DNA of 48,345 bases from a virus. The stretch lies in the IMG/VR virus record IMGVR_UViG_3300037258_000663, positions 1-48,345 of that record. The stretch is one strand, 5' to 3'. Position 1 is the stretch's first letter; every line of letters starts with the position of its first letter. Below the pieces are notes generated by a model. It was given only the letters and a program-made list of their open reading frames with translations, was not told the DNA's origin and ran no database searches. The position numbers were made by a program, and so were the translations under genes. This document shows positions 1-48,345 of the stretch, piece by piece.

Positions 1-253
1 TGGCCTGTTGGCGCACGGCCAGCTCCAATTGCAGATCGGAACCGATGTGCTGGGCCAGCAGCGGCATTTCCTGATCGAGCACAACCGCCAAGCGGGCACG
101 AATATATCCGCGGGCTTCCGCCAAGCTCATGCCGCGGGCGACTGGTCCCAGCCGTGCGGCCACATCGGCCTGGCAATGCTGGGCCACTTCGGTTGCCCAG
201 CCCGCAATTTGCCGAGGAGTAACAGGCAATCCAAACCAATTTGCAAGCGCCAT
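1..253 (-). CDS. Hypothetical protein, partial (runs off the left edge)
   Basis: The minus strand is open from an ATG at 253 to the window edge, so only the first 84 residues are visible. The start MALANWFGLPVTPRQIAGWA is preceded by AAAGGA about 7 nt upstream, which makes the start convincing. The visible part is helical and hydrophilic, with no signal peptide. I do not recognise the family. It is chromosomal, not prophage, because it lies outside the tRNA-Cys attachment site, and it is transcribed away from that tRNA. The longer-looking frame on the opposite strand here is a shadow. Confidence 0.6.
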   Translation of the reverse strand, partial: MALANWFGLPVTPRQIAGWATEVAQHCQADVAARLGPVARGMSLAEARGYIRARLAVVLDQEMPLLAQHIGSDLQLELAVRQQA

Positions 254-304
254 GATGAAGTCCTTTTACACCGGGGTGAAGATAATGGTCTTTCGCCTTG
301 TGGC

Positions 305-385
305 AAGGTCGAAGAGTCAAAAATCAAAAGGGTCTAAAAGTCAAAAGAGTCAAAAGATTCAACAGGGTTAAAATGTCCAAAAGCC
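305..385. repeat. A-rich degenerate repeats of a GTCAAAAG-like unit
   Basis: The intergenic stretch 254-637 between the left host gene and tRNA-Cys holds no convincing gene. Part of it (about 305-385) consists of irregular repeats of AGTCAAAAG-like words separated by 7-12 nt, followed by a pyrimidine-rich stretch around 415-445. This looks like replication-slippage repeat or spacer DNA of the host chromosome. Confidence 0.5.
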
Positions 386-543
386 TAAACGACAAGATGC
401 CCATGGTCCGCCTATCAAATTTTCGACTTTTCTACTTTTCGACCTGGACCAATCAGTGCCGATGGGTGCTGAACCGCCCAGCGATTCAAGTTGTCTGGCG
501 GAAAAGTCGATTCCTTGGGGAGACATGCCCTGATAGGCAAGTC

Positions 544-572
544 TTGACCGTTCGGCAGAGTTTTTCTAAGTT
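544..572 (+). promoter_or_regulatory. Putative sigma-70-type promoter of tRNA-Cys
   Basis: TTGACC at 544-549 and TAAGTT at 567-572 are separated by 17 bp, upstream of the tRNA at 638. The -35 is good and the -10 is weak (TA at the start and T at the end). The position suits transcription of the tRNA with a short leader. Confidence 0.4.
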
Positions 573-637
573 ACCTGGATAGTTATTCCTGCCGTGGGGT
601 GATTGCTGGCATCAAAAGCCAGCAGCAGCGTTAACCC

Positions 638-709
638 GGCGCCGTCGCCAAGAGGCTAAGGCAGCGGATTGCAAATCCGCCATCGTCGGTTCGACTCCGA
701 CCGGCGCCT
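638..709 (+). tRNA. tRNA-Cys (anticodon GCA), prophage integration target
   Basis: A full cloverleaf can be folded. The acceptor is GGCGCCG (638-644) pairing with CGGCGCC (702-708); the D stem is GCC/GGC; the anticodon stem is GCGGA/TCCGC with loop TTGCAAA (anticodon GCA at 671-673); the T stem is GTCGG/CCGAC with loop TTCGACT. The discriminator base is U73, as is normal for tRNA-Cys. CCA is not encoded. A run of T follows directly. The 3' part is duplicated at 45741-45788, so the prophage entered here and its left end rebuilds the intact gene. Confidence 0.95.
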
Positions 710-711
710 TT
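668..711. other. attL core (44-bp direct repeat with attR)
   Basis: Positions 668-711 are identical to 45745-45788. Extending left to 664 gives 47 of 48 matches, the mismatch being G667 against A45744. The core runs from the anticodon loop through the T arm and acceptor to the first downstream T residues, the usual arrangement for tyrosine integrases that use tRNA genes. Confidence 0.93.
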
Positions 712-764
712 TTTTCTGGGCGCTAAGACTGCGCTCTTTGCACAAAAAAATAAGTCGGCCACTA

Positions 765-876
765 CGGCTGGCGGGGAATCAAGCTTCGCTTGTCCGACCC
801 GCCATCACCAAAGTGATCGACGAAGACTTCCTTCACGGGAAGGCGCGGCCCGGCTCGTTACCGGGTCGTTTTTTTT
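765..876 (+). ncRNA. Structured RNA candidate, copy 1 (three hairpins plus terminator)
   Basis: There is no ORF support. Successive stems are visible: GGCGGG 770-775 with CCCGCC 798-803, enclosing AAGC-TTC-GCTT at 781-791; ATCAC 804-808 with GTGAT 813-817 (loop CAAA); CTTCC 827-831 with GGAAG 838-842; and an 8-bp terminator stem 846-853/861-868 followed by eight T. Copy 2 downstream shares the 18-nt word TCAAGCTTCGCTTGTCCG (779-796) and the same order of stems, although the other stems differ in sequence. No good promoter was found directly upstream; read-through from tRNA-Cys is possible. The 5' end is a guess. An alternative is a REP-like intergenic repeat. Confidence 0.5.
846..876 (+). terminator. 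Rho-independent terminator of RNA copy 1
   Basis: The stem CGGCCCGG (846-853) pairs with CCGGGTCG (861-868), with one G-T wobble and a 7-nt loop, and is followed by TTTTTTTT at 869-876. Confidence 0.8.
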
Positions 877-908
877 GCGTTCCAAAGTCCCCTGTCCCCT
901 ATCTCCGT

Positions 909-938
909 TTGACACTACCCGGCATGCGTTGTTATCAT
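909..938 (+). promoter_or_regulatory. Putative promoter of RNA copy 2
   Basis: A perfect TTGACA at 909-914 is followed 18 bp later by TATCAT at 933-938 (five of six consensus bases). Transcription from about 945 would make an RNA of about 125 nt ending at the terminator at 1070. Confidence 0.55.
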
Positions 939-944
939 TCACGG

Positions 945-1070
945 ATATAAATCGCGCCACCCCCGGCGGGTTCAAGCTTCGCTTGTCCGGCCCGTCGGTG
1001 ATCAGCCGCGATTAAGATTTTCCCTTCGCCGGGAGGACGCTCCTCGGTGCTTCGGCACCGGGGAGTTTTT
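945..1070 (+). ncRNA. Structured RNA candidate, copy 2 (three hairpins plus terminator)
   Basis: The layout repeats that of copy 1. CCGGCGGG 963-970 pairs with CCCGTCGG 991-998 and encloses the AAGC-TTC-GCTT hairpin; TGATC 999-1003 pairs with GATTA 1010-1014; TCCC 1021-1024 pairs with GGGA 1031-1034; an 11-bp terminator stem with a TTCG loop follows at 1040-1065. The 18-nt word at 972-989 is identical to that of copy 1, while stems two to four keep their pairing with different bases. It has its own promoter-like sequence at 909-938. A regulatory RNA of the prophage is inferred; the target is unknown. Confidence 0.55.
1040..1070 (+). terminator. Strong rho-independent terminator of RNA copy 2
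   Basis: An 11-bp stem, 1040-1050 with 1055-1065 (one T-G wobble), closed by a TTCG tetraloop, is followed by TTTTT at 1066-1070. Confidence 0.88.
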
Positions 1071-1138
1071 ATTGAATGATTGCGGATAATCTCTCCGCCA
1101 TCGGATGCCAGCACGCTCCGAGTGTGCTATAAATTGGC

Positions 1139-1462
1139 ATGGATTTCTTCTGCCAAAAGTGCGGCGCGAAGCGTCTCATTGAAGGGCCTTTCTGTCCGCA
1201 GTGCGGCGCCCGATATGCCGCCGGAACGATTCCCGGGGCGCCCCTGCTGGTGGAACTTACGTCCAAGGAATTGAAGGCCAGGTATCGTAACGCGGGATGG
1301 ATCATGCTGATCGGAGTGCTCATTCTCGGGCCGGGACTGGTCGCCGCATTGGCCGGCCTAAGTGGGGCGCGATCGGCAATCGCGTTGGGTACAATCGTGC
1401 TCCTGGTGGGCGCTCTCGGCCAGTCTCGGGCGAAATATCTGATGTGGTGGCATCACGGCTAA
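1139..1462 (+). CDS. Zinc-ribbon membrane protein, hypothetical
   Basis: This 107-residue protein begins with a double CxxC zinc ribbon (CQKC at residues 5-8 and CPQC at about 19-22), the usual N-terminal zinc-ribbon layout. Two hydrophobic segments follow (about residues 52-72 and 78-95), so it is probably an inner-membrane protein with a cytoplasmic metal-binding head. No Shine-Dalgarno sequence precedes the ATG. TATAAA at 1128-1133 lies only five bases before it, so a leaderless message is possible. It lies just inside attL between the RNA candidates and the integrase. Function unknown. Confidence 0.6.
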   Translation: MDFFCQKCGAKRLIEGPFCPQCGARYAAGTIPGAPLLVELTSKELKARYRNAGWIMLIGVLILGPGLVAALAGLSGARSAIALGTIVLLVGALGQSRAKYLMWWHHG

Positions 1463-1482
1463 AATATTTTTTCAAGGTCCAC

Positions 1483-1511
1483 TTGACATGCTCTGCACTC
1501 AGGCGCATATT
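1483..1511 (+). promoter_or_regulatory. Putative promoter upstream of integrase
   Basis: TTGACA at 1483-1488 and CATATT at 1506-1511 have a 17-bp spacer. Transcription would run towards int with a leader of about 420 nt. Confidence 0.45.
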
Positions 1512-1937
1512 CATCGCGAATGATGTGATGCGACAGGGCCTAACGGTCCCTGACGCATCCGGACAAGCGAACTCTCCGACAACGGGACCGCCGCTGAAAG
1601 GTTTTAATAGCGGTCACCATCCGAGGCCCTTCATCGGGCCAAGGCCATGCCGGTCAGCTCGCTAGAGCGGCGATCGGCGGCCGTCCTCGAAGCAGCTTCG
1701 CGGTCGGCCTTTGGCAATCAAGCTTGGCACATTGCATGCGCAAGTTGCATCCCTAATTCGATTTCCCCTCGAAGATGGAATGTCGCTTCGTCGCCAGCGA
1801 TAATGTTAGCGAGGACGCTCCGATGTTTTCCGCGCTGCTGGAGCTAGCGCGTGGCCCTTCGAGCAATGGCGCGCGCGCCGTTCGGACTACCGCATATACC
1901 GGGCCTGACGCGTGCGCCCCAGCCTATGAGGTGCACC
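1512..1937 (+). other. Long untranslated stretch before integrase
   Basis: No gene with a credible start lies here. Open frames through it are GC-driven shadows. Small hairpins are visible, for example CGAAG-CAG-CTTCG near 1688-1700. It could hold a structured int leader or integrase arm sites, but I see no clear repeated binding motif. Confidence 0.4.
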
Positions 1938-3020
1938 ATGAACCGAGCCGAATCGCGCCGCCACGACACGCAACCGTTGTTTCCGCCCGAGCCGATCGAG
2001 ACGATTTCGCTGAGGCTATTTTCCGGCGAGGAGGGCCAAGCGCCCATGGCCCGGGGAGACAGTGGTGGGGCGTTCTCTCCCTCGTGGACGCTGCGGGAAT
2101 TCATCGAAGCGCGAGTGATTCCCCAGGAGAAGCCGGCTCCCAAGACGATTCGGCGGTGGTGCGACTCGCTTGTTCACTGGGAAAGGTCCACGGGCAACCC
2201 ATCGATCGAAAGGATCTCACAGGATACGTGCGAACGATTTTTGCGCGGCCTGCAAGCAGCCGCGATCTGCAACAATACCAGGCGCACGCATATCACGCAG
2301 ATCAAAGGATTTCTAAGCCGACTTTCGCAGCCAACGGAGAAAAGGCCCGAAGCGGTTGGCTTTTTTCAAAAAAGGCTACTGATGAAAGCCCCGGCACTAG
2401 AGCTGATCATGGGCGAAAAAAAGCACATGTCGCTGCAGGAAATCGGAACCTATTTGGAATTTTGCTGCTATGCGGGGGGACCGAGAGATGTCCAGATGAC
2501 ATGCCAGAATCTGACGATTTTTACATACAACACGGCGCTGCGCATAGGCACCGTCTTGGCGCTAGAATATGCTTGGCTGGACCGGGACGAAGACTGGCAC
2601 TGGCTGAATATCCCTTCATCAGCGATGAAGCGAGGGATGCGATCAGGCCGAGGGTTGCGGATTCCGGTCAATCGATTCGCGCTGGATGCAATCGAGCGTC
2701 AGAGGACACTCACCGGCGCCACCGAACTCATCTTCGGTGGAACCGACAAATACCAGCAATTCGATCGCGCCAGGACGCGGATTTTGAAAATGTCCGGGAT
2801 TATCAAGCCTGCGAAGCGATTCGGTTTTCATGGGCTACGGCAGGCCTCAGTGTTTTACATGTACGATATCAATTCCCGTGTGGCAGATCTCTTATTGGGC
2901 CATGCCACAGGAAATACGACGGCCAGATACTACACCGCATGGGAAGTTCTGGCCAAGGCGATCGCGCAACTGCCGCAGCCCAGGTGGAATCCGATCGCTC
3001 CACAAAAGCTTCTTTTCTAA
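1938..3020 (+). CDS. int: Tyrosine-type site-specific integrase
   Basis: This is a 360-residue tyrosine recombinase that would catalyse integration and excision at the tRNA-Cys att site. The N-terminal SAM-like core-binding domain spans about residues 50-140. The catalytic domain shows Arg202 (TALRIGT), the HxxR box His298-Gly-Leu-Arg301, His322 (LLGHATG) and Tyr331 or Tyr332 (ARYYTAW). I chose the ATG at 1938 because GAGGTG lies 5-6 nt upstream; an upstream ATG at 1851 would add 29 unlikely residues. A 501-codon frame that overlaps it entirely has no such motifs and is rejected. The gene sits near attL on the + strand, as expected for an integrase next to its att site. No excisionase was recognised beside it. 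Confidence 0.95.
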   Translation: MNRAESRRHDTQPLFPPEPIETISLRLFSGEEGQAPMARGDSGGAFSPSWTLREFIEARVIPQEKPAPKTIRRWCDSLVHWERSTGNPSIERISQDTCERFLRGLQAAAICNNTRRTHITQIKGFLSRLSQPTEKRPEAVGFFQKRLLMKAPALELIMGEKKHMSLQEIGTYLEFCCYAGGPRDVQMTCQNLTIFTYNTALRIGTVLALEYAWLDRDEDWHWLNIPSSAMKRGMRSGRGLRIPVNRFALDAIERQRTLTGATELIFGGTDKYQQFDRARTRILKMSGIIKPAKRFGFHGLRQASVFYMYDINSRVADLLLGHATGNTTARYYTAWEVLAKAIAQLPQPRWNPIAPQKLLF

Positions 3021-3028
3021 TTCGATCC

Positions 3029-3091
3029 ATCCGCGCGGCGTGCCGCTTGTTAACGCTCCTCTCTCGCTCCCCCGAGAGCCGCCGCGCGGAT
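3029..3091. repeat. Nested inverted repeat just after int
   Basis: The 11-bp arms 3029-3039 (ATCCGCGCGGC) and 3081-3091 are perfect inverted copies. Inside lies a second hairpin, CTCTCG 3061-3066 with CGAGAG 3073-3078. There is no T tract directly after it, only TCTTCTATT. It may terminate or stabilise the int message. Confidence 0.55.
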
Positions 3092-3436
3092 TCTTCTATT
3101 CGTCCCCCGGGGCTCCGCGCACAGGCTAGACCCCTGCAGCGCCGCCGCGTTTCCATGCCCGCGGCGGCCGCGCGGCGCGCCGGGGATGTTTTAGGCATCG
3201 AGAAAGCGCGCGCAGTGGAGGCGTGCGATTGGAGTTTTCCCGGGACGCCCAGGAAGGGCGCACCCCGGGTCCCACGATGAAAGGAGCCAGTCTGAGTGTC
3301 ACCCAACGCCGGGCCCTGGCGCGGTTCGAAATAGATCGGTTCTATGTGGGAACCGGTCGGCGGAACTTCGCATGGGCTCGGCCGTTTATTTTTTGTCGAC
3401 GGATTTTTGTATTACAAATTTAAAAGGAGTCATTTT
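3092..3436 (+). other. GC-rich non-coding region before the early operon
   Basis: No supported gene is seen. The first part is very GC-rich and low in complexity; the last 60 nt turn AT-rich and lead into a strong AAAGGAG ribosome-binding site at 3423-3429. A short hairpin (CGGTTC/GAACCG near 3338-3356) is visible. The early promoter probably lies here, but I could not identify convincing -35 and -10 boxes. Confidence 0.4.
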
Positions 3437-3736
3437 ATGGCATGGTCTATTTCCTTGATCGGCACCCCGGCCGACATCTCCAGCGAGTTAGCCTCGCATT
3501 CCCAGTCCCTGATTGGGGATTCGAAGGCTGAATTCGACGAGGCTCTCCCGCACCTGCAGGGCTTGGTGAATCAGAATCTCTATCCTGACGAGACCGGATC
3601 TTCGTCGCAGGCTCTACACCTCTCAGCCAGTGGGCATGCCTCGAAGACCGATGGAAAAAAGTACCAAAGCAGTTGCCATGTGTCCATTCAGCCATCGTTT
3701 ACGCGGGTGGTTCATCCAAAGCCCAAGGCGACATGA
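3437..3736 (+). CDS. Early-operon hypothetical protein (99 aa)
   Basis: First gene of the early operon. The ATG at 3437 follows a near-perfect AAAGGAG with a 7-nt gap, the strongest ribosome-binding site in this part of the prophage, so high expression is likely. The 99-residue product starts MAWSISLIGTPADISSELAS and has a LSASGHASKTDGKKYQSSC region that looks like beta strands. No signal peptide or membrane span. I do not recognise a named family. Its stop overlaps the next start by 4 bp (ATGA). Confidence 0.75.
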   Translation: MAWSISLIGTPADISSELASHSQSLIGDSKAEFDEALPHLQGLVNQNLYPDETGSSSQALHLSASGHASKTDGKKYQSSCHVSIQPSFTRVVHPKPKAT

Positions 3737-4032
3737 CGGCCATGACGGAGATTGCGAAAATTCCTGAAGCAGCGGGAGCAGCCTCGGATCGAGCTTTGGC
3801 TCGGCGCCGCAGCTGCTCCCGCGAGGAAGGGCTTGTCATCAATGCCATCAATAGCTTTGCCTTCAATCAGGCGCTGCCGTCGGAACGTGGTACATGTGCG
3901 CAGCTGTCCATGGCGCATTTCCTGGCGGCGCTAATGCACGTCTGCGATGCGCAGGAGCTGTCGTTCCATGAGCTGGTGGCGATGGCCGAGCAAAAGTTTC
4001 TGAGCCGCGTTGATCCGGAGGACCGAGCATGA
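3733..4032 (+). CDS. Early-operon hypothetical protein (99 aa)
   Basis: The start at 3733 is chosen because its ATGA overlaps the previous stop; a longer frame from 3673 would run well into that gene. The product is mostly helical, with the middle GLVINAINSFAFNQALPSER resembling a small helical accessory protein. Hydrophobic helices near residues 58-85 (SMAHFLAALMHVCDAQELSF) look amphipathic rather than membrane-spanning. Function unknown. Co-translated with its neighbours. Confidence 0.65.
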   Translation: MTAMTEIAKIPEAAGAASDRALARRRSCSREEGLVINAINSFAFNQALPSERGTCAQLSMAHFLAALMHVCDAQELSFHELVAMAEQKFLSRVDPEDRA

Positions 4033-4433
4033 GTCTGCAGCTGGAACCCGGCATTTGCCTTTGGCCATTCGAACTACCGGCTCGTTTCCTGCGCAGCCTG
4101 GGATACTTGCATGTGGTGGATCATCCACGCCGCTATGTCGGTCTGTATTTCGAGCCCTGCGACGAGCTGGCCCATGACGACGGCGAGACCACCAGTTGTG
4201 GTTGCCTGCATCAGCAGGAATGGCTGGCTTATTTCTGGAAGCCGCAGGTCGATGCGCACGTACGCAGCATGCGGCTCGAATTCGGCTGCCGGCTCTCGCC
4301 GGCCACGCATTGGCTGATCATCGACAGCGAAACCAACGTCGCGTATGTCTGCGCCGTGGATGTCGCGTGGCGCGTGGTGCGCCTGCAGCGGTTGCACGAC
4401 CTGGCCGGTAGAATCGAGGAGGCGCGGGCATGA
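4029..4433 (+). CDS. Early-operon hypothetical protein (134 aa)
   Basis: It starts with an ATGA overlap on the preceding gene and ends with another on the next, so it is part of one tightly coupled transcript. The 134-residue product has a central CGC plus HQQEW region and aromatic-rich strands (GLYFEPCDELAHDDGE, AYFWKP). No membrane span or signal peptide. No family recognised. Confidence 0.65.
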   Translation: MSLQLEPGICLWPFELPARFLRSLGYLHVVDHPRRYVGLYFEPCDELAHDDGETTSCGCLHQQEWLAYFWKPQVDAHVRSMRLEFGCRLSPATHWLIIDSETNVAYVCAVDVAWRVVRLQRLHDLAGRIEEARA

Positions 4434-4876
4434 CCGGATCCATGCGCAATTCACTATGGCTCATCGCTGGGATGGTATGGGGATCCCTCGGGCACTGGGC
4501 GTTTTGTCATGCAGTGGCTGCTCGCCGGCGGCGCATCGTCAAAAAGTTCGCGCCTTCCGCGTACCAGGGGCACCCCGAAACGGTTCTGATCACTCCCAGT
4601 AAGCCGATGCTCGCCAGGCCGGAGCTGCTGGAGATCCCGCATCCTGGCAGGATGATCGGCGCCGCTCCGTTTTACCTGGAATGCCTGATGAGGGCCAGTG
4701 ATGGCCACGGATTGCTGGTCCGCTGTTTGGCCGGCAGCCGGCAGGCATTAGCGGAATGCTTCGGGGCTTTTTTTAAGCAACCCTCCTGGCCCGTTTCCAG
4801 CGCGCCGCTTAGCGATATTTTGCTCGGCGATAACAAGACTCCCCCGGCGAAAGGAGCAGGCGATGGCCAAAGCTAG
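4430..4876 (+). CDS. Early-operon protein with N-terminal membrane anchor (148 aa)
   Basis: Residues about 7-30 (SLWLIAGMVWGSLGHWAFCHAV) form one hydrophobic segment followed by RRRR, so the protein is probably anchored with its bulk in the cytoplasm. The rest shows no domain I recognise. It starts through an ATGA overlap at 4430, and its 3' end overlaps the next gene by 14 nt. Confidence 0.6.
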   Translation: MTGSMRNSLWLIAGMVWGSLGHWAFCHAVAARRRRIVKKFAPSAYQGHPETVLITPSKPMLARPELLEIPHPGRMIGAAPFYLECLMRASDGHGLLVRCLAGSRQALAECFGAFFKQPSWPVSSAPLSDILLGDNKTPPAKGAGDGQS

Positions 4877-5087
4877 ATCTGCGGACCTCGTGCTGCCTCT
4901 TACCGGCGTGGCTCTTCGGACTCTTAGGAGTCAGGCGAGGGAATCGGCCATGGAAGTGTTGGATTTCGTCCTGGCGCGATTGGGTTTAATGCCCGGCATT
5001 TGCAGGGTCTGCGGATGCACGGACGAAAGCGGCTGCGCCGAAGGCTGGAAGATCGAGATCAGTGGCCACTGGCAGGAATGGTTTTGA
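4863..5087 (+). CDS. Small CxxC protein of the early operon (74 aa)
   Basis: The C-terminal half carries CRVCGCTDESGC and a following tryptophan-rich end (GWKIEISGHWQEWF). This matches the short CxxCGCTxxxxC cysteine motif common in small phage proteins and probably binds zinc or an Fe-S centre. The start overlaps the upstream gene and is preceded by AAAGGAG at 4850-4856. Function unknown. Confidence 0.65.
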   Translation: MAKARSADLVLPLTGVALRTLRSQARESAMEVLDFVLARLGLMPGICRVCGCTDESGCAEGWKIEISGHWQEWF

Positions 5088-5118
5088 ACCGAGAACTTTA
5101 ATTTACGGAGGTTTAACG

Positions 5119-5331
5119 ATGGGCAGCTCACCAGGAACAAAGCTTGACAAGCGGGGCGGAAATCTCAGGTTGTCGCGCCGAGGCGGAGAGCAAGTTTATC
5201 TGTTCGCGCCGGGCTACGAACCGATCATCATTACACTCGACCCGGCAGCCCCGCGGGTCAAGATGGCCATCAAAGCGCCCCTGGATGTGCGCGTCGCCAG
5301 AGGAGAAATCGCCAACCGGCCGGCCGCGTAG
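5119..5331 (+). CDS. Divergent CsrA-family RNA-binding protein
   Basis: The 70-residue product aligns along its length with CsrA: LRLSRRGGEQVYL matches the first strand, RVKMAIKAPLDV matches the RVRLGIQAPxxV core, and VARGEI matches the HREEI end with the RNA-binding arginine kept (Arg61). It has a 14-residue N-terminal extension, so the buried N-terminal start typical of CsrA is changed. The start at 5119 follows GGAGG at 5108-5112. CsrA proteins bind GGA motifs in mRNA leaders and control translation. This one, in the early operon, may redirect host or phage messages. A second, canonical copy lies at 12400. Confidence 0.75.
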   Translation: MGSSPGTKLDKRGGNLRLSRRGGEQVYLFAPGYEPIIITLDPAAPRVKMAIKAPLDVRVARGEIANRPAA

Positions 5332-5356
5332 GAAGCCGAGCAATCGGCTATGAAGA

Positions 5357-6349
5357 ATGGAAGCTCCCCGTTTACAAATTGCATCGCCATTCGCTGATTT
5401 TTGGCGGCTGCGCTGCAGCGTGCATTCCGATCCAAGGCTTTCCCTTGGCGCGAAATGTGCCTGGGAATTTCTGTTTGCAAAATGTGGTGGCCGGCTGACA
5501 GACGTGACCACTAGCACGGCCGAGCTAGGCCATTCGGAGAATCGATCTGCCAAGACGGCCTACGATTGGCTCAAGGAACTTATTGAATGTGGTTACCTCG
5601 AAATTATTGACCGGCCGCGGCATCGCGGTACCCTGGCCCGCAGCGGGCCATGGCATGTCTTTCTCAATGATCCGACCGACGTCGCTAAAGTGCGACGGGC
5701 CCTGGAGGGCGACGGACAAGGCGAGCTATTCGATCGGCAAGAGGCCGGCCGAGTCGCCGCTGAAGATCCACAAGTGCTCCCGGCGGATCATCGGCTGACG
5801 GATGCAGCCGACTTTTCCCTCCGGCTGCCGGCGCGGATCACCGCGCCGGCGTCGGCAGTGGAAAAGGCAGCGGGGTCCTTGGCGCCTAGAACCCCGATAG
5901 ACTTTAGACTTAAACAAGAATCTCTTAATAAGACTTTGGACTTTAGACCTCTTAGGGTAACCAACCCAGTAGAAGTCCAAAGTACCATCGGGGAATTGGG
6001 ATCCCAAAACCCCGCTGGGTCATCCGAGCGGGAGCCCTCCCCGATTGCCGGCAGCGTGGCTTCGGCGCTGGAAAAGTTCTCGGCGTTGCCGTCGACGGCC
6101 GACCGGATCGACGAGCTGCATCGATTCTCGACTTGGCTCGTGGAAAAGGTTTCCGGGCTCTACGAGACGGTGGCCGTGGAAATCGCCTCGGCCGTGCTGG
6201 ACGGCCGGTACCCGATGGAGCAACTCAGCAAGATTTTGCTCCGTATGGCCCTGCTCAAAAAGCGTGGAGAGCTGCGTAGGCCGGAAGCTGTGTTCTTCGC
6301 CAAAGCCGCTCGAAAATCGATCGCTGAAAACGATCCAGGTGCCCGATGA
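5357..6349 (+). CDS. Winged-helix replication-type protein (330 aa)
   Basis: Residues about 28-85 (LSLGAKCAWEFLFAKCGG ... LGHSENRSAKTAYDWLKELIECGYLEI) have the shape of the winged-helix domain found in phage replication initiators and DnaD/O-type proteins. A Pro/Ala-rich linker follows, then a helical C-terminal part (about 235-325). It overlaps the downstream ParB-like gene by 4 bp. A role in starting phage DNA replication or loading a host helicase is inferred from the domain and position. No helicase gene is present, so the host enzyme would be used. Confidence 0.6.
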   Translation: MEAPRLQIASPFADFWRLRCSVHSDPRLSLGAKCAWEFLFAKCGGRLTDVTTSTAELGHSENRSAKTAYDWLKELIECGYLEIIDRPRHRGTLARSGPWHVFLNDPTDVAKVRRALEGDGQGELFDRQEAGRVAAEDPQVLPADHRLTDAADFSLRLPARITAPASAVEKAAGSLAPRTPIDFRLKQESLNKTLDFRPLRVTNPVEVQSTIGELGSQNPAGSSEREPSPIAGSVASALEKFSALPSTADRIDELHRFSTWLVEKVSGLYETVAVEIASAVLDGRYPMEQLSKILLRMALLKKRGELRRPEAVFFAKAARKSIAENDPGAR

Positions 6350-7224
6350 GTTCACGCTCCGACCGCCAACGAATCTCCAGCTATATCCGCGAATTCGATG
6401 CCGATCGAGTGCGGCCGCTGGTCGGCCAGCCCCGCAAACGATTCGCCGGCATCAAGGAGCTGGCGAACTCAATGCGCGCCATCGGGCAGATCACGCCGGG
6501 TCTGGTTACTCTGGTCGAGGATGATGATCGGTTTGATGCCGAGCTAGTCGATGGCGAACGCCGCCTGAAGGCTTGCGCCCTCGCTGATCTGCCATTTCAG
6601 GCGCAGGTTCGGCCCCGCGACGATGCGGATAAGATTTTCGCGATTAGCTTCGCGGCCAACTTCGGACGGCAAGGGCATGATCCGGTCGAGATCGCCGAGG
6701 CGCTGGATCGAATGCGCTCGGCCGGTCGTACGAACCTCGAGATCGCAGCCATCGCCGGAAAGTCGGACTTCTGGGTCTCGACGCACCTGCGCCTCCTGGG
6801 GCTCCGTCCTGAGGTGCTCAATCGCATGGTTCCCGGTGATGACAACAAAGCCAAGCTGAGCATGGACCATGCCATGCGGATGTTCGATCTGCCGGAGCCA
6901 CAGCAGCTGGGGCTCTTGAAAAAGATTGATAAGGGAATTTCGAGTAAGGCGCTGCGCCTGGAGGTCGATCGGCTTCGCCGGCGATTGGAACTGCCGGTGC
7001 GGGGAGAGAAAAGTCGCTCCATCGGCAAGCTGGGAAAACGCGCCAAGCATTTTCTGGCGTTGCTGGGGAACTATCTCGATCTGGAGGGCGACGAGTTTAA
7101 CAAACTGGTGGACTATTCCTCCAGTTCCGACGCGCGCTGCTGCGTAGACGATTTGGAGGCCGCGGCCGACGCCCTGTGGGGACTGCGCCGGGCCATCTCC
7201 CGTCGCAAGGGGATCAAATCATGA
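6346..7224 (+). CDS. ParB/Spo0J-like partition-type protein (292 aa)
   Basis: Signature features of the ParB nuclease/CTPase core are visible: QPRKRF at 28-33, IKELANSMRAIGQITP at 36-51 and DGERRLKA at 69-76 (the GERR box). An HTH follows (TNLEIAAIAGKSDFWVSTHLRLLGL, about 127-151). ParB proteins bind parS-type sites and often act as phage transcription or segregation factors. The start at 6346 overlaps the preceding stop and the gene is coupled to the next. No partner ParA ATPase is present, which argues for a regulatory or replication role rather than plasmid-style partition. Confidence 0.85.
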   Translation: MSSRSDRQRISSYIREFDADRVRPLVGQPRKRFAGIKELANSMRAIGQITPGLVTLVEDDDRFDAELVDGERRLKACALADLPFQAQVRPRDDADKIFAISFAANFGRQGHDPVEIAEALDRMRSAGRTNLEIAAIAGKSDFWVSTHLRLLGLRPEVLNRMVPGDDNKAKLSMDHAMRMFDLPEPQQLGLLKKIDKGISSKALRLEVDRLRRRLELPVRGEKSRSIGKLGKRAKHFLALLGNYLDLEGDEFNKLVDYSSSSDARCCVDDLEAAADALWGLRRAISRRKGIKS

Positions 7225-7490
7225 ATCGGCGTGACGCCCTGCTGCCTTCATCCTCCGAGCGTCGAGCGATCTCGCTTGCAGAGCAGCAAAGAGCGCGCGA
7301 GGAGTCGGTTGCGCCGCAGCTCGATCGATCACGGCCCCATACGCACCGCGAAATCGCCGACGCGATGGGAATCTCTCAGCAACGGGTCGCCCAGATTGAA
7401 CAAAGGGCGCTCCAGAAAATCCGCGCGGCGCTGCTGGGCAGCGAGCCGGCCTACATCACCGATCTTTTTGAATGTGGAGAAAAACGATGA
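7221..7490 (+). CDS. Sigma-70 region-4-like HTH protein (89 aa)
   Basis: The C-terminal part (THREIADAMGISQQRVAQIE then QRALQKIR, about residues 40-75) closely matches the -35-binding helix-turn-helix of sigma factor region 4. No region 2 is present. It could be a small transcription factor that contacts promoters or RNA polymerase, for example an early-to-late switch. The start at 7221 is an ATGA overlap with the ParB-like gene; the frame open from 7176 is not needed. Confidence 0.75.
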   Translation: MNRRDALLPSSSERRAISLAEQQRAREESVAPQLDRSRPHTHREIADAMGISQQRVAQIEQRALQKIRAALLGSEPAYITDLFECGEKR

Positions 7491-7876
7491 GTGAGTATTT
7501 GCCTGTTCCAGTCGATGTCGCGAGAGCAATCTCCGAAAACTATTCGAAGAGTATGGTCGTGATCCTTTGCTACGACGACGTTCATGAAGTTACCCACACC
7601 ACATCCTATGGGAGAGAGGCGTTTGATAAGGAGAATGCCGCCGCTGCCGCTGTGCTGTGCACCAAAGCGGTCGGAGGCGACCTGAGCCGCAAACAGGAGT
7701 ATGAAGATTTTCACAATAATTACGACGCGGCCAAACTGCGCACGGCTCAGGAAATTTTCATCCGCATTTGGCGACATCAGGGAATCACAGCCGTCGATCT
7801 GCAGCAAATCGAGCGATGGCTGCGCCCGGAGGAATTCTTCGGCGAGGCTGAGGTTTCCTTCCGAAACCAAAATTAA
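7487..7876 (+). CDS. Early-operon hypothetical protein (129 aa)
   Basis: It starts at 7487 (MSEYLPVPVDVARAI) by ATGA overlap with the HTH gene. The sequence is a mixed alpha-beta soluble protein with no motif I recognise. VVILCYDDVHEVTHTTSYG may form a beta hairpin, and the second half is helical. It is the last gene of the tightly overlapping cluster; a 34-nt gap follows before the large ParB gene. Confidence 0.65.
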   Translation: MSEYLPVPVDVARAISENYSKSMVVILCYDDVHEVTHTTSYGREAFDKENAAAAAVLCTKAVGGDLSRKQEYEDFHNNYDAAKLRTAQEIFIRIWRHQGITAVDLQQIERWLRPEEFFGEAEVSFRNQN

Positions 7877-7910
7877 CCCTTTAACCCAAAGGGTGAAAAA
7901 GGAGCAATCC

Positions 7911-10900
7911 ATGGCAACCGCAACGCTAGAAAAACCGCGACGGCAACGACCGGCGCAAACGCTGACTGAGGTGGATCGGGAAGTCGTTATTCAGGAGGCG
8001 CTAGGCGAGGACGCCATGTTCAAGAATGAAGGCGACTTTGACTCTCTTCGGCGTGAATTAGCGAAATTCTCCGAGAAGAACCTGGCGGTTGATTTCGCAA
8101 AAAGCTGGTTCCAGAACTCAGCCGGCGAGTTTGACGTTGATCGAAAGACGCGGGGAGATCGGAGGATTATCGCGAAGCCGAACGGCCTACACGTCATCGC
8201 CGGCGATCGGCGGGGCATCGTCCGCTATATCGACCTGGTCGATGAGGTTTTGGATTTTTCCAGCACGACCAGCAACGGCGATGCGCCGCCGGTGATGCCC
8301 GAGCGCGCGCAAAATAATGGTGGTAATAATTTGGCCACCGAAACGCCCGTTTGTAGCAACGATGTGGCCACAAAAAACCCACAGCAAAGCGCTTGGAATG
8401 GGCTTCCGGTCGAGGCGCTATATGTCGCTTCTGACCGGATTCAGGTGGCCAATATGAGCGTCGCCGGCCGCGATCTGCGGACGAAAAAACCGTGGGCCGC
8501 CTCGATGATGCGGGAGAGAGAAAGTTGGTACATCGTCGAAGCGGTCACAAACCATGGAAATGCCCGCGTCGCTCACCTATGGGAAGCGGTATATAAAGCG
8601 GAATTTTCTGGGAGAGCTCGGAGCTCGGCTAAAGGCGACGACCTGACCGGCCTCGTCTTCGATTACTTCCAGCATCGATATGTCATCACCGGCAGGCGAC
8701 TCGATCTATGGTGCAAGATTGACGAGAACGGTGCGCCAAAAGTCGATAGTTTTCCGGCTCCCCATCCTGCGACCCTTGTCGGCGCAGCGCCTCTGGAACC
8801 GGAATGTACGGACCCGCAAGGGCCAAGCGACCGTATCGGTCGACCTGGAGGACGCGCGTCGACCCGCAGCGATGCGGACGATGGAACTGGCACCGCTGGT
8901 GAAAGCCCAACACCCGGAGACGGGACCATTACCCAGCCGGAATCAAGCCCGGCGGCCGGCGATTTGAGAAAGAAGCGGGATTGGAAGCTAAACTCGAGCG
9001 GCGTTTTTGTTCGGAACGTGAAATGTGTCAAGGTACCCATCCCAAAGAGTACCGGATGCAAGATCACCATACGCCTGGTCGAACACAAGGGAAGATGGCA
9101 CACCGGCTACAAATTTGAAGGGCCCATGGCGCTAATTGGAGGCGCTTCGGCCGATCCTGCGATCGGCCGCGATAGTTATTCCAGCCGCGAGGCCGCTCTG
9201 CTTGGACAGCTCGATCATGCACTGAAATTTCTATCGGAGCGCGACGGCAAGAAAGACCCACGGACTCGTCGAGCTAAGGAGGCAGTCCGGGAATTTCGGG
9301 CAAAACATATTGTCCCCCCAGAATCGAGCGCAGATTATGGGAAAGGTGAGAAGAGTTCAGTTAGAACTAAACCGCCCAGCTCGAAGAAGCACGCTACGAA
9401 GGAAGATTGGTTAAATCGCGAGGGACCACCGCAGGAAGTGCGCAAGGTGGCGATCGAGGAGATTCAAGCTGCGGTCACCAACCGCGAGCCGCAAACCAGT
9501 GTGCTCGATGTGGCTTTTGCTTTCATCACACCCAATCCCTTCCAGCAACGCAAGGAGTTTGATCAGGAGGAGCTCGCGGGTCTGGCCGCAACCATCAAGG
9601 AGCACGGCTTAATCCAGCGCGTGGTACTACGGACGGATCCGAATTGCAGCGGGGCTTACCAGCTGGTTGCCGGCGAGCGGCGTTGCCGAGCCATGAAGTT
9701 ATTGGGTTGGACGCATGCTCCCGCTGAGATTCGCCAGTTCACCGACGCCCAAATGCAAGTTCTAGCTTTGGTGGAAAACGAGCAACGCAAGGATTTGAAC
9801 CCCGTGGAGCGGGGCCGCGGCTTTAAGCGCTTGCTGCACGAGCAGAAATTTCGGCCCGTCGACTTGGAAAAAATCCTGGGGCGCAGCCAGGGGTATATTT
9901 CCAATCACCTGCGGCTGCTGGATCTGCCCAAGGCATGCCTGGAGCGGGTTGCCGCCGGCGAGATTTCGCTGACGCATGCCCGCTCGCTGATGCCGTTTGC
10001 CAAATATCCGGCGCTGGTGGCTGCGGCGTTGAAGATCAAGTCGATTGACAAGATGTCGCACAGCAATTTCGAAGAGAAAGTTGCTGAGAGGATTGACTCT
10101 GCGACGCGCGACGTCGAAGAAGATCACGATCGTCATTATCGCCACATCGGAAAACTGAAACTGTCGGAATCGCAACGTCAGGAGCTCGGGATCATCACGG
10201 TGCGCGATCGTTGGGGCGACTTCTCGGACCGCGCTACAAACACGAAGCTGTTTGATCAGCTGTGGAAGGCGCACGAAGCCAAGAAATCCAGCGATGATGA
10301 TGATGAAAAACCGTCGGGAGGTAAAAAGGGCGAGAAGAAGCTGACCCCGACCCAGCTGAAGGAACGCTCCAAAAAACGCAGCGAGCAGTTTCGCAATCGC
10401 ATGCGGGCTTGGAAGGCCAACTGGCTGCGCTGGCTGATCGCCCAGCGGCTGGAGAAGCGCGGCGCGCAAGCGGACGATGTGACCATGTTTCGAGTGCTTC
10501 TATTCGCTGCGCGGCGGGGTACGTCCGGGTTCGGCCTAACCAATAAGGCGCTATTCAAAGCGATCGAGCAGATCACCGGCAAAAAACCGCGCTCGGTGTG
10601 GAACGACTGCGGAGGCGAAACTTGGAACGCCGTCATGCTGGCTGAGGACGGGGAGCTGGCCGACATCGCGCTGGCGTTCGCCCGGCATCTGTTTTGGGCC
10701 AAGATCGACAACCAGGAGCAGCCCATCGCGGGGCTGGACGATCGGGAAGTGTTTTCGCTGGCCAAGCATTTGAAGCTGAACCTGGCCAAGGAGTGGAAGG
10801 CCAACCAGGCCGGGCCGCTGACCGAGGCTTTTTATCAACTGCACGACACTGAGCCATTACGCGCGCTTTGCCGGGAGCTGAGGACCAACGGCGTGGTCAC

Positions 10901-11012
10901 AAACGACTCTTGGAATCAGCCGCCCGAGCAAAGCCGGAAATCCGAAATCGTCGCGCAGCTATTGAAGGACAAACCCAAAAAACTTCCCCAGGAGCTCGCC
11001 GCGGCGAAGTGA
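7911..11012 (+). CDS. Giant ParB-domain protein (1033 aa)
   Basis: The ATG at 7911 follows AAAAAGGAG, a strong ribosome-binding site; frames open further upstream overlap the previous gene and are rejected. Residues 1-275 show no domain I know. A low-complexity linker spans about 280-350 and another uncharacterised module about 355-450. From about residue 530 the full ParB core appears: NPFQQRKEFD, VAGERRCRAMK (near 588), LVENEQRKDLNPVERG (near 620) and an HTH at about 650-672 (LGRSQGYISNHLRLLDLP). An acidic/lysine linker near 790-805 and a helical C-terminal domain follow. The ParB core and C-terminal region recall the PRTRC-type ParB proteins. At three times normal ParB length, it may combine DNA binding with a second activity. 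It is the second of three ParB-related genes here. Confidence 0.85.
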   Translation: MATATLEKPRRQRPAQTLTEVDREVVIQEALGEDAMFKNEGDFDSLRRELAKFSEKNLAVDFAKSWFQNSAGEFDVDRKTRGDRRIIAKPNGLHVIAGDRRGIVRYIDLVDEVLDFSSTTSNGDAPPVMPERAQNNGGNNLATETPVCSNDVATKNPQQSAWNGLPVEALYVASDRIQVANMSVAGRDLRTKKPWAASMMRERESWYIVEAVTNHGNARVAHLWEAVYKAEFSGRARSSAKGDDLTGLVFDYFQHRYVITGRRLDLWCKIDENGAPKVDSFPAPHPATLVGAAPLEPECTDPQGPSDRIGRPGGRASTRSDADDGTGTAGESPTPGDGTITQPESSPAAGDLRKKRDWKLNSSGVFVRNVKCVKVPIPKSTGCKITIRLVEHKGRWHTGYKFEGPMALIGGASADPAIGRDSYSSREAALLGQLDHALKFLSERDGKKDPRTRRAKEAVREFRAKHIVPPESSADYGKGEKSSVRTKPPSSKKHATKEDWLNREGPPQEVRKVAIEEIQAAVTNREPQTSVLDVAFAFITPNPFQQRKEFDQEELAGLAATIKEHGLIQRVVLRTDPNCSGAYQLVAGERRCRAMKLLGWTHAPAEIRQFTDAQMQVLALVENEQRKDLNPVERGRGFKRLLHEQKFRPVDLEKILGRSQGYISNHLRLLDLPKACLERVAAGEISLTHARSLMPFAKYPALVAAALKIKSIDKMSHSNFEEKVAERIDSATRDVEEDHDRHYRHIGKLKLSESQRQELGIITVRDRWGDFSDRATNTKLFDQLWKAHEAKKSSDDDDEKPSGGKKGEKKLTPTQLKERSKKRSEQFRNRMRAWKANWLRWLIAQRLEKRGAQADDVTMFRVLLFAARRGTSGFGLTNKALFKAIEQITGKKPRSVWNDCGGETWNAVMLAEDGELADIALAFARHLFWAKIDNQEQPIAGLDDREVFSLAKHLKLNLAKEWKANQAGPLTEAFYQLHDTEPLRALCRELRTNGVVTNDSWNQPPEQSRKSEIVAQLLKDKPKKLPQELAAAK

Positions 11013-11020
11013 GTACGCCA

Positions 11021-11380
11021 ATGTGCGCATCTGACCTGAATTTCTGCGTCGAAGTCGCCACGCGAGTGTTGGAATATCCTCGCGTGCTGCTGCCGTGGAA
11101 AGATGAATACAACAAAGGCAGCTGCTTCATTTTTCACGAGAACGTGTACTTAAAAGTCAGCGGCGAAGAGCAACCCTTCCTGCCTGACGTTGATGCCAAT
11201 GATGATTTCCTGGTGCCCTTCCGAGTACGGAGGAAATGGATTAACAGCAAACGAGATCGGTTCGCGTGTGAGCTGGCCATGCTCTTCGGGAGGATGCCAC
11301 CCGAGGAAGCGTGGCCGACCAGGGCTCTATGCTATTCGATTGGCGATTATTCACGCGCGGCGTTGGCCGCGGTGAAGTGA
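11021..11380 (+). CDS. Hypothetical protein (119 aa)
   Basis: It begins just after the giant ParB gene. ATG 11021 is used here; a GTG at 11009 that overlaps the upstream stop is equally possible. The product is soluble, with many aromatic and charged residues (VLLPWKDEYNKGSCFIFHENVYLKVSGEEQ split by turns). No known family. Close spacing suggests translational coupling with the ParB gene. Confidence 0.6.
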   Translation: MCASDLNFCVEVATRVLEYPRVLLPWKDEYNKGSCFIFHENVYLKVSGEEQPFLPDVDANDDFLVPFRVRRKWINSKRDRFACELAMLFGRMPPEEAWPTRALCYSIGDYSRAALAAVK

Positions 11381-11388
11381 GGCAACGG

Positions 11389-11583
11389 ATGAAAATTGAA
11401 ATCTGCGAAAAAACGTTGGTCGCGATCCTGCTGAGCACGCTCATGCTCTGCAGCACGTGGGCCATCGTCCGCGGGATGGAGATCGAAAAAAATTCAACCG
11501 CCGGGACTGCGCAGATCATTTTCCGGTCCCAGGGAAACATTCCGGAGCCGGCGCCGCAGCCGCCGAAGGAGCGATCGACGTGA
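11389..11583 (+). CDS. Small membrane or secreted protein (64 aa)
   Basis: MKIEICEKTLVAILLSTLMLCSTWAIV forms a single hydrophobic segment (residues 9-28) that reads as a signal anchor or signal peptide, followed by a short polar tail ending in a proline-rich stretch. The start at 11389 lies 8 nt after the previous stop. Function unknown. Confidence 0.55.
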   Translation: MKIEICEKTLVAILLSTLMLCSTWAIVRGMEIEKNSTAGTAQIIFRSQGNIPEPAPQPPKERST

Positions 11584-11731
11584 AGAGACAAGGGCAAGCA
11601 CTCCGGGCGCCATCGGTTCGAGGGTGGCGTTGACCATTGACAGGCCGCGGCCTTGCGCCGCGCCCGGGCCAGTCGGCACAATGCCCTGTGATCTGCCGCG
11701 CGCCAGTTTTCTCGCGGATATAACGGGAGGC

Positions 11732-12301
11732 ATGACCACGGAGCTCAAAATCCGCAGTGTGCAATATCGGGACGCCCCGGCAATTGAGGCCATCGACCAG
11801 GCTGCCTTCGCGCGGCCGTGGCCGTGGACTCGCTTCGCCGCGGAACTGGGTCCGTCTTGCTCGATGCGGGTTGCAGTGGTCGGGTGCAGCGTCCTGGGTT
11901 TTTTGCTCTATCGCCAAGTCGAAATCATCAACCTGTTGAGCCGATGCGTCGAAACGCACCGGATCATTCTGCGGACGGCTGTCAGACCGTGGGACCGTCG
12001 CCGTGGGACCGGCCGGCGGCTAATCGCCGATCAGCTCCGGGTCCTACGGATCGGCCGTCCCGGGAAACGGCTGGCCGTCGAGGTAGACGATCGGAACCTG
12101 GCAGCGCAACTCTTTTTGAAAAGCTGCGGATTTCGCGCGATCGGGATCGAATACTGCGGCGCGGGGCGAGTGAAATACCGCATGCTTCACGGGGAGCACC
12201 GCGACACGGTATTTGTAGTTGAAAACGGCGAGGAGCCTCGATCGTTTGATCGAAATCTGTTCGCCTCTGCCCCCAACCCATCACGACGGGTAACGCGGTG
12301 A
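11732..12301 (+). CDS. GNAT-family N-acetyltransferase (189 aa)
   Basis: The protein has the GNAT fold signature: an N-terminal strand (LKIRSVQYRDAPAIEAIDQ), VLGFLLYRQV, the acetyl-CoA pyrophosphate loop RRRGTGRRLI, and the C-terminal VDDRNLAAQLFLKSCGFRAIG, resembling RimI-type protein acetyltransferases. The start at 11732 follows GGGAGG at 11725-11730. In phages such enzymes may modify host proteins or DNA bases; the substrate is not evident here. About 150 nt of intergenic DNA precedes it, so it may begin a new transcription unit. Confidence 0.8.
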   Translation: MTTELKIRSVQYRDAPAIEAIDQAAFARPWPWTRFAAELGPSCSMRVAVVGCSVLGFLLYRQVEIINLLSRCVETHRIILRTAVRPWDRRRGTGRRLIADQLRVLRIGRPGKRLAVEVDDRNLAAQLFLKSCGFRAIGIEYCGAGRVKYRMLHGEHRDTVFVVENGEEPRSFDRNLFASAPNPSRRVTR

Positions 12302-12306
12302 GCCAT

Positions 12307-12333
12307 CCGCGCCAAAAAGCGCGCGGAATCTTT
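12307..12333 (+). terminator. Possible terminator after the GNAT gene
   Basis: CCGCGC at 12307-12312 can pair with GCGCGG at 12321-12326 around CAAAAA, followed by AATCTTTT. The T tract is short. The 3' arm belongs to a 14-mer repeated elsewhere (12316-12329). Confidence 0.4.
12316..12329 (+). repeat. 14-mer AAAGCGCGCGGAAT, copy 1
   Basis: An exact copy of the words at 18846-18859 and 34180-34193. It is intergenic, 70 nt before the csrA start. The shorter core CGCGCGGAAT also occurs inside the terminase gene (near 23298) and the scaffold gene (near 27708). Confidence 0.6.
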
Positions 12334-12399
12334 TAGCTAGTAGGGAGGAGCGGGGGGTGGGATTTTTTCGCGGGCGGCATTTTTGCTAACTTGCCGGCC

Positions 12400-12648
12400 A
12401 TGCTGGTCCTGAGCCGCAAACGCAACGAGAAGATCTTCCTGGACACCGCCGACGGTCGCATTGAAGTGGTGGTCGTCGATGTGAAAGGTGATCGGGTACG
12501 GCTGGGGATCCAAGCACCCCTCTCGGTTGCCATCAAGCGACAGGAAATCGATGGACTTCCTCCGCGAAAAGCCGAAGCCACGAGCCGCTGGCCCGCGGAT
12601 TCGGCCACCAACTCTGATGAAAAACAACAACCGAGCGACAAAACTTGA
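12400..12648 (+). CDS. csrA: CsrA translational regulator (canonical, phage-borne)
   Basis: MLVLSRKRNEKIFL, DRVRLGIQAP and KRQEI are textbook CsrA elements; the critical RNA-binding residues Leu4 and Arg47 (the position of Arg44 in E. coli CsrA) are present. Length is 82 residues, with an unstructured tail of about 25 residues after the core. The protein should dimerise and bind GGA-containing mRNA leaders in the cytoplasm. No clear Shine-Dalgarno precedes the ATG at 12400, but the start is fixed by the conserved MLVLSRK. The next gene begins inside its 3' end (32-nt overlap). Phage CsrA may tune host stationary-phase or lytic genes. Confidence 0.93.
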   Translation: MLVLSRKRNEKIFLDTADGRIEVVVVDVKGDRVRLGIQAPLSVAIKRQEIDGLPPRKAEATSRWPADSATNSDEKQQPSDKT

Positions 12649-13045
12649 GCCGCTCGAGCTGCATGCCCTGAAAATCCTCGGCAAGGGAGCCGATAAGGTC
12701 CGCGACGAGCTGCCGCCTGGAACCGGACAGAAGATCGATTTCGCGGTCCGCATCAGCGGAGCCGTCGATGTGCAGGTCGATGTCGCGTACGACACCCCCG
12801 TGAAGCCGCAGCTGGCTGACGTGTTGGTGATCGCCCTGGGGGCCGTCGGGCCCCGTTCCCGTGCGGCGATCTGTGACGCCTTGGAAGAGGCATTCGGAGG
12901 ACTGAAAAAAGGCATCGACAGGCCGGAGCTGGCCGCAAGCGAATTGGAGACGTCCGATCGGCTGATCGAGCGGCTCACCAGAAAGCGCGAAAAAGAGCAG
13001 CGAGGCGGCGTGGTGGGTTCGCTTAAACTGGAGCGAATAGGCTAA
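12617..13045 (+). CDS. Hypothetical protein coupled to csrA (142 aa)
   Basis: The ATG at 12617 lies within csrA's 3' end and is in another frame, so the two are translationally coupled. The product has a compact beta-rich centre (KIDFAVRISGAVDVQVDVAYDT) and helical flanks with a charged C-terminal helix (LIERLTRKREKEQRGG). No recognised family. A role alongside CsrA is suggested only by the overlap. Confidence 0.65.
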   Translation: MKNNNRATKLEPLELHALKILGKGADKVRDELPPGTGQKIDFAVRISGAVDVQVDVAYDTPVKPQLADVLVIALGAVGPRSRAAICDALEEAFGGLKKGIDRPELAASELETSDRLIERLTRKREKEQRGGVVGSLKLERIG

Positions 13046-13052
13046 CAGCATC

Positions 13053-13709
13053 ATGTCCGCAATCGGCTTGCTTTTGCCGCGGGGGATGCTGTCAAATCAT
13101 ATCGACGCGAGAAATGGGTCCATGATGGCAGCGAGTAGGAGTCGCCATGACGGCGAAGCGCCTCGGCGCAAGGGGCGAAAGCTCACCGCGCCGCAAGTCA
13201 TCCGGCAGGTCAAAGCAGTCTGGCAGCTGACGCGCGATTCCACCGGCCGGGGGAATATCTCCGAAACGGCCCGCGTCTGCCGGGTCAGCCGCAAAACTGT
13301 CAAAGCGATCATCGAAGGCACCCATGGCAGCCCACAGGAAAACCTCGGTCGCCGGCTAGCGCAGGGGGAGCGCTCGGTGCCACCGCAGCTTTGCCAGGAT
13401 CCGGACTGCCGGCGATTGATCAACGTGCTCCCGTGCCGTCATTGCAAGGCGCTGAGGGGCCTGGCGGACCTCAAGAAATTGAAGCAGCTGGCCGAGGGGC
13501 GGAAGTCGGCTCACCCGCGTCGTCGCCGCGCGGATGCCCCCGGCCAGCGTTTACTGTTCGAGCACGTCGAGTCAGAGCCCGACCCCGACGACGGAGCGCC
13601 GCTGCGAGGGGGCTTCGACCTGTTACCGGCGCATGCTTTACGCCTCCGACGTGTACGCCAGCGGCGCAAAAAGTTTCCGCCCCTGTCCGATGGCGAGCAG
13701 CCATTTTGA
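13053..13709 (+). CDS. HTH plus zinc-finger DNA-binding protein (218 aa)
   Basis: A helix-turn-helix resembling a transposase or resolvase N-terminus spans about residues 47-88 (GNISETARVCRVSRKTVKAIIEG). It is followed by a four-cysteine knuckle (CQDPDC and CRHC, about 113-130) and a basic C-terminal third. It is built like the protein at 14267, which shares the AR(V/R)CRVSxxTV helix. Possible regulator. Start uncertain: ATG 13053 is used, but MMAASRS at 13122 is an alternative. No repressor-type dimer domain was seen. Confidence 0.65.
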   Translation: MSAIGLLLPRGMLSNHIDARNGSMMAASRSRHDGEAPRRKGRKLTAPQVIRQVKAVWQLTRDSTGRGNISETARVCRVSRKTVKAIIEGTHGSPQENLGRRLAQGERSVPPQLCQDPDCRRLINVLPCRHCKALRGLADLKKLKQLAEGRKSAHPRRRRADAPGQRLLFEHVESEPDPDDGAPLRGGFDLLPAHALRLRRVRQRRKKFPPLSDGEQPF

Positions 13710-13724
13710 ATTGTGAGGTGAGCG

Positions 13725-14033
13725 ATGACAAAAAAATCGAGCAAAACGAGCGTTCCGTGGACGATGTGCATGTATGCACCGATCATTCCCAATCTGGAGA
13801 AATCGCTGGGAGTCCGTTTATCCCCGGATCAGCGAAAAGCCATCACGGAGGAGCTCGCTTCGTCGTTCAAAATGGGAGCTAGCTTGGGAGCGATGATGGC
13901 CATGGTAGGGGCGCAATCTGCGCAACATTTTCTCACGATGGGTGCTCGAATCGGGACAGCCTCATTAGTCGGTGGCGCCGTCCAAGCACAAGGAGTTGCG
14001 TCTTCGGAGGAAAGGGGCGATGTCGATCGTTGA
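13725..14033 (+). CDS. Hypothetical protein (102 aa)
   Basis: The start at 13725 follows GAGGTGA at 13715-13721. The middle and end contain small-residue-rich hydrophobic stretches (MGASLGAMMAMVGAQSAQHFLTMGARIGTASLVGGAVQ) that could form one or two membrane helices or a glycine-zipper. A holin-like role cannot be excluded. The 3' end overlaps the next gene by 14 nt. Confidence 0.6.
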   Translation: MTKKSSKTSVPWTMCMYAPIIPNLEKSLGVRLSPDQRKAITEELASSFKMGASLGAMMAMVGAQSAQHFLTMGARIGTASLVGGAVQAQGVASSEERGDVDR

Positions 14034-14376
14034 AGTTCTTGCGGTCCTGGGCGGTTTTGCCGTCGGTCTGGCGGTCGCCGCGGCGGCAGCGCTGATTATC
14101 TGGCGCAAGGCTCACGCGGTCGGCTGGCTTGCAGGCCGCACTTTTTTGGTCCGCCGAAAAATTCTGCAGCGAATGAGCGTGTGGATCGACGGCCATCCGG
14201 TCGACGGCGCCGCTTGCATCTGGATTGAAACGAATCATTTCACGCGCCAGGAGCGGCGCAGCACCGATGAATTTCGCTTGGACGGTAGCGCAGGCTGCGC
14301 AGCCTGCCAGCACGGCCCTAGCGAACCGGAGCTCCGCGTTGCCCCTTTCTACCCGCAGAAAACTTTGGATCGCTAG
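14020..14376 (+). CDS. Membrane-anchored hypothetical protein (118 aa)
   Basis: One clear transmembrane segment lies at residues 5-27 (EVLAVLGGFAVGLAVAAAAALIIW), followed by a basic stretch (RKAHAV ... RRKILQR), which predicts a cytoplasmic C-terminal domain. GGAGGAAAGGGG precedes the ATG. The soluble part has no recognised motif. It overlaps both neighbours, so it belongs to the same transcript. Confidence 0.6.
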   Translation: MSIVEVLAVLGGFAVGLAVAAAAALIIWRKAHAVGWLAGRTFLVRRKILQRMSVWIDGHPVDGAACIWIETNHFTRQERRSTDEFRLDGSAGCAACQHGPSEPELRVAPFYPQKTLDR

Positions 14377-14740
14377 GCTGCTGTTGGAAGGCAAGCTGAC
14401 ATTGCGCGGGGTAGCGCGCCGGTGTCGCGTCAGCTTCGCCACGGTCAGCGTTCTGGCGCACCTTCTGGGCATCGCCGACACCGATCGCCAGCCACAGATC
14501 CGCCGCGCCAAGCGCCGCTGTACGGGCTGCGGACGGCCGCTGACACGTAGGCAGCGGTGCATCGTCTGCGAGCACGAGCGTACTCTCGCCGTGGCCGCTC
14601 AGAGGCGTGAGTTCCAGCGCCAACTGGCCGAAGATCCTCTGCCGATTTTGCGCCGTTACGAAGCCTATCTGCTGGCTCGCAAGCGAGCCAGCCAATACCA
14701 GGAAAACGCACCCCCGAAGCCAAGCGGCCGCGTCAAATAG
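14267..14740 (+). CDS. HTH plus zinc-ribbon DNA-binding protein (157 aa)
   Basis: Residues about 34-67 form a resolvase-like HTH (GKLTLRGVARRCRVSFATVSVL). A C4 zinc ribbon follows (CTGC 85-88 and CIVC 98-101), then a helical region. The HTH recognition part matches that of the protein at 13053, suggesting related DNA targets or a shared origin. The coding region overlaps the upstream membrane-protein gene by 110 nt; a TTG further upstream (14225) would lengthen this. Its 3' end contains the 10-bp inverted repeat and the 15-mer described at 14671-14706. Confidence 0.6.
   Translation: MNFAWTVAQAAQPASTALANRSSALPLSTRRKLWIARLLLEGKLTLRGVARRCRVSFATVSVLAHLLGIADTDRQPQIRRAKRRCTGCGRPLTRRQRCIVCEHERTLAVAAQRREFQRQLAEDPLPILRRYEAYLLARKRASQYQENAPPKPSGRVK
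14671..14706 (+). repeat. Perfect inverted repeat followed by 15-mer copy A
   Basis: GCTGGCTCGC-AA-GCGAGCCAGC (14671-14692) is a perfect 10-bp hairpin. It runs straight into CCAATACCAGGAAAA (14692-14706), which recurs exactly at 19494 and 24548. CTGGCTCGC also occurs 8 nt after copy B. Confidence 0.7.
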
Positions 14741-14791
14741 CGCCCAGCAGACTGGGCATTCTTGATCACTGGGCAACAGAGAGGAAAAAAG

Positions 14792-15586
14792 ATGGCGAGC
14801 AAGCGCATTTACGGCTTGGTCCGGCAGAAGCCCGATCCCCGCGACGAACTTTTGCTCCTGGCAAGCCGCGTCACTTCACAGTCGCCACCGGCTTTCGACC
14901 TATCGGCGACGGGGAAGTCATTCGCTGGCGTCCCGCTGTTGAATCAGGCTAACGCCAACGCCTGCGGGCCGAACACCGCGGCCGAGTGCCTCGACGATGA
15001 TCAGCTCGCCGAAAAGCAGACCCTCTCGCCTCCTTCGCGGCTGTTCATCTACTGGTTCACCCGGTACCTGATGGATACCGTGCACCAGGACAGCGGGGTC
15101 GACAACCGCACCATGCTCAAGGCGCTGAACAAATTCGGCTATTGCCCCGAGTCGATGTGGGCCTATCACGACGACCTGGCGCACATCATGGCCAAGCCTA
15201 ACCTTAGCTGCATCACCTCGGCCCTGCAGAAGCGAATCCTCGCCTATCAGTCGGTCCGCGTCGAAGCAGCGCAAATCAAAGCCGTCATCAGCAACCAGCT
15301 GCGCCCGATTGTCTTCGGGACCGACGTATTTGCGGGGATCGAATCGGACCAGGCGTCCGAGACTGGCGTCATCCCCGACCCCAAGCCGGGAGAGACACCC
15401 ATCGGTGCCCACGATATGAGCCTACTCGGCTACGACGACGTCAAGAAGCGATTCAAGCTGCGCCAGCACTGGGTCAGAGATGATGGCACGCCATGGGGCG
15501 ACAACGGTTACGCCTACCTGTCCTACAAATATGGCCTGAACACCAGCTGGGTCTCAGACCTGTGGGTGATTCAAGCAACACCCTAG
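14792..15586 (+). CDS. Papain-like (C1 family) cysteine protease (264 aa)
   Basis: The papain active-site order is visible: oxyanion Gln52 and nucleophile Cys58 (NQANANACGPN, with the 6-residue spacing of papain Q19-C25), His207 (GAHDMSLLGYDD), and the C-terminal WGDNGYAYLSYKY strand. The usual catalytic Asn of NSWG is replaced: the sequence reads LRQHW, with Gln225 at that place. There is no signal peptide or propeptide, so it acts in the cytoplasm or leaves by another route. The start at 14792 follows GAGAGGAAAAAAG. It heads the accessory cassette. Possible roles are lysis from within, polyprotein processing or host takeover. Confidence 0.85.
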   Translation: MASKRIYGLVRQKPDPRDELLLLASRVTSQSPPAFDLSATGKSFAGVPLLNQANANACGPNTAAECLDDDQLAEKQTLSPPSRLFIYWFTRYLMDTVHQDSGVDNRTMLKALNKFGYCPESMWAYHDDLAHIMAKPNLSCITSALQKRILAYQSVRVEAAQIKAVISNQLRPIVFGTDVFAGIESDQASETGVIPDPKPGETPIGAHDMSLLGYDDVKKRFKLRQHWVRDDGTPWGDNGYAYLSYKYGLNTSWVSDLWVIQATP

Positions 15587-15648
15587 ACCGGTTTTTTATC
15601 CTTCGACGGCGACGATTTTTTAAGCCCGATCCGCGAACCCTTCACTCC

Positions 15649-15870
15649 ATGAATGAAATGCTCCATCCCCGAGCGCAGCTGATGGCCGCCAGGCTGACCG
15701 TCCGGCGCAGGTTCTTCTTCTTACGCTGGCACGTCCTGGGTGCCGAGCTCTTGGGTCGAGCGGTTCCTACGATTCTGGCCGAAGAATTCGAGCGCTGCAC
15801 AGAGCAGCTGCGCATGCTGGATGAAAAATTCCACACGATTAACCACGGCTTTTTCCAGGAGGCTGCCTGA
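15649..15870 (+). CDS. Hypothetical small protein (73 aa)
   Basis: The product is helical, with a basic aromatic middle (TVRRRFFFLRWHVLGAELLG) that could be an amphipathic or partly membrane-inserted helix. A typical ribosome-binding site is not obvious. It ends two bases before the GTG of the next gene, suggesting coupling. Function unknown. Confidence 0.5.
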   Translation: MNEMLHPRAQLMAARLTVRRRFFFLRWHVLGAELLGRAVPTILAEEFERCTEQLRMLDEKFHTINHGFFQEAA

Positions 15871-15872
15871 CC

Positions 15873-16373
15873 GTGACAAACGATGAGCTTGTCAGCACAT
15901 TTTTATCGCTGATGTCAAAGCGGCAATGCCATGTCTGCCGCGACCGGCGCTGCCAGATGCTTTGCATGGTTTTCAAGGCAGCTGCGGTCAGTATCGTAGT
16001 CGCGGCCGCTGTTTTTGTTGCGGTCAAATGCCCATCGCAAAACAATCCGGCTGCCTCGGTCTGGGACGCACCTCAGGCTCGCGCGCTATTTGCTGACGTG
16101 GTAGAAATTCACAACACGCAAATCGCCTATGGCAATGAATTGCTGAATGAAGTGCGCGCGGTCGATCGGCGCGTTGAAGCGCTCAATAAAACAGGGCTGG
16201 ATGTGCTTGCGGTTATCGCCTCCCACGGAGGCTACTGCAATTGTTGCTGCGGCTGCGGGCAGCGGCAGGGCTGCGGATGCTGTGGAACTTGCCGCGGTTG
16301 CCCCAGTGCCTGCGGCGCGCCTAGCGGGCATCCCCCATCGGTAATGAAAAAATGTCCCTCGTGCAGCAAGTAG
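15873..16373 (+). CDS. Cysteine-rich membrane protein (166 aa)
   Basis: A GTG start at 15873 lies after CCAGGAGG. The order is an N-terminal CxxC plus CxxxC segment (CHVCRDRRCQMLC), one transmembrane helix (about 33-52), a helical stalk (about 65-115), then a tail of about 48 residues with 13 cysteines in CC/CxC/CxxC arrangements. Such a tail would be exported and could cross-link by disulfides or bind metal. It lies in the protease cassette, next to a secreted protease with its own cysteine cluster. No family recognised. Confidence 0.7.
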   Translation: MTNDELVSTFLSLMSKRQCHVCRDRRCQMLCMVFKAAAVSIVVAAAVFVAVKCPSQNNPAASVWDAPQARALFADVVEIHNTQIAYGNELLNEVRAVDRRVEALNKTGLDVLAVIASHGGYCNCCCGCGQRQGCGCCGTCRGCPSACGAPSGHPPSVMKKCPSCSK

Positions 16374-16453
16374 GAGTGGTGCTGGGAATTGGCCTGACAG
16401 TCTGGATTGTCCTCATCGTCTGGTTTTCACAATCGCAAAGGAACGGGAAATGA
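16352..16453 (+). CDS. Single-span membrane mini-protein (33 aa)
   Basis: A short frame reads MSLVQQVGVVLGIGLTVWIV and continues LIVWFSQSQRNGK. It is almost entirely one membrane helix with a polar C-terminus. It overlaps the end of the cysteine-rich gene by 22 nt, and its TGA overlaps the ATG of the protease gene (ATGA at 16450), the same coupling used across this prophage. This supports translation despite the small size. It could be a pinholin-like or regulatory peptide. The ribosome-binding site is weak. Confidence 0.5.
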   Translation: MSLVQQVGVVLGIGLTVWIVLIVWFSQSQRNGK

Positions 16454-17568
16454 GATTCTTCGAAATGCTTCGCGTCCGGTTGATTGCCACCCTGATCGTT
16501 CTAACTCTGCAAAGCCAGGGACCGCATCAAAAGCCACTCGAGGCAGCGCAGACCGATGATATTTCCTCAGCCAGCTACCGCGTTGAAATGCCGCAGGGCA
16601 ACATGATGGATTGTGGAAGCGGAACGGCGATCGCGCCGGACCTGGTCATCACCAACGCCCACGTCGTGGATAACCAGGCTGGCCCGAATGTGACGTTAAC
16701 GTCCGTCGGCGGCGAGCAGCTGGAAGGGAAAGTTATCGCTTGTTATCGCCAGCGCGATCTGGCGGTGATTAAAACATCGCAGCAACTTAACTATGTCCGC
16801 CTATTGCCGCACGGCCTTCAGGAGGGAATGCAAGTGCGCTTTTTCGGCTTCGGCCGGCATGGCATCCCCTTGCTTCGCACCGGGACGGTCGTTTCGATAA
16901 ACGGCAAAAGCTCCGAACAGAGATCCGCTGCAGCTCCTGCTGGCTCGCCCAGAAGTGTCGAAATGCACTTGGCGACCGAGCCAGGCGACTCCGGCGGAGG
17001 AGTGTTTGACGGATCCGGTGATCTCATCGGATTGAGCTGGGGAGGCGACGGTCAGGATTCGCAGGCTGTGCCTATTGAAGAATTCACGGAATGGCTGCCG
17101 GCGATCGAGGAGCATTGCGGCGCTAGTGGCTGTTGCATTTGCGGATCTGGCTCTGGCTGTCCCACGGGAACTTGCCCATCGCCTAGCGCCGGTGCGCCGC
17201 CGTCCCGCTATTACTATCCCCCTCAGCCGACCACACCTCCCGCATCTACTGGGCAACTCGCTCCGATCCCTTCGCCGGCGGCCAGCGTTGGACCTGCTGG
17301 ACCGCAAGGGCTCAAAGGTGAGAAAGGCGATCCTGGCCAACCTGGATTTCCTGGCTTACCGGGACTCGTGGACAAGGCCCAGCTGACTGCGCAGATTGAT
17401 GCCGCCATCAGCGCGCGGCTGGCGAGCCTAGCGCTCCCGGTCCAATTGCTTGACCCCAGCGGCGCCGTGATCACCTCCGAGAAGCTGCCCCTGGACGGCC
17501 AGCACACGCTCAAACTTCAGACCAACCTTTCTCCCACGTTTTCGGCCGCGCCCGCGGCTAAGCGATAG
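16450..17568 (+). CDS. Secreted trypsin-like serine protease with collagen-like tail (372 aa)
   Basis: An N-terminal signal peptide or anchor (residues 8-22) precedes an S1-type protease domain with the catalytic triad His71 (TNAHVV), Asp103 (QRDLAVIK) and Ser181 (EPGDSGGG), as in DegP/HtrA-like trypsin folds but without a PDZ domain. A cysteine cluster (six Cys, about 223-242), a proline-rich linker and a collagen-like Gly-X-Y run (about 281-306, GPAGPQGLKGEKGDPG) follow, then a C-terminal domain of about 65 residues. The collagen-like part should trimerise. Export implies a periplasmic or surface substrate. It is translationally coupled to the 33-aa peptide. A role in opening a protein-rich envelope is an inference. 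Confidence 0.85.
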   Translation: MRFFEMLRVRLIATLIVLTLQSQGPHQKPLEAAQTDDISSASYRVEMPQGNMMDCGSGTAIAPDLVITNAHVVDNQAGPNVTLTSVGGEQLEGKVIACYRQRDLAVIKTSQQLNYVRLLPHGLQEGMQVRFFGFGRHGIPLLRTGTVVSINGKSSEQRSAAAPAGSPRSVEMHLATEPGDSGGGVFDGSGDLIGLSWGGDGQDSQAVPIEEFTEWLPAIEEHCGASGCCICGSGSGCPTGTCPSPSAGAPPSRYYYPPQPTTPPASTGQLAPIPSPAASVGPAGPQGLKGEKGDPGQPGFPGLPGLVDKAQLTAQIDAAISARLASLALPVQLLDPSGAVITSEKLPLDGQHTLKLQTNLSPTFSAAPAAKR

Positions 17569-17609
17569 CGTTTTTTCCGTTTCCCATTTTTGTTTTCGGA
17601 GTTTGCCCC

Positions 17610-17804
17610 ATGGATCCCGATGTCAAAGCCGCGATGAATAACGCCTTCGGCGCTTCGCTGCTGGTGCACCAGAATAGCAATCAGATCGACAACCGCGTGG
17701 TGGGCGGCGTGCTGACCAGCACGCTGATTGGCTCCAACGCGATGGATCTGAACACGGCCAACCAAACGCCGCACGCTAACAGTATTCCGGCCGCGTCGGC
17801 CTAA
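17610..17804 (+). CDS. Tandem 64-aa paralogue, copy 1
   Basis: It starts MDPDVKAAMNNAFGASLLVH. The protein is soluble, helical and rich in Asn, with LDNR-type and TLIGSNAMDLNTANQT segments. It is about 77% identical to the next gene, whose start lies exactly 300 bp downstream, so this is a recent tandem duplication under protein-level constraint. CGGAG lies 8-12 nt before the ATG. No recognised family; abundance or a repeating assembly is suggested by the duplication. Confidence 0.75.
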   Translation: MDPDVKAAMNNAFGASLLVHQNSNQIDNRVVGGVLTSTLIGSNAMDLNTANQTPHANSIPAASA

Positions 17805-17909
17805 TCGATTTTCCGGCATGACGAGAGCGGCGCTCGGCGCGCTGCACGATGAGTTTCCGAGGCATTAGCCGCGGCGACGATTTTCCACACCCGATAAGGA
17901 GTTTCCGCG

Positions 17910-18104
17910 ATGGACCCCGATGTGAAGCAGGCGATGAACAATGCCTTCGGCGCTTCGCTGCTGGTGCATCAGAACGCGAATCAATTGGACAACCGGATTA
18001 TTTCCGGGGTGCTAACCAGCACGCTGATTGGCTCGAACGCGATGGACCTGAACACGGCGAATCAAACGCCGCACGCGAACGACGTTCCCGCGCCTTCGAA
18101 ATAA
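17910..18104 (+). CDS. Tandem 64-aa paralogue, copy 2
   Basis: The second copy begins MDPDVKQAMNNAFGASLLVH and differs mainly by conservative changes (IDNRVVGG becomes LDNRIISG) and at the C-terminal ten residues. AAGGAG lies 8-13 nt before the ATG. The upstream 12 nt are also similar to those of copy 1 (GGAGTTT), so the repeat unit includes the ribosome-binding site. The LDNR segment also appears in the following 78-aa protein. Confidence 0.75.
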   Translation: MDPDVKQAMNNAFGASLLVHQNANQLDNRIISGVLTSTLIGSNAMDLNTANQTPHANDVPAPSK

Positions 18105-18124
18105 TCGAGGCTTCGCCTTGAATC

Positions 18125-18361
18125 ATGGCCAGGGAGCGAAAAAAAACGACCCCCCGCATGGCGCGTCCGCGCGCGGGGGCCGTGAGCGATCCGGCGCCGG
18201 ATCCATCGACCACACCACCGGCCGATGTCGCGGCGCCGTCGGCTGAGCAGATCGGAATGCAGATCGTCCAGGAGGTGAATCAGAGCGCGCTCGATAATCG
18301 GACCGTCACGCAGCAGATGATCGCGCTACTGCAAAACTCGGTGCAAGGGGGAAGTTCGTGA
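18125..18361 (+). CDS. Hypothetical protein with LDNR segment (78 aa)
   Basis: The N-terminal half is basic and proline-rich, while the C-terminal half is helical (EQIGMQIVQEVNQSALDNRT then VTQQMIALLQNSV). The NQSALDNR stretch echoes NANQLDNR of the preceding paralogues, hinting at distant kinship. It ends with a GTGA overlap on the next gene. Function unknown. Confidence 0.55.
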   Translation: MARERKKTTPRMARPRAGAVSDPAPDPSTTPPADVAAPSAEQIGMQIVQEVNQSALDNRTVTQQMIALLQNSVQGGSS

Positions 18362-18807
18362 GCGACGACCCCACGGTACCGCGGTCCGATCTGAATGACA
18401 TCCGCGCTTCGAACCTCGATGCCCTTTGGGCGCAAAACGCCCACCATATCAACGAGAAGATGACCCTCGACCGAGCTGCCACAGCCGTGGCGGCCGGTCT
18501 CGACCCTAAAGATTTCGTGTCTCAATTTCCAGGATCCACCAATAGCACGACCACGAACAACTCCGGCATCAGCGCCGGAGGGTTGTTGGGGGTTATCGCG
18601 GCTCTCGTGACCAGCGGCGCGCTATCGGGATTGGCCTGCTACGTGATCAACGGCTCCAAAGGCGCTTCAGCGACTTCGACGCTTCCCACGCCTACAGTCG
18701 TCGCTCCCAGTGCTCTGCCAAGTTCGTCGCCGGCGAGCGCGCAGCCAACCGCGGCGTCGGCCAGCGCGGACAAATACCAGTTTCGCATCATTCCCGACGA
18801 GAAATGA
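18358..18807 (+). CDS. Hypothetical membrane protein (149 aa)
   Basis: It starts at GTG 18358 by overlap with the previous stop. Residues 1-60 are soluble and helical, residues 76-98 (GISAGGLLGVIAALVTSGALSGLACYV) form a single membrane helix, and the rest is a Ser/Pro/Ala-rich low-complexity tail ending DKYQFRIIPDEK. The topology resembles small phage envelope or lysis accessory proteins, but no family is recognised. Confidence 0.6.
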   Translation: MSDDPTVPRSDLNDIRASNLDALWAQNAHHINEKMTLDRAATAVAAGLDPKDFVSQFPGSTNSTTTNNSGISAGGLLGVIAALVTSGALSGLACYVINGSKGASATSTLPTPTVVAPSALPSSSPASAQPTAASASADKYQFRIIPDEK

Positions 18808-18845
18808 ATTTGCCCACTCCGTGATCCTAACCTTCTTTCCCTAAA

Positions 18846-18859
18846 AAAGCGCGCGGAAT
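18846..18859 (+). repeat. 14-mer AAAGCGCGCGGAAT, copy 2
   Basis: An exact copy of the words at 12316 and 34180. Here it ends four bases before the ATG of the phospholipase-D-family gene and has no inverted partner upstream, so it is not part of a hairpin at this site. It may act in translation initiation (GGAA) or as a protein site. Confidence 0.6.
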
Positions 18860-18863
18860 TCCA

Positions 18864-19412
18864 ATGCCCAATCCACCTGACAAGCCGATTGCGACGGCGG
18901 CCGTGAAGGCCACCGTGAGCGGCCCTTTTTTCGCACCCGGGGAAGATCCGGAAAACGCGATGGTCGCTTTTTTCAATCGGCAGACGAAGACGATCTATAC
19001 GCAATACTATGGCTACGATTCCAAGCCCGTGAGCGATGCGATCAAGGCAGCCCATGCGCGCGGCGTCGCGGTCCAGTGTCTCTTCGATAAATCAAACGTT
19101 GATCAGTCCTATAGCCTGGTCCCGGAGCTGCTGGCGGCAGGAATTCCTGTTTTGGTGGATTATCTACCCCCCATCGCTCACAGCAAGGTGGCGATCGGCG
19201 ACGAACGGGAGGTGATGGAGGGCAGTTATAATCCCACGAACCAAGCCCGGGAAAATGCCGAAAACGCAGTCGTCATAGCGTCCAAGGTGATTGCGGCCCG
19301 CTATCTGGCCAATTGGCAGCGCCGCCGCGCACTGTGCGAGACCTGGACCATCGCCGAACAAAAACTGGCTGACAAAAAAAAGGCGGATCAAAACCGCGAG
19401 CCGAATAAGTGA
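18864..19412 (+). CDS. Phospholipase-D-family protein, single HKD motif (182 aa)
   Basis: The HKD motif reads His106-Ser-Lys108-x4-Asp113 (AHSKVAIGD), followed by GSYNPTNQA and NAEN, as in Nuc-type bacterial endonucleases of the PLD superfamily that act as dimers with one motif per subunit. The N-terminal half carries the expected strand-helix pattern (AMVAFFNRQTKTIYTQYYGYD). No clear signal peptide, in contrast to secreted Nuc. It could cut DNA (host degradation, exclusion) or phospholipid (egress); the sequence alone does not decide. Confidence 0.8.
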   Translation: MPNPPDKPIATAAVKATVSGPFFAPGEDPENAMVAFFNRQTKTIYTQYYGYDSKPVSDAIKAAHARGVAVQCLFDKSNVDQSYSLVPELLAAGIPVLVDYLPPIAHSKVAIGDEREVMEGSYNPTNQARENAENAVVIASKVIAARYLANWQRRRALCETWTIAEQKLADKKKADQNREPNK

Positions 19413-19493
19413 ATCCACCAGCGCCCACCGCGGCCCGGTGCTCTGCTTCTTGATTGCCCAACCGGATGGGCGCCGGCGCCGCGGCTATTTCGC

Positions 19494-19508
19494 CCAATAC
19501 CAGGAAAA
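19494..19508 (+). repeat. 15-mer CCAATACCAGGAAAA, copy B
   Basis: Exact match to 14692-14706 and 24548-24562. It lies in the intergenic space 56 nt upstream of the start of the next gene. CTGGCTCGC follows 8 nt later, matching the hairpin arm beside copy A. Confidence 0.65.
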
Positions 19509-19549
19509 CTCGACTCCTGGCTCGCCACGCGCGCCTATCGTGGCAGTCT

Positions 19550-19750
19550 ATGATCCTGGCATCTTTCAATGTGCCCGACGAACTGGCGACAGCCGTCATC
19601 GTGTTTTTAATTGCCTGGATGTTCAAGGTCGAGCGCCGCCTAGCGGACATTCCCTGGATCAAAAACTCCCTCGCCAAAATCGAGCGACGTCTCGGCTGCG
19701 AATCGGATGAGCCGAAAGAAAAAGCAGCGGCGCAGCGCCCCGGAATTTAG
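19550..19750 (+). CDS. Small membrane protein, holin-like candidate (66 aa)
   Basis: One transmembrane helix (about residues 10-25, LATAVIVFLIAWMF) is followed by an amphipathic charged helix (KVERRLADIPWIKNSLAKIE). This order of span plus amphipathic helix is seen in XhlA-type and other small phage lysis proteins, where the span is usually C-terminal, so the match is only general. The ATG at 19550 has no strong Shine-Dalgarno. It sits between the PLD gene and the tail-spike genes, a plausible place for a lysis factor. Confidence 0.5.
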   Translation: MILASFNVPDELATAVIVFLIAWMFKVERRLADIPWIKNSLAKIERRLGCESDEPKEKAAAQRPGI

Positions 19751-19768
19751 CTCTAGGAATTTCAAGCC

Positions 19769-20017
19769 ATGGATTCATTGATTGAAAAACTCCAGCCCAA
19801 GAACGCCTTCGCGGTCGTACCAAGCGATACGACCGACCTGCTACACGTTGCGGTCGCTCTTTATGTGGGCACTTCGGGTGATGTCACGGTGGATACTTTG
19901 GGGGGAGATACCGTGACGTTCAAAAATGTTCCGATCGGCGATTTGATCGGTCCGTTTCGGCGCGTCCGCTCCACACTCACTACTGCTTCCAACATCCTAG
20001 CGCGCTATTCGAGCTAA
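19769..20017 (+). CDS. Spike-base-like tail protein (82 aa)
   Basis: The core ALYVGTSGDVTVDTLGGDTV, continuing TFKNVPIGDLIGPFRRVRST, is the hallmark of the small beta-rich proteins found beside tail-spike genes in siphophages and gene transfer agents. It probably forms a structural collar at the fibre or spike base. It is directly followed by the LamG-like protein, supporting a joint role in host binding. Confidence 0.7.
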   Translation: MDSLIEKLQPKNAFAVVPSDTTDLLHVAVALYVGTSGDVTVDTLGGDTVTFKNVPIGDLIGPFRRVRSTLTTASNILARYSS

Positions 20018-20022
20018 CCAAT

Positions 20023-21330
20023 ATGGGCTTGGGTTTAGGCCTCGGAATTCGACGGCCAGCAGCCGGAGTCATTGTGCAGTTTGGCGCGGCTAATTTCGCG
20101 CTGACGGTCGGCGCCGGCAATCAGACTTTTTCATATACGGTTGGAACGAAAGCCAATCGACTCTTAATCGTTTCTATGGCTGCTGATGCCGGCACGGTGA
20201 CGGACCACATTACCGGCGTCACTTATGGTGGCGTGCCGATGAGTTTGGCCGGCAAGATTTGTAGCGCCGGCATCAACCGGAACATCTATCAGTGGTTTTT
20301 GCTGAATCCTGCCAGCGGCGCAAATAATATCGTCGTCTCGCACAATTCTAGCGATGTGATCGCGATTTCGGCGGCCGATTACAGTGGTGTGCAGCAGTGG
20401 GGGCAACCGGATAACGTAACGACGAACCTATCTGCGGGCGCAGTTAGCACCTTGACCACGAGTTTGTCGCCGAATTTGTCTAGCTGGTTGATCCTTTCTG
20501 AGGGAGGCTATGCCGGCAATAATCCTCCATCCGCAGGCGCTGGTGATACGCTGCGTTCTTGGGAAACCGCGCAAGGCATCTGTGCAGTATTTGATAGCAA
20601 CGGTCCTGCCAGCGGCATCTACAGCATGACAACGAATCGCAGCTCGGTCGTCGAACCCATTGGCCACATTTTAGCTTCGTATGTTCCGGCGGGTTTAGCT
20701 CCCAACTTTGCGTCTTTCGGCACGCTTATATCGCATTGGGACGCTTCGCTCATAGGCAATCTGTTTCAGTCACCAACGTCGCTAGTCACTCCCGTCATCA
20801 ATAATGGCGATCGAGTGGGAGCAATTGCCGACTTCTACGGGACCAATCATTTGTTTGCCTCGGGAACAAACCATACCGGAACCTATGCGGCAACATCGCT
20901 CGGAGGAAAAGGCACAGTGGCTTTTTCAAGCACGGAACTGCTCAGCGCAGTTTTATCGCTCGCGACTTATGATTTCTGGTCTGTCGCTTACTTCAACGGA
21001 CATAGCGGTCAGTTCGCCTTCAACAATGATGTTGCGATGGAGCAAGATGGTGGGGGTGCATTTAGTTTGTCAGGTAATGGCGGCACGCCGATCGATGGTG
21101 GCACGGATGACAATGCGTGGCACGTATTCGGAGTGTCAGTCGGCGTCGACGCTGCTCACTCGGCTGTTTATATTGACGGGGTAAAACTCACCCAATCCAG
21201 TTTTGTGCCAGAAGCCCTGAGCAAAGTTCTGATTGCAGGCTCGCTCGATTTCGCCGAAGGATTGCTTTATCAGGGTGCGGCGAATCCCTCTTTCGTTTAT
21301 TCAGCGCTCAAGGCCAAGTGGGGCCTGTAG
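20023..21330 (+). CDS. LamG-like receptor-binding or tail appendage protein (435 aa)
   Basis: The glycine-rich start (MGLGLGLGIRRPAAG) resembles N-termini of virion appendage proteins. Residues about 15-225 are beta-rich. The C-terminal 200 residues carry a concanavalin/LamG-type lectin pattern (HWDASL, NAWHVFGVSVGVDAAHSAVY then IDGVKL, ALYQGA-like end), typical of carbohydrate binding. It starts 6 bp after the spike-base-like gene. Probable host-surface recognition. It is transcribed before the packaging genes, separate from the main tail module. Confidence 0.7.
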   Translation: MGLGLGLGIRRPAAGVIVQFGAANFALTVGAGNQTFSYTVGTKANRLLIVSMAADAGTVTDHITGVTYGGVPMSLAGKICSAGINRNIYQWFLLNPASGANNIVVSHNSSDVIAISAADYSGVQQWGQPDNVTTNLSAGAVSTLTTSLSPNLSSWLILSEGGYAGNNPPSAGAGDTLRSWETAQGICAVFDSNGPASGIYSMTTNRSSVVEPIGHILASYVPAGLAPNFASFGTLISHWDASLIGNLFQSPTSLVTPVINNGDRVGAIADFYGTNHLFASGTNHTGTYAATSLGGKGTVAFSSTELLSAVLSLATYDFWSVAYFNGHSGQFAFNNDVAMEQDGGGAFSLSGNGGTPIDGGTDDNAWHVFGVSVGVDAAHSAVYIDGVKLTQSSFVPEALSKVLIAGSLDFAEGLLYQGAANPSFVYSALKAKWGL

Positions 21331-21434
21331 CAGCGGCGCGCATCTCTGATCGTCTTTTTCCCGTGGAAATCCCCTCCAATTCGCGCTCCCTAATATGCCC
21401 CCTACGGGGGGTCCTTCCGGGGAGGGGCCGGGGC

Positions 21435-21466
21435 GCGCGGGCGGGGCCCGCCCTTGTGTTTTTTGC
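21435..21466 (+). terminator. Rho-independent terminator before the packaging genes
   Basis: A GC-only hairpin (GCGGGC around 21438-21443 with GCCCGC around 21446-21451) is followed by CCTTGTGTTTTTT. It closes the accessory and spike unit. The rest of 21331-21557 is G/C-homopolymer-rich with no gene. Confidence 0.55.
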
Positions 21467-21557
21467 GCGCACCTTGTTTTTTGCCCCCTCCCTCCCTCCC
21501 CCTTCGTTCGCCGCGCGCCCGCCGGGCCCCGGCTAGAATGGCTCGCGGAATTTCATC

Positions 21558-22184
21558 ATGGCGCGGAGAGAAAAAGCACCCCAGCAGCCGATCGGAAAGC
21601 TGATCGTCGAGTGCTGGAAAGGCAGCCGTGAAGCGGCCGCATCGCTGGCGCAGCTATTGGCCGGAGCCGGCGAAGCGAAGTCAGTCTCCCAGCTGGCCGC
21701 TTGGTTTGGAGTTTCGCCGACCACCGTCAAGACGGGTTGGCGCCGATCACGCGACATGCCGGGGAAAGAGGGAAAATGGCCGTTAGCCGAGATTTTATTG
21801 TGGAAGCTCGACCGCGAGACCCAAACGGCCGCCACCGAAATGTCACAGAGGCGCGATGCTTCGGTTGCGCCACTGGAAGCCAAGCGAATCGCCGATGCGC
21901 GAAAAGCGGAGGTCGAGACCGCCCTTAAAGAAATGAAACTTCGCCAACTCGCCGGCGATCTGCTCGACCGCGGGGATGTCGAACGAGAAATCTCTGAACG
22001 AATCGCGATCGCTAGGCACTGCCTGGGCCGAGTCCCAGCGACTTTGCTGCCTAGATTGCCCAAGGCGCTGGCCCCCGAAATCATCGAGCTCGTGCGAAAT
22101 GAGATCGAAAGTGCGCTGCACCAACTCGCATCGCTGGAAACGCTCGAATGCCTATCCGAATCGAAGACTTCCTCGGAAAGCTGA
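21558..22184 (+). CDS. Terminase small subunit-like protein (208 aa)
   Basis: It lies directly upstream of the large terminase gene and overlaps it by 37 nt. An N-terminal HTH (SVSQLAAWFGVSPTTVKTGWRR, about residues 41-62) fits a Nu1-type DNA-recognition domain; a long charged coiled-coil (about 115-140) and a C-terminal helical part follow. It would bind the packaging site and recruit the large subunit. Assignment rests on position plus architecture. Confidence 0.75.
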   Translation: MARREKAPQQPIGKLIVECWKGSREAAASLAQLLAGAGEAKSVSQLAAWFGVSPTTVKTGWRRSRDMPGKEGKWPLAEILLWKLDRETQTAATEMSQRRDASVAPLEAKRIADARKAEVETALKEMKLRQLAGDLLDRGDVEREISERIAIARHCLGRVPATLLPRLPKALAPEIIELVRNEIESALHQLASLETLECLSESKTSSES

Positions 22185-24172
22185 GCCCGCGCGTCTGGTC
22201 AATCTGGACGCCGCCCGAGAGGATCGACACATGGGACTGGGTTTGCCGGTATGCTCGCGACAAAGATGGGCGCCGGTTTGATCCGGATAGCTTTCCGTGG
22301 ATGCGCGGGGTCTGTCAGGCTTTTGATTCGCCGCGGTACCGGCAGATCTATCTCATGTGGGCCACGCGCATCGGCAAAACCTTCGGGGGACACGCCATCC
22401 ATGAGAGCGTTTGGGCGACCAATCCCATGCCTACAGGTTTCTGCGGACCGGCCGAACATGCCGTCAAGGCCACCGTCGCCGATGAAATTTACCCAATGCT
22501 CGAACATTGTGCTCCGCTACGCGGGCAGCTCTTGCCAGCAATGCGGCGTTCCCTAGCGCGCATTAAACTGGAGCGCTGCTCGTGCCGCGTCGCCTGGGCC
22601 GGCAGCGACAGCCGGCTATCGGGCTTCGGTTGTTTTTACCTGCACGCCACCGAGATCGACAAATATCCCTTAGGGCAATCATCCGAAGGAGACCGCCTCG
22701 GATTGCTCCTGGAGCGCGTGGCCAAACAGTTCCCCGATTACAAGGCTCTACTAGAGAGTTCGCCGGCGACCGCAGAGGTCAGCCGGATCTGGCCGCTGGT
22801 GAAAGGCTCGACCAATAGTCGGTACCAGGTCCCCTGCCCGTGGTGCAAAACTTCCCAAGTCCTCAGGCTTGGCACCAACGACCCGGGAGCAGGCGGGCTC
22901 GTCTGGGATCGCTGCGCAGACGGCAGCGACGATGTGCAATTGGCTTTTTCGACGGCGCGATATGTCTGCGCGAATTGCCACCGGGAACTTCATGATGAGC
23001 ATCGGGGGCGCCTGATGCGCGCGGGACAATGGGTGGCCGAAGGGCAATACGTCGACGACCGCGGCCGAGTCCGGGGCGAGCCCGTGCGGCCGGAACCGGC
23101 GTGGGGATCCCAGCTGTCATCGCTCTACTCCCTATCGGTGCGGTGGGGCGACATTGCGCGTCGGAAAGTGGAATGCGATCCTCGAGCGCCCGACCGCCAG
23201 ATTTTCGTGAACGGTTGGCTCGGCGAAGTCTATGAGGAAAGCGTCGCGCGCTTGGAACCCGAGGAGTTGGCGTCCCGCATCGGCGTGCCCATTCCGCGCG
23301 GAATCGTGCCGGCTTGGGCCAGCTTTCTGACGGCCGGCGTCGATCGGCAGGAGTGGGGCTTTCGACTGCTCATATCGGCCTGGGGCGCCCCGGAGCGGGG
23401 TCATCTGGTGGATTATGATTCGGCCGACACCTGGGAGGATGTTCTGGCCTTCTTGAATCGGCGATTTCGCTGGCAATGCGCCGGCCCCAATGGCGAAATC
23501 GTCTACGACTACGAGCTGGGAATTGCGCTGACTCTAATCGATCGCGCATTCAGGCCGAAAGACACCGATCGCTTCTGCAAGACGCATTCGACACAGGCCC
23601 GAAAAATTCTCCCGTGCGAAGGGGACAAAGGGGGCTTGGCGGGCGAGGCCTTCCGCAAAAAAATCCTCGGCGTTCGCGCCCGCAATGCCTCGCGCCGTGT
23701 GCGATCCTCGGCGATCGCGGCCCGCGGCATCATCTGCGTGGAGGTGGCCGGCCACTATTGGGAATCGGTGCTGCAGGATTATTTCGAGACCAGGCTGCCG
23801 GGAGAGCCAGGAAGTTTTTCGCTGTGCGAGGGTGTGGAAGACGATCCTCAGCTTTGCAAGGAACTGCTTAATGGGCGCAAGTCCGAGCAGCTCAGCAGGC
23901 GCCGCCGCGGAGAGCCGATCTGGGAAAAGCGCTGGGATGAATATCCCAACGATCTGCGCGACACCCTGAGATACGCCCGCTGCGCGGCGGAAATCTTCGC
24001 GCGCGGGAATTGGAACCGGCAGGCTGCAGCGCTGAAGTTCCCTATTAACGCCACGGTCAAAGCGGCGCCCTCGCCGGGAGCGGCGGAGAAGAAAGTTGAG
24101 CAACCCGTTGCGACTTCCCGATATGCCAGGCGCGATTCGAGCGCATCGCCGTTCCGGAGGCGTACGACTTGA
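22148..24172 (+). CDS. Terminase large subunit, GpA family
   Basis: This is a 674-residue packaging motor of the lambda gpA type. It shows the N-terminal FPWMRGVCQAFDSPRYRQIYLM region, a deviant Walker A (WATRIGKT, 71-78), a Walker B (FYLHATEIDKYP, about 163-174), a zinc-binding insert (CPWC and CANC, about 230-285) and the nuclease start AGVDRQ near residue 400. Length fits the family. It cuts and pumps DNA into proheads at the portal. The ATG at 22148 lies inside the small subunit gene. The TGA overlaps the TTG start of the next gene. Confidence 0.93.
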   Translation: MPIRIEDFLGKLSPRVWSIWTPPERIDTWDWVCRYARDKDGRRFDPDSFPWMRGVCQAFDSPRYRQIYLMWATRIGKTFGGHAIHESVWATNPMPTGFCGPAEHAVKATVADEIYPMLEHCAPLRGQLLPAMRRSLARIKLERCSCRVAWAGSDSRLSGFGCFYLHATEIDKYPLGQSSEGDRLGLLLERVAKQFPDYKALLESSPATAEVSRIWPLVKGSTNSRYQVPCPWCKTSQVLRLGTNDPGAGGLVWDRCADGSDDVQLAFSTARYVCANCHRELHDEHRGRLMRAGQWVAEGQYVDDRGRVRGEPVRPEPAWGSQLSSLYSLSVRWGDIARRKVECDPRAPDRQIFVNGWLGEVYEESVARLEPEELASRIGVPIPRGIVPAWASFLTAGVDRQEWGFRLLISAWGAPERGHLVDYDSADTWEDVLAFLNRRFRWQCAGPNGEIVYDYELGIALTLIDRAFRPKDTDRFCKTHSTQARKILPCEGDKGGLAGEAFRKKILGVRARNASRRVRSSAIAARGIICVEVAGHYWESVLQDYFETRLPGEPGSFSLCEGVEDDPQLCKELLNGRKSEQLSRRRRGEPIWEKRWDEYPNDLRDTLRYARCAAEIFARGNWNRQAAALKFPINATVKAAPSPGAAEKKVEQPVATSRYARRDSSASPFRRRTT

Positions 24173-24609
24173 GACACGATCGACCCAGAGATCCCCGCAG
24201 CCAGCAGTTCCTGGCCGGCCCCGATGCGAATCTTCGGTCGGGAGACCAATGTCCGCAATGCCAGGCATGGCTGATCGTTTATAAAACCTCTTTCGACGAA
24301 GTGCACTGCCTGCGCTATATCGGCTGTCCCGTCTGCGGTTGGACAGCAAGGGGTCCACAGCGACTTCCGATTGAAATCCATCCGCCCGGGCGCAGTCCTC
24401 GGCGCCCTTGGACTCGGCGCGAACTGTCGCGGATAGCGAGCAAGCGCTGCGGAGAGCTGCTGCGCCGAGGGGGTGGCATCGCCGAGCTGTTGGCCGCCAG
24501 CTTCAATCGTTCCCTGAGCGCACTGCGCAAAAGGCGCTCGCTGCTTTCCAATACCAGGAAAATGAAGCCGCCCACCGAATCCAAACGGCAGAATTGGCCG
24601 TTGTTATGA
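24169..24609 (+). CDS. Zinc-ribbon protein between terminase and connector (146 aa)
   Basis: A TTG start at 24169 has an ideal GGAGG (24156-24160) 8 nt upstream and a TTGA overlap with the terminase stop. The N-terminal half contains CPQC and CPVC (about 28-31 and 53-56), a zinc ribbon; the C-terminal half is basic and helical. The 15-mer copy C lies in its 3' end in a different reading frame from copy A. Possible packaging accessory. Confidence 0.6.
   Translation: MRHDRPRDPRSQQFLAGPDANLRSGDQCPQCQAWLIVYKTSFDEVHCLRYIGCPVCGWTARGPQRLPIEIHPPGRSPRRPWTRRELSRIASKRCGELLRRGGGIAELLAASFNRSLSALRKRRSLLSNTRKMKPPTESKRQNWPLL
24548..24562 (+). repeat. 15-mer CCAATACCAGGAAAA, copy C
   Basis: Identical to copies A (14692) and B (19494). 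It begins 58 nt before the start of the gpW-like gene. It is read here as SNTRK, while copy A is read as QYQEN, so protein-level selection does not explain the identity. Confidence 0.65.
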
Positions 24610-24842
24610 GCTTTCCCTACGTCGCCAGTGGCACCGGAACCGATCAGGACCTACTCGACCTGGTCCGCCAGGGAATCGCGACCGTCGTCGCGACAGGCCA
24701 GGAAATTGAAATTCGCGGCCGGAAGTATACCCGGGCCGACTTGGGCGAATTGAGAACGCTCGAAAAGCAACTGCAGTCCCGGGTGTCCAATGCTCAAGGG
24801 CCGGCGCGAAACCGGGCGCGCATGGTCAGGACCGTTTATTGA
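24606..24842 (+). CDS. gpW-like head-tail connector protein (78 aa)
   Basis: DLLDLVRQGIATVVATGQEI, then EIRGRKYTRADLGELRTLEKQL, follows the gpW pattern: a helix, a short beta hairpin with the GQEIEIRGRKYT strand pair, and a second helix. Length (78 aa) is close to lambda gpW (68). It starts by ATGA overlap and precedes the portal gene, the same order as lambda A-W-B. It would plug the portal and prepare it for tail attachment. Confidence 0.8.
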   Translation: MSFPYVASGTGTDQDLLDLVRQGIATVVATGQEIEIRGRKYTRADLGELRTLEKQLQSRVSNAQGPARNRARMVRTVY

Positions 24843-24945
24843 CAGGAGCCGAAGCGCGGTGCCCGCCGCGCGCTGCCGTTTCTCCGATCCAAAAGGCTTC
24901 GGACGAAATGGCAGTGCTTTATCGGGCACGCGCCATGGCCCCCTT

Positions 24946-26607
24946 ATGACGAAACTTGTCGACCGGATCGATCGAGCGATTTTCGGGGTGTTCCCGGGGT
25001 GGGGAGCGCGTCGCATGGCCGTCCGGCATCGCTGCCGGCAGGCGATGAAGCTAGCCGATGGCACGAGCCGAACGGGTGAGAGCGAAGCGCGCTTTATTTC
25101 CGGTGGCCGAATGTTCGAAGGAGCTCAGTGGGACCGCCTCCGCGGAGATAGTTGGCTCGTCAGCCAGCTTTCGCTGAACAGTGGCATGGAATGGGACCTG
25201 AAGAATCTGCGCGACCGCTCGAACGACCTGTGCCGCAGCAGCCCCTACGCCTTGGGCATGGTCGAATCACACGTCGTCGACACGATCGGCTCGAGCCTGA
25301 GCCCCAAGCCCAGAATTCCAACCCTTGGGCCCATCACCAAGGAGCAGGCCAAGCAGTGGAAGCAGCAGCTGGAGTGGCTATTTTATCGCTGGGCCCCTTC
25401 GGCGGCTTATGACGGCGATGATTTCCTCAACACGATGCGGCTAGCAGATCGCTGCTGGCAGCGGGACGGTGATGTGCTGATCATCTTCAGGGACCAGGGC
25501 AGCGTCGACAAACCGATTCCATTGGCTCTGGAGGTGATCGAATCGGACCGCATTGAGACAGCCCCGATAAAGCTCGGCGATCCCAATGTGCGGCTAGGCG
25601 TGGAGCGCGATCCGGAAACCAAGCGCACCGTCGGTTACTGGATCCGGAAGACCTATCCCGGCGATACCCGGGAGGCGAGCCTAAACCATTATTTCGTTCC
25701 AAAGTATGACTCCAACGGCCGTCAGATCGCTTGCCTTTTATATGACAGATTCTACCCCGGCCAGGTCCGCGGACTGCCTGCCATGTTCGCGGCCATCAAC
25801 CGATTGAAAGATATTGCTGATTGCGAGGACTCCGTGCGCTTACAAGAAGCTGTGTCGGCTTCTTTTTGCGCATTTCTTACCGTCAACGGTAGTCCGGAGG
25901 AAGCGGCCGAAGGCGCGCTCTCGACCGGCCGGAGTGGTGGCCCGGTCGAAGAAATCCACCCTGGGACGATCCAGAGGCTGGGTGAAGGGGAAGATATTAC
26001 GTTTGGCCAACCCCAGCTGCACGGTGGCGATCATGCCTCTTGGATTGAGTCGCAGCTGCGCAGCTTTGCCTGCGCCACCAACCGCACCTATACCTCCGTA
26101 GCGCGAGACTGGAAAGCTTTCACCATGTCGGGTGGCCGGCTGGAGCTGATCCAGGCCAAACGCTTGGCCAAGGGATCGCAGTACACCGTGGAAAGCCGAG
26201 TGCTGCAACCTTTATATCGGCGGATCGCCCTGGAAGGCGTCGTCGTCGGCGAAATCGACATCGATCCGTTTTTATTCAGCAGCAACGAATCGCTCATTAC
26301 TCAACATGGCTGGCTTTTCCAGGGAATGGATTGGCTCGACCCGCAGCGGGACATCATGGCGGCCGCCCTGGCGGTGAAATGCAAATTCAAATCGCGTCAC
26401 GCCATCATGGGCTCGATGGGCGACGACTTCGACGAGACGCTCGCCGAGCTGGCCGAGGAAGAAGAAGACATCCGAGGCCTGGGGATGGACCCCGCGATGC
26501 CAAGTTTGAACGGCACGGCCGATCCAGGCGACGATTCCGGCTCCGAAGGTCAGCAACAAGATAATAGCTCCAACCCTAATCGAGAGGCGGAAGCCGCCGC
26601 GGTCTAA
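24946..26607 (+). CDS. Portal protein, lambda gpB family (553 aa)
   Basis: The N-terminus LVDRIDRAIFGVFPGWGARR, the RSNDLCRSSPYALGMVESHV stretch, RQIACLLYDRFYPGQVRGLPA and the SSNESLITQHGWLFQGM region are characteristic of lambda-family portals. The dodecamer forms the DNA entry vertex. ATG 24946 is chosen because family members begin near this point. A longer frame from 24790 would overlap the gpW-like gene by 53 nt and is less likely. An acidic, Gly/Ser-rich tail ends the protein. Confidence 0.92.
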   Translation: MTKLVDRIDRAIFGVFPGWGARRMAVRHRCRQAMKLADGTSRTGESEARFISGGRMFEGAQWDRLRGDSWLVSQLSLNSGMEWDLKNLRDRSNDLCRSSPYALGMVESHVVDTIGSSLSPKPRIPTLGPITKEQAKQWKQQLEWLFYRWAPSAAYDGDDFLNTMRLADRCWQRDGDVLIIFRDQGSVDKPIPLALEVIESDRIETAPIKLGDPNVRLGVERDPETKRTVGYWIRKTYPGDTREASLNHYFVPKYDSNGRQIACLLYDRFYPGQVRGLPAMFAAINRLKDIADCEDSVRLQEAVSASFCAFLTVNGSPEEAAEGALSTGRSGGPVEEIHPGTIQRLGEGEDITFGQPQLHGGDHASWIESQLRSFACATNRTYTSVARDWKAFTMSGGRLELIQAKRLAKGSQYTVESRVLQPLYRRIALEGVVVGEIDIDPFLFSSNESLITQHGWLFQGMDWLDPQRDIMAAALAVKCKFKSRHAIMGSMGDDFDETLAELAEEEEDIRGLGMDPAMPSLNGTADPGDDSGSEGQQQDNSSNPNREAEAAAV

Positions 26608-27855
26608 ATGACGCTCCAAGCTCTCACCACAGATCCATTCGCCGAATTCCGCTCTGGCCCTGAAAGGGGCGAAGTCGGATATGTCGATCGCGAGAAAAAA
26701 GCCCTGATGGGGGCGACCATCGCCCGGCTGGGCCCAGCCAAAGGTTATCGGGTCGACGTGGATCAGACGAGTCTGGATCAGATCGTGAATTTGATCAACG
26801 CTTCACCCAAGGGGGCCAAGGGAAACTTCACCCACGGCCAAGAGGAGGGGGACGCGATCGGAACCTTCCTTGGCCGTTGGCGCAATGCCCGCATTTCCGG
26901 CGACAAGGCAATCGGCGATTTTTTCTTCAGCAAGGCCGCCTTCAAGTCGCCCCGCGGCGATTTGGGAGGTTACCTGATGGATTTGGGCGAGGACGATGCC
27001 GAGGCTTTCGGGGCCAGTTTGCGTGCCGATTGGGAGCCGGAGCTTCGCCAGAAGCTGAGATCCGCTGCCACGGCCCGCAGCGCCGAACGTTTCCCAGCCC
27101 GATTCTCCAAGCTTACTTCCGTCGACTTCGTGGACGATCCTGCCGCCGCTGACGGAATTTTTCGATCAAGCTCTGAGACCGGTGCGCCCGAAGCGGCCGA
27201 AGTCGAGGGGCTGCTGGATAGATTTTGCCCCGATGCACTTACCACGGATGCACGGGATCTTTTCAACAGGTTTCTTAATAAAAAAGGACTCATCATGAGC
27301 GCCGCAGCCATCTCTCCTTCGCCGGCAGTCCCGGCCGCCACCGATTCCATACCAGCCAGCGGCGCCCCCGCGCCGGCTCCTGCCGCCGCCACTCCGCCGG
27401 CGCCCGCTCCCGCACCTGCTCTGGCTCAGCCGGCCGCCCCTCTGGCTTCGCCGGCGGCTCAGGATGTCGCAGCGATTGAACGGGAAGCCATGCTGCGAGC
27501 CAACAAGCGCGCCAGCGAAATCATTTCCCTGTGTCAGATGGGGGGCGTCGCGGAGAAGGCCGAGGCCTTCATCGCCAGCCCCGACGTTACGGTGGAATCT
27601 GTCCGCGAGCAAGTGACCGCCGCCTGGCGAGCCAAGAACGCCCCTGTTGGCGCGCCCGGTGCACCGGCCCGCATGGAACCAGCCGACGATCACGAGGCGA
27701 CATTCCGCGCGGAATATGCCAAGAATCCCTTTCTTGCCAAGTCAGGGCTCTCGGCCGAAGACTATGTCCAACAGCGGCGCTTCGACCTGGATCTGGAAGA
27801 GCTCAAGCCAGCATCGCTGTCCAAGCGAAAGGCGAAGCCGACTCCGATCGCCTGA
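26608..27855 (+). CDS. Prohead protease-scaffold fusion (415 aa)
   Basis: Residues 1-190 fit the herpes-like prohead serine protease fold: His76 (GNFTHGQEEGDAIGTFLGRW), Ser137 (AFGASLRADW) and the terminal strand FSKLTSVDFVDDPAAAD. Residues about 230-300 are an Ala/Pro-rich linker and 300-415 a helical scaffold-like region. An internal ATG with its own ribosome-binding site yields the scaffold alone (27295). The gene abuts the portal stop with no gap. It processes head proteins during capsid maturation; the His/Ser assignment is by pattern. Confidence 0.75.
   Translation: MTLQALTTDPFAEFRSGPERGEVGYVDREKKALMGATIARLGPAKGYRVDVDQTSLDQIVNLINASPKGAKGNFTHGQEEGDAIGTFLGRWRNARISGDKAIGDFFFSKAAFKSPRGDLGGYLMDLGEDDAEAFGASLRADWEPELRQKLRSAATARSAERFPARFSKLTSVDFVDDPAAADGIFRSSSETGAPEAAEVEGLLDRFCPDALTTDARDLFNRFLNKKGLIMSAAAISPSPAVPAATDSIPASGAPAPAPAAATPPAPAPAPALAQPAAPLASPAAQDVAAIEREAMLRANKRASEIISLCQMGGVAEKAEAFIASPDVTVESVREQVTAAWRAKNAPVGAPGAPARMEPADDHEATFRAEYAKNPFLAKSGLSAEDYVQQRRFDLDLEELKPASLSKRKAKPTPIA
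27295..27855 (+). CDS. Nested scaffold protein (186 aa, internal start)
   Basis: ATG 27295 is in frame at codon 230 of the protease gene. It is preceded by AAAAAAGGA, one of the best ribosome-binding sites of the head module, with a 6-nt gap (ACTCATC follows). The product would be the Ala/Pro-rich linker plus the helical C-terminal scaffold, as in the lambda C/Nu3 pair. It should be made in excess to guide capsid assembly and then be cleaved by the protease. Confidence 0.7.
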   Translation: MSAAAISPSPAVPAATDSIPASGAPAPAPAAATPPAPAPAPALAQPAAPLASPAAQDVAAIEREAMLRANKRASEIISLCQMGGVAEKAEAFIASPDVTVESVREQVTAAWRAKNAPVGAPGAPARMEPADDHEATFRAEYAKNPFLAKSGLSAEDYVQQRRFDLDLEELKPASLSKRKAKPTPIA

Positions 27856-27924
27856 ACCTCAAGGGCAGCTGCCACGATTTATTTTCTCGGAACCTGACCA
27901 CTTTTCACCCTCGGAACGACCCAC

Positions 27925-28815
27925 ATGAGCGCCACTGCGAACCAAATCATCAAGCGTCAATCGCCCGACCGGCGTAATATCCCGGTCGACGCCTCGGTGC
28001 ATCTTTATGAAGGCACGATCGCCTTCGTCACCCCGGCTGGCTATGCCAGTGATACCCACAATAGCGGCGCCAATCGCTTCGCCGGTGTTACCGTGCACGA
28101 GCAAGACAACTCCGCCGGGTCGGCCGGCGCCATTCGTGCCGAAATGCATGCCATGGGGATCTTCGAATTTCAGGGGACCTTCGCACAAAACGACGTGGGC
28201 AAGGATTGCTACGCGCTGGACAACTTCACGGTCGGCACCGACCGGACCGCGGGGGGTGTCCGGATGGGAGTGCTGGACGAATACGTCTCTGCCACTGTAG
28301 GCCGCGTGCGGATAGATGCCAATGAGCGCGATGAGCTGCTTTATACCCAGTTGGCCGCGTCGACAGCGGTCACAACTACCACCGCGGAAACCACCTTGGA
28401 TAAGAGCAGCTACACGATCAAAGGCAATACACTGCGCCCCGGCGACGTGCTGCGAGTGCGCGGCCAGGTGATCGCGACGGCCACCAACTCCACCGACACC
28501 TTGACGCTGAAATTATACCTCGGCGCCACTGCGGTTCTTGCGACTGCGGCCGTCGACGTCGCCAACAACGATATCGGTTTCTTCGACGTCGACATGCAAG
28601 TTCGCACGGTCGGAGCGGGTGGAACCTTTGTGGCGGCTGGCAACGAGGCGCTGGGCACGCCCGGGACGGCCACCAGTAAACCTGGCAATCTGGCTTCCAC
28701 GTCCATCGACACCACCGCCGATCAGACCGTGAAGATGACGGCAACCTGGTCGACCAATAATGCCGGCAACAGTTGTCGGTCCGATGTATTCGATGTGCAG
28801 CTATTGAGGAAATAA
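27925..28815 (+). CDS. Capsid cement/decoration protein, DUF2190-like, with extra domain (296 aa)
   Basis: The N-terminal 135 residues carry the DUF2190 pattern (VDASVHLYEGTIAFVTPAGY, FAGVTVHEQDNSAG, GKDCYALDNFTVGT, VGRVRIDA). A second beta-rich domain of about 150 residues follows (YTIKGNTLRPGDVLRVRGQV and on), resembling the beta-sandwich domains added to surface proteins. The family normally ends after the first part. It lies between scaffold and capsid genes. It would stud the outside of the head, and the extra domain may bind surfaces. Confidence 0.75.
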   Translation: MSATANQIIKRQSPDRRNIPVDASVHLYEGTIAFVTPAGYASDTHNSGANRFAGVTVHEQDNSAGSAGAIRAEMHAMGIFEFQGTFAQNDVGKDCYALDNFTVGTDRTAGGVRMGVLDEYVSATVGRVRIDANERDELLYTQLAASTAVTTTTAETTLDKSSYTIKGNTLRPGDVLRVRGQVIATATNSTDTLTLKLYLGATAVLATAAVDVANNDIGFFDVDMQVRTVGAGGTFVAAGNEALGTPGTATSKPGNLASTSIDTTADQTVKMTATWSTNNAGNSCRSDVFDVQLLRK

Positions 28816-28908
28816 CTTTCGGCGGCAAATAACTTCTGCCAGGGAAGGCGCTTTTTGAATTCAGCGCTTAATCACCACGACACCTTTTTTTTGAGCAGGA
28901 AGAATACC

Positions 28909-29847
28909 ATGGGACTGAACGTAGCCCAAGCGGAAGCCGTCGTCCGCGATGTGACGCAGGTTTTCGACACAGCGGTGAGGACGGCCACCCCGATCTATCC
29001 CGAGCTGTGTACCGTTGTGAATTCCAACCGCAAAGATGAGAAGCTAGGTTTTTTGGGGTCTGTCGGAGGCATCAGGGAATTTTTGGGAGAAAGGCAATTC
29101 GCCACTCTGCGCGCGGCGGATTACACTTTGGCGAACAAGCACTGGGAAGGTTCGGTTAGAATTGAGAAAAATGACCTCAGTGACGACGTTCATGGATTGC
29201 TGGCTCCTGTCATGGAAGACCTCGGCGCGGAAGCGGCGTACCATCCGGATGAATTGCTGTTTACCGTTCTTCAGGCCGGTGCCTCTTCGGCGTGTATGGA
29301 TGGCTCGAATATGTTTGACACCACGCATCAATGGGGCGATTCGGGGTCGCAATCGAACCGGTATCAGTTCCAGGTGGTTAGCGCAACTGCGCCCACGGCG
29401 ATCGAATTTCGCAGCGCCTATCACTATGCGCTGATGCAGCTGACCTCGCTGAAGCGGGACAACGGCAAGCCTTTCATTCGACCCGTTGTGGGGCCTCTGG
29501 GCAATTTGATCCTTTGCGTGCCGACGGGACTTCGTGAAGCGTCGACGGCGGCAATGAAAAGTATCGTCATCAATCAGTCGACTAACGTCGTGCTGGAGGA
29601 TGCCAAGGTTCTGCCCTGTACGTTCCTCACCGATCAAACAAAATTTTGGCTGCTCTATACCGGCGGCGCGCTCAAGCCCTTCGTGTTTCAGGCGCGAGAG
29701 CCGATCACGCGTCAATTCAAGGGCCTCGAGGACTTTGAAGAAAAATATGTCAAATGGATGAGCTCCGCGCGATATAACTGCGGCTACCTGGCCTGGTGGT
29801 TTGCGATTCAGGTGACCCTGTCGACAGGCGCCACCGGCTCGGTTTGA
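28909..29847 (+). CDS. Major capsid protein, Mu gpT-like (312 aa)
   Basis: The order VVNSNRKDEKLGFLGSVGGI, REFLGERQFATLRAADYTLA, IEKNDLSDD, GLLAPVMEDLGAEAAYHPDE and MFDTTHQW matches Mu major head subunit gpT. Length is close to the family. ATG 28909 follows GCAGGAAG. It forms the HK97-fold icosahedral shell. It is unusual to find it after a lambda-type portal and packaging module, but such mosaics are known. Confidence 0.92.
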   Translation: MGLNVAQAEAVVRDVTQVFDTAVRTATPIYPELCTVVNSNRKDEKLGFLGSVGGIREFLGERQFATLRAADYTLANKHWEGSVRIEKNDLSDDVHGLLAPVMEDLGAEAAYHPDELLFTVLQAGASSACMDGSNMFDTTHQWGDSGSQSNRYQFQVVSATAPTAIEFRSAYHYALMQLTSLKRDNGKPFIRPVVGPLGNLILCVPTGLREASTAAMKSIVINQSTNVVLEDAKVLPCTFLTDQTKFWLLYTGGALKPFVFQAREPITRQFKGLEDFEEKYVKWMSSARYNCGYLAWWFAIQVTLSTGATGSV

Positions 29848-29933
29848 GCTAGCGGGGAATTAGGCTCCTAAAACCCCGATCCAAAAGGATCGACGTGTCA
29901 GCTGGCGAAAAAATTAACTCACCCGGAGGCTCC

Positions 29934-30329
29934 ATGCCTTATTACCTTTTGAATCCGGAGCGGCGCGCCACCTTTCCGCGCTATGCGCGCACCGCGACGG
30001 ACGAACCCAAGCGACTCACTTTCGAGCCGGGGCGCATTACCTTCGTCGCCGACGATGACGTGAAATACCTGGCGCCGGAGGACCTGCACCCCAATTGCTT
30101 GACGGAGATCACCGACGAAGCGCACATCGCGCAGCGTGGCTTTTCCTTCGCCAGCTCGCTGGACGTCCCTCCGGTTGCTGAGGCTGAACAGCCTCCAGTC
30201 GCTGACAAGCCGGCCGAGGAGGCTCCGAAGCCGAATCGCAAGCTGAAAGGGAGCGGAAAGCTGAAACCTGATTCTGCACCCCCGGTCACCGAAGCGCCAG
30301 CGGCTGGCGACGAAGAAGCCCCGGATTGA
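29934..30329 (+). CDS. Head-associated hypothetical protein (131 aa)
   Basis: ATG 29934 follows CCCGGAGG. The first 75 residues form a compact beta-rich domain (PGRITFVADDDVKYLAPEDL), and the rest is a Pro/Ala/Glu/Lys low-complexity tail. Placed directly after the capsid gene, it fits head-completion or connector proteins, but no family is recognised. Confidence 0.65.
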   Translation: MPYYLLNPERRATFPRYARTATDEPKRLTFEPGRITFVADDDVKYLAPEDLHPNCLTEITDEAHIAQRGFSFASSLDVPPVAEAEQPPVADKPAEEAPKPNRKLKGSGKLKPDSAPPVTEAPAAGDEEAPD

Positions 30330-30395
30330 TTTGTTTCTTTCCCCCCCAAACGAATGTCCGATAACTGTCCGAAAACTGCACAGATCTAGCTTCCC

Positions 30396-30797
30396 TTGAG
30401 TACTGCCCAGCAACTCATTGCCGATCAGCTCCAGGTCTTCCTGGGGCCCGACTCGCCGGCCGTCCAGATCACACGATTTCCCGCTGGGTCAAACGATGGG
30501 GAGCCGGTGACGGCGATCGTCGATTGGGAGCGGGAAGCGACCGGCTCCCGCGCCAACCCCGGAGCGCGCGAGGCGCGAACTTTCGATAGTCACGGCCGCC
30601 GGGCGGAATGTTTTTGCATCCTCGAGCTGGCTGCCACACAGGATGTTGGCGACGGGGATCGATTCGCAGTCGAGGACTGCGGCAAAACTGTGCTAGTCAA
30701 TTTCATTCGGCGGACGGGCAGCGACGAGGTCCTACAAACCATTTTGTGCGAAGCGCCCGGCAGCATCACCACCAAATCAACCCGATTGAGATCCTGA
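30396..30797 (+). CDS. Head-tail joining protein candidate (133 aa)
   Basis: It starts with TTG (30396), with no close Shine-Dalgarno. The pattern AVEDCGKTVLVNFIRRTGSDEV with preceding beta strands suggests a small head-completion or stopper protein, and the place between the head proteins and the tail terminator supports that. No signature was found to settle it. Confidence 0.55.
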   Translation: MSTAQQLIADQLQVFLGPDSPAVQITRFPAGSNDGEPVTAIVDWEREATGSRANPGAREARTFDSHGRRAECFCILELAATQDVGDGDRFAVEDCGKTVLVNFIRRTGSDEVLQTILCEAPGSITTKSTRLRS

Positions 30798-30798
30798 A

Positions 30799-31374
30799 AT
30801 GGTGGCTCCCACTCCCAGCGGCCTGATCTGCGTGCCCACAGCGGCGCTGGCGAATCTGATTCTCGCTTGCCCCACGTTCACGATCATGGTGGCGGGCTAT
30901 GGGAATCCCGATCCGTTTGAAACGGATCCGTCGGATGTTGCTGCACATCTTCATTTCCAGGAAGTCGACGACTCGCTCGATCCGAATAGTAGCGATCCTG
31001 CAACCGGGACATCCGTGAAGAAAAATCCTTTCCCCAGGGCGATCATCTATTGGCCCGAGGGCTGGAGCACCTCTCGAGCCGGTCCGGGTTCGTGGCGCGA
31101 CAGCGGCTTCTTGGATCTGGCCATTGAGGCGCAAATTCCGGATGATTTTTTGTTCGCCAACGTCGGAAATTATGAGCAGGAGTTCCTGTATTTTTCCAAT
31201 CTCGTGGGCTTGCTCATCGACGATATACGCAATTTGAGCGGGACGCAGGATGACTCGGGCAATCCACTGCTGAACATCAACAAGGTGGACTTCACGCATC
31301 CTCCGATGCCATGTGACGCCACGGCCGAGGATCTTTATTTCTGGGGGTGTCAGCTGAGGGTCCATTATCAATGA
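30799..31374 (+). CDS. Tail-completion/terminator-like protein (191 aa)
   Basis: Starts one base after the preceding stop. The helical part with NVGNYEQEFLYFSNLVGLLI, then DDIRNLSG, and the closing strand-rich YFWGCQLRVHYQ resemble the tail terminator (gpU-like) group, which often ends in a beta strand of this type. The stop overlaps the next start. Assignment mainly by gene order. Confidence 0.5.
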   Translation: MVAPTPSGLICVPTAALANLILACPTFTIMVAGYGNPDPFETDPSDVAAHLHFQEVDDSLDPNSSDPATGTSVKKNPFPRAIIYWPEGWSTSRAGPGSWRDSGFLDLAIEAQIPDDFLFANVGNYEQEFLYFSNLVGLLIDDIRNLSGTQDDSGNPLLNINKVDFTHPPMPCDATAEDLYFWGCQLRVHYQ

Positions 31375-31988
31375 ACTTAGCTCGCGCCATTCCTCTGATC
31401 ACTTTTTCGGTGTCGATTCCGACTCGGCCGGCTGACATCGTAAAGCGGCACTTTAACCGCATGGCCAAGGAGTCGATGCGGGAGACGCTAGCCTATCATC
31501 ACGAGTTTAATCTGCCACTGCACTTCCAGCCGTCGGCGCGATCGCGCTATGGTTACAAGCCGCGCAAGCAGTCGTGGGTGATGCACAAGCAAAAAAAATG
31601 GGGGCAAGGTGGGATGGATTTGGTGGCCACGGGAAATTCGAAATCCAGGATCCTTTCCAAGCCAGCCCAGATCATCATCGGCGGCGCTGCCGAAGGGGGC
31701 AAGCATCCGATCAGCGGCAAACTGACCGTAAAATTCGCTTTCTCTGGACGGGTCGGCTGGCAGCAGGCTGATAAAGCTTATTTCAGGCGCACCGGCCGGT
31801 ACGAGAACGCGGCCAAGCGGCCTCGCACCGCGCCGCAGGCCAACGTCACTCTGGCCGACATGAAGCGCGAGGTTCGTGCGATTACTCCCGAGGAGCGGCG
31901 GACTCTAGCGGCCAAATTCAAAGAAAACCTGATGGCCAAAATGAATGCCCACCGCGCGGGTCGGCGGACGGTCGGAACTCGAGCCTAG
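31371..31988 (+). CDS. Basic head-tail or tail hypothetical protein (205 aa)
   Basis: Starts by ATGA overlap. Strongly basic, with HK/RK-rich segments (PRKQSWVMHKQKKWG) and a helical, charged C-terminus. The IKxHFNRMAKESMRETLAYHH-type helix is reminiscent of minor tail (neck) proteins such as gpZ, but this is weak. It lies between the presumed tail terminator and tube genes. Confidence 0.55.
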   Translation: MNLARAIPLITFSVSIPTRPADIVKRHFNRMAKESMRETLAYHHEFNLPLHFQPSARSRYGYKPRKQSWVMHKQKKWGQGGMDLVATGNSKSRILSKPAQIIIGGAAEGGKHPISGKLTVKFAFSGRVGWQQADKAYFRRTGRYENAAKRPRTAPQANVTLADMKREVRAITPEERRTLAAKFKENLMAKMNAHRAGRRTVGTRA

Positions 31989-31999
31989 CAAGGTGAAAC

Positions 32000-32911
32000 A
32001 TGCCCAATCGCTATAGCGGTTTTCCCGCCTCCTTCAACACCGGGGGCCTGGTGCTGAATCAAATCGGCGCCGCCCGGCAAACAGCGGGCCAGAAAATCTC
32101 CGACATCGTCCCGTCCGGATCCGTCGATCGAGCCGCCAGCGCCATGAGCGCGGCGGAGTCGGCTTGCCAGATCACCACCGGCGACCTGGCCACAGCACTG
32201 GGCACCGTCAGCCCCACAATCGGCTATGCCTGCACGGGGCCATCGAAATTTCAATACCAAAAGCGCGCCGACCCATCGTCATATTCCAGTTCCGGAATTT
32301 TTGCCACCTCAGGGCATCAGATAGCCACGGCGCAAACCGGGTTTCTTTATCCGGGACAGTTGGAGGCGTCGGGCGACAATGAAGCCAAGCTGACCCTGAT
32401 GTTCATTCCGTTCTGGGACGGCATCCACGACCCGCTGGCTTTTGCCAGCGCAGGACTTGGGGGCTCGCCCGGCTACAACTCACACTATTACATGGGCCCG
32501 CTCTATCTCAGCGGCGCCCAGATTCCCGGAGTGCTGTCGGTATCGATCGCCTTTGGCATCACCTGCAAGTCCCCGCGATTCGACGGCGATCCCTACCCGC
32601 GCACCAGTTCAATCATCAGCCGCAGGCCGATGTTCAAAATTAACGTGGAGCACGTCGACGTGATCGAGGCTACGCTGGGCACGATGTATCATGCCGCACT
32701 GGGGGCGACGATGGCGCAGTATTTCCGGCTGGGATCGCCAGGAGGCGTGCGAGCCGCTGACACGAGCGCAGTTCACGTAAAAATCTCCGCAGCAGCCGGC
32801 AGCTGGGGCGCCGAGGACCTGGGATTCCAGGAAGAGGCGGACGGCAGCGTCTCGCTCTTCGTGCGGCCCACGGGCACGATCTCAATGTCCCTTGGCAGCA
32901 CCATTCCCTAA
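32000..32911 (+). CDS. Major tail tube protein candidate (303 aa)
   Basis: This is a beta-rich protein with the segments FQYQKRADPSSY, GHQIATAQTGFLYPGQLEAS and IISRRPMFKINVEHVDVIEA. It occupies the tube position before the spike, the chaperones and the tape measure. It would stack in hexameric rings. The tube assignment comes from size and synteny; no diagnostic motif is visible. Confidence 0.6.
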   Translation: MPNRYSGFPASFNTGGLVLNQIGAARQTAGQKISDIVPSGSVDRAASAMSAAESACQITTGDLATALGTVSPTIGYACTGPSKFQYQKRADPSSYSSSGIFATSGHQIATAQTGFLYPGQLEASGDNEAKLTLMFIPFWDGIHDPLAFASAGLGGSPGYNSHYYMGPLYLSGAQIPGVLSVSIAFGITCKSPRFDGDPYPRTSSIISRRPMFKINVEHVDVIEATLGTMYHAALGATMAQYFRLGSPGGVRAADTSAVHVKISAAAGSWGAEDLGFQEEADGSVSLFVRPTGTISMSLGSTIP

Positions 32912-32928
32912 TTTAATGAGACTTGCGC

Positions 32929-34173
32929 ATGGCCACTCGAACTTGGCGACCTGGCGCCGCAGCGATCGCTAAGGAAGACACCGCGACGGTAGGCGGCACG
33001 ATTGAAGCGAGCGATCTGTTCATCGTGAAGATCGGCTCCAAATTGGTTAGCACAGTGGCCGGCTCGACCACGGCCGCTAACGTGGCCACGGCCATCGCCG
33101 CGGCGCTGACGGGCCTGGATCCCGACGTCTACCCGGAGTTTGGCGCCATCATCTGGGCGGCCGCGGGCGCTACCGTCACGGCTACAGCCAATGACGCGGG
33201 GATATTGAATTCGATCACCGTTTCCACGACTGAATCGGATGGCTCGGCTTCGGATGGCCAGACTTTTACCATCGCCAACACCGTAGCCAACAGCGGAGCC
33301 AACGTCTGGGACCTGACCGCGAACTGGTCAGGCGCCACCGTACCGACCACCGGCGACACCGTCATTTTGGAAAACTCAGACATCCCCGTGCAGTATGACC
33401 TGGCGCAGTCAGGTGTGACGCTCGCTGCGCTGAACATTCGCGCTAGCTTCGAAGCCGACATCGGCCTCCCAGAGACCAATCCGGGCGACTGGCCTGAATA
33501 TCTTCCCACCTACCTGGCCATCGGCGCCACACTACTGACCATCGGAGAAGGAGATGGAGGCGGCTCGGGGCGCATCAAAATCGACAACGGCAGCATCCAA
33601 ACCACGGCGGTGGTGCGCGCCACCGGCTCGGGAGAGGATAACGGGATCCCGGCGCTATTGTGGAAAGGAACCCACGCCAGCAACGCCATGACCGCGCTGA
33701 ATGGCGAGGTGGGAATCGCCTTCCTGGGCGGGGAGACGGCGACCGTTGCCAGCCTGACGGTCGTCGGCGCCGAAGTGGTGGTGGGAAGCGGAACGACACT
33801 GACCACTTGCATCTTGTCGGGCAATGGCAGCATCGAGCTGCGCTGCGCCGCGACTACGATCACGCTGGAAGGGGAAGCCGACACGATCACGGCGACCGGG
33901 ACGGGGAACATCACCAATTTGAACGTCTTTGCCGGCACCTTCGACTGCCAGCGCTCCTCAACCATCACCAATTGCACGATCGGCCCGGGCGGGACGGTGG
34001 ATCTGACGAATGCCACCGGGACGGTGACCTTCACCAACGCGATTTATATGGCCAAAGGAGCCTCGTTCATCGATCCCCGCGGGCTAGCATCCTTCGATTA
34101 TATTCAGCCACAGGGCTGCAGCATTGGCGATCTGAACGTCGACATCGGCGCCGGCCTACCATTCGAGCGCTAG
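32929..34173 (+). CDS. Beta-helix-like tail/spike protein (414 aa)
   Basis: The first 120 residues look like an Ig- or bacterial-surface-type beta domain (threonine/alanine-rich, VSTTESDGSASDGQTFTIAN). From about residue 125 there are repeated short strands (NGEVGIAFLGGETATVASLT, TTCILSGNGSIELRC, GNITNLNVFAGTF), the pattern of a right-handed parallel beta-helix. It is probably a tail decoration or spike that binds surfaces. Its position between tube and chaperone genes is unusual for a spike. ATG 32929 is used. Confidence 0.6.
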   Translation: MATRTWRPGAAAIAKEDTATVGGTIEASDLFIVKIGSKLVSTVAGSTTAANVATAIAAALTGLDPDVYPEFGAIIWAAAGATVTATANDAGILNSITVSTTESDGSASDGQTFTIANTVANSGANVWDLTANWSGATVPTTGDTVILENSDIPVQYDLAQSGVTLAALNIRASFEADIGLPETNPGDWPEYLPTYLAIGATLLTIGEGDGGGSGRIKIDNGSIQTTAVVRATGSGEDNGIPALLWKGTHASNAMTALNGEVGIAFLGGETATVASLTVVGAEVVVGSGTTLTTCILSGNGSIELRCAATTITLEGEADTITATGTGNITNLNVFAGTFDCQRSSTITNCTIGPGGTVDLTNATGTVTFTNAIYMAKGASFIDPRGLASFDYIQPQGCSIGDLNVDIGAGLPFER

Positions 34174-34179
34174 AAGCAT

Positions 34180-34193
34180 AAAGCGCGCGGAAT
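34180..34193 (+). repeat. 14-mer AAAGCGCGCGGAAT, copy 3
   Basis: Exact match to 12316-12329 and 18846-18859. Here its GCGCGCGG forms the left arm of the terminator hairpin at 34183-34220, just ahead of the tail chaperone gene. Confidence 0.6.
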
Positions 34194-34220
34194 GCCTACG
34201 CCGCGCGCCCGGTTTTTTTT
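34183..34220 (+). terminator. Terminator inside the tail module
   Basis: GCGCGCGG (34183-34190) pairs perfectly with CCGCGCGC (34201-34208), and TTTTTTTT follows at 34213-34220 after CCGG. It lies between the spike and the chaperone genes, so G and the tape measure either use another promoter or depend on read-through or antitermination. Confidence 0.7.
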
Positions 34221-34234
34221 GTCACAATGAAGCC

Positions 34235-34933
34235 GTGGACTATCAGATCTACATCCCCGAGGCCCGCGGCTGTTCGAGCGACCGCCTACGCGCTGTGGGG
34301 CTGGAGACGCTCCTGGATGCCGACACCCCGGTGACCGGCCTGGATGTTCTGGGTGGTCCCGATCGGGGCGCGGGGGTGATGTTTTATTTTGGGGACCATC
34401 CCCGGCCGGGCTATCATCCGGCCGAGCAAACCTGGAGCCCCTGCAAACCCAGCGGTGATCGACCCGCCAAGCGATTCTGGATGGGGCGCTCGCTGAAGTC
34501 ACCCCTCGTGCCGCATGACATTGCCCGGCGCCCAACGCTCGGTGGGATCGCGACCAAACTGGCGGACGATCAGCTATGGCTAGTACCCACTCCCAAGCGC
34601 CTGCCGCGGGTTTATGAGCTGGACGGGCTGGGGCGCCCGGTGCGGGCCTTGAAGAGCATCTACCGCGATTGGGTCGATCGGGCCTGGGAGTACTTCGAGC
34701 TCGTGCTGAAGTGGCGAGCCGAAGGAGGAGAGCTAGGCCTGACGGTTGCCGGCGGCTTCTTTTTCGCCGTGGGAGCCCTGGGGATGAACTATCGGCTGAA
34801 TGCCGATCTGGTCGACTGGCTGGGCCTGGTGGACGACATGGCCTTCCTGCGGATCCTCAATTCGGTGTTCGAGCTGGATGCGCTCGAGGCATTGGAGCAC
34901 GAAAAAAAAAATTTAGCAGTCCCCGCTATTTGA
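34235..34933 (+). CDS. Tail assembly chaperone G (232 aa)
   Basis: GTG start at 34235; the ATG 9 nt earlier is in another frame. The product is helix-rich in the second half (IYRDWVDRAWEYFELVLKWR, VDDMAFLRILNSVFELDALE). It lies directly before the tape measure gene and ends just after an A10-TTTA slippery run, exactly where lambda G, the short form of the G/G-T pair, ends. Such chaperones coat the tape measure during tail assembly. The sequence itself does not show a named family, so the call relies on synteny and the slip site. Confidence 0.65.
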   Translation: MDYQIYIPEARGCSSDRLRAVGLETLLDADTPVTGLDVLGGPDRGAGVMFYFGDHPRPGYHPAEQTWSPCKPSGDRPAKRFWMGRSLKSPLVPHDIARRPTLGGIATKLADDQLWLVPTPKRLPRVYELDGLGRPVRALKSIYRDWVDRAWEYFELVLKWRAEGGELGLTVAGGFFFAVGALGMNYRLNADLVDWLGLVDDMAFLRILNSVFELDALEALEHEKKNLAVPAI

Positions 34934-35019
34934 GCTTCCTCAGCTGGTCCCGCGGATTGGATCCGACCTATTGCCCTGCGCCGCTGGATGCGTGGCTGCT
35001 GGCCCGCGAATCGATGTGA
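34235..35019 (+). CDS. Tail chaperone G-T fusion by -1 frameshift (about 261 aa)
   Basis: Codons GAA AAA AAA AAT TTA (34901-34915) give the heptamer A AAT TTA at 34909-34915. A one-base backward slip reads on as FSSPRYLSFLSWSRGL and onward to a stop at 35019, adding about 34 residues to G. The extension ends 3 bp before the tape measure start. This mirrors lambda gpG-T, where a fixed low fraction of ribosomes slips. The T part here is shorter than lambda's. No downstream pseudoknot could be confirmed by eye. Confidence 0.65.
34909..34915 (+). promoter_or_regulatory. Programmed -1 frameshift slippery site
   Basis: AAATTTA, split A-AAT-TTA in the zero frame, is the canonical X-XXY-YYZ heptamer and sits at the 3' end of a run of ten A (34902-34911), near the end of the chaperone G frame. 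The zero frame stops at 34933 and the -1 frame continues to 35019. Confidence 0.7.
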
Positions 35020-35022
35020 TCC

Positions 35023-36567
35023 ATGAACGAAGACGTCGACATCAAGGCGAACGCCGACGGGGGCGACGCACTTTCGTTGCTGGATAGCATCGCCTCCTCC
35101 TTTGAGAAAATCGCCAGCAAGTCCCAGCATGCTAGCCAGGAGGGCAGCGCCGGTCTCAGCAAGATCCTAGAAGACGCCGCCGGCGTGGCGGCCGGGATGC
35201 TAGGCGTCGACTCGGCGATCAGCGTCGTGGAAAAAGGGTGGCAGCTGATGACGGCCGAAGTCGACCGTTACCTGGAACGTTTGGCGCACAAGGCCGAGGC
35301 ATTCGAAGACCTGGGGAAGATCCAGGAGAAGCTCTCGCTCATCGGCAGCCCCGAGACGATCGGCATCGTGGAATCGATCAATAAAAAGATCGGAGCGCAG
35401 GCGGGCACGGGGGACGCGATCGCCGAAGCACTGGCCAATCGAGGGCAAATCAGCGAACAGCAGGTCGGCAGCTTGGCTCAGCTGCTGGCCACGCTACGCC
35501 CCAGCGCCTATGGCGCGGGGGGCGGCGCAGGGGGGATCCTCTCCGGCGCGGAGGGGCTGATGGGAGCATTCGGAGTTGACGAAAAACAGGCTTTGGGAAC
35601 TTATCTGCAAGCCGGCCGACTCACCTTCGGTGGCAAGCCGCTCATTGAAGCAGCAGTCCAGGGCGCAGGCGATTTCAACGAGAGCGATCCGACCAATATG
35701 CTGGCGCTTGGCGCCGGGATTTCCCAGCGAGCCAGGGATCCGGATGCGACGGGACGTTTTTTGCGGCAGACGCTTCCCAAGCTGGTCTCCGAGGCGAACA
35801 AAAATTACGGCTATCAAGGCGGTTCAGAGCGCGATTTTGAAAGCTGGCTATCCTCCTCCGATGGCAAAGATTTTATTGGAAGCATGACGACTGGCGGCGC
35901 AGATTCCCCCTTTGAGCAGATGATGGGACCGATGGGGCGCGATCACGGTGGCAAGCTTCGACTGGCAACCTCCGAATGGCTCAAAAGTTTCACCGGTGAG
36001 GACAACAAGACCTCTCAGGCGATCCGGGCGGCGCGGCAGGCATTGCCGTCGATTAGCGATCCCTCGATTTATGGCCGCGAGCAAGCTGCGGCTGCGAAGT
36101 TGGCCCAAAGCCCTTACGAGCACAACCTGCAGATGCAGCGAGACTTCGCGGGCGCAAGGGCTGGGATGCTTGAAAACGACCCGGTTGGTGCTGAGAAAGG
36201 CAATTTAAGGGCCCTCTTCAAATCCACGCTGGGCGATCTTGGTTCGGGAGCCTTGGAAGAAAAACTCATCGAGACGCAATTCGATGCTGAAAGTTATGGC
36301 GCCAAGAGCGTCCGGGACGTCCGCAGCGCCGGTGCCAAGGCTCTACGCTCCCAGCTAATTCCAGCGCCGATCGACACGACGAGCTGGATTGGCCAGCCGA
36401 CCGAGTCACAGGCGGAATTCGAAAAAGGAAACCCCGAAGCCAAGCAGACCAATGACTTGCTCCGCGAGCTGATCGACAAATTAGACGGGCTCGAGATCAA
36501 CGTGCACGCGCCGAGCAGCGGCGATCACTACCCGGCCAGCCTGGACGTGAAGAAAACCGGACAATGA
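35023..36567 (+). CDS. Tail tape measure protein (514 aa)
   Basis: The product is long, helical and rich in Ala, Gly, Ser and Asp. A hydrophobic alanine-rich segment near residues 50-75 (ILEDAAGVAAGMLGVDSAISVV) precedes coiled-coil stretches. It lies straight after the chaperones. At about 1.5 A per residue it would set a tail of about 75-80 nm, short for a siphovirus. It acts as the ruler for tail length and exits with the DNA. It overlaps the next gene by 4 bp. Confidence 0.8.
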   Translation: MNEDVDIKANADGGDALSLLDSIASSFEKIASKSQHASQEGSAGLSKILEDAAGVAAGMLGVDSAISVVEKGWQLMTAEVDRYLERLAHKAEAFEDLGKIQEKLSLIGSPETIGIVESINKKIGAQAGTGDAIAEALANRGQISEQQVGSLAQLLATLRPSAYGAGGGAGGILSGAEGLMGAFGVDEKQALGTYLQAGRLTFGGKPLIEAAVQGAGDFNESDPTNMLALGAGISQRARDPDATGRFLRQTLPKLVSEANKNYGYQGGSERDFESWLSSSDGKDFIGSMTTGGADSPFEQMMGPMGRDHGGKLRLATSEWLKSFTGEDNKTSQAIRAARQALPSISDPSIYGREQAAAAKLAQSPYEHNLQMQRDFAGARAGMLENDPVGAEKGNLRALFKSTLGDLGSGALEEKLIETQFDAESYGAKSVRDVRSAGAKALRSQLIPAPIDTTSWIGQPTESQAEFEKGNPEAKQTNDLLRELIDKLDGLEINVHAPSSGDHYPASLDVKKTGQ

Positions 36568-37016
36568 GCAAGGTCAAACCCCCTCCCTATCCGACTATTT
36601 CCTTTACCGGCGGCAAGCTCAGTGGCGCGCTATTAAGCTGCCCGTCGCCACCGCCTCAGCTGCAGGTGTGGCGCACTCAGTTTGCCGGTGTCCAGGGCGA
36701 AAGTGAGATCGTCGGCATGACCGGCGGCCGCGACTTGGAATTTCAGGTGCTCTTATTCGGAGGGTTCTCCGAGCGCGACGATCTGAACGATTACATCACG
36801 AAGACGCTGGACGCCAATATCGGCCAAAACGGTCCGTTATCCGCCGATGGCTCGCGCGACAGCGGCTGGAGCCTATCGTGGGACAACTGCACGTTCGAAG
36901 GTTTCACGCGAACTTCGCAGGATCTGCTTGATATCGCGCAAACGATCGACGGCGGCTGGTATGTATTCGGCGTGCTGAAGTTCAGGCATCTGGGCCCAAA
37001 GAAACAACAATCCTAA
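36564..37016 (+). CDS. Distal tail-like protein (150 aa)
   Basis: ATGA overlap with the tape measure. The product shows beta strands and a mixed fold (TGGRDLEFQVLLFGGFSERD, FARTSQ-like turn, GWYVFGVLKFRHLG). Placed between tape measure and hub, it occupies the slot of distal tail/Dit or gpM-like proteins. No diagnostic sequence motif was seen. Confidence 0.55.
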   Translation: MSKVKPPPYPTISFTGGKLSGALLSCPSPPPQLQVWRTQFAGVQGESEIVGMTGGRDLEFQVLLFGGFSERDDLNDYITKTLDANIGQNGPLSADGSRDSGWSLSWDNCTFEGFTRTSQDLLDIAQTIDGGWYVFGVLKFRHLGPKKQQS

Positions 37017-37031
37017 GGGGATCGTTTCCCA

Positions 37032-39284
37032 ATGGCCGACGGCAGCTCCAAATCGAAAACTCCCTCCCGGCCGGCGCCAGCGCTGACGGTGCTTGTGAAC
37101 GGCAAGGAAGATTCCTCCATCTATCCGCTGTCGATCGAGCGCTCCGCCGGTGGCAAGCGGTTGGACCATGCGGTGCTCATCAGGCCGCAGCGGCCACTGG
37201 ACTGGAAACCGCAATCGAAGGACGTGCAGGAGGTGACGATCAAGGCCGACAAAAACGTGCTGTTCTGGGGGAAAATTTCCAAGGTAAAAAACCGCATTAC
37301 CCCGGCCGAAGATTCCCAGGCCTATGTGGCGCGCATCGAGCCGTTCCACTTCGGCTTTCCCCTGGCCGATTTCCCCGTCTATTCTCCAGCCAAAAAAGCC
37401 GTCATGAACGTCGACGGCGCGCCGCTGTTCAACCCGCTCATCGATGGGCAGATCTACGGCAACATGCACCAAAACGTCTTAACCAAAGGGGAAGACGCCA
37501 CGGGAGGTGCGAAGATCAATGTGTTTCTCGACCCGGAGAGCGCTCGGACCAAGGCCAGCCAAACCCTGCAGACCGGCAAAGCGGTGTCCTGGCCATTATC
37601 GTACGCGTTGGCCTGGAGCTGCTTCTGGCTCAACGGCAACCAGCAGTATATTCAAAATCCCTCTCTCAAGGACATGCAATCGGTCGTCGATGACGCCAAG
37701 GACCTGGTCCGCAATCTCCAGCTCAAACTTGGCGATTATCTGCCGCAGGTTCTCGATGCGCTACTGCTCCCGTTCGGCTATAGCTGGTTCGTCCAGCTGC
37801 AGGATGAAAAAGTGCGCCAGATCGTGCTATTCAAACGAGGCAAGGGAACCACACAGACGACGGTGAAGTTGCAGCGGCCAGGCGAGCTTTACGATTTCGA
37901 CAAAACGAATTTGGCCTCCGCCCCGGAGCTGGAGTGCGATTATTCGGCCGCGGTTAATAGCATGCACGGCTTGGCAGATTTTGTGGAAGTCGAGGCGACC
38001 TTCTACCTGGCCAAGGGCTGGGACCCGACGCAGGATGATCTAGCCAAGGCACCTGTGAAGTGCGCCCGCAACAATCCGGCCAACGATGGTACCCATCCCT
38101 ATGCCTGGCGAAAATGGGTGCTCAACGAAGCGGGCGATTATGGTGGTTTGCGTCCGGAACTAGGGGGCAAGGTCAGCAGCTCCGGATCCAGTTCGCCGGG
38201 CAGCGGTAGCCCTCCGTCGGTGAAAGGGGATCTGTATTACGATTTCTCCAAGGCGTTCCCCAAACTGAAACTGCTAGGCACCAAGACCGACGAATCGGAT
38301 GGGATCCCTTTTGATAACACATTTTTCGTCCCCAGGCGCCGCAAGTTCCTCCCCTGCTTAACGCTCGATCCCGCAGACGGGAAGCCGGCCGGCACAGTCC
38401 GGGGGGTCAGAATCCAATTCCTGGATCACAAGCAGCCCGCTCCCCCTTCCGGCTCCGGTTCTTCCCCCCCCCCGGCTTTGCCCGATCAGTACGACAGTAA
38501 GGGTGCGCTATCGAAGATGGCCTGGAAGGATGTCACCGCGGAGTGCCGGCTGGATGAACATGAGTGCTCGGTTGAGTTCACCGGCGAGCACTTGCCTGAT
38601 TTTATTTCCCCAGCGCCACAGAGCTACCGATCCCAGCCCTGGCTCGTGCGGGTCACTGCAACGATCCGTTTCGACCTGAGGATGTCCCGCTTCGGAGTCC
38701 GATCTTCCACCACCTCCACTAGTGCGTCTGGCGATACCGACGACAGCGCCAAAGCGCCGATCGCCGGCAGCCTATTGCCCAATCTGCATGAGCTGACGCT
38801 CGATCTGAAGGAGCGCTTTCATTGCCGCCTGGTTGACAAATCGTCGATCTACGATGGCTTCGTCCACGCCAATGCGCCGTTTCCTAGGATCGGCATTGCC
38901 GCCAGTGGCACGACCTCAACATCAACCAGCTCCACCTCCTCCGAAGCTGCGGCTTCGCAGCAGGTCTATCCCAAATCCCTGGAGATCGACGATTCTAAAA
39001 AGCTGCAGGACTACCTCGATGTTCTGCGGCAGACTTGGGATTTTCCGATGGTCTCCGGACCACTGGTGCTGGAGGGGGTCGACCGGACCGATTATGAGCT
39101 GGGGCAAGGTGTCACCAAGATCGAGGGACGGGAGGTCTCGTTACAAGACTCCAATAAAAAAGATGCGCTGTGTCCTCTCATCGCCGGCATCCAGTACGAC
39201 CTGCAGCGTCAGAGCACCACGCTCACCCTGGATCACTTCCGAGCGGATCACAAGTTCCTCGTCGACGCCCAAGGAATTCCATGA
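37032..39284 (+). CDS. Tail hub/baseplate protein (750 aa)
   Basis: The product starts with a beta-rich domain (LTVLVNGKEDSSIYPLSIER ... QSKDVQEVTIKADKNVLFWG) that matches the general form of T4 gp27/phage D-type hubs. A helical stretch follows (FWLNGNQQYIQNPSLKDMQS near residues 195-240), then several beta domains with Ser/Pro-rich linkers (SSGSSSPGSGSPPS; SGSGSSPPPALPD; TSTSSTSSEAAAS). It forms the end of the tail tube. It overlaps the small anchor gene by 4 bp. Part of the middle may be a receptor- or wall-binding insert. Confidence 0.65.
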   Translation: MADGSSKSKTPSRPAPALTVLVNGKEDSSIYPLSIERSAGGKRLDHAVLIRPQRPLDWKPQSKDVQEVTIKADKNVLFWGKISKVKNRITPAEDSQAYVARIEPFHFGFPLADFPVYSPAKKAVMNVDGAPLFNPLIDGQIYGNMHQNVLTKGEDATGGAKINVFLDPESARTKASQTLQTGKAVSWPLSYALAWSCFWLNGNQQYIQNPSLKDMQSVVDDAKDLVRNLQLKLGDYLPQVLDALLLPFGYSWFVQLQDEKVRQIVLFKRGKGTTQTTVKLQRPGELYDFDKTNLASAPELECDYSAAVNSMHGLADFVEVEATFYLAKGWDPTQDDLAKAPVKCARNNPANDGTHPYAWRKWVLNEAGDYGGLRPELGGKVSSSGSSSPGSGSPPSVKGDLYYDFSKAFPKLKLLGTKTDESDGIPFDNTFFVPRRRKFLPCLTLDPADGKPAGTVRGVRIQFLDHKQPAPPSGSGSSPPPALPDQYDSKGALSKMAWKDVTAECRLDEHECSVEFTGEHLPDFISPAPQSYRSQPWLVRVTATIRFDLRMSRFGVRSSTTSTSASGDTDDSAKAPIAGSLLPNLHELTLDLKERFHCRLVDKSSIYDGFVHANAPFPRIGIAASGTTSTSTSSTSSEAAASQQVYPKSLEIDDSKKLQDYLDVLRQTWDFPMVSGPLVLEGVDRTDYELGQGVTKIEGREVSLQDSNKKDALCPLIAGIQYDLQRQSTTLTLDHFRADHKFLVDAQGIP

Positions 39285-39586
39285 GCGATGGCCGAGACAT
39301 TCGACCGCGGCACATCGAGCACAACTCCGATCAGGCAGCCGGAGTGGTGCGCGTTCAGCTCACCAGCAGCCTGTCCGCGGGCGCATCCGCGACGGCGCTC
39401 CTGGTCTCCTACAGTCCAACGGGCGATAGCGGGACGGTTTCCGACGCCAGCAACTTTATCGCCGGCGATGAGGTGATCACCGTCTTCGATCCGTTCGGCA
39501 ATATAAGCGGCAACATCGGGGATCGTTTTTGGGCGGTCTATCGCCGCGACAGCGAAAGCTTCGAGCTCCTTTTTCAAACGTGCTAG
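39281..39586 (+). CDS. Stand-alone fibre anchor module (101 aa)
   Basis: This short protein (IRPRHIEHNSDQAAGVVRVQ ... FWAVYRRDSESFELLF) is a clear paralogue of the first 100 residues of the next gene, with RFWAVYRRD and IRPRH in common and about 40-45% identity by eye. It looks like the virion-binding N-terminus of a tail fibre without the distal part. It is intact, with ATGA overlap, so it may act as a collar or chaperone subunit, or be the relic of a lost fibre. Confidence 0.7.
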   Translation: MSDGRDIRPRHIEHNSDQAAGVVRVQLTSSLSAGASATALLVSYSPTGDSGTVSDASNFIAGDEVITVFDPFGNISGNIGDRFWAVYRRDSESFELLFQTC

Positions 39587-39588
39587 CC

Positions 39589-42500
39589 ATGATGGGATTA
39601 CAAATTCGACCGCGGCACCACTGGCACAACACCGACTCCGGACCGGAGCTGGTGCGGGTGGAATTGGGCGAGGACATGGCGCCAGGCACCGCGGCCAATG
39701 CTTTCCTAGTTGCGTATGCCCCCGCAGATTCCACGGGGATCCCTAGCGATCCGGGCAATTTCGTGACGACCGATCAGTCGATTCAGATCTTCGACCCCTT
39801 CGCCAAGTTATCAGGCAGCTCTGGAGAACGCTTCTGGGCAGTTTATCGCCGCGACGATGAAGCGTTCGAGATTTTCAGCGGTCGCTGCTGCGGCCCTCAA
39901 ACTTGCTGGGGTTGGTCCTACGCCTACGCTCGCATCACCGACTATCCAGGCACGACACCCAACCTCTGCATGTGCTACGGCAACGCCGTGGTTGGCAAGA
40001 CGTATCCGATCACCGAGAGCATGATCTCCGGCGGTCACTTAATGCGCATCGATGGCCAGACGATCCGGGCCGCATTGAATAAAAACTATCCGCTCACGTT
40101 CAGCACCACCGATCAACTGGCTGTTGGCTCCAGCAGCGCTGCGTGGAGCGGAACGTCAAATTTGTTGAAGTTGCGGGGCGGCACACTCTCAACACGAAGC
40201 GGCGATTTCGCCGGCGTTCTATCCGTCTCCGATACGTCGGGGATCAGCCCCGGCGATGCAGTCCCGGTCTATTGGGAGAGCAGCGATAAGCTCACAAGTT
40301 ACTTGCAAACGATCACGGTCAGCGCCATCACACCTAGCACATCGATCACGTTTGCCACAGGCAGCGGCGATATTTTGCCGGATGTAGACACGGCTATCGG
40401 CTTCGTGCCCGCTGGTACATCGCCTGCCTCAGTAAGCAACTCGATCACGCTGTCTTTCACGACAGACAGCGGACCACCGCAGTTCTTTAAGTGCGTGGCA
40501 ACAGTTAGCTTCCTCGACGATGGCCTAGGCGGTGGCCCACTGTGGACTAATACTTATCAGTTCAACAATGTGGTTTGTGGTGACCCAGCAGTCTTACTGG
40601 ACTGGACTGATGTGGCTTCCAATAGTTCGGGCGCTGCATTCACGGCTACATCAGAGACGAGCGTGGACTTACTGGCCACGATGAAAGACCATCAGTTTCT
40701 CTACACCGACGCCGATTTGGCAGGCAAGTGGCGGCGAGCGCACTGCGCCAGCGACGGGGTGGTGTTTGTTGGTGATGGGCTATTAACGACAAGCGACCCC
40801 GCAAAAATAACTTACAACGCCGCAGAAGATTCGACCTGGAACTTGGACGAGTACGGTGATCCTCAAGGGATGCCAGTTCCCTATTATCAGACCCACAACC
40901 TTACTTGGGGTTTTGGTGGTTCGGAACAAACCGCAACGCTTTATTTTGGCGGCACATCTTCCCTGTATTGTGCTGCTGGCGGGAATTCTATGGCTTGGGA
41001 ACTGTTTGGTAAATCTCCACACACGGACACATGTGGGATTGATCCTGATTGGGGCAACAATGTTCCAGTCATCGCTGACAACACCGTGGCGACTACGTGG
41101 TGGGACAATCGGGAGATATACAGCGCTGAAGCGAGCGTCGGTTACATCCAAGCACAAGCTGGCCCGACTTACGATGCTGTATACGCAATCTGCAGCATCG
41201 CCCCTTACGTCAACCACTGCAATCTGCCTGCCGTTCAGCTACAAGTGGAAGGCCAGACGCCGACAGCGAACACGTTCTACATAACGTGCGGTGGTGCTAC
41301 CAACGACAACCCGGTTCAAGTTTTTAGCTGGGTCGCTAACGCTTGCGCCGCGCCAAGGTGGTGGCTGTACCCTGCCGGAGGGAATGATTTCCTCTACTGG
41401 TGGATTCCTAGCGGCATTAGAGATTTCTGGTACGACGTTGATCCGTTGTGGCCCATCCCACCGGCGCAGGCGAACATTGATACTGGCGTACCGCAGTATG
41501 TTCATGCGAAGTTTGGCTACGCGATTGGACCCGGAGCACCTCGATACAACGCGATAGATTTCTTTAATGGGGCGTTTGACGCCACGGAGATTGGCGACAC
41601 GACGCTGACCGACCCGTTTGCACTCGTGCAGGACTTAGACCAGCCGTGCAAATATGCTTATTTCCCAGGAGAGCCTTCTTTTACTGAAGCAGATTATGCC
41701 ATCTATGGTCCAATTTTCACGATAGATCAGTTACAGTTCGGCACGCTCGTCTGGACTACCGGTTACGAAGGAGTGTTGACCGCAGATGACACGAGCAACC
41801 TACCGGCAGTCAACGAGATTTTGGACATTTATTACGGATACTACGATTCAACTGACACTAGCATCGTTCAAGAAGCACACGCTGCTACTGTCACTGCTGT
41901 TGACTCGATCACTGGCGCGATCACAGTGAGTCTTGACCCCGGCGACACGCCATTCGGGGCAGTCGGATACAGTTACGGTGGTTCACCCGGCTCGATGCCT
42001 GTGGCGTGGGACAGCCAAGCGAATACTGTCACCACGACGTTCTCGATTTGGTTGACCATTCCACCATTTCTGGACCCTCCAACCGTAGTTGGAGTTTTTG
42101 GCGACCCCACTAACCCGAATGCCTTTGCCGGCGCTTATTACTTCGTACCTTCCGGGGACGAAGTGGTGACAGGGTATGATGGTCGGATAAATTGCGTGAT
42201 AACGCTCGACAGCTATCTACTGGGCGAAGTGTACGATCTTGATGGAGATGCTGACTGGGATTTGGATACCATCGACAGCCCTGGAGGTGCAGGCTATTTA
42301 GATGGCCTGGCAGAGTTTTCTCAGGCAGGTGCTCTCATGTACCTGCCCCGCGACACAGCGAGCAATCAGATTATATTCACCAACTCTTTTGTTGGTGATT
42401 ATCTGATGTGCACCAACTGCACAGAGACGCTAGTGGTGGAACCTGATAGCGCTCCTCTTGGTGACCCAGCTCTCGGCATTAACGCTGCCCCAGAAACGCC

Positions 42501-43215
42501 AGCCGGAACGTTAACGCCAGAATGTGGGCCACCCAACTGGTGTGCAGTCATAGAGGGCATCGTTGGCGAGCAGATGCTCGTGGATGTCCCTTGGGGCGAC
42601 CAGCCGCTCAACATCCCTGATTCGATCTGCCCCGGTGGAACTACGAATTGTAATTGTAGCGTACTGAGCGGAACGTATGAGTGCATCAACGCGAACGCCG
42701 ACCCTCCGAGTGATTGTGCCTGGGGCGGAGCCTACAACGATCCGTGGAATGCAGACGAGTGGGAGAGCTTGAATGGTGTTTGTGAATCAACTTGCCCGCC
42801 AGGTGACCCACAACCGCAAGATGGTTTTTGGCTGGCTTACGTGTCACTCGGTTCTCTAGCCACTGATCCAGATGACGGTGAATACACCGCAGGCATTTTA
42901 GTGAATCTAACGGGTGGCATCACTGGTGATATGTACCCTGGTGCCGGCGATGAGATTTCGGCGTATTGCTTACATACTTTTGCCCCGTATTTCGTTAGCT
43001 TCCGCCACTTGGGCTACACGAAGGATTCGCGGCAGATTCGTTGGACGGCCATTAGTGCTACGCTCCAAAACTTAATCAGCACCGTGTATGACACCGTGAG
43101 TTTCAGATACGACTGCCCTTGCCCACACGGTGCCGGCGAGGGTACGGGTCCGACGGGTTGCTGCTACCCTGCCACAATATCTGTGAGTGCAGGCTCGGAA
43201 AGGTTGTTTTCATGA
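39589..43215 (+). CDS. Large tail fibre/receptor-binding protein (1208 aa)
   Basis: ATG 39589 lies right after the paralogous anchor gene. Residues 1-100 are the conserved anchor module (IRPRHHWHNTD ... GERFWAVYRRDDEAFEIF). The remaining 1100 residues are beta-rich, with many Gly, Asn, Thr and Tyr, paired cysteines (CCGPQTC; CTNCTE; NCNCS) and no recognised domain. Codon use and base composition look shifted towards A/T from about 40,100 compared with the anchor and hub, suggesting replacement of the distal fibre by horizontal transfer. It probably contacts the host surface. The stop overlaps the next start. Confidence 0.75.
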   Translation: MMGLQIRPRHHWHNTDSGPELVRVELGEDMAPGTAANAFLVAYAPADSTGIPSDPGNFVTTDQSIQIFDPFAKLSGSSGERFWAVYRRDDEAFEIFSGRCCGPQTCWGWSYAYARITDYPGTTPNLCMCYGNAVVGKTYPITESMISGGHLMRIDGQTIRAALNKNYPLTFSTTDQLAVGSSSAAWSGTSNLLKLRGGTLSTRSGDFAGVLSVSDTSGISPGDAVPVYWESSDKLTSYLQTITVSAITPSTSITFATGSGDILPDVDTAIGFVPAGTSPASVSNSITLSFTTDSGPPQFFKCVATVSFLDDGLGGGPLWTNTYQFNNVVCGDPAVLLDWTDVASNSSGAAFTATSETSVDLLATMKDHQFLYTDADLAGKWRRAHCASDGVVFVGDGLLTTSDPAKITYNAAEDSTWNLDEYGDPQGMPVPYYQTHNLTWGFGGSEQTATLYFGGTSSLYCAAGGNSMAWELFGKSPHTDTCGIDPDWGNNVPVIADNTVATTWWDNREIYSAEASVGYIQAQAGPTYDAVYAICSIAPYVNHCNLPAVQLQVEGQTPTANTFYITCGGATNDNPVQVFSWVANACAAPRWWLYPAGGNDFLYWWIPSGIRDFWYDVDPLWPIPPAQANIDTGVPQYVHAKFGYAIGPGAPRYNAIDFFNGAFDATEIGDTTLTDPFALVQDLDQPCKYAYFPGEPSFTEADYAIYGPIFTIDQLQFGTLVWTTGYEGVLTADDTSNLPAVNEILDIYYGYYDSTDTSIVQEAHAATVTAVDSITGAITVSLDPGDTPFGAVGYSYGGSPGSMPVAWDSQANTVTTTFSIWLTIPPFLDPPTVVGVFGDPTNPNAFAGAYYFVPSGDEVVTGYDGRINCVITLDSYLLGEVYDLDGDADWDLDTIDSPGGAGYLDGLAEFSQAGALMYLPRDTASNQIIFTNSFVGDYLMCTNCTETLVVEPDSAPLGDPALGINAAPETPAGTLTPECGPPNWCAVIEGIVGEQMLVDVPWGDQPLNIPDSICPGGTTNCNCSVLSGTYECINANADPPSDCAWGGAYNDPWNADEWESLNGVCESTCPPGDPQPQDGFWLAYVSLGSLATDPDDGEYTAGILVNLTGGITGDMYPGAGDEISAYCLHTFAPYFVSFRHLGYTKDSRQIRWTAISATLQNLISTVYDTVSFRYDCPCPHGAGEGTGPTGCCYPATISVSAGSERLFS

Positions 43216-44111
43216 TCAAACCTTGCCGATTTCGACACGAAAAATCATGGGGCACGTTCTGCGCCTGTCCGATAGTGCATCTCAACTCGACTAACAACGT
43301 CATTGTTCCAGAGATTCACTGTGCCAGGCGAGGTGGGATTCATTGCCCCTGGACAGAAGTACCGGATGAGCCACTGCTGGTTCCGCACGAGAAACCGCCC
43401 CCGCGACAATACCGTCATGTTAAAAAGGAAGCGCCGGATGGAAAAAAAGTGCATGCCACGCTGTATCGAAAGTACAGTATGTTTGGCAGGATGCTACGGG
43501 CTATCTTTGGTTTGCTTAACCTGGAAGCAGGACATTCCTGTTCTTGCAAGGCCATCGCTGGCCAATTAGACGCGCTGCCTTTGGAGTACATCGAGCAAGA
43601 AATGGGCATGGTAGTTGAAAGACTGCAAACAGAAATGATGAAACTATCGCTGTCGGAAATGGCAGCAGCCGCCAAGAAAATTGCGTTTGACAAAGTTCTC
43701 GGCAAACAGCCAGACTTTGACTTCAATAATGTGCCCAAATCGATTGCCATGGTGGCTCTCAGGTGGGCCAAGAATCCTAACACGATAGAGGAGAAAGTTA
43801 TGAATGCAATGCAGATGGGTGCTACGAGACCAGCAACACCACCAACGCCGGCCGTTCCACAAGTAGTGTTAAAAAGCCTTGGGCCGAAAGTGAAGTTCAT
43901 ACCCGATCTAGCTGCAAAAGCGTTGGCTGCTTCCGAAACAGACCCGACGGGACTGTTGACATATTTATTTGCCAATGCAGCGGACACCGATTGGTTCGAT
44001 GTGGCGATTACTTTTCGTAAGGCGGCTTTAGTTCCGTCTCCGGGTGGCCAGCCACAGATAAATATGCAGGTGCAGTCGGTGTATAGATCGCCACAAGATA
44101 TTGCGCAGTAA
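43212..44111 (+). CDS. Fibre-linked hypothetical protein (299 aa)
   Basis: Starts by ATGA overlap with the fibre gene. The N-terminus is Cys/His-rich (CRFRHEKSWGTFCAC, EIHCARRGGIHCPW, then GHSCSCK near residue 109), possibly metal-binding. The C-terminal 150 residues are helical and then Pro/Ala-rich with a final strand part. Base composition matches the fibre's AT-richer part, so the two were probably acquired together. It may be a fibre chaperone, cap or an exchange-linked gene. No family recognised. Confidence 0.65.
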   Translation: MIKPCRFRHEKSWGTFCACPIVHLNSTNNVIVPEIHCARRGGIHCPWTEVPDEPLLVPHEKPPPRQYRHVKKEAPDGKKVHATLYRKYSMFGRMLRAIFGLLNLEAGHSCSCKAIAGQLDALPLEYIEQEMGMVVERLQTEMMKLSLSEMAAAAKKIAFDKVLGKQPDFDFNNVPKSIAMVALRWAKNPNTIEEKVMNAMQMGATRPATPPTPAVPQVVLKSLGPKVKFIPDLAAKALAASETDPTGLLTYLFANAADTDWFDVAITFRKAALVPSPGGQPQINMQVQSVYRSPQDIAQ

Positions 44112-44185
44112 CCAAGCGCCAGTTCGGCTCAGAGAAGCTTAACGAGCCTGGAGGGACGGGGAGGCTTTCTGTCGATCCGATTCTG

Positions 44186-44258
44186 ACGACTGTAACTCTT
44201 CAAGGAGAGGGGCGGACTGAAAATCCGTGTGTCGCCGGTTCAATCCCGGCCCTGACCA
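44186..44258 (+). pseudogene. tRNA-Phe-like sequence lacking a matching 5' acceptor strand
   Basis: Positions 44212-44258 fold as a good tRNA 3' half: anticodon stem GCGGA/TCCGT with loop CTGAAAA (GAA anticodon 44219-44221), variable loop GTGTC, T stem GCCGG/CCGGC with loop TTCAATC, acceptor strand CCTGACC and discriminator A. A GGTCAGG partner is missing at the expected 5' end; only one of seven acceptor positions would pair. The D-arm-like region (CTCT/AGAG) has only a 6-nt loop. This pattern (3' half kept, 5' half lost) looks like an old att remnant rather than a working tRNA. Confidence 0.6.
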
Positions 44259-44264
44259 CTGTTG

Positions 44265-44289
44265 TACGTGGCGATCGTATCGCCATGTA
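44265..44289. promoter_or_regulatory. Near-perfect 25-nt palindrome before the ParB-HTH gene
   Basis: TACGTGGCGAT-CGT-ATCGCCATGTA has an 11-bp stem with one wobble. There is no T tract, so it is not a terminator. It lies 32 nt upstream of the ParB-type HTH gene and directly after the tRNA-like sequence. A ParB-type operator (parS-like) or an RNA hairpin are both possible. Confidence 0.5.
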
Positions 44290-44321
44290 AGAGGAGGTGT
44301 CAAACAGTGGAGGGTTAAGCG

Positions 44322-44699
44322 ATGGAAGGTTTGAATTGTCGGCAGAAAATGAGCGTTCTCCGCGCATTAAACGACCCGATCGAGCGCGCGAGGATTGTGA
44401 AGGCTACGTGGCTCGAATCGGGTCTAACACAGGATGAGTTTGGCAGACAAATCGGCTGCTCGCAAGGGCAGGTCGCGGCGCTTTGTCGCCTTCTGCAGCT
44501 GCCAACCGCCTGGCGTGAGCGCGTGCGCCGCAAGCAACTATCACCTACGCACGCTGATGCGCTGCTGAAGGGAAAGCTGCGGCCTGCACTTCTAGCCGCC
44601 ATCGAGGAAAAATATTTCCCGAAGTGGCACACCCCACGGAAATTGCCGAGGTGGGAGAAATTTCACCGGGAGGTCAGTCTGCTCGATCGCCGACTTTGA
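44322..44699 (+). CDS. Stand-alone ParB/KorB-type HTH protein (125 aa)
   Basis: The central part (ATWLESGLTQDEFGRQIGCS, QGQVAALCRLLQLPTAWRERV, LSPTHADALL) is the ParB-family helix-turn-helix plus its following helices, without the nuclease/CTPase core (no GERR box). The C-terminal half is basic. It resembles KorB-like operator-binding domains and may repress or regulate. It is the third ParB-related gene of the prophage and the best repressor candidate near the right end. No clear ribosome-binding site precedes ATG 44322. Confidence 0.75.
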   Translation: MEGLNCRQKMSVLRALNDPIERARIVKATWLESGLTQDEFGRQIGCSQGQVAALCRLLQLPTAWRERVRRKQLSPTHADALLKGKLRPALLAAIEEKYFPKWHTPRKLPRWEKFHREVSLLDRRL

Positions 44700-44841
44700 A
44701 TGGGAACTATAGCGTCTCAAATCGGGACTGTACGGCCGAAGGAAACTTGCTAGTATTTGGCTGGTCGGGATGCAACTTCTGACGGCTTTCGCCGCCTACT
44801 AGTTTGCATCGCGGCTGAACACTGCACCCGATCAGCTAATA

Positions 44842-44884
44842 GGGCCGCGGGAAGGCTTGCTACCTTCCCGCGGCCCGCTTTTTT
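44842..44884 (+). terminator. Very strong rho-independent terminator
   Basis: A perfect 14-bp stem, GGGCCGCGGGAAGG (44842-44855) with its complement (44863-44876), has a 7-nt loop and is followed by GCTTTTTTG. It ends transcription arriving from the late region and insulates the following gene. Confidence 0.93.
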
Positions 44885-44960
44885 GCTAGCATCAATCCGT
44901 GTCGTTCGGGCGCGCAACGGATTAATAGTCCGTGTCTCGCCATCCCCTCGGAGGTTGGAG

Positions 44961-45608
44961 ATGAAGCTGTTTGCATTGACATTCATGGCCTTCGCGATCG
45001 GAGTTCTAGCCGGACTGGGAATGTCAGTCGCGCTGACGCCTGCCCCGTCTGACATCGAAACGAAGCTCAGGGAAGACCTTGCGAAGGCGAAAGGTATCTC
45101 GACAGAGCTCGGGTCCTGTCAGCAAAGGGTTACTACTCTTGAAAAAGCCAAGGAGGATCGTGAAAAACGACTCTATAGTTACTTCTCACTTGGCATATCC
45201 CGTAAGGATCTTATCGCAGCATTGGAAGGGACTGGAATGCCTGGGCGAAGAGAACCAATATTTTCGGAGAAAGATGATGCTTGGGTGGGCGCTGGCTCAG
45301 TTTGGACCTCAAACGACGGGCGCGTCGAAATATCGGCTTGGGGCAAGAACGAAAATCTTGTTGGGTTTGCGGCCAAGGTTCAACTATCCGTCGGTCACAC
45401 TGATGCTCAAATGGAGTGCATTCGCTCGATGCTTCTATTGGTCGATCCGAACTGGAAATCAGGAGATCTAGCAAACTTTTTGAAGGAGGCCCTCGAATTG
45501 GATCGGCCCACCGGAATGGAACTATCCATAGCACACAACGGCTGCAGAGTCTCAATTCAAATCGACAGGTCCCTGGCAATGGCGCTTCTCGAAGTCTCGC
45601 TTCATTAA
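44961..45608 (+). CDS. Exported/anchored hypothetical protein, possible lysogenic-conversion gene (215 aa)
   Basis: ATG 44961 follows GGAGGTTGGAG. Residues 1-25 (MKLFALTFMAFAIGVLAGLG then MSVAL) form a signal anchor, a coiled-coil lies at about 35-75, and a compact soluble domain with IFSEKDDAWVGAGSVWTSND and later ALELDRPTGMELSIAHNGCR follows. It lies alone between a strong terminator and attR, the usual place for morons expressed from the lysogen. A 7-bp inverted repeat (AATCCGT/ACGGATT, about 44895-44924) precedes it. Base composition is somewhat lower in G+C than in the early genes. No family recognised. Confidence 0.6.
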   Translation: MKLFALTFMAFAIGVLAGLGMSVALTPAPSDIETKLREDLAKAKGISTELGSCQQRVTTLEKAKEDREKRLYSYFSLGISRKDLIAALEGTGMPGRREPIFSEKDDAWVGAGSVWTSNDGRVEISAWGKNENLVGFAAKVQLSVGHTDAQMECIRSMLLLVDPNWKSGDLANFLKEALELDRPTGMELSIAHNGCRVSIQIDRSLAMALLEVSLH

Positions 45609-45740
45609 ATTTTTTCCTACCTCGGCTTGATATCCCGCAGAGCATTTCGCTGGAGGCAGCGGAACGCCCCTCCCCTTCTTAAATCGTTTCGGCTAAGCGC
45701 CTGAGCACATCTTTCCCGGCCAGCCATCTTCGGCGTGAGT

Positions 45741-45788
45741 GCGAATTGCAAATCCGCCATCGTCGGTTCGACTCCGACCGGCGCCTTT
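45741..45788. other. attR (tRNA-Cys 3'-end duplicate)
   Basis: It matches 664-711 at 47 of 48 positions, with a perfect 44-bp core from 45745. The 5' part of the tRNA is absent, so this copy cannot be functional. Next to it lies the original tRNA terminator. Confidence 0.93.
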
Positions 45789-45789
45789 C

Positions 45790-45823
45790 ACAGCCGTGCT
45801 GCCAAGCGCAGAGCGGCTGTTTT
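45790..45823 (+). terminator. Original tRNA-Cys terminator, displaced to the right of attR
   Basis: ACAGCCG (45790-45796) pairs with CGGCTGT (45814-45820), then TTTT. It directly follows the att duplicate and would have ended the tRNA transcript before integration. Confidence 0.6.
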
Positions 45824-45857
45824 GCTGCGCGCCATCGCGATGAATGGCGCCAAGAAT

Positions 45858-47702
45858 TCATTGGGGCTGGGAGGCCGTTTCCAACTGTGAATCTTGAACC
45901 AGGGGAAAATCGACCACGATGATCGTCCCTTGGTCAGCGGCGGTTTCAATGGTAGCAACGGTTCCCAGCAGCCGAGCGCGCTGCCGGATGCCTTGCAGAC
46001 CAAATTGTTCTTCGTGGACCGTACTGGGATCAAAGCCGCAGCCCCAATCACGGATGATCAGCCGCACCCACAGACCGTGCTGCAGCAGTTCCACTCGGGC
46101 CCGCTTCGAACGGCTGTGCTGACGGATGTTGGACAGCCCCTCTTGCGTGATGCGGAAGATGGCCACTTCCAGCGGCGCGGCCAAACGTCCGAAATACGAA
46201 TAGTTGATGAATTCGACGTGGGGAACTTCGGGCCGCGATTCATTGACCAAATATTCCAGAGCGGCGGCGACGCCTTGCTCATCAAGGATGGGCGGGCGCA
46301 GGCCGCTGATCAGGCGACGGGCTTCGGCCAGGGCATCGCGCAACAGGCTCATGCCGCGCTCGTGATCGGCCTGCGCCTTTTCTTTCCGCGATTTGCCGGA
46401 ATACATGGCCGCTTCCAAGTGCATCAGCCCGCCCGTAAGGTATTGGACCAACCCGTCGTGAATATCGTAGGCCACCAGTTGGCGTTCCCGTTCCTGCAAA
46501 TCGAGCAGGCGTCGCAGGAGCTGCCGTTCGCGCTCCAATTGCTCTTCGGCGATTTTGCGATGAGTGATGTCGGTGGCGATGCGCACCACCGATTCCACTT
46601 TTCCGTTGTGCCAAATAGGCCCCAATCGCGCGGCGTACCAAGCAGTGCCCCCTTCAGGTCGGTGGATCAGGGCTTCGTACTGCTGGGGTTGCCCCGTTTT
46701 GCAAACGGCTTCGTGGGCTTGCCGAGCGGCTTCCCAATACTCCGGATCGATGTAATCGAACACGGTGCGGCCCACGGTGCCTTCGAACCCGGGCGTGGTC
46801 CGATTGATAAACTTAATGGTGCCTTCGACGTCGGTCAAAATGATGATGTCCGGCGCATTTTCGACCAACGACCGCCATGTGGCCTCGCTTTGCTCGAGCT
46901 TGGCTTTATCTTCGTTCGTTTGCGTAATGTCTCTGAGCGAGCCGGACATGCGAATCAATCGGCCCTGCTGGTCCCACACGCCTTGCCCACGCGCGCTAAA
47001 CCAAATGTACTTGCCCGACTTTGCCAGGAGGCGATATTCAATGTCGTAGGGCTTTTTATCCTGGGTGTGTTCCGCCATCGCCTGGAATACCCGCTCCCGA
47101 TCGTCGGGATGCAGCCGCGACGTGAAACTGCGGATGACCGGCGGGAATTCCGCATCGCTGTAACCCAACATTTCCTTCAAGCGAGGCGAATGCCAGGCTT
47201 CGTTATTGGAGTCGTTCCACGGTTTTCCCCGGGGGTGCGTATCCCACAACCCTTCGTTGGAGCCGCGGACCGCTAGTTCAAACCGCTCGACGCTTTCCCG
47301 CAATTGACGTTCCAGGTCGGCCGCGATGGCCCGATTATGCGCCCGCCGGACTGCGATTTGCAGCTGAATTCGGAAGAGGTCGACGTCTATCGGGTACAAA
47401 AGATAATCGTCGACGCCGGCGTCGAGCAGCATCTGTAAATCGGCGGGAGATGACCGATTGGTAATAATCTGCACCAGGGGATTGTGTGAAGGATCACCTT
47501 GGCGAATTTGGCGACACAAGACCAAGCCATCCACTTCAGATAAATGCCATGAAGTAAGCACCAGCGCCGGGTGCTGAGATTCATAGACCTTCAATGCCGC
47601 AGGGATGTCGGCAACCACCGTGGATTCGAAACCCATTTTTGCGAGCGTCGTAACGAGCAACTCGGACAACTCCCGCTCGGCAACGACGACAAGAGCATGC
47701 AT
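45858..47702 (-). CDS. Hybrid sensor histidine kinase with degenerate receiver (614 aa)
   Basis: This is a host gene outside the prophage. The order is an N-terminal receiver-like domain (1-118), two PAS domains (about 140-262 and 272-382), HisKA_3 dimerisation with the phosphoacceptor His415 (AYDIHDGLVQ), then a HATPase (Asn525 in EGLSNIRQHS, GCGF near 554-557, GLQGIRQRA). The receiver lacks the phospho-acceptor Asp: ALVLTSWHLSEVDG has Ser51 at that place, and the acidic pair near residue 8 is AE rather than DD, so it cannot be phosphorylated in the usual way. The kinase would signal to a NarL/LuxR-type regulator not seen here. The ATG at 47702 is preferred to a TTG at 47723. Confidence 0.92.
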   Translation of the reverse strand: MHALVVVAERELSELLVTTLAKMGFESTVVADIPAALKVYESQHPALVLTSWHLSEVDGLVLCRQIRQGDPSHNPLVQIITNRSSPADLQMLLDAGVDDYLLYPIDVDLFRIQLQIAVRRAHNRAIAADLERQLRESVERFELAVRGSNEGLWDTHPRGKPWNDSNNEAWHSPRLKEMLGYSDAEFPPVIRSFTSRLHPDDRERVFQAMAEHTQDKKPYDIEYRLLAKSGKYIWFSARGQGVWDQQGRLIRMSGSLRDITQTNEDKAKLEQSEATWRSLVENAPDIIILTDVEGTIKFINRTTPGFEGTVGRTVFDYIDPEYWEAARQAHEAVCKTGQPQQYEALIHRPEGGTAWYAARLGPIWHNGKVESVVRIATDITHRKIAEEQLERERQLLRRLLDLQERERQLVAYDIHDGLVQYLTGGLMHLEAAMYSGKSRKEKAQADHERGMSLLRDALAEARRLISGLRPPILDEQGVAAALEYLVNESRPEVPHVEFINYSYFGRLAAPLEVAIFRITQEGLSNIRQHSRSKRARVELLQHGLWVRLIIRDWGCGFDPSTVHEEQFGLQGIRQRARLLGTVATIETAADQGTIIVVDFPLVQDSQLETASQPQ

Positions 47703-48112
47703 GGCAATAGGATAACGTAACAATGAGTTGTCTGGGGATGAACATCACCGACATTTTTATTTTAACGCATCAGCCAGTTGACCATAGCTTCCGGCCAAGC
47801 GAGCGGGACCGAAATCTCCAAAATTTCTTTGCTTTTGTTTCTTTTGTTTCTGTTTTTCCTGCCGACTTATGGTGAATTTTCCGCTGGCGTTGGGTTTCGC
47901 TTCCGGTCACAATACCCTGCGAACCTGAAGCTGTTCCGCTCGTCATAGTAAAATGGACCAGAAAGTCGTTGAGCCCGCTAGCACTGAGGAAGCACGGTTA
48001 CAGTGATTGAACGAATTTCTAAAAAATCCCTGCACTTGGAAAGCGGCGTGCCTGGAAAATCATCTAGCCAGGTTACTTTGCAGTGGGAGCAATCGATTTG
48101 GCCGCCACTTCC
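47703..48112. other. Divergent intergenic region
   Basis: About 410 nt lie between the kinase and the transporter, which are transcribed away from each other. It includes a pyrimidine-rich run (CTTTTGTTTC repeats near 47830-47855). No gene with a reliable start and no clear promoter could be fixed; promoters for both genes must lie here. Confidence 0.4.
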
Positions 48113-48345
48113 ATGACGCAGCCGCTAGAACCTGCCTCCGCGCAGCCGCCGTCCAGCGCTCCGCCGAAAATGAATCGTCGCTGGGTCACCGCCGCACTGC
48201 TGGTGGTGATGGTGCTGGCCGCCATGGAACTGACCGTCACCAGCACGGCCCTGCCCACGATTATTGGTGATTTGCACGGATTGGAGCACTATTCGTGGGT
48301 CACGTCGGTGTATTTGCTGATGTGCACCGTCAGTATGCCGGTCTA
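48113..48345 (+). CDS. MFS multidrug exporter, DHA2-type, partial (runs off the right edge)
   Basis: Seventy-seven residues are visible. A proline-rich lead (MTQPLEPASAQPPSSAPPKM) is followed by the first two membrane helices with RRWVTAALLVVMVLAAMELT, then VTSTALPTIIGDLHGLEHYSW, the hallmark of EmrB/QacA-type 14-helix drug:proton antiporters (motif with DxTxVNxALP, here ELTVTSTALP). A GTG (48083) or TTG (48098) further upstream in frame could also start it. It is a host gene. Confidence 0.85.
   Translation, partial: MTQPLEPASAQPPSSAPPKMNRRWVTAALLVVMVLAAMELTVTSTALPTIIGDLHGLEHYSWVTSVYLLMCTVSMPV

Follow-up and report, generated by a model that had tools for sequence, protein, structure and literature searches.

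Paired structured RNA candidates between attL and the integrase gene of a prophage inserted in tRNA-Cys

Tandem paralogous small RNAs are known from bacteria, PrrF1/PrrF2 and OmrA/OmrB among them, and the sib element of phage lambda, which lies downstream of int, exerts retroregulation on that gene. To our knowledge, the small RNAs of planctomycetes and their phages have hardly been described. The PhiRv2 prophage of Mycobacterium tuberculosis encodes ncRv12659, a single small RNA that reads outward across attR into host sequence (PMC3861185). In E. coli, the trailer of a host tRNA operon, 3'ETS-leuZ, serves as an RNA sponge (Lalaouna et al. 2015, as described in PMC7154689). The locus analyzed here holds two homologous units with a shared fold and compensatory changes, a promoter at the second copy, and a position between attL and the integrase gene.

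Insertion site and genomic setting

The window, that is, the whole stretch analyzed, constitutes a 48,345-base virus record, of which positions 712-45744 are the inserted element; the tRNA gene, attachment cores, RNA units with their helices and transcription signals, and the two downstream genes described below are all on the + strand. The integration target is a host tRNA-Cys (gca) at 638-709, called by both ARAGORN and Rfam, inside which lies a 44-bp attL core (668-711) identical to a second copy at 45745-45788, the attR core. In the related genome G311, an unbroken tRNA-Cys is situated between the same neighboring genes that flank the element in the window. The left flank of the window can be aligned with it as far as the core, and the right flank onward from the core (80% identity over 1,019 bases). 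G311 thus represents the empty site, confirming the insertion of 712-45744. The host is probably a planctomycete, judging from the closest matches of the flanking genes in a comparison among planctomycete genomes only. In genomes G327 and G337 (loci L035 and L037), tRNA-Cys has a different integrase-like sequence downstream, as read by eye, so that this gene seems to have served for integration more than once in this family.

Both RNA units are inside the prophage, between attL and a tyrosine integrase of 360 aa counted from the ATG at 1938 (1938-3020; Pfam PF00589, 2e-10; PHROG 1, 1.5e-19), and the first gene 3' of copy 2 is an ORF of 107 aa with a weak zinc-ribbon match (1139-1462). Elsewhere in the prophage, three ORFs contain ParB-like domains (6346-7224, 7701-11012, and 44322-44699), one of these domains within a 1103-aa protein, and defence-system models gave 0 matches among ten nearby proteins. 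Searches of viral contigs with the integrase, terminase, capsid, ParB-like protein, and portal recovered no prophage relative close enough for comparison. Integrase relatives of ∼30% identity were present in 11 of 397 genomes, with no such RNA at their loci.

Sequence similarity, fold, and covariation of the two copies

The two units, each 127 nt, run from 750 to 876 (copy 1) and from 947 to 1073 (copy 2), somewhat beyond the 765-1070 given by the sequence-only reading. That reading had reported a tandem pair sharing an 18-nt word about 190 nt apart, and the word is indeed repeated exactly at 779-796 and 972-989, with a spacing of 193, as part of a longer match in which 22 of 23 nt are alike; the 48-kb window contains no further copy of it, and none of 100 shuffles contained two matches to the word, even at 3 mismatches. 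Downstream of the word the copies remain similar, with a score of 44 where shuffles averaged 20 ± 4 (z 5.9) and none of 500 reached it, and TAA-TCG-GCCAC ahead of the main stem is common to both copies; the units are therefore full-length paralogues, more than two hairpins that share a word.

Both copies are predicted to fold in the same order, namely one long irregular stem, AAGA, a small hairpin, and an intrinsic terminator, and the tip of the long stem is a nearly invariant hairpin, CAAGC-UUC-GCUUG, followed by UCCGR. In copy 1 the long stem comprises an outer helix (754-758/817-821), a CACU/AGUG helix (760-763/812-815), the main stem (769-775/798-804), and the inner hairpin (780-784/788-792), followed by the small hairpin (827-831/838-842) and the terminator (846-853/861-868 plus U8). 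The corresponding elements of copy 2 are the outer helix (950-956/1007-1013), main stem (964-970/991-997), inner hairpin (973-977/981-985), small hairpin (1019-1024/1031-1036), and terminator (around 1040-1065 plus a U-run); the CAC/GTG helix forms in copy 1 only. Relative to shuffles, the folds of 745-844 (copy 1) and 945-1071 (copy 2) have z scores of -4.65 and -4.62 and rank fourth and fifth among 441 windows of the + strand. Pair probabilities of the outer helix are 0.97 in copy 1 and 0.92 in copy 2 when the full units are folded, and 0.88 in copy 1 when the transcript is modeled from the tRNA-Cys start; RNAalifold, run unconstrained on the alignment, likewise gave the long stem.

Of the four stems drawn previously, the second hairpin (ATCAC/GTGAT in copy 1, TGATC/GATTA in copy 2) is replaced by the one long stem. 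Its mean pair probabilities of 0.76 and 0.64 in the truncated sequence fall to 0.025 and 0.000 in the full units with their 5' arms included; once 15-20 more bases are present at the 5' end, the 5' arm takes the same bases into the outer helix. The second hairpin is thus an artefact of folding that began too far 3', and it was rejected. It had also supplied the example of compensation between the copies, which has to be withdrawn: the word GTGATC is common to the two copies and occupies the same place in their alignment, yet it lies in the 3' arm region of this hairpin in copy 1 and in the 5' arm region in copy 2, so the pairs are non-homologous and the quoted compensation is no evidence.

True two-sided changes are found elsewhere. 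In the corrected fold, five pairs differ between the copies on both sides and still pair, and four differ on one side; of the five, one belongs to the outer helix (G-C/A-U), one each to the main stem and the small hairpin (both U-A/C-G), and two to the terminator (G-C/U-A and G-U/C-G). Random placement of 15 changes in paired positions would yield 0.66 such two-sided changes, and of 18 changes 0.92; five have P < 5e-5 with the copy 1 structure and P < 5e-4 with the copy 2 structure, values that derive from two sequences in a hand-made alignment with padding. With the copy 2 fold as reference, the overall number of kept pairs is unremarkable (P 0.19). The five two-sided changes support the earlier view that selection is probably acting on the RNA structure of both copies, on a structure that differs from the one drawn at the time.

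Transcription signals and searches for homologues

Copy 2 is preceded by a promoter, TTGACA-18-TATCAT with an extended -10, at 909-938, which the sequence-only reading had already singled out as good and which is the sole 11-of-12 sigma-70-type match on both strands of the 48 kb, with none in ten shuffles. Transcription would start near 945, 7 nt 3' of the promoter, which coincides with the 5' boundary of the fold. The strong terminators ascribed to both copies are equally evident, each as a G+C hairpin followed by a U-run, and no ATG occurs within either unit. No promoter was recognized ahead of copy 1; duplication of the promoter along with the unit was considered and dropped, as the sequence upstream of copy 1 is unlike that upstream of copy 2.

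Copy 1 begins 41 nt behind tRNA-Cys, whose promoter motif (TTGACC-17-TAAGTT, 544-572) is kept in the window and in five related genomes. A hairpin plus U-run beyond attR (45790-45824), now 45 kb away, is probably the tRNA-Cys gene's own terminator; because it has been displaced past attR, copy 1 can act as a replacement terminator, and its RNA may be a trailer. Just 3' of tRNA-Cys and before copy 1, a short, weak hairpin (718-736) and U-runs might end some tRNA-Cys transcripts upstream of copy 1. In other genomes (L035, L037, and L039), terminator-like hairpins lie 10-65 nt behind tRNA-Cys. As a separate observation, a conserved stretch (GATTCAAGTTGTCT...GGAAAAGTCGATTCC...GGGGAGAC) precedes the tRNA-Cys promoter in three genomes (window ∼460-535, L035, and L036).

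Rfam contained no family at or above the gathering threshold for the two RNAs and returned tRNA matches only. The 18-nt word matched 2 viral contigs with unrelated flanks and, in 84,980 genomes, 30 stretches, all with unrelated flanks; a looser pattern matched 66 times in viral contigs, with none similar, and blastn against phages and plasmids returned chance pieces only. Many of the word matches seem to sit where genes for IS200/IS605-type transposases end (frame read by eye), and TCAAGCTTCGCTTGTCCG stands beside a hairpin in Patescibacteria, planctomycetes, and others (L006, L007, L008, L009, L014, and similar). The two-sequence covariance model that had been proposed for finding homologues found none in roughly 900 planctomycete genomes, drawn as overlapping samples at the level of family (3 genomes), order (397), class (298), and phylum (294) and searched with strict filters and few candidates per genome, so that the empty result in these samples is no proof of absence. 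Its matches (order 1, class 4, phylum 5) scored 22-27 bits, comprised mostly the terminator only, and were attributed to chance. The five nearest related host genomes contained no copy of the RNAs.

A third structured RNA candidate was observed near the far end of the prophage (44755-44892, +), in which a long outer stem encloses two hairpins in a three-way junction, with a 14-bp terminator and its U-run on the 3' side (z -7.3; 0 of 200 shuffles as stable). It has no Rfam match and no sequence relation to the two copies. Nearby, an Rfam tRNA match at 44192-44251 (+), just above threshold at 30.7 bits, covers model positions 7-64 only and was not called by ARAGORN; it is perhaps a decayed or partial tRNA.

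Possible functions and comparison with known systems

We regard the two units as genuine paralogous structured noncoding RNAs of the prophage, in all probability new in sequence and ordinary in kind. On balance, they are probably a noncoding RNA gene pair of ∼127 nt each that provides both small RNAs and terminators shielding the integrase region. The regulatory part of this reading is suggested by the promoter, the terminators, the lack of an ATG, and the homologous fold, which would fit a small RNA gene. Copy 2 would be a free small RNA with its start near 945. In the lysogen, copy 1 would form the 3' trailer of the transcript that begins at the host tRNA-Cys gene; it would terminate this transcript, taking over from the terminator that integration has moved away, and might be set free as another small RNA. 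Base pairing by the RNAs would fall to the conserved hairpin. Together, the two terminators would shield the integrase region from tRNA-Cys transcription and, once the element is excised and circular, from late-gene transcription.

A candidate target is an exact complement of the conserved word (13 nt for copy 2, 12 nt for copy 1) at 1559-1571 (+), in the integrase leader between the 107-aa ORF and the integrase and 367 nt upstream of the integrase start codon, a distance that makes a direct block of translation unlikely. Shuffling 1074-1937 produced a complement this long in 5 of 20,000 trials, but shuffling the whole element did so in 10 of 300; the net pairing energy after opening both sites is estimated, from summed terms, at about -7 to -8 kcal/mol. 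A duplex energy scan of the whole element left the site unranked, its gapped energies, computed without accessibility, being uninformative. The site is a suggestive lead, spotted after the fact, to a possible pairing target. A lysogeny-switched pair, in which integration places copy 1 behind the host tRNA-Cys promoter, this RNA is made only in the prophage state, and both copies pair through the conserved word with 1559-1571 and lower integrase synthesis in the lysogen, is quite improbable.

Other explanations were weighed against this proposal. The units might be insulators only, tandem terminators that stop tRNA-Cys and late-gene transcription before the integrase with no action in trans, as would suit the strong terminators on both, the parting of tRNA-Cys from its own terminator by integration, and the terminator hairpins behind tRNA-Cys at neighboring loci. 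We consider this a minority possibility, since the last 30 nt would suffice for termination, whereas conservation is highest in the long stem and the 18-nt word, and copy 2 has a strong promoter of its own, for which an insulator would have no use. It is unlikely that the pair acts in cis as a tandem leader, an attenuator or riboswitch that would control the 107-aa ORF and the integrase through conditional termination at copy 2: the order of promoter, structured leader, terminator, and ORF agrees with such a role, but Rfam yielded no riboswitch match, no conserved antiterminator pairing was seen in folds in which the terminator pairs only with itself, and copy 1 is not immediately upstream of a gene.

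Two further explanations concern the repeated word. As a DNA site, either an arm-type site of the integrase or an operator for a repressor or excisionase, it would account for its closeness to attL, its imperfect palindrome, and a third, inverted copy at 1559-1571; arm-type sites are expected on both attP arms, however, and the attR side has no copy at up to 2 mismatches, while the 127-nt homology, compensatory changes, terminators, and promoter would be left unexplained, which makes this very improbable. Least credible is a REP-like or insertion-sequence-derived hairpin repeat. Occurrence of the word in 30 stretches of the genomes searched, many beside a hairpin at apparent transposase ends, favors it, but the flanks of those matches share nothing with the two copies, no further copy exists in the window, and the scattering through the host that the sequence-only reading associated with such repeats was not seen across the five nearest related genomes.

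If the proposed gene pair is real, it would represent a new RNA family located beside an attachment site, with one copy seemingly under a host tRNA promoter, and the locus would be a clean case of a prophage controlling RNA expression through its own integration site. It would also show that elements entering tRNA genes have to cope with the lost tRNA terminator.

Among described systems, PrrF1/PrrF2 and OmrA/OmrB resemble the pair in their adjacent copies, common core, diverged flanks, and separate terminators; there is no sequence relation, and here only one copy has a recognizable promoter. Lambda sib is similarly a structured RNA by an attachment site whose context is altered on integration, but it is downstream of int, whereas the present RNAs are upstream of the integrase. 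The likeness to 3'ETS-leuZ, as that RNA is described in the source cited above, is proposed for copy 1 only and consists in cleavage of a tRNA transcript that frees its 3' end as a regulatory RNA; the E. coli trailer belongs to the host, whereas that of copy 1 would be supplied by the prophage, with putative processing. The position of copy 1 and the conserved tRNA-Cys promoter would fit such a trailer model, but the hairpin and U-runs before copy 1 could stop transcription earlier. With ncRv12659 the locus shares a prophage in a tRNA gene, a phage promoter between the integrase and the attachment site, and a transcript content determined by integration. That RNA has no tandem copy and no known sequence relation to the present RNAs, which, in contrast to its outward direction, would be transcribed inward and end before the integrase.
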